Shown here: positions 1 through 34,649 of the stretch, piece by piece | Layout: each line of letters begins with the position of its first letter | Position numbering within the stretch: position 1 is the first letter of the stretch | DNA from: an uncultured Muriicola sp. | GTDB taxonomy: Bacteria; Bacteroidota; Bacteroidia; Flavobacteriales; Flavobacteriaceae | Assembly (NCBI RefSeq): GCF_947258935.1 | Contig: NZ_CAMYKH010000015.1 | Location: forward strand, 1 to 34,649 | Direction: 5' to 3' | Length of the DNA stretch: 34,649 nucleotides | Translations under genes and position numbers: made by a program | Notes under the pieces: generated by a model | Databases searched by the model: none | What the model was told of the DNA's origin: nothing | What the model saw: only the letters and a program-made list of their open reading frames with translations

Positions 1-495
1 AATATCTTTCTTCACCTTGGCTTCAAAAACAGGAGCTTTATAACCACTTTTTTCGATGATATCTGCTTTCATTTCGAAAGTCTCATTATTTTGTGCATAT
101 GGGACATTCATCATTGTTTTATATCGTGCATCTCCTTTGAAGAGGGAATCTTTTATAGCAATAAAACCCAAAGTATCTACGATGGTAACTTCTTGTAAAA
201 GGTCAATTCCGTAGGTCTTGTCGAATTCCATATAGGAAGAATCCCTTCGCTGGGTGATAGTATATTTCCCGGTATCAACAAAAGCGATCAAACTATTAAA
301 ATCGTTTGCAAATTTTCCATTCACAGTTTTGTAGGCTTCCTGAGAGTTTCGAATATCCTTGAGAACAGAAATTACCTTGTTAAAGCGTTCTTGTTTTATT
401 TTTTTGAATTCGATCGGACCGGTTACAGAACGATAAATAAAGTAACCTAAAACAATACAGACGATCCAAAGTATTATTTGAAAGATGGTTTTCAT
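1..495 (-). CDS. Membrane-anchored hypothetical protein, partial (C-terminus beyond the window)
   Basis: Reading the minus strand from the ATG at 495 gives 165 codons without a stop, running off the window edge. The protein starts MKTIFQIILWIVCIVLGYFI, a single uncleaved hydrophobic helix (about residues 4-22), followed by a soluble region rich in Lys, Asp and Tyr. The layout (short N-terminal helix, then a polar extended region with the segment QEAYKTVNGKFANDF) resembles a pilin-like or small inner-membrane anchor protein, but I do not recognise a named family. It diverges from the helicase at 598, separated by about 100 bp. The reading frame and the helix are seen directly; any function is unknown. 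Confidence 0.75.
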   Translation of the reverse strand, partial: MKTIFQIILWIVCIVLGYFIYRSVTGPIEFKKIKQERFNKVISVLKDIRNSQEAYKTVNGKFANDFNSLIAFVDTGKYTITQRRDSSYMEFDKTYGIDLLQEVTIVDTLGFIAIKDSLFKGDARYKTMMNVPYAQNNETFEMKADIIEKSGYKAPVFEAKVKKDI

Positions 496-529
496 TTGAA
501 CAAGTATTAATTAAATTTAGCGGTTCCAA

Positions 530-537
530 CAAATCTA
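530..537 (-). promoter_or_regulatory. Possible -7 element for the gene starting at 495
   Basis: The minus strand reads TAGATTTG, a match to the Bacteroidota -7 consensus TAnnTTTG, 34 nt upstream of the ATG. No TTG lies at the usual 17-23 nt spacing, so only half of the promoter is supported. Confidence 0.3.
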
Positions 538-560
538 CAATTTTTTTTCAATCGTAAAAG

Positions 561-590
561 TTTTTGGCCCAAAAATCCTGTTTATCTTTG
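561..590 (+). promoter_or_regulatory. Candidate Bacteroidota promoter for the helicase gene
   Basis: TTTTTG at 561-566 and TATCTTTG at 583-590 match the -33 (TTG) and -7 (TAnnTTTG) elements. The 16-nt spacer is one base short of the usual range. The start codon at 598 is only 7 nt after the -7 box, so the transcript would be nearly leaderless. Confidence 0.4.
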
Positions 591-597
591 ATCACTC

Positions 598-2031
598 ATG
601 GATACTCCCACCTCTTCCTCATTTTACGGACTTTTAAAAGATAAATTCCCGCATATCCCTACCACCAAACAGGATATAACTTTACAATTACTGGCAGAAT
701 TTTTGCTTTCAGGTAATAAAGATGAGCTTTTCTTACTAAAGGGATTTGCAGGAACAGGCAAAACAACCATTGTAGGTGATCTGGTCACTAATCTTTGGAG
801 AACATCCCTGAAATCTGTATTGATGGCGCCTACCGGAAGAGCGGCATAAGTAATGTCTAGTTATTCAAAGACTCAGGCTTTTACTATCCATCGAAAGATA
901 TATTTCCCCAAAAAAGAACGGGGAGGGGGAATTAGATTTGTTCTGGCACCAAATAAACATAGAAACACCGTCTTTATCGTAGATGAGGCTTCTATGATCC
1001 CGGATGCCCCCTCTGATTCCAAACTCTTTGAAAACGGATCGCTTTTAGACGACCTTATTCAATTTGTCTATTCGGGGCATCAATGCAAGCTTATCCTTAT
1101 TGGAGATACCGCACAATTACCTCCTGTACATCTTGCGTTGAGTCCGGCGTTGGATGAATATCAGCTGCAAACCAGGTTCGGAAAGGAAGTAACCCTGATT
1201 GAACTAGATGAAGTAGTAAGACAGGCCCAGGATTCGGGAATCCTGGTGAATGCAACCCAGCTAAGAGACCAGCTCCAAAGAGACATCTTTGATAGTTTCC
1301 AATTCCAGCTAGATACTTTTGCAGACATAGTTCGTTTAACAGATGGTTATGACATTCAGGAAGCCATAGAAGAGGCCTATTCTGTTCAGGGCAAGGAAGA
1401 AACCACCTTAATAGTGCGTTCTAATAAAAGGGCCAATTTGTACAATGACAACATCAGGAAACGCATTCTTTTTCTTGAAAATGAGCTGTCTGTGGGAGAT
1501 TTTTTGATGGTAGTTAAGAATAATTACTTCTGGTTAAAACCCCAATCGGAGGCAGGCTTTATTGCAAATGGCGATATTGTAGAAGTTTTGGAGATTTTCG
1601 CATTCAAAGAACTCTATGGTTTTAAATTTGCAGAAGTGAAGGTTAGAATGACAGACTACCCTAACCAAAAACCTTTTGAAACTGTTTTATTACTGGACAC
1701 CCTTGCCGCAGAAACACCTTCACTTTCGTATGAAGCTGGTAATAAACTATATCAGGAGGTCCTGAAAGACTATGCGAAGGAAACTTCGAAATACAAGAAG
1801 TTTCTTGCCGTAAAGAACAATACATTCTTTAATGCCTTGCAGGTGAAATTTTCATATGCGATCACCTGTCATAAATCCCAGGGAGGACAGTGGCATACGG
1901 TTTTTGTAGAGCAGCCTTATTTGCCTTCCGGACCAGACAAAGAATATTTTCGGTGGTTGTATACGGCCATCACCAGGGCCAGGGAAAAATTGTATTTAAT
2001 CGGATTTAAGGACGATTTTTTTCTTGATTGA
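598..2031 (+). pseudogene. RecD/UvrD-like ATP-dependent DNA helicase, interrupted by one in-frame TAA
   Basis: A superfamily 1 helicase of the AAA_30 / UvrD_C_2 type, read as one frame of 477 codons with a single TAA at 847-849 (codon 84). Walker A GFAGTGKTT is at residues 49-57, motif Ia APTGRAA just before the stop, Walker B FIVDEASMI at about 126-134, motif III LIGDTAQLPP at about 167-176, and the C-terminal motifs YAITCHKSQGG and YTAITRARE near the end. The stop replaces the Lys expected after GRAA in this motif (AAA to TAA is one base change). Reading resumes in the same frame with no other lesion, so the event is recent, a sequencing error, or tolerated. The part starting at the ATG at 853 lacks the Walker A loop and should not hydrolyse ATP. 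Family known; loss of function inferred. Confidence 0.85.
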
Positions 2032-2065
2032 GAATACGTTACTTTAGTATTTAGATTGCTTTAGC

Positions 2066-2635
2066 ATGACTTCAGAAACCATCATCAGCATTTTTTTAGG
2101 TATTGGATTGGCCGCGTCTGTTGGGTTTCGGGTGTTCTTGCCTTTGTTTGTGCTGAGCGCTGCGTCCTATTTTGGAATGTGGGATCTCAATGAAAATTGG
2201 GAATGGATCGGAAGCTTATTTGCTCTTATTACTTTGGGGGTCGCAACGTTATTAGAGGTCTTTGCCTATTTTATCCCTTATGTAGATAATTTGCTAGATA
2301 GTATAGCTTTGCCATTAGCGGCATTGGCGGGCACAGCAGTTATGGTGGCTACCATTTCGGACCTGGATCCGGTCATTACTTGGTCATTGGCTATCATTGC
2401 AGGAGGAGGAACAGCCACGGCCATAAAGGGAGCATCGGCTACAGGTCGAATAGCTTCCACGGCAACAACAGCTGGCATAGGGAATCCTATTATCTCATTT
2501 TTTGAAACTGTAACCGCCCTGGTGGTGGCTGTAGTTTCAATAATTGCACCCGTAATTGCTATTATTCTTGTAATCATGCTCTTGATCCTTATATTTTCAA
2601 TTTATAGAAAGTTACGACCAAAGCTCAAAAATTAA
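2066..2635 (+). CDS. DUF4126 family membrane protein
   Basis: A 189-residue integral membrane protein. It has the DUF4126 opening ([17 protein letters not shown], residues 12-28), a central helix pair around [16 protein letters not shown] (about 74-90), a Gly/Ala/Thr-rich loop ([20 protein letters not shown], about 113-132) and a strongly hydrophobic C-terminal helix (about 151-178) ending in basic residues RKLRPKLKN. Hydrophobicity suggests four to six membrane helices in the inner membrane. It lies 34 bp after the broken helicase and 22 bp before kdsB, so it may share their transcript. The biochemical role of DUF4126 is not known to me, although the position next to lipopolysaccharide sugar genes may be relevant. 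Confidence 0.8.
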
Positions 2636-2657
2636 TCATAATACTGGAGTTGCCAAT

Positions 2658-3386
2658 ATGAATATAATCGCCATGATCCCCGCCAGATATGCTGCCTCCC
2701 GCTTCCCGGGTAAATTGATGCAGGACCTGGCAGGAAAACCGGTAATCCTAAGAACATATGAAGCGGCGATTGCCACAGAACTCTTTGATGCTGTATATGT
2801 GGTGACAGACAGCACGCTAATTTATGACACTATAGTTACGAATGGAGGAAAGGCCATAATGAGTCTAAAGGAACATGAATGCGGCAGTGATAGAATTGCT
2901 GAAGCTGTGGCCAATATGGATATAGATATTGTGGTCAATGTTCAGGGAGACGAACCCTTTACAGATAAAAAAAGTCTTGCCAGCCTAATTCAGGTATTTA
3001 AAAAGGATAGTTTAAAGGAAATAGATCTGGCTTCTCTGATGACCAAAATAACCGAGTCAGAGGACATTCAGAGCCCCAATACGGTAAAAGTGATCGTAGA
3101 TCAGCAGAATTTTGCACTTTACTTTTCAAGATCTGTGATACCGTTTCCCAGGGCAACAGATAAAACACCTACCTATTATAAACATAAAGGAGTATATGCC
3201 TTTAGGAAGCAAGCTGTATTAGATTTTAAACGTTTGCCAATGCTTCCATTAGAAGCCTCCGAGAAGATTGAGGCCATAAGATTTCTGGAATACGGCAAGA
3301 AAATTAAAATGGTAGAGACAACGGTTACCGGCATTGAGATAGATACCCCCGAAGACCTGGAAAAAGCGAAAGCTGCATGGAAGTAG
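2658..3386 (+). CDS. kdsB: 3-deoxy-manno-octulosonate cytidylyltransferase (CMP-Kdo synthetase)
   Basis: This cytosolic enzyme activates Kdo (or 8-amino-Kdo) with CTP to the CMP-sugar used by the Kdo transferase on lipid A. The 242-residue length fits the family. The N-terminal nucleotide-binding motif [15 protein letters not shown] (residues 7-21) supplies the CTP-binding Arg and Lys, and VQGDEP (95-100) supplies the metal-binding Asp98. The loop at residues 73-79 reads HECGSDR where most family members have H-x-S-G-T-D/E-R; this change is noted as a finding. The stop codon overlaps the next gene by 10 bp, which points to translational coupling. The linked KdnB-like gene raises the chance that the real substrate is 8-amino-8-deoxy-Kdo, as for the Shewanella enzyme. 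Family assignment is firm, substrate choice is inferred. Confidence 0.93.
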
Positions 3387-4075
3387 ATTTTAGTAACATA
3401 AAAGTCGTTGGTTTTGATGCAGATGATACCTTATGGGTAAATGAAACCTATTTTAGGGAGGCAGAAGAAGAATTTGCTTCACTTTTAGAAAAGTATGAGA
3501 CCAAAAACAAGATCGATCAGGAGCTGTTTAGAACGGAGATTGGTAATCTTGATCTATACGGGTATGGGATAAAAAGTTTTACCTTATCAATGATAGAATC
3601 TGCCATGGATATTTCAAATCAGCAGGTTTCACAAACAACCTTATTGCAAATTCTGAATCTTGGTAAAAAGATGATATCGCATCCTGTAGAATTATTGGAT
3701 AATGTGGAAGAAGTACTGAAGAGTTTATCGGATAAATACCGATTAATTGTACTTACAAAAGGCGATCTTCTGGACCAGGAAAGGAAGCTAGATCGTTCGG
3801 GATTGTCCACGTATTTTCATCATGTGGAGGTGCTTAGTGATAAAAAGGAATTGAATTATTCAAATTTGCTGGAGCATTTGGAAATCGACGTTTCAGAATT
3901 TCTAATGGTTGGAAATTCCTTAAAATCGGACGTGTTACCTATCCTATCCATAGGTGCACAAGCCGTGCACATACCTTTTCATACGACCTGGGCGCATGAG
4001 GAAGTGTCGCCCGATAAACAAATGAATAATCACCTAACCTTGTCTGGGATCAAGGAGCTATTAAAATATCTGTAA
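3377..4075 (+). CDS. HAD-superfamily hydrolase (subfamily I)
   Basis: A 232-residue phosphatase-like protein. Motif I is FDADDTLW with nucleophile Asp14 and acid/base Asp16, motif II is the Thr of LTKGD (Thr127), motif III is probably the Lys pair near 156-157, and motif IV is VGNSLKSD with Asp185. The 110-residue insert between motifs I and II is a helical cap, so this is not the small capless KdsC phosphatase. Its start codon lies inside kdsB and its stop is 7 bp before the KdnB-like gene, so all three are probably translated from one message. A role in the same sugar pathway is inferred from position only; the substrate is unknown. Confidence 0.82.
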
Positions 4076-4082
4076 GACCTTT

Positions 4083-5210
4083 ATGGAAGAAAAGAAAGAT
4101 GTGATTTTGAATAAGCCGAAGAAAGGAGCTAATACCTTTTATAAGAACTTTCCCATGGTTCCAAGGGTAGTTTTTGGAAATGGTTGTTTTGATCAATTGG
4201 GCGAGATTTTATTGCCAAAGCGAAAGAGTTCAGATGCTCCAATTATCTATTTGGTAGATGATGTCTTTGAAAATACTTCTTTGGTATCCAGAATTCCATT
4301 GCTTTTTAATGACAAGATCGTTTTTATATCTGCAGATGAAGAACCAAAGACGCGGCAAGTAGATGCCCTGGTGTCAATGATTGTCGAGGAATTCCAGGAA
4401 TTACCTTCGGGCGTTGTTGGAATTGGAGGAGGTACCCTCTTAGATCTTTCAAAGGCAGTAGCGATCATGCTCAATAATGCTGGTTCTGCTTCCAAATATC
4501 AAGGTTGGGATCTGGTGTCTAAACCAGCCATTTACCACGTAGGAATACCTACCATTAGTGGAACAGGGGCAGAGGTTTCAAGGACCACGGTATTATTGGG
4601 TCCAAACCGAAAATTGGGAATTAACTCAGATTACACCACCTTCGATCAGGTATTATTAGATCCGGATCTTACCAAAGGGGTAGAAAAACAGCAATGGTTC
4701 TATACAGGAATGGACTGTTATATACACTGTATAGAATCATTAAATGGCACTTTTTTAAACGCTTTTAGCCAAAGTTACGGCGAGAAAGCACTAGAACTTT
4801 GCAAAGAGGTATTCCTGGGTTCACTTACACCATCGGAGTCTCGAGATAAACTCATGATGGCTTCTTGGCACGGCGGCATGAGTATTGCTTATTCACAGGT
4901 GGGGGTGGCACATGCCTTAAGTTATGGTTTGTCTTACGTATTAGGCATTAAACACGGAATTGGAAATTGTCTTGTTTTTCAGCACCTTGAAGAGTATTAT
5001 CCGGAAGGAGTTGCGCTATTTTATAAAATGATGAACCATCATCAAATTATTTTGCCTACAGGTATTTGCAGTGATCTTTCAGAGAAAGAAATGAATACTA
5101 TGATCTCAGTTTCCATGAGTATGGAACCGCTTTGGGAAAATGCCCTGGGACCAGCATGGAAATCAAAAGTAAGCTGCGATAAACTAAAAGAGATATACCG
5201 TAAAATTTAA
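4083..5210 (+). CDS. kdnB: Iron-containing alcohol dehydrogenase, KdnB-like (Kdo 8-oxidase candidate)
   Basis: A 375-residue type III (Fe-dependent) alcohol dehydrogenase. The nucleotide-binding glycine motif GIGGGT is at 113-118, and the metal ligands are visible as Asp211, His215 (DCYIH), His277 (VAHALSYGLS) and His291 (IKHGIG). The opening FPMVPRVVFGNGCFDQL and GIPTISGTGAEVSRTTVL resemble KdnB of Shewanella oneidensis, which oxidises the C8 hydroxyl of Kdo before transamination by KdnA. The gene directly follows kdsB and the HAD gene, which strengthens the Kdo link. The partner aminotransferase kdnA is not in this window. The family is certain; the specific Kdo 8-oxidase role is inferred from resemblance and context, and a general Fe-alcohol dehydrogenase remains possible. 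Confidence 0.75.
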   Translation: MEEKKDVILNKPKKGANTFYKNFPMVPRVVFGNGCFDQLGEILLPKRKSSDAPIIYLVDDVFENTSLVSRIPLLFNDKIVFISADEEPKTRQVDALVSMIVEEFQELPSGVVGIGGGTLLDLSKAVAIMLNNAGSASKYQGWDLVSKPAIYHVGIPTISGTGAEVSRTTVLLGPNRKLGINSDYTTFDQVLLDPDLTKGVEKQQWFYTGMDCYIHCIESLNGTFLNAFSQSYGEKALELCKEVFLGSLTPSESRDKLMMASWHGGMSIAYSQVGVAHALSYGLSYVLGIKHGIGNCLVFQHLEEYYPEGVALFYKMMNHHQIILPTGICSDLSEKEMNTMISVSMSMEPLWENALGPAWKSKVSCDKLKEIYRKI

Positions 5211-5310
5211 TTTTTTTAGTAGGTGCGCATTGATTTTTTTTACGTTCTTACCAATCCCTAAGATCTTCTCAACACATCATACCAAATTGAACAAAGAATA
5301 ATAAGCTTGT

Positions 5311-5847
5311 ATGCGTTTACTAAGTAAATTCATTTTTTTTAAGCTAATGGGATGGAAGCTAATCGGGCCATTTCCGGAGGTGAAGAAATGTGTAGTGATC
5401 GTTGCGCCTCATACCAGTTGGGTAGATTTTTTTATCGGATTATTAGTACGAAGCATCATAAAAAGGGAAATAAATTTTATTGGTAAGAAAAGCTTGTTTA
5501 ACCCACCTTTTGGTTGGTATTTCCGATGGATGGGAGGTGCCCCAATAGACCGCAGCAGGAACAGCGATACGGTGGTCAATACCACCAAAATTTTTGAGCA
5601 GCGCGATATTTTTCGATTGGCCTTGTCACCTGAAGGCACACGTAAGAAAGTAACACAATGGAAAACGGGATTCTATTATATCGCCAAACAGGCCAAGGTG
5701 CCCATCATTATGGTGTCCTTTGACTATGGGAAAAAGGAAGTAAAAATTTCCGACCCTGTATTCCCTACTGATAGTAAGGAAACAGACTTTAAACGCTATA
5801 AGGAATTCTTCAAAGGAGTGGTAGGAAAAATTCCTGAATACACCTAG
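5311..5847 (+). CDS. 1-acyl-sn-glycerol-3-phosphate acyltransferase family protein
   Basis: A short (178 aa) PlsC-type acyltransferase that would transfer an acyl chain from acyl-CoA or acyl-ACP to a lysophospholipid or similar acceptor at the inner membrane. The catalytic motif is H34-TSWV-D39 (HxxxxD), the acceptor-binding motif is the APIDRS region at about 77-82, and motif III is SPEGTR at 106-111. The N-terminal 20 residues (LLSKFIFFKLMGWKLIG) form a membrane-binding helix. The gene starts 100 bp after the KdnB-like gene and could be in the same transcription unit. It belongs to the compact subgroup common in Bacteroidota rather than full-length PlsC (about 240 aa), so the acceptor is uncertain; an aminolipid or ornithine-lipid acceptor is also possible. 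Confidence 0.82.
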   Translation: MRLLSKFIFFKLMGWKLIGPFPEVKKCVVIVAPHTSWVDFFIGLLVRSIIKREINFIGKKSLFNPPFGWYFRWMGGAPIDRSRNSDTVVNTTKIFEQRDIFRLALSPEGTRKKVTQWKTGFYYIAKQAKVPIIMVSFDYGKKEVKISDPVFPTDSKETDFKRYKEFFKGVVGKIPEYT

Positions 5848-5926
5848 ATCTTTACAAAATCAAGATAAAACCTTGCTGATTCTGAGTTCCTGAACGAAAA
5901 CATTCCTTACAAAGTAATGTGCTACA

Positions 5927-6433
5927 CTATACTTTGACAAATGTTAGGCTTATACAGGCTTCTTCATCATTTTCATCTCCGTCAAAATCCCATTCGGCTA
6001 CCGGAGTTCCTCCAATCATTCTAAAGGTATTACCAGACAATGTATCGCCAAAATAGGTAGGATCATTTGGTTCATCATCATCAAATTGGATCGCGAAAAA
6101 TTCTCCGTCTTCAAAGTAAATTGTTCCTGAAGCGGTTTCCGGGTATGTTTGTCCGTTGAACATAACCATAATGTTTATTGTGAATCTACCATTGGCTTGA
6201 ACAACGAGAGTAGCAGAACCACCTTCTGCTATTACATCAAAGCTGCTGGGTTCGGGTACATCCCCCTGTCCACAAAAAGTTAAGGTATACTCAGTGGCTT
6301 CCCAGGTACCCTGTAACTCACTTAGACAATAATCTGGACCACAATCAGCTTTGGCCTCAGGGTCGTCTGAAGAACAGGACAGTAGTAAAATTGCGAATAA
6401 GGGAGCGAAGAAAAATTTGCTTAGTGTTTTCAT
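5927..6433 (-). CDS. Secreted lipoprotein, lipocalin-like, function unknown
   Basis: A 168-residue protein with a lipoprotein signal: a basic start (MKTLSK), a hydrophobic stretch and lipobox LLSC with the lipidated Cys20. The mature protein starts C-SSDDPE; acidic residues just after the Cys resemble the lipoprotein export signal that sends Flavobacteriaceae lipoproteins to the cell surface. The mature part has four Cys residues besides the lipidated one, a segment LQGTWEATEYTLTFC and several short beta-like stretches, like lipocalin-type domains of Bacteroidota lipoproteins, and is strongly acidic near the C-terminus (DDDEPNDP, DFDGDENDEEA). It is a single gene facing the plsC-like gene. 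Export and lipidation are well supported, the function is unknown. Confidence 0.78.
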   Translation of the reverse strand: MKTLSKFFFAPLFAILLLSCSSDDPEAKADCGPDYCLSELQGTWEATEYTLTFCGQGDVPEPSSFDVIAEGGSATLVVQANGRFTINIMVMFNGQTYPETASGTIYFEDGEFFAIQFDDDEPNDPTYFGDTLSGNTFRMIGGTPVAEWDFDGDENDEEACISLTFVKV

Positions 6434-6445
6434 GGCTTTTAGATT

Positions 6446-6603
6446 TTAGGTTATATATATTAACTATCATTGACATAGCATAACCTAAGTAACTAAAATC
6501 GAATACACAATGATATCAATCAGTTGATACCATTTATTTCATGGGGTATATTATAGGATGTTATTGAATCAAATATTCAAGTGTTTGTCGCATTACATGC
6601 GAC
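6446..6603. repeat. Cluster of four perfect small inverted repeats upstream of the lipoprotein gene
   Basis: The gap 6434-6684 holds no gene but has four perfect palindromic pairs: TTAGGTTAT/ATAACCTAA at 6446-6454 and 6480-6488; TATCAA/TTGATA at 6514-6519 and 6524-6529; TTGAAT/ATTCAA at 6564-6569 and 6575-6580; and GTCGCAT/ATGCGAC at 6587-6593 and 6597-6603 with a 3-nt loop. The first lies 12 nt upstream of the lipoprotein start, so it could be an operator or an RNA hairpin. Role not established. Confidence 0.45.
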
Positions 6604-6684
6604 TTTCAAATGACCAGTAAATTTAGCATCATGAGTTAGAATGTTTGATGTAAAATTACATTTTGGAATGATGTATATGAGAGG

Positions 6685-6775
6685 TTATTCCTGTATGGTA
6701 GAATACACGTTTTGTACATCATCTTCCTCTTTAATCTTTTCGAGAAGTTTTTCCACATCTTCTGCTTCTTCTGCA
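6685..6775 (-). pseudogene. Displaced 3' end of a yebC gene (remnant)
   Basis: On the minus strand 6775-6685 encodes AEEAEDVEKLLEKI, then KEEDDVQNVYSTIQE and a TAA. This is the C-terminal 29 residues of YebC, which at 12080-11990 reads AEEAEDVEKLLEKI, EEDDDVQNVYHTMKE and a TAG. By hand alignment 77 of 88 bases match, without gaps. Upstream of the shared block the frame continues a few codons (IIDFD) without resembling YebC and soon meets a stop, and there is no start codon, so this is a remnant. It has the same orientation as intact yebC, making a direct repeat pair around susCD. Confidence 0.8.
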
Positions 6776-6788
6776 TCAAAATCAATAA

Positions 6789-6822
6789 TAAAGCCCTTCA
6801 AATTTTTTTCTGAAGGGCTTTA
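6789..6822 (-). terminator. Intrinsic terminator after susD
   Basis: A perfect stem (AAAGCCCTTCA and TGAAGGGCTTT, plus one flanking A-T pair) encloses a 10-nt loop at 6801-6810. On the minus strand it is followed by ATTATT, and on the plus strand by AAAAATT. It sits 90 bp after the susD stop, so it most likely ends the susCD message. Confidence 0.75.
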
Positions 6823-6911
6823 AAAATTAAATCTAACAATTGTCTTACAGACAGCAGATCTAATTAAGATTATTGGGACCGAGAATTCTACAAACCTTAG
6901 TTGATAAAGTT

Positions 6912-8555
6912 TTAATTCTGATCACCAGGACCCAGATTTGGGTTTGCATCAATCTCCGCTTGCGGAATCTTAAATATCCAGGCATCATTGACAGAAGGCC
7001 TCTCAACCTGAAAGGCTTGTTGATAAAGAATCTCTGAAGCACCAGAGCCACCATCAGCTGCATGGTCAATACCTTCATCCCATCGAATTTTATCGGTATA
7101 TCCAAAGCCTTCACCCCATAACTCAAGTCCTCGTTGAAACTTAATTTGGTCCATCAAAGTCTGCTGTGTATTATAGATACTTACGTCATATGCGCTATCT
7201 CTTTCACTGCCAAGCGGATCAAGAGCGGCCTGAGCGCCAGGAATGTCATTTAACATTGCTCTTGCTTCAGCCTCAATTAAAAACATTTCTGAAGTACGCA
7301 TGTAAATAACGTCATCAGGGTCAATAGAACCGGGGTTCTTATTCTTCAACTTAAAGTGCATATAAGGGTGCAGATTGAACCTGCTTGTAAGACCGTATGT
7401 GGCATACAATTCATCGACCCGGGCATCAAACACTGCTTCGTCCGTGTAATTAGGATCGTTTCCAAAACCTCCCTCTCCATTGGCTGCCGAAGAGTTGGTA
7501 TTAGGAGCATCGACGATAAATGCTTTCTTCCTGTAATCTGTATCAGGAGTAGCATTGATCAACCTTCGGTCCGCAATCTTAGGGTTGTTCCTAATTTGGC
7601 TACCGTTAAAGGTGTTGCTGGCCAAATAAAAATAGGAACGGAAGAATGTGGTTTCAGCTGCAATTACGTTTGATCCCCAAATCACTTCAGAAAGACTGTT
7701 GGTATTAAATCCGGATAGCCAGTCTGCTTCGTTCATTATAGGAAAACCGTTTCGTGCCAGCACCGCATTATCTGCAGCAGTCTGCCAATCTCCTTTGGAT
7801 AAGGCCATTCTTGCCTTAAGGCCATAAGCAACATTTATATTTAATTGGGATTTGGTCTCAGGTCCACCACTTGGTCTGGAACTTCCATTCTGGAATAGTC
7901 CTATTGCCTCGTCGAGGTCAGCTTCAATCAAATCATATACTTCCTGTACGGAAGATCTTGGTGCACTGGTAAAAGGAGCCTCCGAAGAAAATAATATAGG
8001 GACACCTGGATCTGCAGAAGGATTTCCTATCAGATATCCTCTGGCATAATGCTGAACAAGGGACAGATAAGCGTAAGCCCTATATGTATGGGCCTGACCT
8101 AAAATGGTGTTCAGGGTTGGCGTTTCTGTCAAACTTCCATTTGTACCATTATTAATTAAGCCGTTTGCCCCGGCAATAATATTATAACGGTGGTACCATA
8201 AGATCTCATTCGTTAAGGAAAAAGGATCTGTATGTGAAAGCCATTGCATTTCAGTTCGCCATCCCAAATTGTTTGCACTGGCAGAGTGGATTAAACCTCC
8301 AGTTAAATTATCCCCAAGCGGTACCCAATAGTGGTTTCCTGCCCTTGCGGTATTTCCTCCAGGGAAAATTGTTTGGGACTGGGAGTACAAACCACGATGC
8401 AGCCCATTCAAGACCAGTTGCATGTTCTCTTCGTTTGCAAATGCGTCAGCCGCGGCTATCGCATCTGTTGGTGTCGTATCAAGGAAATCTTCCTCACATG
8501 AAGTTACTGTAATCGCCAGGATTGCCAATAACATTATTTTAATTCTACTTAACAT
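6912..8555 (-). CDS. susD: RagB/SusD family outer-membrane nutrient-binding lipoprotein
   Basis: A 547-residue lipoprotein with signal sequence and lipobox VTSC (Cys20), followed by EEDFLDTTPTDAI, the usual SusD opening after the lipid anchor. The segment TYRAYAYLSLVQHYARGYL (about 152-170) is the helical TPR-like part, and the C-terminal half contains RTSEMFLIEAEARA and QRGLELWGEGFGYTDKIRWD, signature segments of the SusD fold. SusD caps the SusC barrel on the cell surface and captures a ligand such as a glycan oligomer or peptide. It follows susC by 19 bp. No glycoside hydrolase, peptidase or anti-sigma gene lies nearby, so the ligand cannot be guessed. Confidence 0.94.
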   Translation of the reverse strand: MLSRIKIMLLAILAITVTSCEEDFLDTTPTDAIAAADAFANEENMQLVLNGLHRGLYSQSQTIFPGGNTARAGNHYWVPLGDNLTGGLIHSASANNLGWRTEMQWLSHTDPFSLTNEILWYHRYNIIAGANGLINNGTNGSLTETPTLNTILGQAHTYRAYAYLSLVQHYARGYLIGNPSADPGVPILFSSEAPFTSAPRSSVQEVYDLIEADLDEAIGLFQNGSSRPSGGPETKSQLNINVAYGLKARMALSKGDWQTAADNAVLARNGFPIMNEADWLSGFNTNSLSEVIWGSNVIAAETTFFRSYFYLASNTFNGSQIRNNPKIADRRLINATPDTDYRKKAFIVDAPNTNSSAANGEGGFGNDPNYTDEAVFDARVDELYATYGLTSRFNLHPYMHFKLKNKNPGSIDPDDVIYMRTSEMFLIEAEARAMLNDIPGAQAALDPLGSERDSAYDVSIYNTQQTLMDQIKFQRGLELWGEGFGYTDKIRWDEGIDHAADGGSGASEILYQQAFQVERPSVNDAWIFKIPQAEIDANPNLGPGDQN

Positions 8556-8574
8556 AACTATTATTTTTTCTTAG

Positions 8575-11500
8575 TTAAAATGATACGTTCAGTCCTAAAG
8601 AAATAATTCTCGCAGGATTAAAGTCGTTACCAGCAGGTGTTCCTGCTAAATTATATTGTGGATCTAATCCATCTCTCTTGCTCTTTAAGTATAAATTCTC
8701 CCCGGAGATGGCAACCCTTAAAGCCGAAAGGCCCAAGGCGTCTGTTACCTGGCTGTTAAAGTTATAGCCAAGATTGACGTTTTTCAAGGACCAGAAAGAG
8801 GCATCAGTCAAGAAGCGATCTGATTGTGTACGTACCAGGTTTGCATTTCCAGCTTCCAGCCTTGGAACAGTAGTGATGTCACCCGGCTGTCTCCAAGCAT
8901 TTAGGATGTCTGGATGGTAAGACCTTCCAAATTCACCACTGTGCATCATTGCCGAATATCCATTATCCAGAAATGAACCACCAATACCAAAAGTAACCAA
9001 GAAATCCAGGGTGAAACCTTTATAGCTCAGGCTGTTGGCAACTGATCCTAAGAGATCTGGTATAGTAGTATCACCTGTATAAGCTCTTTCGGTGGCCTGC
9101 CAGTCGTTTGTGGTTTCTATATCACCATTAGCATCCAGTACAGGAACGCTTTCCCCGTCTTCATCCAGTTCATAAACAAAGAATAACTGGTCTCCATTAT
9201 CCGGGTCAACACCGGCTGTACGTAGCAGGAAGAAATCAAATCTTGAACGCCCTTCTGCCCATCGTTTAGATCCGTTGATAAAAGGATCAGGCAAGCTGGT
9301 GATCTCATTTTGAAAGGTTGACCCTTGTAGGGTAACATTCCAACGAATATCTTCCGTGTTAACAAGGTTTGTTGTCAAGGCTACTTCCCAACCGGAGTTG
9401 TACATATCCCCGATATTAGTTGGTACGGTATTCAAACCATTACTAATTGGAATCGGCAAATTATACAACAGGTCAGAAGAATTCCGCTTGTAGTATTCTA
9501 CAGAACCATCCAGGAAATTGTTAAACAAAGTAAATTCCAGGGCTACATCAAAATTCTCAATAGTTTCCCATTGCAGCGCTGAATTCCCCAGATCGGTGTT
9601 TATTATAGCAGGACTGGCAGCATTGGAAGTAATGGAGAATCTGGGTTGTGCCAAGAAGAAGTCTAGTAAGTCATCATTACCTACTTCCCCGTAAGATCCT
9701 CTGATTTTCAATGCATCTATAAAGCCAACATTTTCCATAAAGTTCTCCTGGTCAATTCTCCAGGAAGCACCTACGGAGTAAAATGTACCCCATCGTGATT
9801 CGCTGCTAAATACAGACGAACCGTCTCTACGAACCGAAGCACTTAAATAGTACTTATTATCGAAATTGTAGTTGGTTCTCAGGAAATACCCTTCGATTGC
9901 TTTTCTTGTTGTATTTCCACCTAATCTTACGATATTGGAGAAGTTGTCGTTCACAAATATTCCACTAGCCGTTTGCACGGTTTTTAAACCATTAATACTG
10001 TTAAAGGTTCTGTCAAAACTTTCATGTCCGGCGGTTATATCTATATTGTGATTGCCAAAGCTATTGTTGTAGGTCAGGATCTGATTAAAGTTTTCTACCT
10101 GCCTTCTGAAACGATCGTCACTGAACCTTCCGTCTGGCTGGGCATCTCCTATAATCGCATTTTCATATTCTTGCTCCAGACCCTCATTGATATCTCTACC
10201 ATAATTTACCCTGAGTTTAAGGCCTTCTAAAATCTCCCATTCTCCGAACATCCTGAAACCATAGGTGTTATCCCTGTCCCTTTCATCGTTTAGGAGCAGC
10301 TCCTGGAGTGCGTGACGTCCCTGGCTAACAGGCCTTGAACCAATATTATATTCAGAAAATCCTTCACCATTATCGAAAAGCTGATTCCCTAGAGGATCCA
10401 ATACAATGTTACCCTGTAAATCGTTAACATATACTGGGTATACTGAACCTATATTCTTGGCAAAACCAAAAGGGTTAACAATACTACCTGTTCCTGCAGA
10501 ACTTGGTCCTGCTGCATTGGAAATAGTAACATTAGTACTGCCGCCAATTGTGATACGATCTGAAACATCAAATTCAGCGTTTACACGCGTTGTTAGTCGA
10601 TCGAATTCTGAGGTAACTACATATCCTTCTTCATCCAGATATGAGGCAGAGAAAAATACTTTATGATTTTCGCCTCCACCGGAAACATTTACATTATAAT
10701 TCTGTCGTACACCAGTTTTTGTGAGTACGTCATACCAATTCAGACTTTTATAAATAACCTGCGCATTGGGATTAATTTGGCCATTTAATCCAACAATCTG
10801 GTCATTGGGGACATCAAATGGGTTATACCCCAGACTCTGGTAGATATTCGCCGAAGCAAAAGCGGGATCTCCACCACCGGCGCTTGAATTTCTCAAGGCT
10901 TCCCACATAGTTTCGTAGTACTGTGCGGGGCTTAACTCATCATAAAATGGGATGGCCTGACTTGTCAGCCCATACTGCATTGATGCGTTTACCTGAATAG
11001 CTCCTCGGGTACCACTCTTGGTGGTTATTATAACAACCCCGTTAGCAGCCCTGGAACCATATAAGGACGTAGAAGCTGCATCTTTAAGAATGGTAAAAGA
11101 GGCAATGTCTTCCTGGTTAATAGTGTTTAATGCACCCTCGTACTGAACACCGTCAACAATGAACAAAGGATCAGAATCACCATTAAGTGTACCTACACCT
11201 CTTATTACAATACCTGGTGAGGACCCTGGTTGCCCAGAAGGAGATGTAAACTGAATACCTGTTGCCCTACCTTCTATCGCTGCAATAGGTGAAGTAACAC
11301 TCCTGATAGCCAGGTCTTCGGCACCCACCACAGCCGCAGAACCTGTAAAGGCTTCTTTGGTTGAAGTACCATAGGCCGTTACGATGACCTCATCAAGCGC
11401 TTGTGCGTCTTCTTCCATCTGCAAATTGATAGTATTTGACGCACCAACGGTTCTTTGCGTAGTTTGTTGGCCTATATAGCTAAACCTTAGCTTCTGTCCA

Positions 11501-11700
11501 ACAGCGGCAATAATGCTGTAATTACCATCAAAATCAGATTGTGTGCCGGTTGATGTACCCACAATTAAAATGGATACACCGGGTAACGGAACTCCTGATT
11601 GGTCCGTAACAGTACCGGTGATCGTTTTCTCTTGGGAAAATCCAAGTTGCGAAATTAGCATGAAAAATGATGCTAAAATCCAGAGGTTTTTAGATGTCAT
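8575..11700 (-). CDS. susC: SusC/RagA family TonB-linked outer-membrane transporter
   Basis: A 1041-residue TonB-dependent receptor. Residues 1-22 are a signal peptide ending GFS before QEKTITG. Residues about 25-95 form the carboxypeptidase regulatory-like beta domain (TGTVTDQSGVPLPGVSILIV). DEVIVTAYG (103-111) marks the SusC start of the plug domain, which includes GSRAANGVVIITTKSG near 215-230, and the rest is a 22-strand barrel ending in a typical C-terminal segment IISLGLNVSF. It imports the ligand captured by SusD with energy from TonB/ExbBD. There is no extra N-terminal signalling (STN) domain, which fits the lack of a linked anti-sigma factor. The 289-bp gap upstream (11701-11989) must carry its promoter, but I found no clean TAnnTTTG match there. 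Confidence 0.95.
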   Translation of the reverse strand: MTSKNLWILASFFMLISQLGFSQEKTITGTVTDQSGVPLPGVSILIVGTSTGTQSDFDGNYSIIAAVGQKLRFSYIGQQTTQRTVGASNTINLQMEEDAQALDEVIVTAYGTSTKEAFTGSAAVVGAEDLAIRSVTSPIAAIEGRATGIQFTSPSGQPGSSPGIVIRGVGTLNGDSDPLFIVDGVQYEGALNTINQEDIASFTILKDAASTSLYGSRAANGVVIITTKSGTRGAIQVNASMQYGLTSQAIPFYDELSPAQYYETMWEALRNSSAGGGDPAFASANIYQSLGYNPFDVPNDQIVGLNGQINPNAQVIYKSLNWYDVLTKTGVRQNYNVNVSGGGENHKVFFSASYLDEEGYVVTSEFDRLTTRVNAEFDVSDRITIGGSTNVTISNAAGPSSAGTGSIVNPFGFAKNIGSVYPVYVNDLQGNIVLDPLGNQLFDNGEGFSEYNIGSRPVSQGRHALQELLLNDERDRDNTYGFRMFGEWEILEGLKLRVNYGRDINEGLEQEYENAIIGDAQPDGRFSDDRFRRQVENFNQILTYNNSFGNHNIDITAGHESFDRTFNSINGLKTVQTASGIFVNDNFSNIVRLGGNTTRKAIEGYFLRTNYNFDNKYYLSASVRRDGSSVFSSESRWGTFYSVGASWRIDQENFMENVGFIDALKIRGSYGEVGNDDLLDFFLAQPRFSITSNAASPAIINTDLGNSALQWETIENFDVALEFTLFNNFLDGSVEYYKRNSSDLLYNLPIPISNGLNTVPTNIGDMYNSGWEVALTTNLVNTEDIRWNVTLQGSTFQNEITSLPDPFINGSKRWAEGRSRFDFFLLRTAGVDPDNGDQLFFVYELDEDGESVPVLDANGDIETTNDWQATERAYTGDTTIPDLLGSVANSLSYKGFTLDFLVTFGIGGSFLDNGYSAMMHSGEFGRSYHPDILNAWRQPGDITTVPRLEAGNANLVRTQSDRFLTDASFWSLKNVNLGYNFNSQVTDALGLSALRVAISGENLYLKSKRDGLDPQYNLAGTPAGNDFNPARIISLGLNVSF

Positions 11701-11989
11701 TTAGTAGTTTTTTGAATTAGTTGCTTCAAGTAAAGATTTTTATTGTTTTAATCCAATATAAATACCATAATTAACATTATATATTCAATGAATTAGTCAA
11801 TTATACTTCTTATCCGTAAAAAGCAGCCTATCTAGTAGTATTTGGAATCTTCCAGACCAAACAAATAGTTTATATATAACTATTATCAGGCAAGAAAGAA
11901 ATCAAGTGTGTGGTTTTTTAATGCTAATTAGTGCAAAAAATAACCATGGTAAAAACAATTGAATTCTTGATTATTATGGTTTGGAGAAA

Positions 11990-12700
11990 CTATTCCTTCA
12001 TGGTATGATATACGTTTTGTACATCGTCATCCTCTTCGATCTTTTCGAGAAGTTTTTCCACATCTTCGGCTTCTTCCGCACTTAGCTCCTTAGTGACCTG
12101 TGGAATGCGCTCGAACCCGGATGATAAAATCTCAATTTCTCTTGATTCCAATTCTTTTTGAATAGCTCCAAAACTTTCAAAAGGAGCATAAATCATGATT
12201 CCATCTTCGTCCTCAAATACCTCCTCAGCACCAAAATCAATGAAGTCTAATTCTAACTCCTCGGGATCTATACCTTCGGTTGGAATTCGGAAATTACAGG
12301 TATGATCGAACATAAATTCTACTGAGCCGGAAGTACCGAGGCTCCCATTACACTTATTGAAGTAACTCCTAATATTGGCTACAGTACGCGTATTATTGTC
12401 TGTAGCTGTTTCTATAAGGATCGCAATACCATGAGGTGCATAACCTTCAAACAACACTTCTTTATAATCACCCAGGGATTTGTCTGAAGCCCTTTTAATA
12501 GCCCGCTCAACATTGTCCTTGGGCATATTCACGGATTTGGCATTCTGGATGACAGCTCGTAAACGAGAATTAGCATCAGGATCGGGGCCTCCTTCCTTAA
12601 CTGCCATCACAATATCCTTTCCGATTCGTGTAAAGGCCTTGGACATGGCAGACCAACGCTTCATTTTTCGCGCTTTCCGAAATTCAAATGCTCTTCCCAT
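11990..12700 (-). CDS. yebC: YebC/PmpR family protein (TACO1-like)
   Basis: A 236-residue YebC protein. It opens MGRAFEFRKARKMKRWSAMS, the Bacteroidota version of the family start, then shows GGPDPDANSRLRAVIQNAKS (about 38-57), MPKDNVERAIKRA, the central EGYAPHGIAILIETATDNNTRT and the acidic C-terminal domain ending AEEAEDVEKLLEKI and DDDVQNVYHTMKE. Members have been described as DNA-binding regulators (PmpR), as relievers of ribosome stalling at proline-rich stretches, and as the mitochondrial translation factor TACO1. It has its own promoter (12727-12756). A second, decayed copy of its last 29 codons lies on the far side of susCD. Length and both domains are complete. Confidence 0.93.
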   Translation of the reverse strand: MGRAFEFRKARKMKRWSAMSKAFTRIGKDIVMAVKEGGPDPDANSRLRAVIQNAKSVNMPKDNVERAIKRASDKSLGDYKEVLFEGYAPHGIAILIETATDNNTRTVANIRSYFNKCNGSLGTSGSVEFMFDHTCNFRIPTEGIDPEELELDFIDFGAEEVFEDEDGIMIYAPFESFGAIQKELESREIEILSSGFERIPQVTKELSAEEAEDVEKLLEKIEEDDDVQNVYHTMKE

Positions 12701-12726
12701 ATGCTATCTTAGGTAGTAAATTCAGG

Positions 12727-12756
12727 CAAATTTAGCAAATTTTAAAAGCTACACAA
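12727..12756 (-). promoter_or_regulatory. Promoter of yebC
   Basis: On the minus strand, TTG at 12756-12754 and TAAATTTG at 12734-12727 are separated by 19 nt, matching the Bacteroidota consensus TTG-N17-23-TAnnTTTG. The start codon is 26 nt downstream of the -7 element. Confidence 0.6.
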
Positions 12757-12779
12757 GGCGGCAAAAACCAAAACAGTTG

Positions 12780-13067
12780 TTACTCGCTTTCAATGATCTT
12801 TTCTATGCTGCGGGCCAGGGTAAAGTCTTTCTCTGTTACTCCATTGGCGTCATGTGTGCTTAATCGGATATTCAAAGAGTTGTATACATTACTCCAATCC
12901 GGATGGTGGTTTTGGGCTTCACACTCAAAGGCAATACGGGTCATAACCGTGAAAGCCTCTTTAAAATTCTTAAATTCAAATGATGTTTCAATTCCGTCAT
13001 TGACGTATTCCCATCCTTCAAGGGATGCTATTTGATCTTCAATCTGTTTAGCTGTGAGCTTTTCCAT
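12780..13067 (-). CDS. 4a-hydroxytetrahydrobiopterin dehydratase (pterin-4a-carbinolamine dehydratase)
   Basis: A complete 95-residue enzyme that dehydrates 4a-hydroxytetrahydropterin to the quinonoid dihydropterin, recycling the cofactor of aromatic amino acid hydroxylases. The family signature is fully present: Glu50, His54, His55, Pro56 (EAQNHHPDW), Trp58, then His72 and Asp81 at the expected spacing. No aromatic amino acid hydroxylase is in the window. Its start is 130 bp from the SDR gene upstream; that gap (13068-13197) has no recognisable promoter or other feature. It may be transcribed alone or with the genes before it. Confidence 0.93.
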   Translation of the reverse strand: MEKLTAKQIEDQIASLEGWEYVNDGIETSFEFKNFKEAFTVMTRIAFECEAQNHHPDWSNVYNSLNIRLSTHDANGVTEKDFTLARSIEKIIESE

Positions 13068-13197
13068 GGCGAATTTGTTTTATTATAGGTTTCTATTTGA
13101 GTTGAATGGCTGCTCTTTTATGCATTTGAGCATTATTCACAGGAAAGATAAAGATACAATGAAAAAAGGTGAAGGCAGTAGACCTAAATGAGAGGTA

Positions 13198-14025
13198 CTA
13201 TCCCATAACGTGATGATCAATAACATCCTGATACCTCAGCTGTAAATTCTTGGGCAGGAGATGATCTTTGGGTAAAACGGCCAAAAATCGTTCTTCATTG
13301 GTGGTAAACACCCTTTTATAAATGGGATTAAAGCTCCCTACCCGATCTACTACCTCTCGAACAAAATCTTCATGATGCACCAGATCTGTGCTCCCCAGAT
13401 GATAAATGCCATATTTGTTTCTGTTGATAAGGTAGTGAATCTGCTGAGTTAATTTATCATCATTGGTGACATTGATGATAAGATTTGGAAAGACTTCAAT
13501 GGCTTCATTATTCCAAATGGCCTGTTTCATTTCTTTGATCCGAGGGGAAGTATTCCCAAAGACCATGGGAACCCTTAAAATAGCTGCTTTATTCTTTGGT
13601 AGCCGGAGCAGCATATTCTCAATTTTAATTTTTAATCTGCCATAGATACTTTCAGATAGGGTCTTGTCGTATTCGTAGGAAGGGTATTTGCTATAAGCAT
13701 CAAAAACATTAGCCGAGGAGAGGAAGTAGATCTTACACTTGTGTTTGGCTACATATTCGGTTATATGTTGATGTGCTTGAATTTGCGCTCCAAAATCGCC
13801 TCGTAAGGCCGAAATGATAATGTTTGGACGAATTTCTTCCAGCAGTTGGAAAATATCGTCCTCCTGCATATCGTATTGAAAAAATTGTTGATTGGAAGTA
13901 TATCCGTTTCTGGACGAAAAATAGGTGCCATAAGTATCGTAGTAATTACACAATTCTTTGTAGAGCGCGTTCCCAATGAATCCACTGGCTCCTAAAATGA
14001 GTATTTTTTTTCCTTCTTCTTGCAC
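13198..14025 (-). CDS. NAD-dependent epimerase/dehydratase family (extended SDR) protein
   Basis: A 275-residue extended short-chain dehydrogenase, RmlD/epimerase-like. The Rossmann glycine motif GASGFIG is at 12-18, the strand ending FLSSANVF (101-108) supplies the catalytic Ser, and Tyr128-x3-Lys132 is the active YxxxK pair. The protein lacks a membrane segment. It starts at a GTG, with AGGAGG a few bases upstream, 26 bp after the gcvT stop; no ATG precedes the Rossmann motif. It is probably co-transcribed with gcvT. The substrate is unknown: a nucleotide sugar, dTDP-4-dehydrorhamnose or another carbonyl compound are all possible, and no other sugar gene is adjacent. Confidence 0.8.
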   Translation of the reverse strand: MQEEGKKILILGASGFIGNALYKELCNYYDTYGTYFSSRNGYTSNQQFFQYDMQEDDIFQLLEEIRPNIIISALRGDFGAQIQAHQHITEYVAKHKCKIYFLSSANVFDAYSKYPSYEYDKTLSESIYGRLKIKIENMLLRLPKNKAAILRVPMVFGNTSPRIKEMKQAIWNNEAIEVFPNLIINVTNDDKLTQQIHYLINRNKYGIYHLGSTDLVHHEDFVREVVDRVGSFNPIYKRVFTTNEERFLAVLPKDHLLPKNLQLRYQDVIDHHVMG

Positions 14026-14028
14026 CGT

Positions 14029-14035
14029 TCCTCCT
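14029..14035 (-). promoter_or_regulatory. Strong Shine-Dalgarno deciding the GTG start of the SDR gene
   Basis: The minus strand reads AGGAGGA ACG GTG. This match to the anti-Shine-Dalgarno is stronger than most in the window and supports GTG at 14025 as the start. The spacing of three to four bases is short. Confidence 0.55.
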
Positions 14036-14051
14036 ATATTCTATGACTTTC

Positions 14052-15137
14052 TTAACCTTTATAAAAAGGTAGTTTTACCACAGTGGCAGGAATGGCATTT
14101 TTTCTGATTTGAACATTGATCTTACTGCCTATTTCAGTAAATATATTGGGTACATACCCTAAACCAATTCCCTTGCCCAGGGAAGGTGACATAGTGCCAG
14201 ATGTAACTTTTCCTATCGTTTTACCTTGTCCATCAACAATATCATACCCTTGACGTGGAATACCACGGTCATCCAATTCAAAAGCAACTAGTTTTTGTTT
14301 TGGCCCGTGTTCTTTTTCCCTGGCCAGTGCTTCACTATTCACAAATTCCTTCGTGAATTTAGTGATCCATCCGAGACCCGCTTCAAATGGTGAAGTTTCA
14401 TCGGTAATGTCATTGCCATATAAACAATATCCCATCTCTAGTCTTAATGTATCTCTTGCTGCCAGCCCTATTGGTTTTATACCATACTTGGCGCCGGCTT
14501 CAAAAACCTTGTCCCAAACTTGCTTTACCTCCGTGTTCTTGCAATAAATTTCAAAGCCTCCGGAGCCTGTATAGCCTGTGGCAGATATGATAACATGATC
14601 TATACCTGCAAAATCAGCTACTACAAAATTGTAGAATTTGATTTGTCGTAGATCTACCGAGGTGATACTCTGCATTGCCTCAACGGCTTTTGGTCCTTGT
14701 ATGGCAAGAAGGGAATACTTTTCTGAGAGATCCTTCATTTCGGCATTATATACCTCATTGTACTTAGCGATATGATTCCAATCTTTTTCAATATTGGAGG
14801 CATTTACCACCAAGAGGTATGTTTCTTCCTTAACTCTATACACGATTAAATCATCTACAATACCGCCAGTCTCATTTGGCAAACAACTGTATTGCGCTTT
14901 TCCAACTGTTAATTTGGAGGCATCATTGGAGGTGACCTTCTGTATCAGATCCAAGGCATTGGGTCCTTCAATCAGAAATTCACCCATATGTGAAACATCA
15001 AAAACACCTACTCCGTTTCGCACTGTTTCGTGCTCTGCATTAACACCTTCGTAAGAAACAGGCATATTGTACCCTGCAAAGGCTACCATTTTTGCTCCTA
15101 ATTTCTCATGGGTCTGGGATAGCGCTGTATTCTTCAT
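14052..15137 (-). CDS. gcvT: Aminomethyltransferase, T-protein of the glycine cleavage system
   Basis: A 361-residue T-protein that moves the aminomethyl carbon from the lipoylated H-protein to tetrahydrofolate, releasing ammonia. It shows the family segments [12 protein letters not shown] (21-32), FDVSHMGEF, the catalytic Asp pair in [10 protein letters not shown] (91-100), NASNIEKDW (112-120) and the folate-site loop [13 protein letters not shown]. The length matches GcvT of other bacteria. The other glycine cleavage genes (gcvP, gcvH) are not linked here, which is common in Flavobacteriaceae. It is followed at 26 bp by the SDR gene. A TATATTTG -7 element precedes it. No glycine riboswitch can be seen in the 100 bp upstream. 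Confidence 0.95.
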
Positions 15138-15160
15138 TTATAAGTAACTTTTTTGCAGCG

Positions 15161-15168
15161 CAAATATA
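15161..15168 (-). promoter_or_regulatory. Possible -7 element for gcvT
   Basis: The minus strand reads TATATTTG, a match to TAnnTTTG, 23 nt upstream of the gcvT ATG. A TTG at the right distance is not present, so the promoter is only half supported. Confidence 0.35.
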
Positions 15169-15237
15169 TTGAAAATAGTTGGTTGACCTCCTAGGAAGTG
15201 GGAGTTTTGGTTTTACTGGTGAAACCGAAGAATACAA

Positions 15238-16530
15238 CTACTTAAGAAGAAATTTAGCAAGCTCTTCGTACTTGGAAATGCCTATTGAGACCTTTTTTCT
15301 ATGCATGATCTTTTCTATCTGAGGGGGTAATGAAAGGGGGATGTTCAATGTGGATGATACGACATCCATAAATTTTACAGGATGTGCGGTTTCCAGAAAA
15401 ATACCATAGGTTTCAGGATGTTTCTTCTGATATTTTCGGAGTCCTAAATAGCCAACTGCACCATGGGGATCCGCAATATAGCCGGCCTTTGCATATAAGA
15501 TTTTTATAGCTTCTTTTGTTTCTTTATCAGAGAAAGAGTAGGAGCTAAGATGCTCTTTTAATTGTGAGAAATCGTCATTATAAATGTGTTGAATTCTGAT
15601 AAAGTTGCTGGGGTCCCCAACATCCATAGCATTCGAAATAGTAGCGGTAGATGGTTTAGGATCATACATGGCAGTTTGCATATACTTTGGTACGGTATCA
15701 TTTACATTGGTAGAAGCAATAAAATGCCTTACCGGCATCCCCATACGTTGAGCTATCATACCGGCACAAATGTTGCCGAAATTTCCGCTGGGTACAGAAA
15801 ACACAAGTTCTTTACCTTTAACTTTAAGATGTTTGTAAGCAAAAAGATAGTACAACATCTGTGGCAACCAACGAGCTACGTTTATTGAGTTGGCCGAAGT
15901 AAGTTGCACTTTCCCTTGTAGACCTGGATCTACAAAAGCTCTTTTCACCATCCGTTGGCAATCATCGAAGGTACCATTTACCTGCAGTGCCGTAATATTT
16001 TGTCCTAATGTGGTTAACTGGCGTTCCTGAATATCACTTACTTTACCACTGGGATACAGAATTACAACTTCAACCCCCGCAACTCCCAGAAATCCATTGG
16101 CAACCGCACCTCCAGTGTCCCCCGATGTGGCTACAAGGACGGTAACTTTCTCTTCAGAATTTTTAAAGAAGTATCCCAGGCTACGAGCCATAAACCTGGC
16201 GCCAACATCTTTAAAAGCCATGGTAGGCCCATGAAAAAGTTCCAGGGTTGAAACGTTTTCATTTATAGGTACAAGAGGAAAATCAAAATCGAGTACTTCT
16301 TCAAGTATTTCTCTAAGTATTGCCTCAGGAATATCTTCCTTAACATATGGCTTTAAGGCTCTATATGCGATCTCAAGATTTGAAAGGTCTTGTATGTCAT
16401 CAAAAAATGAAGCAGGAAGTTGTGGAATTTGCTCCGGGAAATACAGTCCGCCGTCTGGCGCTATTCCATTGATTACAGCCTCTTTAAAAGAGACCTTGGG
16501 TGCATTTTTATGAAGGCTATAGAAATTCAT
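15238..16530 (-). CDS. thrC: Threonine synthase
   Basis: The last enzyme of threonine synthesis, converting O-phosphohomoserine to threonine with pyridoxal phosphate. The 430-residue protein has the N-terminal family segment APDGGLYFPEQIP (24-36), the PLP Lys107 in GPTMAFKDVGARF (101-113), ATSGDTGGAVANGF, the phosphate-binding VPSGNFGNICAG and the late ETAHPVKF. It is the E. coli/yeast-type enzyme of about 430 residues rather than the shorter Bacillus type. It is the last gene of the thrA-thrB-thrC operon, 24 bp after thrB. Confidence 0.96.
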   Translation of the reverse strand: MNFYSLHKNAPKVSFKEAVINGIAPDGGLYFPEQIPQLPASFFDDIQDLSNLEIAYRALKPYVKEDIPEAILREILEEVLDFDFPLVPINENVSTLELFHGPTMAFKDVGARFMARSLGYFFKNSEEKVTVLVATSGDTGGAVANGFLGVAGVEVVILYPSGKVSDIQERQLTTLGQNITALQVNGTFDDCQRMVKRAFVDPGLQGKVQLTSANSINVARWLPQMLYYLFAYKHLKVKGKELVFSVPSGNFGNICAGMIAQRMGMPVRHFIASTNVNDTVPKYMQTAMYDPKPSTATISNAMDVGDPSNFIRIQHIYNDDFSQLKEHLSSYSFSDKETKEAIKILYAKAGYIADPHGAVGYLGLRKYQKKHPETYGIFLETAHPVKFMDVVSSTLNIPLSLPPQIEKIMHRKKVSIGISKYEELAKFLLK

Positions 16531-16554
16531 GCTATATCTAACATCTAAAGACCA

Positions 16555-17487
16555 TTATAAGGTCATAATTTGTATTCCTTTAGTATTGATTTTTGAGACG
16601 TAGGGATCATATGAAAGATCCATATTCTCAAATACCTTGCTCATAGCCTGCGTTACCTTTTGGGCGGTTTTCAGACCTTTGCTCAGCGCAAAAATAGAAG
16701 GTCCGGATCCGGATATTCCGCAACCCAGGGCACCTGCACCTAAGGCCTCATGTTTTACTTCGTCAAAACCAGGGATAAGTATAGATCTGATGGGTTCTAC
16801 AATATGATCTACCAAAGACCTGCTTATAAGGCCGTAGTCCTCCTGATAAAGACCAGCAACTAATGCACCTACATTTCCCCATTGTTTGATCCCATCTGCA
16901 AGTGATATACTGGTTTTTAGGATCTTCCTGGAATCGGAAGTCTTTATTTCTATATGAGGATGAATAATGGAAGCGTAGAGTTCTTTTGGAACGTGTATGG
17001 GAATAACATCGAGCGGTTCCGTACTTCTAACAAGCGTAAATCCTCCATAAATTGCGGGAGCCACATTATCTGCATGCGCAACACCGCTGGCCAGTTTTTC
17101 ACCTGCCATCGCAAACTGCACCAATTGATGCTGGGAAAACGGCGAGTCCAATAAATAATTCATCCCCCAAACTGCGCCAGCTGCGCTGGCCGCACTGCTT
17201 CCTATTCCACTTCCTGCTTTGATCTTTTTATAGATCTCAATTTCAAAACCTCCTTTGTATTCGGAGGCTTCCATAAAAGCCAGGCCTGCCACTCCGGCTA
17301 CATTTTTATGGATCTCTTTGGGCAGATCAAGACCGCTTATTTTAGTAATACTAAGTCCGGGATTTCGCACTTTTTTTATAACCATTTCATCTCCTATGGC
17401 GGAGAGGGCAAGTCCAAGGACGTCAAAACCACATGAAATATTGGCAATAGTGGCCGGACAAAATATTTTAATACTGTCTTTGTTCAT
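16555..17487 (-). CDS. thrB: Homoserine kinase
   Basis: A 310-residue GHMP-family kinase that phosphorylates homoserine with ATP. The start FCPATIANISCGFDVLGLAL (9-28) is typical of ThrB, the ATP-binding glycine motif is GSGIGSSAASAAG (92-104), and the C-terminal GHMP motif 3 is GALGCGISGSGPSIFAL. It lies between thrA (63 bp before) and thrC (24 bp after), in the standard thrABC order. Confidence 0.96.
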   Translation of the reverse strand: MNKDSIKIFCPATIANISCGFDVLGLALSAIGDEMVIKKVRNPGLSITKISGLDLPKEIHKNVAGVAGLAFMEASEYKGGFEIEIYKKIKAGSGIGSSAASAAGAVWGMNYLLDSPFSQHQLVQFAMAGEKLASGVAHADNVAPAIYGGFTLVRSTEPLDVIPIHVPKELYASIIHPHIEIKTSDSRKILKTSISLADGIKQWGNVGALVAGLYQEDYGLISRSLVDHIVEPIRSILIPGFDEVKHEALGAGALGCGISGSGPSIFALSKGLKTAQKVTQAMSKVFENMDLSYDPYVSKINTKGIQIMTL

Positions 17488-17550
17488 AAGTGACAGGTTT
17501 CATATCTAAAGCTAAGAGAAATTTTATGATGATAGCGATAACTACGTTTA

Positions 17551-19995
17551 TTAATACGTTCCTATTCTAATGATATCGGCAAAAATTCCTGATGCAGTAA
17601 CGTCTGCTCCTGCACCTGCACCTTTAATGATCAAAGGTTGTTCAGGATACCTCTTTGTATAAAAGAGAACTATATTATCACTTCCTGCTAAGGAATAAAA
17701 GTCGTGCCCCTCCGGGATCTGTTCTAAGCCTACACTGGCTTTACCCTTATCGAGAGAGGCTACAAATTTGAGTCTACAATTTACTTTTTTAGCATTTGCC
17801 ACCACTTGCTGAAAATCGCTTTCATATTTCTTTAGCGCTTTAAAGAAGTCTTCATTGTTATCGGTATTTAATGCTTCTGCAGGTAGAAAGGACCTGTTCT
17901 CAATTTCAGCAAGGTCCATTACATAACCACTTTCCCTGGCCAGGATCAGTATTTTGCGCATAACATCAATACCGCTCAGATCTATCTTTGGATCTGGCTC
18001 TGTATAGCCTTCCTCTTGTGCCCTTTTAACAACATCATGAAAAGTTGTGGTCTCGTTAAAATTATTAAAGACGTAGTTGAGACTTCCCGATAGTACGGCC
18101 TTGATCTTAATGATCTCATCTCCCGATGCTATGAGGTGTTTTAAAGTGTCAATGATAGGCAGCCCTGCACCTACATTAGTTTCAAACAGGAAAGGGGCCT
18201 CGTATTCTTTCGCAAGTTCTTTAAGTTGGAGATAGTGCTCATACCCAGAGGAACACGCAATTTTATTACAGGTTACAACGGCAATGCTCTGTTTTAGAAA
18301 GTTACTATAACTGTAAGCGACCTTTTCACTTGCAGTATTATCAACCAAGATGCTGTTTCTTGCATTCAACTCCAGAATAGTATTGTAGAATTCAGTGGCA
18401 TCTGCCTTTATCCCTGTGGCTAGCAATTCCGGCCATTTCTGTAAAGGAATTCCTTGTTCATCGAAGTACATAGTGCGCGAATTAGAGATACCAATAACCC
18501 GAACATTTAAACGCAAGTGTTCCTTTAAATACTTTTTTTGTTGTTTTAATTGACCCAACAATTTTGAACCTACATTACCTACTCCCAGTATAAATAGATT
18601 TAATTGTTTTGTTTGTTCCTCAAAAAAGGCCTCATGAAGGGTATTAAGCGCTTTTTTTACATCCTCTTTTCTGATCACCGCCGATATGTTCCTCTCCGAG
18701 GCACCTTGAGCAATGGCGCGGATATTTACATTGTTCCTCCCAAGCGTACTAAACATTTTACCGCTAAGTCCCTGGTGATTTTTCATTTGATCACCTACCA
18801 AGGCAATGATGGCTAATTCTTTTTCAATCAGGATAGGTTTTATCTTTTCCATGGCCATCTCGTAAGCAAAGGCTTTATTCACCTGACCCACAGCTTTTTC
18901 TGCGTCTTCATTTGCGATACCTATACAGATAGAGTGTTCAGACGATGCCTGGGTAATCAGTACAACGCTGATCTCAGCTTGTGAAAGCACTTCAAAAAAT
19001 CGCTTGGAAATACCGGGAATACCGATCATACCCGGACCTTCCAGAGAGAGAAGTGTAATATCCGGAATATTTGTTATTCCCCTTACAGTCTTTCCTTCTT
19101 CGGGCGCCTTACTTGTTATCAAGGTACCAGGAGCATCTGGTTCAAAAGTATTCTTTATAGCCAGGGGCAAACCTTTGGCCAGCACAGGTTGAATAGTTGG
19201 CGGATACAACACCTTAGCACCAAAATGAGACAATTCCATCGCTTCTTCATAGGAGATATGCGGGATGGCTTTTGCTTGTTTTACAATTTTAGGATTAGCC
19301 GTAAACATGCCACTTACATCGGTCCAAATTTGTAATTCTTTTGCGTCTAGTGCAGCAGCTATGATAGCTGCAGTATAATCTGAACCTCCACGCCCAAGGG
19401 TAGTTACATCTCCATCCTTGGTGGCCGCAATAAATCCTGGCATTACTATTATGTGCGACGGCTCCTTTGTAAAGAACTTTACACACCGTTCTCCACTTGC
19501 TTCAAAGTCTACTACTGCCTTTCCATGTGTATTATCTGTAACTAGTAATTCCCTGCTATCTTTAAAAATAGCCTTATGGCCAACTTCTTTAAAGAATTCA
19601 CTAATAATGTAAGCCGATAAAAGCTCACCGAAACTCACGATCTTATCAGATAATTTGGGCGTAATTTCCCCAATATAATAGGCTCCTTCAAGGAGTGTTT
19701 CCAATACATTCAGTTCACTTTTTACCTTGCTCAAGACCTTACTTTGAGCCTGCATTGGCAGTAATTCTTTTATAATGCTGAGGTGCCGGGCCTCCACTTT
19801 TTTTAAGTTATCCTTATATGAAATGTTTTGTTCTGCAGCGGTTTTAGCCGCATTGAGTAACAAATCAGTAACTCCGCCCAGAGCAGACACTACTACAATC
19901 AACTTTTTGGCCTTAGTATTGGCGACGATATGTTGTACTTGTTGGATACTAGCTGCCGTAGCTACGGAGGTACCACCAAATTTTAAAACTTTCAT
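17551..19995 (-). CDS. thrA: Bifunctional aspartokinase / homoserine dehydrogenase
   Basis: A fused enzyme of 814 residues performing the first and third steps from aspartate to threonine. The aspartokinase part opens with KFGGTSVA (5-12) and has GRGGSDYTAA; two ACT regulatory domains follow (about 300-450, with VVLITQASSEHSICIG and the second around GLSGKMFSTLGRNNVNIRAI). The homoserine dehydrogenase part starts with the Rossmann motif GVGNVG (471-476) and contains GAGLPIIDTLKHLI and KAVLSGSLNYVFN. I chose the ATG at 19995 because KVLKFGGTSV is the usual start; a TTG in the same frame at 20004 would add only three residues. The ACT domains suggest feedback inhibition by threonine, as in E. 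coli ThrA. Semialdehyde dehydrogenase (asd) is not in the window. Confidence 0.96.
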   Translation of the reverse strand: MKVLKFGGTSVATAASIQQVQHIVANTKAKKLIVVVSALGGVTDLLLNAAKTAAEQNISYKDNLKKVEARHLSIIKELLPMQAQSKVLSKVKSELNVLETLLEGAYYIGEITPKLSDKIVSFGELLSAYIISEFFKEVGHKAIFKDSRELLVTDNTHGKAVVDFEASGERCVKFFTKEPSHIIVMPGFIAATKDGDVTTLGRGGSDYTAAIIAAALDAKELQIWTDVSGMFTANPKIVKQAKAIPHISYEEAMELSHFGAKVLYPPTIQPVLAKGLPLAIKNTFEPDAPGTLITSKAPEEGKTVRGITNIPDITLLSLEGPGMIGIPGISKRFFEVLSQAEISVVLITQASSEHSICIGIANEDAEKAVGQVNKAFAYEMAMEKIKPILIEKELAIIALVGDQMKNHQGLSGKMFSTLGRNNVNIRAIAQGASERNISAVIRKEDVKKALNTLHEAFFEEQTKQLNLFILGVGNVGSKLLGQLKQQKKYLKEHLRLNVRVIGISNSRTMYFDEQGIPLQKWPELLATGIKADATEFYNTILELNARNSILVDNTASEKVAYSYSNFLKQSIAVVTCNKIACSSGYEHYLQLKELAKEYEAPFLFETNVGAGLPIIDTLKHLIASGDEIIKIKAVLSGSLNYVFNNFNETTTFHDVVKRAQEEGYTEPDPKIDLSGIDVMRKILILARESGYVMDLAEIENRSFLPAEALNTDNNEDFFKALKKYESDFQQVVANAKKVNCRLKFVASLDKGKASVGLEQIPEGHDFYSLAGSDNIVLFYTKRYPEQPLIIKGAGAGADVTASGIFADIIRIGTY

Positions 19996-20052
19996 GATAA
20001 TCAAAAATTAAAGAAAAGAAAAGAAAAGAGTATAACGGAGTAAAAATACAGA

Positions 20053-20109
20053 TTACCCCCATGGGGTTGCGGTAAGAATGACAGTTCCAAAATAAAACGG
20101 ATTTTTCAT
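20053..20109 (-). CDS. Candidate thr operon leader peptide (18 aa)
   Basis: Between the thr promoter and thrA the minus strand encodes MKNPFYFGTVILTATPWG and a TAA. Seven consecutive residues are TVILTAT: three of seven are Thr, with Val, Ile and Leu, as expected for an attenuation leader responding to threonine and branched-chain amino acids. The RNA around its end can form a bulged hairpin (UUACC with GGUAA, CCC with GGG) followed some bases later by a run of U. The frame and composition are seen directly. Translation, and control of thrABC by it, are inferred. Nothing else in the 336-bp gap from 19996 to 20331 looks like a gene. Confidence 0.45.
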   Translation of the reverse strand: MKNPFYFGTVILTATPWG

Positions 20110-20155
20110 TCGAGAATGGTAGTTAACAGCTATCATAAATAACTTAATAAGAGTT

Positions 20156-20186
20156 CAAATGTAGTATTTTTAGGTACCCAACCCAA
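20156..20186 (-). promoter_or_regulatory. Promoter of the thrABC operon
   Basis: On the minus strand TTG at 20186-20184 and TACATTTG at 20163-20156 are 20 nt apart, a full match to the Bacteroidota consensus. Transcription would start near 20149, about 40 nt before the leader peptide and about 150 nt before thrA, leaving a long 5' untranslated region. Confidence 0.6.
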
Positions 20187-20331
20187 CATTAATAAGATTT
20201 TTTGAGGACTCACGGATTTTTTCACCTTATTTTTAAGAATTCAATGACCATCTTACAAGAAAAAAGAATTTCACATAAATCTAGCAATTCAGCGAAGGTG
20301 GATGCGCCATTAAAACAGAATAACTTTTAAG

Positions 20332-21885
20332 ATGAATATACTCTCCGGCGAACAAGTTAGAAAAGCTGATCAATATACCATACAAAGTCAGGGTATAACC
20401 AGTGATGATCTCATGGAAAGAGCTGGGACAGCCCTATTTAATTGGCTTCATCAACAATTCCAGGGAGCTCCTGTAACTATTCATCTCTTTTGTGGTATCG
20501 GAAATAACGGAGGAGATGGATTGGTAGTTGCTCGGCATTTAGCAGAACACGGATATTCTGTAGAGGTGTATATCGTAAATTATAGCGACAAGAGATCTCC
20601 GGATTTTTTGGCCAACCTCGATCGACTTAAGGACCGAAAAATTTGGCCTCATGTCATTTCAAAAAATGAAGTTTTTCCGATTATTTCTAAAGAAGACGTT
20701 GTTGTAGATGCCATTTTTGGCACTGGTCTTAACAGAGTTCCTGATGAATGGGTTATAAAACTGATAACTCATGTAAACGTTTCTGATGCATTCATCCTTT
20801 CTGTAGATATTCCATCAGGTTTGTATACAGACAAGGCTATTGAAAACGCTCTGGGCATTATTAGAGCTCACTTTGTATTATCGTTTCAGTATCCAAAATT
20901 GGTATTTTTCTTACCGGAAACCGGACAATATTGTGGACATTGGGTTGCGTTCGATATTGGTTTGGATGCCGAGTTTGTTGCTACATTGCCCATTGGCTAT
21001 GAGCTCATACAGCAAAAAGAAATTAGGGCCTTATACCAACCCAGGAAAAAATTTACTCATAAAGGCACCTATGGCCATTCATTGATCATTGGTGGTTCGT
21101 TTGGTAAGATTGGTGCCGTGCAGCTTGCGGCTAAAGCTTGTTTGAGGGCTGGAAGTGGATTGGTTTCTACATTTGTTCCGGGTTGTGGGTATATCCCGCT
21201 TCAAAGTGCGTTACCCGAGGTAATGGTAAATACTGATAAAGATCAGGAGCAACTTACTCATATAAAGATTGAATTTAATCCAACGGTGGTGGCCTTCGGA
21301 ATTGGTGCTGGTACTTCGGATTCTACTATTAGGGCTTTCGAGCTCTTCTTAAAAGAAAATACAGTTCCTCTTGTTATTGATGCGGATGGATTAAATATTC
21401 TTGCCAGAAAGAAATCCTTATTAAGATCCTTACCTCCCCAAACAGTATTAACACCTCACCCAAAGGAATTAGAGCGCCTACTGGGGCCTTGGAAGAATGA
21501 TTTTGAAAAGTTGGAAAAAGTGAAGGAGTTTTCTGCTACCTACGATGTCATTGTAGTGATCAAAGGTGCACATACCATAACTGTTTATAAGGAAATGGGC
21601 TATGTAAATGATACAGGTAACCCCGGAATGGCTACTGCGGGTAGTGGAGATGCACTAACAGGTATAATTACCGGACTTCTTGCACAAGGCTATGCACCAT
21701 TAGAGGCGGCCATCATGGGAGTATTTTTGCACGGCAGGGCAGGTGACTTGGCTGTTCAGGGCAGTAGTATGGATGCTCTGATCGCAAGTGATATAATTGA
21801 TCGCTTAGGAATGACTTTTGGCGAATTATTCTTGCCTGAAAATGAAATAGAAGGAAGTGATACTAAGGAAAAACCTATTTCCTAG
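20332..21885 (+). CDS. nnr: Bifunctional NAD(P)H-hydrate epimerase / dehydratase
   Basis: A 517-residue metabolite-repair enzyme. The N-terminal YjeF/NnrE domain (about 1-215) epimerises damaged NAD(P)HX; its GIGNNGGDG is at 55-63. The C-terminal ribokinase-like NnrD domain (about 225-500) dehydrates the S form using ADP or ATP: HKGTYGHSLIIGGSFGKIGA (about 243-262), DADGLNIL, LTPHPKEL, and TAGSGD at 435-440, which carries the catalytic Asp. Both domains are complete, matching the E. coli YjeF fusion. The 3' end overlaps the convergent gene at 21875-22282 by 11 bp. It is transcribed divergently from the thr operon; I see no clear promoter in 20187-20331. Confidence 0.94.
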   Translation: MNILSGEQVRKADQYTIQSQGITSDDLMERAGTALFNWLHQQFQGAPVTIHLFCGIGNNGGDGLVVARHLAEHGYSVEVYIVNYSDKRSPDFLANLDRLKDRKIWPHVISKNEVFPIISKEDVVVDAIFGTGLNRVPDEWVIKLITHVNVSDAFILSVDIPSGLYTDKAIENALGIIRAHFVLSFQYPKLVFFLPETGQYCGHWVAFDIGLDAEFVATLPIGYELIQQKEIRALYQPRKKFTHKGTYGHSLIIGGSFGKIGAVQLAAKACLRAGSGLVSTFVPGCGYIPLQSALPEVMVNTDKDQEQLTHIKIEFNPTVVAFGIGAGTSDSTIRAFELFLKENTVPLVIDADGLNILARKKSLLRSLPPQTVLTPHPKELERLLGPWKNDFEKLEKVKEFSATYDVIVVIKGAHTITVYKEMGYVNDTGNPGMATAGSGDALTGIITGLLAQGYAPLEAAIMGVFLHGRAGDLAVQGSSMDALIASDIIDRLGMTFGELFLPENEIEGSDTKEKPIS

Positions 21886-22282
21886 CTACGCGTCTTTTGA
21901 CCCAAGTAAGCGCATTGTTGTAATCGATAAAGAACTTCATGGGTTTCTTATAGAACATTTTTTCTATAGCAAAGTTATGCATGTCCATTTCTTTTACGGA
22001 AACAATAGCATAGGCCTTTAGGTTATCTAATTCTCTTACATAATTATAAATGGTAGGGTCTATAGCATAAGAATTTTTTCTTAAACTGATAAAACCGAAA
22101 GGTCTGTCTCTGAAATGTATTTCCGAAATTCCGATCAATTGATATACCCTCTCCAAAGTCACCGTGGATCCTTCATTATAAAGAGCTACCATATAATTGT
22201 CATAAACTTGTATGCTACCTATGTCCAGGACATACTCCTTTATAACAACCGGTGTTTTGATCGGTTTTAATTTCATCCCCAT
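21875..22282 (-). CDS. Hypothetical protein, SpoIIAA/STAS-like
   Basis: A 135-residue soluble protein with no signal or membrane segment. The alternation of short strands and helices, and the ending KKPMKFFIDYNNALTWVKRR, resemble SpoIIAA-like (STAS or CRAL-TRIO fold) small proteins of Bacteroidota, where the last helix often carries an A-x-x-W-V/L pattern. Start is MGMK; either Met could be used. The C-terminus is basic (VKRRVARK). The 3' end overlaps nnr by 11 bp in convergent orientation. It is a single gene separated from clpC by a bidirectional terminator. Function is unknown; the fold is a guess from pattern. Confidence 0.65.
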   Translation of the reverse strand: MGMKLKPIKTPVVIKEYVLDIGSIQVYDNYMVALYNEGSTVTLERVYQLIGISEIHFRDRPFGFISLRKNSYAIDPTIYNYVRELDNLKAYAIVSVKEMDMHNFAIEKMFYKKPMKFFIDYNNALTWVKRRVARK

Positions 22283-22413
22283 GTAGTTTTGTAGTGTTCA
22301 AAACGAAAGTAGTTGGAAGGCAATCCGATTTAAAAAATAATAGATTAAAAGCGTATATATCGTTTTAAAAACAAATTGGCCACGAGAATCAGGTTTTTTT
22401 AGAATTGACAAAA

Positions 22414-22446
22414 AAAAAGAGTGTCAGTTTTAGTGACACTCTTTTT
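22414..22446. terminator. Bidirectional intrinsic terminator between clpC and the STAS-like gene
   Basis: A perfect 13-bp stem (22414-22426 with 22434-22446; core AGAGTGTCA / TGACACTCT) and a 7-nt loop. The minus strand continues in a run of T, so it ends clpC transcripts best; it begins 20 bp after the clpC stop. Confidence 0.85.
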
Positions 22447-22465
22447 ACATATATTTCCTGCAAGA

Positions 22466-25015
22466 CTATGCCTTTGAAGACTTTTTGGCTTTTTTAATCT
22501 CGATGGTCAAAAATTCTTTTTTTCCATCATAATCCATATAGATACTATCCCCTTCTTCCAATTTGGAATTCACTATCTCTTCAGCAAGGGCATCTTCTAT
22601 ATATTTCTGAATAGCTCTTTTTAATGGTCTTGCTCCATACTGTTTGTCAAATCCTTTTTCAGCGATATAATCTTTGGCCTTATCTGTAAGGTTCATCTCA
22701 TAACCAATTTCTTTGATTCTGGCGAACAGCTTGGCTAATTCAATATCGATGATCAAGTGTATATGTTCCCGTTCTAAAGGATTAAAGACAATTACATCGT
22801 CTATCCTGTTTAGAAATTCTGGCGCAAATGCTTTTTTTAGGGCATTTTCTATTACACTTTTTTGATGAGAACCTTCCTGGGATTTCTTGGCCGCTGTGCC
22901 AAATCCTACTCCTTGTCCAAAATCCTTCAATTGTCTGGCTCCAATATTGGAGGTCATTATAATGATGGTATTTCTGAAATCTATCTTTCTTCCTAAACTA
23001 TCGGTAAGGTATCCATCATCTAAGACCTGCAGCAACATGTTAAAGACATCTGGATGTGCTTTTTCCACTTCATCTAGCAGGATCACAGAATATGGCTTGC
23101 GTCTTACTTTTTCTGTAAGTTGACCTCCTTCTTCATAGCCTACATATCCCGGAGGTGCACCTACTAGTCTTGAAATGGCGAATTTCTCCATGTATTCGCT
23201 CATATCTATTCTGATCAGTGCATCTTCAGAATCGAAAAGCTCTTTGGCCAAAACCTTAGCCAATTGAGTTTTACCAACCCCGGTTTGTCCTAGGAAAATA
23301 AAGGAACCAATAGGTTTATTGGGATCTTTAAGTCCGGCCCTGTTACGCTGAATAGCCTTGGCCACTTTGGACACGGCTTCATCTTGCCCTATTACGTTCG
23401 CTTTGATAAGAGTCGGTAACTCGGCCAGTTTATTACTTTCCGTTTGAGCGATCTTATTTACAGGTATACCGCTCATCATAGAGACCACATCTGCTACATT
23501 GTCTTCAGAGACAGTTTCCCTGTGAAGCTTACTATCTTCTTCCCATTTTTCCTGCGCTATAGCCAGGTCTTTTTCCAGACGTTTTTCATCATCCCTCAGT
23601 TTGGCAGCTTCTTCGTAGCGTTGTTTTTTAACAACAGTATTCTTAAGCTCCCTCACATCATCTAACTGCTTCTCTAATTCCAGGATCTGTTTTGGAACAT
23701 CCATGTTCACAATATGCACACGAGACCCGGACTCATCAAGGGCATCGATAGCTTTGTCTGGCAGAAAACGATCTGTCATGTATCTATTGGTTAGCTTTAC
23801 GCAGGCCAATATGGCATCGTCCGTATAGATCACATTATGGTGATCCTCGTATTTGCTTTTTATATTACGTAATATCTCAATGGTCTCTTCTACCGTAGTA
23901 GGTTCAACCATAACCTTTTGAAATCTGCGTTCTAATGCCCCATCTTTTTCGATATACTGTCTGTATTCGTCCAGGGTAGTGGCACCTATACATTGAATTT
24001 CACCTCGTGCCAGGGCGGGTTTAAACATATTGGAAGCATCAAGACTACCTGTTGCCCCTCCTGCACCAACTATAGTATGGATCTCATCAATAAATAAGAT
24101 CACATCGTCATTCTTTTCAAGTTCATTCATCACCGCCTTCATCCGTTCTTCAAATTGGCCACGGTATTTAGTACCTGCAACCAAGGAAGCAAGATCCAGG
24201 GTAACTACTCTTTTATTGTAAAGGATACGCGATACTTTTTTGTTGATTATCCTAAGCGCAAGTCCCTCAGCAATAGCACTTTTTCCAACGCCGGGTTCTC
24301 CAATAAGGAGTGGGTTGTTCTTTTTTCTTCTGCTCAGGATCTGAGATACCCGTTCTATTTCTTTTTCTCTCCCTACAACCGGATCTAATTTGTTCTGTTC
24401 TGCCATTTGCGTAAGATCCCGACCAAAATTATCGAGAACTGGCGTCTTAGATTTTTTACTTCCTTTCTGTGCCCCTGTTGACCCATATGAAGCTTCTTTT
24501 CCTTCGGCAGGTTCATCAGAATCACTAGGGAAAGATTCTGAGGTCGGAGAATCAATATAATCATCATCACTGGTGATCATAGATTTGAACTGTTCCTTAA
24601 CCCCATCGTAATCTACTTTTAACTTATGAAGCAATTTGGTAGTAGGATCATTTTCATTGCGCAGTATGCAAAGTAAAAGATGAGCAGTATTTATTGAGGA
24701 GCTCTGAAATAGTTTTGCCTCCAGAAATGTTGTTTTCAATGCGCGCTCAGCCTGTCTTGTCAGATGAAGGTTCTTTTTATCCTTTTGAGCACTTCCCGGA
24801 TTTGGATTGGCCGGACTCAAAATTTCCACCTTACGTCTAAGATGATCAAGGTCCACGTCTAAAGCATCGAGGATGCTAATGGCCTTGCCATTCCCATCTC
24901 GGAGTAAACCTAACATTAGGTGCTCAGTACCAATAAAATCGTGGCCTAGCCTTAATGCTTCCTCCTTGCTGTAAGCAATTACGTCTTTTACTCTTGGTGA
25001 AAAATTATCGTCCAT
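22466..25015 (-). CDS. clpC: ATP-dependent Clp protease ATP-binding subunit ClpC
   Basis: An 849-residue Hsp100 unfoldase. It has the double Clp_N repeat (residues about 1-145), D1 with Walker A GEPGVGKSA (about 238-246) and a Walker B ending LFIDEIHT, a short middle region with the UVR-like RYEEAAKLRDDEKRLEKDL (about 460-480), and D2 with Walker A GQTGVGKTQ (about 574-582) and ILLDEVEKAH. The short middle region excludes ClpB. The tripeptide VGF at 703-705 is the ClpP-binding loop, as in ClpC of Firmicutes, so it should feed proteins to ClpP. A Ser/Asp-rich linker (about 150-180) joins Clp_N to D1. It diverges from gyrA. Confidence 0.94.
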   Translation of the reverse strand: MDDNFSPRVKDVIAYSKEEALRLGHDFIGTEHLMLGLLRDGNGKAISILDALDVDLDHLRRKVEILSPANPNPGSAQKDKKNLHLTRQAERALKTTFLEAKLFQSSSINTAHLLLCILRNENDPTTKLLHKLKVDYDGVKEQFKSMITSDDDYIDSPTSESFPSDSDEPAEGKEASYGSTGAQKGSKKSKTPVLDNFGRDLTQMAEQNKLDPVVGREKEIERVSQILSRRKKNNPLLIGEPGVGKSAIAEGLALRIINKKVSRILYNKRVVTLDLASLVAGTKYRGQFEERMKAVMNELEKNDDVILFIDEIHTIVGAGGATGSLDASNMFKPALARGEIQCIGATTLDEYRQYIEKDGALERRFQKVMVEPTTVEETIEILRNIKSKYEDHHNVIYTDDAILACVKLTNRYMTDRFLPDKAIDALDESGSRVHIVNMDVPKQILELEKQLDDVRELKNTVVKKQRYEEAAKLRDDEKRLEKDLAIAQEKWEEDSKLHRETVSEDNVADVVSMMSGIPVNKIAQTESNKLAELPTLIKANVIGQDEAVSKVAKAIQRNRAGLKDPNKPIGSFIFLGQTGVGKTQLAKVLAKELFDSEDALIRIDMSEYMEKFAISRLVGAPPGYVGYEEGGQLTEKVRRKPYSVILLDEVEKAHPDVFNMLLQVLDDGYLTDSLGRKIDFRNTIIIMTSNIGARQLKDFGQGVGFGTAAKKSQEGSHQKSVIENALKKAFAPEFLNRIDDVIVFNPLEREHIHLIIDIELAKLFARIKEIGYEMNLTDKAKDYIAEKGFDKQYGARPLKRAIQKYIEDALAEEIVNSKLEEGDSIYMDYDGKKEFLTIEIKKAKKSSKA

Positions 25016-25275
25016 ATAGATTCCTTATATAACTTTAAAATTACTAAAACTTACCATAAGAACGTCAAATACCGTACCTATATTAGTTAAACATGGCCTA
25101 AATGACGAAAAAATGCTCGATTTACAAAAAAATTAACACCCAAATTATCAACTAAATGACCCTCTTGTCATGTTAATAAATACTTCAATAAAGTCCATGT
25201 TTTGTTCTACCTAACCTATCATTTTGCGTATATTGCCCCGATGTTTTAACCACTCAAAAACAATAGGATTTTTTT

Positions 25276-27804
25276 ATGGCGGAAGGAGAAAAGTTAATCC
25301 AGATCAACATTGATGACGAGATGAAATCTGCCTACATTGATTATTCAATGTCGGTCATAGTTTCACGAGCCTTACCTGATGTCAGGGACGGATTAAAACC
25401 CGTGCACAGAAGAGTGCTTTATGGGATGCATGAGTTGGGTGTAAGGTCGGGTAGTTCACATAAGAAATCGGCCCGTATTGTGGGGGAAGTTCTAGGAAAG
25501 TATCACCCACATGGGGATACATCGGTCTATGATTCTATGGTAAGGATGGCCCAGGAATGGAGTCTGCGCTATATGTTGGTAGACGGACAGGGAAACTTTG
25601 GTTCCATTGACGGGGATAGTCCGGCTGCCATGCGTTATACGGAGGCTCGTATGCGCAAGATAGCTGATGAAATGCTTACCGATATTGATAAGGATACGGT
25701 AGACCACCAATTAAATTTTGATGATTCTTTACAGGAGCCAACGGTTCTTCCGGCAAGAATACCCAACTTACTGATAAACGGAGCTTCGGGTATTGCAGTG
25801 GGAATGGCGACCAATATGCCACCGCATAATCTTACTGAAGTGGTAGATGGTACCATAGCCTATATTGAAAACAATGACATTGAGATCGATGAATTGATAA
25901 CGCACATTAAAGCACCCGATTTTCCAACAGGGGGGATCATTTATGGCTACGATGGTGTCAAAGAGGCATTCCATACCGGAAGAGGACGAATTGTCATGCG
26001 CGCCAAAACTCAATTTGAGGAAGTTCAGGGAAGGGAATGTATCATTGTTACTGAAATTCCTTATCAGGTGAATAAGGCCGATATGATCAAGAAGACGGCC
26101 GACCTGGTAAATGACAAGAAAATAGAAGGGATAAGCAATATACGTGATGAAAGCGACCGGAACGGGATGCGTATTGTTTACATTCTAAAGCGAGATGCCA
26201 TTCCTAATATAGTATTAAACACTCTTTTTAAGTATACAGCGCTTCAATCTTCCTTTAGTGTAAACAATATTGCCCTTGTTAAAGGGCGACCACAATTGTT
26301 GAACGTAAAGGAGATGATTGGCTTTTTTGTAGAACATCGCCATGAGGTAGTCGTTAGAAGAACCAAATTTGATCTTAAAAAAGCCGAGGACAGAGCTCAT
26401 ATCCTGGAAGGACTTATTATTGCTTCAGACAACATAGATGAAGTGATAAAAATCATCAGAGCCTCCTCTAATGCAGATGAAGCAAGGGAGAATTTGATGG
26501 AGCGGTTTAAACTGACGGAAATTCAGGCGAAGGCAATAGTTGAAATGAGGCTAAGGCAACTTACCGGCCTTGAACAGGATAAATTACGCTCAGAATACGA
26601 GGATGTCCTGAATACGATTGAAGACTTAAAAGACATCCTGGCCAATGAGGACAGGAGAATGCAGATCATCAAAGATGAACTTCTTGAGGTAAAAGACAAA
26701 TTTGGAGATGAAAGACGTTCGGAGATCAATTTTGCCGGAGGTGATCTGAGCATTGAGGATATGATCCCGGATGAGCAGGTAGTCATCACTATTTCGCATG
26801 CAGGCTATATTAAAAGAACTCCGCTTTCAGAATACAAAACTCAAAATAGAGGTGGTGTTGGTCAAAAGGCCTCGTCTACCCGAAATGAGGATTTCCTTGA
26901 ACACCTATTCGTAGGGACCAACCATCAGTATATGTTGTTCTTTACACAAAGTGGTCAATGTTTTTGGATGCGCGTATATGAGATACCCGAAGGAAGCAGA
27001 ACATCTAAAGGAAGGGCTATACAAAACCTTATCAATATAGTATCTACAGACAAGGTGAAGGCCTTTATATGTACGCAAGATCTAAAAGATGAGGACTATG
27101 TGAATAGTCATTACGTGATCATGGCCACTAAGAAGGGGACAGTTAAAAAGACCTCCTTAGAACAGTATTCAAGGCCAAGACAAAATGGTATAATAGCGAT
27201 CAATATTCGTGAAGATGATGAATTGCTCGAAGCAAAACTTACTACCGGAACCAGTCAGATCTTCCTCGGACTAAGATCGGGTAAAGCGATCCGTTTTGAG
27301 GAAAGCAAGACCAGACCTATGGGGAGAAGTGCCTCTGGGGTAAGGGGAATTAGACTGGCCAATGATGAGGATGAGGTTATCGGAATGGTCTCTGTTCATA
27401 ATTTTGACGATGAGATCCTGGTAGTTTCAGAGAATGGGTACGGCAAACGCTCCAGTATTGAAGATTATAGGATCACGAACAGAGGTGGAAAAGGTGTGAA
27501 AACGATATCTATCACAGATAAGACAGGTGGCCTGGTAGCCATTAAGAATGTTTCTGATTCAGACGACCTAATGATCATCAACAAATCTGGCATCGCGATC
27601 CGGATGAGTGTAGATGACCTAAGGACCATGGGGAGAGCTACTCAGGGAGTTAAACTCATAAATTTAAAAGATTCAGATTCTATTGCCGCTGTGGCAAAAG
27701 TGATGAAGGATGAGGATAATCTGGAAGAGGTAGAACTTCGGGATATTGAAGTAAAAACAGAAGATGGCACGGCTCTTGATACCAATGAACCGGAAACCGA
27801 ATAA
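25276..27804 (+). CDS. gyrA: DNA gyrase subunit A
   Basis: The breakage-reunion subunit of gyrase, 842 residues. The catalytic Tyr is Tyr121 (AAMRYTEAR). The quinolone region reads [10 protein letters not shown] with Thr82 and Asp86 at the positions of E. coli Ser83 and Asp87; Thr at this site is natural in several bacteria. The C-terminal domain (from about residue 500) has the six-bladed wrapping repeats; blade 1 carries QNRGGVG (523-529), while NRGGKG (735-740) matches the E. coli GyrA box QRRGGKG better. The tail is acidic ([17 protein letters not shown]). It is divergent from clpC across 260 bp (25016-25275), where I see no gene and no clean promoter match, and is followed at 33 bp by the TPR gene. 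Confidence 0.96.
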
Positions 27805-27837
27805 TAATTAATAAACACTAATTCAAATATTAAGACA

Positions 27838-29103
27838 ATGAGAACTAAACTATTAATTTTAATGGCCATGACGTTTAGCATGGTTGCTTTTTCTCAGAAG
27901 AATGAGCTAAAGGATGCTGAAAAAGCAATGAAAAATGGAGATCCTGCAAGTGCCAAGGCAAGTTTAGAGGCTGCATCTGGTATGATAAGTGGAGCAGACG
28001 AACGGTTACAAGCGCAATACTACTTTATACGCGGAAATGTTTATTCAGATCTTGCCAAAAAAGGAGATGCCAGTGCCTTTGATGAGGCAGTAAAATCCTA
28101 TAAAGAGGTTGTAAGTATTGAAGAAAAGAGCGGTAAACAAAAATATAGTTCTGAAAGTAATCAGATGCTTACCGGATTAACTTCAGATCTTATAAATGCT
28201 GCAGTAGAGGATAACAACAATAAGAAATTCCAAGAAGGTGCAGACAAATTGTATATGGCTTATAATTTAAGCCCAAGAGACACTATCTTTTTATACTATG
28301 CGGCCAGTAGTGCTGTAAACGGCGGCCACTATGAAGACGCACTTGGATACTATGAAGAATTAAATGATCTCAATTATGACGGTAGTACCATATCTTATAA
28401 GGCTACAAATGCAGCTACTGGTGAAGTTGAAGAAATGAGTGATAAGGTTCAAATGGATCTTTTGGTAAAATCTGGTACGTATAAAGATCCTGTTGAGGAA
28501 AAGTCTCCTACAAAAAGTGCAGAGATCATTAAGAATATTGCCTTGATCTACACACAGCTAGGTCAGGATGATAAGGCGTTACAAGCATATAAGGATGCAC
28601 GGGCCAAAAATCCAGACGATGTGAATCTGGTATTAAACGAGGCCAATCTGTACTACAAAATGGGTGATAAAGATACCTTTAAGACGCTAATGGCTCAGGC
28701 TTCTGAAATGGCCCCTGATAATCCTGATCTGCAGTACAATATTGGAGTGATCAATATGGAACAGGGCAATTTAGAAGAAGCAAGAACAGCTTATAAAAAA
28801 GCCATTTCAATAAATCCAGGGTATGTGAATGCCCAATTAAACCTCTCTACAACCTATGTCAATGAAGGAAATGGTTTAATAGACGAGATGAATAGTCTGG
28901 GTAATTCTAGAGCTGATATTGCCAGATATGAAGAACTCAAAACACAAAAAGATGAATTATTCAGAGAAGGCGCTTTAATTCTGGAAGATGCATTAAAGCA
29001 AAATCAGGATAATGAGAGTCTATTATCTCAGTTAAAGAACATCTATGGTGCATTAGGGGATAATGAAAATTTTATGAGAATTAAAAAACTCTTGGGAGAG
29101 TAA
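27838..29103 (+). CDS. Exported TPR repeat protein
   Basis: A 421-residue protein with a cleavable signal peptide (MRTKLLILMAMTFSMVAFSQ, cut near AFS-Q) and at least five tetratricopeptide-like helical pairs; the clearest are YTQLGQDDKALQAYKDARAK (about 243-262) and YNIGVINMEQGNLEEARTAY (about 300-319) followed by INPGYVNAQLNLSTTYVNEG. It is expected in the periplasm or attached to the envelope as a scaffold. It follows gyrA by 33 bp and is followed by a strong terminator, so gyrA and this gene probably form one transcription unit. Partners are unknown. Confidence 0.85.
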   Translation: MRTKLLILMAMTFSMVAFSQKNELKDAEKAMKNGDPASAKASLEAASGMISGADERLQAQYYFIRGNVYSDLAKKGDASAFDEAVKSYKEVVSIEEKSGKQKYSSESNQMLTGLTSDLINAAVEDNNNKKFQEGADKLYMAYNLSPRDTIFLYYAASSAVNGGHYEDALGYYEELNDLNYDGSTISYKATNAATGEVEEMSDKVQMDLLVKSGTYKDPVEEKSPTKSAEIIKNIALIYTQLGQDDKALQAYKDARAKNPDDVNLVLNEANLYYKMGDKDTFKTLMAQASEMAPDNPDLQYNIGVINMEQGNLEEARTAYKKAISINPGYVNAQLNLSTTYVNEGNGLIDEMNSLGNSRADIARYEELKTQKDELFREGALILEDALKQNQDNESLLSQLKNIYGALGDNENFMRIKKLLGE

Positions 29104-29125
29104 GACTTTTCAATTATAAAATTCT

Positions 29126-29155
29126 AACCCGGTCTTTTTGGACCGGGTTTTTTTT
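29126..29155 (+). terminator. Intrinsic terminator after the TPR gene
   Basis: Stem AACCCGGTC / GACCGGGTT (29126-29134 with 29141-29149), 6-nt loop, followed by seven T. It starts 22 bp after the TPR stop codon and ends at the stop codon of the convergent NlpC/P60 gene. Confidence 0.85.
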
Positions 29156-29921
29156 ATATAATTTTTTTAATTACCCTCAAGTGATGGGTGTATTCTCCCT
29201 TAGCTACATTAAAGATACCGGTTTGGTCTAGTCTGTCTATACGGACACATCCATGAGCATGTATCACATGGTTATTTTGCATAATGAGCCCGACATGAAT
29301 TATTACCCCTTCCTCGTTATCAAAAAATGCAAGATCCCCAGGGGAGCTTTCTTCAACAAAACTTAAAACTTCCCCTTCGTTCGCTTGGTCCTTGGCGTCT
29401 CTGGGTAAGGCATATCCATTTATCTTATAAACCATTTGTACAAGACCGGAACAATCAATACCAAATGGCGATTTTCCGCCCCATTGATAAGGCGCATTCA
29501 GGTATTGCAAAGCCGCAGGTACCAACTGATCTTTATCCATAGTACCGCTCACCAGCTCCCCTTCAAATGTATGATCGAGGGTTTTGGCGTTTTGAACAAC
29601 AGACCCTAAAAGAACCGGGATTATTTGACTATTATGTTGGCTTACAAAGGCAATAAGATCTGATGAATAGCCTGGGGTCTTTACAGCTTTCAGATCTTTA
29701 TAGGTCTCTTTGGATAGGGGAGTGACCTGATTTTTTTGGATCCATCCTTCTGTACCATCGAAGGTTACTCTTATCTTATTCCAGTCTTTTCTATGTTCGG
29801 TGATCTTAAAAGTGTCGCCGTATAGAAGTTGACTTAGCTGCTCACTTGCCTGATCTGTATTGGCCCTGATCGGAATAATACTCAGAGCACATAGGCCGTA
29901 GTAATGCTTGGTCTTTTGCAA
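29154..29921 (-). CDS. NlpC/P60 family cysteine hydrolase (C40 peptidase)
   Basis: A 255-residue enzyme likely to cut peptidoglycan stem peptides or muropeptides. The N-terminal half is SH3b-like (YGLCALSIIPIRANTDQASE, GDTFKITEHRKDWNKIRV). The C-terminal domain has the catalytic Cys157 (DCSGLV), His209 (IIHVGLI) and third residue His221 (HVIHAHG), all intact. There is no signal peptide, so action on cytoplasmic recycled fragments is plausible, like other Bacteroidota C40 enzymes of this layout. The start is TTG at 29921, with AAGGA a few bases upstream; no ATG occurs before residue 128. It sits 6 bp after the thiolase stop, in the same frame. Confidence 0.88.
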   Translation of the reverse strand: MQKTKHYYGLCALSIIPIRANTDQASEQLSQLLYGDTFKITEHRKDWNKIRVTFDGTEGWIQKNQVTPLSKETYKDLKAVKTPGYSSDLIAFVSQHNSQIIPVLLGSVVQNAKTLDHTFEGELVSGTMDKDQLVPAALQYLNAPYQWGGKSPFGIDCSGLVQMVYKINGYALPRDAKDQANEGEVLSFVEESSPGDLAFFDNEEGVIIHVGLIMQNNHVIHAHGCVRIDRLDQTGIFNVAKGEYTHHLRVIKKII

Positions 29922-29927
29922 GGATCC

Positions 29928-31103
29928 TTATTTACGTTCCAGAATTAGGGCAGATGCACCTCCACCACCATTACAGATGGCTGCAGCACCTAATTTCCCA
30001 TTATTTTGCTGTAATACACTCAGTAAGGTAATAACAATACGGGCGCCGGAACATCCCAGGGGATGACCAAGGGCTACCGCTCCGCCATGTACATTTACAT
30101 TAGAATCCTGTAATCCTAATAACTTCATATTGGCAAGACCAACTACTGAAAATGCCTCGTTAAATTCAAAGTAGTCAATAGATTTGATATTCAGGTTTAC
30201 TTTGGCTAGTGCTTTTGGTAAAGCTTTGGCAGGTGCAGTAGTAAACCATTTCGGTTCCTGAGCTGCGTCTGCATAGCTTTTAATAGTAGCCAGGGGGGTA
30301 AGCTTTAATGCTGCTGCCTTCTCCGCACTCATCAATACCAATGCGGCGGCCCCGTCATTTATAGTAGAGGCATTGGCTGCAGTTACCGTTCCGTCCTTGC
30401 TAAAAGCTGGTCGCAAGGATGGTATCTTGTCCATTTTTACATTCTTGAATTCTTCGTCTTCAGCAACTATCAAAGGCTCTCCCCGTCTCTGGGGTACTTC
30501 TACAGGTACTACTTCATCAGCAAATTTACCACTACTCCATGCCTTGGCAGCACGCTGATATGATTGAATAGCAAAGGCATCCTGATCTTCCCTGCTAAAC
30601 TTATGTTCAGTGGCACAGAGATCGGCACAAACTCCCATTGCATTGTGATCATACGCATCTACCAATCCATCTTTTTGCATTCCGTCTTCCAATGTTGCTG
30701 GACCAAATTTTTGACCATTGCGCATATGCACATAATGAGGAATTAAGCTCATATTCTCCATACCGCCGGCGACTACAATAGAGGTATCTCCCAGGGCGAT
30801 GGATTGCGCCGCCTGCATAATAGCCTTCATCCCGGAGGCGCAGACCTTGTTTATGGTTGTACAAGGTACCGTATCGGGTATTCCGGCATAGATGGCCGCC
30901 TGGCGGGCAGGAGCTTGTCCGGTACCTGCTTGCACCACATTGCCCATTAGTACTTCTTCCACCATTTCCGGAGCTAGTCCTATTTTATCCAGGGCACCTT
31001 TTATCGCGATCGCTCCCAATTTTGGCGCCGGAATTCCAGATAAAGATCCTAAAAAACTACCTATAGGTGTTCTTGCCACCGATACAATTACTACTTCTTT
31101 CAT
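29928..31103 (-). CDS. Acetyl-CoA C-acyltransferase (thiolase)
   Basis: A 391-residue thiolase of the biosynthetic/acetoacetyl-CoA type. The nucleophile is Cys88 (KVCASGMKA), the His347 of GHPLGCSGAR and Cys377 of CNGGGGASALIL complete the active site. It joins two acetyl-CoA molecules, or cleaves 3-oxoacyl-CoA, in the cytosol. Length and motifs are normal. It starts with ATG at 31103 and is followed by the NlpC/P60 gene in what looks like a two-gene unit, though no functional link between them is obvious. Whether it works in beta-oxidation, ketone use or mevalonate synthesis cannot be told from the window. Confidence 0.93.
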   Translation of the reverse strand: MKEVVIVSVARTPIGSFLGSLSGIPAPKLGAIAIKGALDKIGLAPEMVEEVLMGNVVQAGTGQAPARQAAIYAGIPDTVPCTTINKVCASGMKAIMQAAQSIALGDTSIVVAGGMENMSLIPHYVHMRNGQKFGPATLEDGMQKDGLVDAYDHNAMGVCADLCATEHKFSREDQDAFAIQSYQRAAKAWSSGKFADEVVPVEVPQRRGEPLIVAEDEEFKNVKMDKIPSLRPAFSKDGTVTAANASTINDGAAALVLMSAEKAAALKLTPLATIKSYADAAQEPKWFTTAPAKALPKALAKVNLNIKSIDYFEFNEAFSVVGLANMKLLGLQDSNVNVHGGAVALGHPLGCSGARIVITLLSVLQQNNGKLGAAAICNGGGGASALILERK

Positions 31104-31194
31104 AGTTCTTAAAACTTATGCTACGAAATTAAGAAAATATCGTGCAACGAATAACCTATACTAAAGAAAAGACAGGGTTTGCCATTATATTTTC

Positions 31195-31202
31195 TATTTT
31201 TG
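31195..31202 (+). promoter_or_regulatory. Possible -7 element for the 7TM-HD gene
   Basis: TATTTTTG matches TAnnTTTG, 18 nt before the ATG at 31221. A TTTG at 31178-31181 is only 13 nt upstream, shorter than the usual 17-23, so support is partial. Confidence 0.35.
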
Positions 31203-31220
31203 AATGAGCAGTAAAACTAT

Positions 31221-33269
31221 ATGGAAGATTCTCTGGATAAGGTATATAAAAATCAGTCGCTGATCTATAAGTATATCTTGTATTTTGTAACTATTGGGTG
31301 CATTGTTTTCTTTTTCCCAAAAGGAGGACAATTTAAATACGAATTTCAAAAAGGAAAACCGTGGCAGTATGAGAATCTGTATGCTCCATTCGATTTTTCC
31401 ATCAAAAAGACTGCCGAGGAATTATCTCAGGAACAAGAGACACTAAAGGCAAGACAGATCCCATATTATACATATGATACCTCTGTTGCTGATGATGTTT
31501 TTAAAGCATATGAGGAAACATTCACCACAGTTTTTACGCAAGAAAGATTTTCGAACAGTCAAATAAGACGACTCCAGACTATAGGAGATGACATCCTTGA
31601 AGAACTCTATAAAAATGGTATTATTCAAGGTGGACTGGGAGCAAATTCGGCGGAATATCTATACCTGGTTAAAAACAATGAGGCCCGCAGAATTCTTGTA
31701 GCAGATGTGTATTTGATTGGGAAGGTAGATTTAGTGATCCAGGAAATATTAAAATCGCGCAGGGCAGGGCAGTACTACTCCCTTTACCAGGAATTGTTCT
31801 TTGATATTGTTAGGCCTAATGTTACATATGACTCAGAATTATCCCAAAAGGAACTAGATGATGAACTGTCTAAAATAGCCACCACCAGGGGATCTGTGGA
31901 TGAGGGGAAGCTGATTATTGCAAAAGGTGAAGTTGTAGAAGCAGAGAATCTGGTTATTCTTAATTCATTAAAAGCAGAGTTTCAATCGGAGCTTTGGACA
32001 GCCAATAATCAATATTTTATCCTGTTCGGGTATACAATCCTTGTAGCACTTGTCCTGATGATGTTGTTCCTCTTTCTTAAAAAGTACAGGCCGGCTATCT
32101 ACCGCAATAATGTAAAGGTCACTTTTATTTTCTTCAATATTTTATTGATGGTATTTCTTACCACCCTTGTAGTGAAGTACAATGAAGCCTATGTTTTTGT
32201 GGTTCCACTCTGCATCTTACCCTTAATTTTAAAAACGTTTTTTGATGCCAGATTAGGGTTGTTCGTCCATGTACTCACCGTTCTCATTCTGGGTTTTGTG
32301 GTACCTAATAGCTTTGAATATATCTTTCTGCAAATCATTGCCGGTATTGTCACCATCTTAACTGTTTCTGAATTATACAAAAGGGCCAACCTGTTTATTT
32401 CAGTTGGGCAGATCACACTGATCTATATTGTGGGTTATTTTGCCTTTCACATTATTCATGAAGGAAATCTTGACAACATCCATTGGTTCACTTTTGGATT
32501 CTTCTTCCTGAACGGTATGATCACACTTTTTGCACAACCGTTGATCTATATCTACGAAAAGCTTTTTGGGATGGTCTCGGATGTTTCCCTTTTGGAATTG
32601 TCTGATACGAATTCTAAACTATTAAAAGAACTTTCAAACAAAGCCCCGGGGACCTTTCATCATTCACTACAGGTGGCGAATCTGGCTGAGGCAGCTGCCA
32701 ATGCCATTGGGGCCAATGCTATGTTGGTGCGGGTGGGAGCTTTGTATCATGATATAGGTAAGATGAATAATCCCACTTATTTTACTGAAAATCAGGTTAC
32801 GAATGTAAACCCGCATAATGATATTGATCCAAAAGAGAGCGCCAGGATCATCATAAATCATGTGATTGAAGGAATTGAAATGGCGCAGAGAAACAACCTG
32901 CCAGATAGGGTGATCGATTTTATCAGGACCCATCACGGCACAACAAGGGTATATTATTTCTACAAGAAGGAATTGGAAATAAATCCGGATGCCAATGAAG
33001 ATGATTTCAGGTATCCGGGCCCCATTCCTTTTTCCAAAGAAACGGCCATTCTTATGATGTCTGATTCTGTGGAGGCTGCTTCAAAAAGTTTGGTTAATCC
33101 TTCCTATCTGATAATCGAAGAATTTGTAGAAAAGATCGTCAGTGGACAAATGAAAGGAAACCAGTTTTTAAATGCCAATATTACGTTCAAAGAAATTGAG
33201 ACGGTAAAGAAGGTATTAAAGCAAAAATTAACAAATATTTATCACCTTAGAGTAGAGTATCCGGAATGA
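31221..33269 (+). CDS. 7TM-HD family protein, PgpH-like c-di-AMP phosphodiesterase
   Basis: A 682-residue membrane protein with the PgpH layout. A first helix (about 15-34) is followed by a large extracytoplasmic 7TM-HD_extra domain (about 35-265), then a bundle of seven membrane helices (about 268-455), then a cytoplasmic HD domain. In the HD domain are His480/His481 (GTFHHSLQ), the HD pair His510-Asp511 (HDIGK), and the later NPHNDIDPKESARIIINHV and IRTHHGT metal ligands, so the site is complete. PgpH of Listeria hydrolyses cyclic di-AMP; the same function is likely here but not proved. No c-di-AMP synthase gene is in the window. The two tRNA genes follow with their own promoter. Confidence 0.9.
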   Translation: MEDSLDKVYKNQSLIYKYILYFVTIGCIVFFFPKGGQFKYEFQKGKPWQYENLYAPFDFSIKKTAEELSQEQETLKARQIPYYTYDTSVADDVFKAYEETFTTVFTQERFSNSQIRRLQTIGDDILEELYKNGIIQGGLGANSAEYLYLVKNNEARRILVADVYLIGKVDLVIQEILKSRRAGQYYSLYQELFFDIVRPNVTYDSELSQKELDDELSKIATTRGSVDEGKLIIAKGEVVEAENLVILNSLKAEFQSELWTANNQYFILFGYTILVALVLMMLFLFLKKYRPAIYRNNVKVTFIFFNILLMVFLTTLVVKYNEAYVFVVPLCILPLILKTFFDARLGLFVHVLTVLILGFVVPNSFEYIFLQIIAGIVTILTVSELYKRANLFISVGQITLIYIVGYFAFHIIHEGNLDNIHWFTFGFFFLNGMITLFAQPLIYIYEKLFGMVSDVSLLELSDTNSKLLKELSNKAPGTFHHSLQVANLAEAAANAIGANAMLVRVGALYHDIGKMNNPTYFTENQVTNVNPHNDIDPKESARIIINHVIEGIEMAQRNNLPDRVIDFIRTHHGTTRVYYFYKKELEINPDANEDDFRYPGPIPFSKETAILMMSDSVEAASKSLVNPSYLIIEEFVEKIVSGQMKGNQFLNANITFKEIETVKKVLKQKLTNIYHLRVEYPE

Positions 33270-33309
33270 AAAAGTACTGTAAAAATCGCCCAAAAAAAAC
33301 TTAAAAAAG

Positions 33310-33340
33310 TTGCGTTCCAAAGAATGAAGAATTACATTTG
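33310..33340 (+). promoter_or_regulatory. Promoter of the tRNA-Ser / tRNA-Pro unit
   Basis: TTG at 33310-33312 and TACATTTG at 33333-33340, 20 nt apart, form a full consensus match to the Bacteroidota housekeeping promoter. Transcription should start near 33347, about 45 nt before tRNA-Ser. Confidence 0.8.
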
Positions 33341-33391
33341 CAGCCGCTATTATAGGATGTTCTAAAAGACATTCTTAGTACATGAAATATA

Positions 33392-33483
33392 GGAGAGGTG
33401 CCTGAGTGGCCGAAAGGAGCGGTTTGCTAAATCGTCGTACCCTAACAAGGGTACCCAGGGTTCGAATCCCTGTCTCTCCGCCA
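33392..33483 (+). tRNA. tRNA-Ser (anticodon GCT)
   Basis: A class II tRNA of 92 nt including an encoded CCA. Acceptor GGAGAGG pairs with TCTCTCC, the T arm is CAGGG-TTCGAAT-CCCTG, the anticodon GCT is at 33426-33428, and the long variable arm GTACCCTAACAAGGGTAC pairs perfectly. It reads AGC/AGU serine codons. Confidence 0.96.
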
Positions 33484-33520
33484 GAGTCTGTGTGAGAAGA
33501 CAGAATATTGATAACCAGTT

Positions 33521-33595
33521 CGGGGTGTAGCGTAGCCCGGTTATCGCGCCGCGTTTGGGACGCGGAGGTCGCAGGTTCGAATCCTGCCACCCCGA
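33521..33595 (+). tRNA. tRNA-Pro (anticodon TGG)
   Basis: Acceptor CGGGGTG pairs with CACCCCG, discriminator A; anticodon stem CCGCG/CGCGG encloses TTTGGGA, anticodon TGG at 33556-33558; T arm GCAGG-TTCGAAT-CCTGC. CCA is not encoded. It lies 37 bp after tRNA-Ser on the same transcript. Confidence 0.96.
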
Positions 33596-33606
33596 CAGTA
33601 AAGTGG

Positions 33607-33635
33607 AACCACCGTCATTAGGCGGTGGTTTTTTA
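33607..33635 (+). terminator. Intrinsic terminator of the tRNA unit
   Basis: Stem AACCACCG / CGGTGGTT (33607-33614 with 33623-33630), 8-nt loop, then a T run. It begins 12 bp after tRNA-Pro. Confidence 0.8.
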
Positions 33636-33673
33636 TTTTTAGTGCCTAGTGGAATTTATTTCATTTAAGGTTT

Positions 33674-33709
33674 GAAAATAAAAAACCATAATCTGCGAAG
33701 CGAATGGTT
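33674..33709 (-). terminator. Minus-strand terminator-like hairpin facing the tRNA terminator
   Basis: On the minus strand AACCAT and ATGGTT enclose a 14-nt sequence and are followed by TTTTATTTTC. The outer stem is only 6 bp with a GCTTCGC-containing loop. It could end transcripts from the membrane protein gene at 33946-34593, which stops 236 bp away. Confidence 0.5.
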
Positions 33710-33735
33710 CACTTTACTGTCAACACCAACAATTC

Positions 33736-33760
33736 AGGATCACGCCGTAGGCGTAATCCT
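33736..33760. repeat. Hairpin repeat AGGAT...ATCCT, copy 1
   Basis: AGGAT-C-ACGCC-GTA-GGCGT-A-ATCCT: two 5-bp stems separated by one C/A mismatch, 3-nt loop, followed by TTTTT. It shares its ends AGGATCAC and GTAATCCT with the hairpin at 33844-33872. Confidence 0.5.
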
Positions 33761-33843
33761 TTTTCAGACCGCTTTTGTAAGCCACGGAAATAAAAAGTAA
33801 CCATGCAGCGCAGGGGTTGTCTTTTGTTGAGCACCGACCTCTG

Positions 33844-33872
33844 AGGATCACAGCGCGCAGCGATGTAATCCT
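33844..33872. repeat. Hairpin repeat AGGAT...ATCCT, copy 2
   Basis: AGGATCACA at the left and TGTAATCCT at the right pair with the same C/A mismatch as copy 1, around a GC-rich centre (GCGCGCAGCG), followed by GTTTT. The rest of the gap 33596-33945 contains no gene that I can support. Confidence 0.45.
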
Positions 33873-33945
33873 GTTTTAAGCATGTTTCGCGCGCTTCTTG
33901 AGCTTTACTACAGGATTTTTACGACTTACGAATAAGGAAGCTGAT

Positions 33946-34593
33946 TTATTCTGAGACTTCAGGCAACCTCAATTTCCGATATAAGGCCACATCTAAACAA
34001 ACAAACCAGCTTATAAATAATATGAACGTAAACTTTTGTACCACTGGGAGCGATTTGATCATTAAGCGGGTCTCGTAAATGTAGTAATTAATAAGAAAGA
34101 CCAATAGACAAAATACTCCTAACAGGAAAAGGTTTTTATAGCCCACTTTGAAAAGTTCTATTGAACAACTGATAAGGGCAATTACAGCAAAAAATCCTGC
34201 AATATAGAGAACCTTATCATGGTTGCCCAAAGCCAAAAAAACAAGGGTGATTAGTGATAATAGTCCTGATATGCGCATTATGCTTTGATTGGTACTGTTA
34301 TTTTCAAATAAACTGGGCAAATAAAACCACAACCAAAATAAACCTATACAAAGAAAACTTAAGGCGAAGATCGCATAAGATCGCGCCGGATTAATTTCAC
34401 CATTGATCGCATGCACATCCAACAGATCACATAGATAATTATTCCAAAAACTAAAGCCATCCTGGTCAAGTAGTACCCAGGAACCACCCGGATATTTTAG
34501 TGCTGCTATGAGATAGAAAAGTATGAACAGTCCCATTCCGCCTAAAGGCAGCAATAACATATTTGGGTTTGTATTTTTTGAGTATACAACCAT
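33946..34593 (-). CDS. Polytopic membrane protein, function unknown
   Basis: A 215-residue integral membrane protein starting MVVYSKNTNPN. Hydrophobic stretches at about 12-32, 73-95, 104-121, 128-145, 152-170 and 183-204 suggest six membrane helices. A polar loop (about 35-70) contains PGGSWVLLDQDGFSFWNNYLCDLLD, which resembles the first loop of DUF998/Frag1-like membrane proteins where W-N-Y-x-C-D-L is typical. I cannot name a function. It is a single gene whose start is 57 bp from the window edge; its other neighbours are not visible. No clear promoter is seen in the remaining 56 bp (34594-34649). Confidence 0.7.
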   Translation of the reverse strand: MVVYSKNTNPNMLLLPLGGMGLFILFYLIAALKYPGGSWVLLDQDGFSFWNNYLCDLLDVHAINGEINPARSYAIFALSFLCIGLFWLWFYLPSLFENNSTNQSIMRISGLLSLITLVFLALGNHDKVLYIAGFFAVIALISCSIELFKVGYKNLFLLGVFCLLVFLINYYIYETRLMIKSLPVVQKFTFILFISWFVCLDVALYRKLRLPEVSE

Positions 34594-34649
34594 GCTTTAT
34601 TATTTCCATTATTTTATCCCGTAGAGGAGGAAATGATCTAAGTTGAGGA

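Follow-up and report, generated by a model that had tools for sequence, protein, structure and literature searches.

SusCD pairs determine which large nutrients can be taken up by Bacteroidota. How these pairs move between genomes without a recombinase is seldom visible. The closest products described come from an experimental system, a plasmid and lacZ in E. coli: the available part of that report (PMC3240628) describes 14 sequenced clones in which part of lacZ was duplicated over 109-950 bp and ascribes the duplications to single crossovers of recircularised DNA. In the same part, the one-sided illegitimate route usually led to a deletion, duplications arose only by single crossover, and three of four one-sided clones were joined without homology.

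We analyzed a window of 34,649 nucleotides (contig NZ_CAMYKH010000015.1, positions 1 to 34,649) from an uncultured Muriicola sp. of the Flavobacteriaceae, in which a susCD pair lies between two copies of the 3' end of yebC. The cargo is ordinary and of the same kind as the SusCD-type uptake pairs of Bacteroidota in general; its bracketing is unusual. Like the products in the available part of PMC3240628, the window has a partial duplication of the homologous gene flanking the insert, a repeat of arbitrary length and no dedicated recombinase. Unlike them, it holds a natural operon behind yebC, and like scars are found behind other genes within one susCD group. Among the literature matches listed, which cover the field in part, none described susCD bracketed by gene ends or yebC as an attachment site; the available part of PMC9453066 mentions yebC only as a neighbour of the pneumolysin gene.

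Layout of the window and the displaced yebC end

The features of the locus, ordered from yebC toward the lipoprotein-like ORF, are as follows.

11990-12700, minus strand: yebC, intact, 236 aa (Pfam TACO1/YebC)
11991-12080, minus strand: near copy of the direct repeat, the 3'-terminal part of yebC (79/90 against 6686-6775)
11701-11989, no strand: yebC-susC spacer, non-homologous to the native yebC-lipoprotein spacer (shuffle test against G007)
8575-11700, minus strand: susC, TonB-dependent receptor of SusC type, 1041 aa (Pfam)
6912-8555, minus strand: susD, 547 aa (Pfam)
6790-6822, minus strand: terminator-like hairpin 3' of susD (read from the sequence)
6773-6775, minus strand: TGC where the susCD segment meets the yebC remnant (sequence comparison)
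6686-6775, minus strand: displaced native yebC 3' end, decaying (repeat, flank and private changes)
6434-6685, no strand: native yebC-lipoprotein spacer (shuffle test against G007)
5927-6433, minus strand: lipoprotein-like ORF, directly 3' of yebC in G007

The first-pass annotation had reported an 88-bp direct repeat with only susC, susD and a terminator between its copies, and both points held. Alignment of the yebC 3' end at 11993-12080 with 6688-6775 gave 77 of 88 equal bases, ungapped and in the same orientation, and widening the repeat to 6686-6775 gave 79 identical bases of 90, again ungapped; the intervening content was accounted for by Pfam matches to susC and susD and by the hairpin, of which similar forms also lie 3' of susD in G006 and G005. 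The two copies are spaced 5,305 bp apart, the far one downstream of yebC, where it keeps the yebC frame on the minus strand and ends in a stop (..AEEAEDVEKLLEKIKEEDDVQNVYSTIQE*). A possible weak similarity extends about 18 bases beyond the stop (108 nt at 82% in one alignment). When the genome's own assembly (G000, a 2.9-Mb draft of 155 contigs, 94% complete) was searched with 221 bases around the yebC end at E<=0.001, only these two places were found, the second at E 6e-26. The yebC protein is 99% identical in amino acids to that of G004 and 98% to that of G007. The ORF at 5927-6433 has no Pfam match, and 'lipoprotein' is the earlier reader's name for it.

The spacer behind the far copy matched the yebC-lipoprotein spacer of G007 at 150 of 243 positions (30 shuffles: mean 100, maximum 116), and the yebC-susC spacer matched the same G007 spacer at 115 of 229 (30 shuffles: mean 105, maximum 120). 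Since native sequence lies behind the far copy and non-native sequence behind the near one, the far copy is by position the native yebC end, displaced to the far side as had been proposed, which puts the limits of the imported segment at about the near stop codon and at 6775/6776. The last 90 bases of the near yebC also look native (84/90 to G007, 81/90 to G004), so a donor tract is not demonstrated there. A yebC paralogue decayed in place, which the first-pass annotation had named as another possible source of the remnant, is contradicted by the native flank, spacer and lipoprotein gene, that follows the remnant. In the family, 18 of the 19 genomes with two YebC C-terminus matches (own genome left out) have a second full-length yebC; the nineteenth is G219.

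Over the last 90 bases, the remnant matched G007 at 79 positions, the near copy at 78, G004 at 74, and G008 and G002 at 70 each (counted without G001 and G003). It differs from the near copy at 12 positions (stop included): eight changes are private to the remnant and one to the near copy, and at the other three, the remnant has states common to G007 or G004. Five of the eight private changes alter the protein, and E222K, D224E, H232S and M234I fall on residues kept by 79, 79, 79 and 78, respectively, of 80 named loci. The far copy is a decaying scrap in which near-invariant YebC residues have been lost. Most of the 12% divergence therefore arose by decay once the event had happened, and it is no sign that the copies differed initially.

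The interval from yebC to the acyltransferase gene, 5848-11989 in the window, is between 4 bp and 8 kb long in the 40 of 80 named loci where both genes could be located, and between 36 bp and 6.1 kb in seven genomes of the genus. An interval so different in length marks a variable spot.

The susCD site in relatives of the genus

The genus search covered nine genomes, and yebC was found in the genome's own assembly and in six others. All six (G001, G002, G003, G004, G007, and G008) have the empty site that the first-pass annotation had proposed to look for, yebC being followed by the downstream genes without susCD; the opposite outcome, in which all relatives carry yebC-susCD without a remnant, was not observed. 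In G005 and G006, yebC was not found at E<=1e-20. Both have susD in front of the same genes, on contigs that break within susCD, and their susD-lipoprotein spacers contained no yebC match; carriers of susCD without the window's scar therefore exist. The G006 spacer behind the terminator had 121 matches to the native G004 spacer (30 shuffles: mean 75, maximum 91), which places the G006 susCD in the spacer behind the position of yebC. A diverged susCD is present in G004 on a different contig.

Third-codon-position identity between the window and G005/G006 was 72%/68% for susD and 67% for susC (G005 only), compared with 37-50% for six neighbouring genes (starts at 853, 2066, 2658, 3377, 4083, and 5311; lipoprotein gene left out). 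Between G005 and G006 themselves, it was 50-58% for the six genes and 70% for susD. The excess of susCD over its neighbours shows horizontal acquisition: the pair moved from one lineage to another after their split. The plasmid search for susD returned one record at 32% identity, which was uninformative.

The yebC 3' end as an integrase attachment site

We searched 397 family genomes with a 27-base pattern over the codons DVQNVYHTM, allowing at most two mismatches, a limit that the window remnant exceeds and by which it is missed. At least two matches were obtained in 17 genomes, eight of which have a second full-length yebC; the remaining nine are G180, G354, G318, G222, G265, G295, G385, G388, and G219. 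Seven of these nine carry a tyrosine integrase domain within about 0.8 kb behind yebC (G180, G354, G318, G222, G265, G295, and G388, corresponding to loci L194, L196, L198, L200, L202, L204, and L206), the integrase match starting 125-151 bp behind the pattern. The integrases are 59-96% identical to each other and 396 aa long, except for 469 aa in G318. Where the two copies stand on one contig, they are 170.6 kb (G180), 84.9 kb (G354), 50.2 kb (G318), 156.0 kb (G222), 70.9 kb (G265), 10.2 kb (G295), and 9.8 kb (G385) apart; in G388, the two core copies are on separate contigs. In eight genomes, the yebC-like part of the displaced copy begins with a near-symmetric core (GATACAC-AGAAC-GTGTATC in G180) and ends at the stop, 26-36 of 37 bases matching, and upstream of the core stands an arm of the element (CGAACWAAT in seven of eight, CGAACAAGC in G385). 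A search with one integrase at E<=1e-50 identified 11 of the 397 genomes, and in eight of these the gene lies directly behind yebC (G180, G265, G143, G354, G222, G388, G295, and G318); in G021 broken pieces of it stand a short way behind yebC, in G358 it is about 38 kb from yebC, and in G088 it could not be placed. The yebC 3' end is a genuine attachment site in the Flavobacteriaceae, occupied by elements of 10-171 kb, and the earlier proposal of yebC as an integration site is thus corroborated elsewhere in the family by integrases and displaced cores. As a by-product, the attachment-site rule gives a simple way to locate the ends of yebC-linked integrase elements.

Several further observations concern these elements. 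The element of G318 looks prophage-like, with a phage minor-tail protein. In G021, a yebC-type integrase is broken into two separate frames close behind yebC (G021:C23:2437-3377), and the 27-base pattern found no second core copy in that whole genome. Among the 80 named loci, the integrase family also occurs behind yebC in Pseudozobellia sp. WGM2 (L077) and Flagellimonas hadalis (L085).

The window shares with these elements the gene end, the orientation, and the combination of a restored gene with a displaced native end. Unlike the window, the elements have a tyrosine integrase directly behind yebC, the near-symmetric core and the arm, and their displaced copies share about 37 bp with yebC, whereas the window repeat begins about 55 bp farther upstream. 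The far copy of the window thus does not start at the core and is not preceded by a CGAAC-motif arm; the bases upstream of the core are yebC-like. No relative of the yebC-linked integrases was present in the window (best E 0.87), consistent with the earlier report of no integrase there, and none was found in its own draft genome, G001 or G002 at E<=1e-50. An integrase origin of the window's repeat, as the relic of an integrating element that had been suggested, is not supported.

Two long repeats at other yebC loci are closer in form to the window than the integrase elements are. In G219 (L179, G219:C33, about 9936-10051), a 116-bp repeat of the yebC end and terminator, 96% identical, lies 2.9 kb downstream and encloses one gene, whose 810-aa product has CBM96, MopE, and secretion-tail domains. 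In G385 (L205), three yebC ends follow one another: the gene itself, an attachment-type copy 9.8 kb on, and, 1.1 kb behind that copy, a frameshifted remnant of 204 bp at 87%. The yebC sequence of G385 is common to Flavobacteriaceae bacterium NBU2977 (L079). Among the flanks of 86 yebC loci (80 named, 6 of the genus), L079 alone had a second yebC end beyond matches of 15-31 bases.

Gene-end scars around susCD and their origin

We scanned 28 susCD loci, the window and sets of 11 and 16 others with G004 among them, looking in each for a further copy, 40 bp or longer, of the final 120 bp of a gene; three loci are cut by contig ends (L227, L230, and L239), and no susC was recognised in L233. Gene-end copies bracket orthologous susC-susD pairs in four of the 28 (the yebC window, L183, L229, and L232), or in three of 27 when the window, which was picked for its repeat, is left out. 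L183, from the single-contig genome G263, has a polA end (Pfam) duplicated over 131 bp at 80%; both copies are readable, and both encode an intact protein end with mostly silent differences toward its terminus, as expected if one end was imported. In G064, which has polA-susCD in the same surroundings with no copy detected, polA matches the near copy of L183 at 87 of 120 positions and the far copy at 78 of 120, which weakly indicates donor likeness of the near copy. The scar of L229 comprises 102 bp of the end of a DUF2911/TPR gene at 96%, and that of L232 comprises 365 bp of the end of an unnamed gene at 90%, with frame breaks in the copy.

The same scan of 80 control loci (1.6 Mb) found no such case, the sole matches being one pair of paralogues. 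In control locus L079, a 38-bp yebC-end copy fell below the 40-bp limit, and its genome has a 204-bp remnant just outside the locus. The controls were drawn from the surroundings of yebC, cut 10 kb away from the gene, and do not represent acquired cassettes; they indicate that gene-end duplications are rare and provide no contrast between susCD and other transferred cassettes. Further candidates among the susCD loci were rejected: the repeats in L185, L186, L188, L190, L225, and L234 are stretches upstream of neighbouring susC genes, those in L231 (21 bp) and L236 (27 bp) are too short, and L238 was left out for a weak protein match (E 0.009).

In the window, foreign DNA is flanked by a duplicated part of a gene, the length of which is arbitrary. 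With a probability of roughly 0.6, we attribute this duplication to a transfer in which homology to yebC anchored the incoming susCD DNA, the far end being closed illegitimately or by a single crossover. The susC-susD-terminator segment would have entered an ancestor of this genome by horizontal transfer, on incoming DNA in which susCD followed a yebC end that recombined by homology with the resident yebC. The other end would have been joined illegitimately, either one-sidedly or, via circularisation, as a single crossover, at a point within yebC, so that roughly the final 88-90 bp of the gene would have been duplicated. yebC would thereby have been kept intact next to susC, with the native end, its spacer and the lipoprotein gene left beyond susD, the end decaying there.

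The data show the repeat, the native sequence behind the far copy, the foreign origin of susCD, the empty sites, the decay of the remnant and the recurrence of such scars; the steps that we infer are the homologous anchoring in yebC and the illegitimate closure. In the available part of PMC3240628, duplications came only from single crossovers, which favours the single-crossover form for the scar. At the illegitimate joint, TGC is common to yebC and the G006 sequence behind its terminator; as three bases seen in G006 only, this match fits illegitimate joining weakly and is suggestive only. The first-pass annotation had listed recombination with a genome carrying yebC-susCD among its options, and this one fits best, although no such donor was seen assembled, given that yebC is not assembled beside susCD in G005 or G006. 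Recombination anchored in the upstream gene is also the simplest common account of the other gene-end scars. Gene-end scars behind different genes in one susCD group would then be a readable mark of transfers.

That the segment is instead the relic of a site-specific element in the yebC 3' end, which restored the gene end and lost its integrase and other genes so that susCD was left, is possible but rather unlikely. yebC does serve as an attachment site, with integrases behind it and a second core 10-171 kb downstream; some integrases may use an identity block as long as 88 bp; and segments lacking an integrase exist, since the 9.8-kb stretch of G385 from the yebC end to the attachment-type copy contained no integrase match. 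Yet the window repeat continues for about 55 bp beyond the core, into the part that in the elements is occupied by the arm; no integrase of this family turned up in the own draft genome, G001 or G002 at E<=1e-50; and G006 has susCD here without a yebC piece on the lipoprotein side. Scars behind polA and two other genes would, moreover, not be explained by a yebC-specific integrase. Against the preferred reading, a lost integrase of another kind with an 88-bp identity block would give the same picture. Replicative template switching, in which repair synthesis would leave yebC past the stop, copy susCD and re-enter yebC about 88 bp before the stop, is unlikely: it has no independent distinguishing mark, and the polA ends of L183 look like different alleles, which copying within the host would not give, although the probable near-identity of the two yebC copies at the event, with 8 of 12 differences private to the remnant, and the short TGC match at the re-entry point would agree with it.

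The third codon positions of the lipoprotein gene are closer to G007 (63%) than to G005 (43%) or G006 (35%), as in the surrounding genes, and susCD resembles G005/G006 more strongly than its six neighbours do. Both points, together with the lack of susCD behind yebC in G007 and G004, make it very unlikely that susCD is old here and that the remnant was imported with the yebC end, spacer and lipoprotein gene of an empty-site relative, even though the final gene order would be the same and the lipoprotein itself is about equally close to G007 (79%) and G005 (78%) in amino acids. Barely credible is an assembly chimera of two strains. The draft is fragmented, and susCD is where contigs break in G004, G005, and G006, but the joint shares only TGC, the remnant has decayed, and the same architecture occurs in the single-contig genome G263.

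Beyond recombination anchored in the upstream gene, the susCD group might be a recombinase-free cassette that uses a gene end as a portable attachment site, an idea that we regard as doubtful. If it were true, recombination between the bracketing gene ends would release a circle composed of susCD and a gene end, and one crossover between this circle and the same gene end in a different genome would integrate it there, the gene being restored both ways.

One more repeat was kept apart from the four scars as it is an internal gene piece rather than a gene end. In L226 (G032; 9646-9770 in susCD orientation), a 125-bp internal piece of the upstream 508-aa gene recurs behind susD at 93.6%, possibly a fifth scar of another form.
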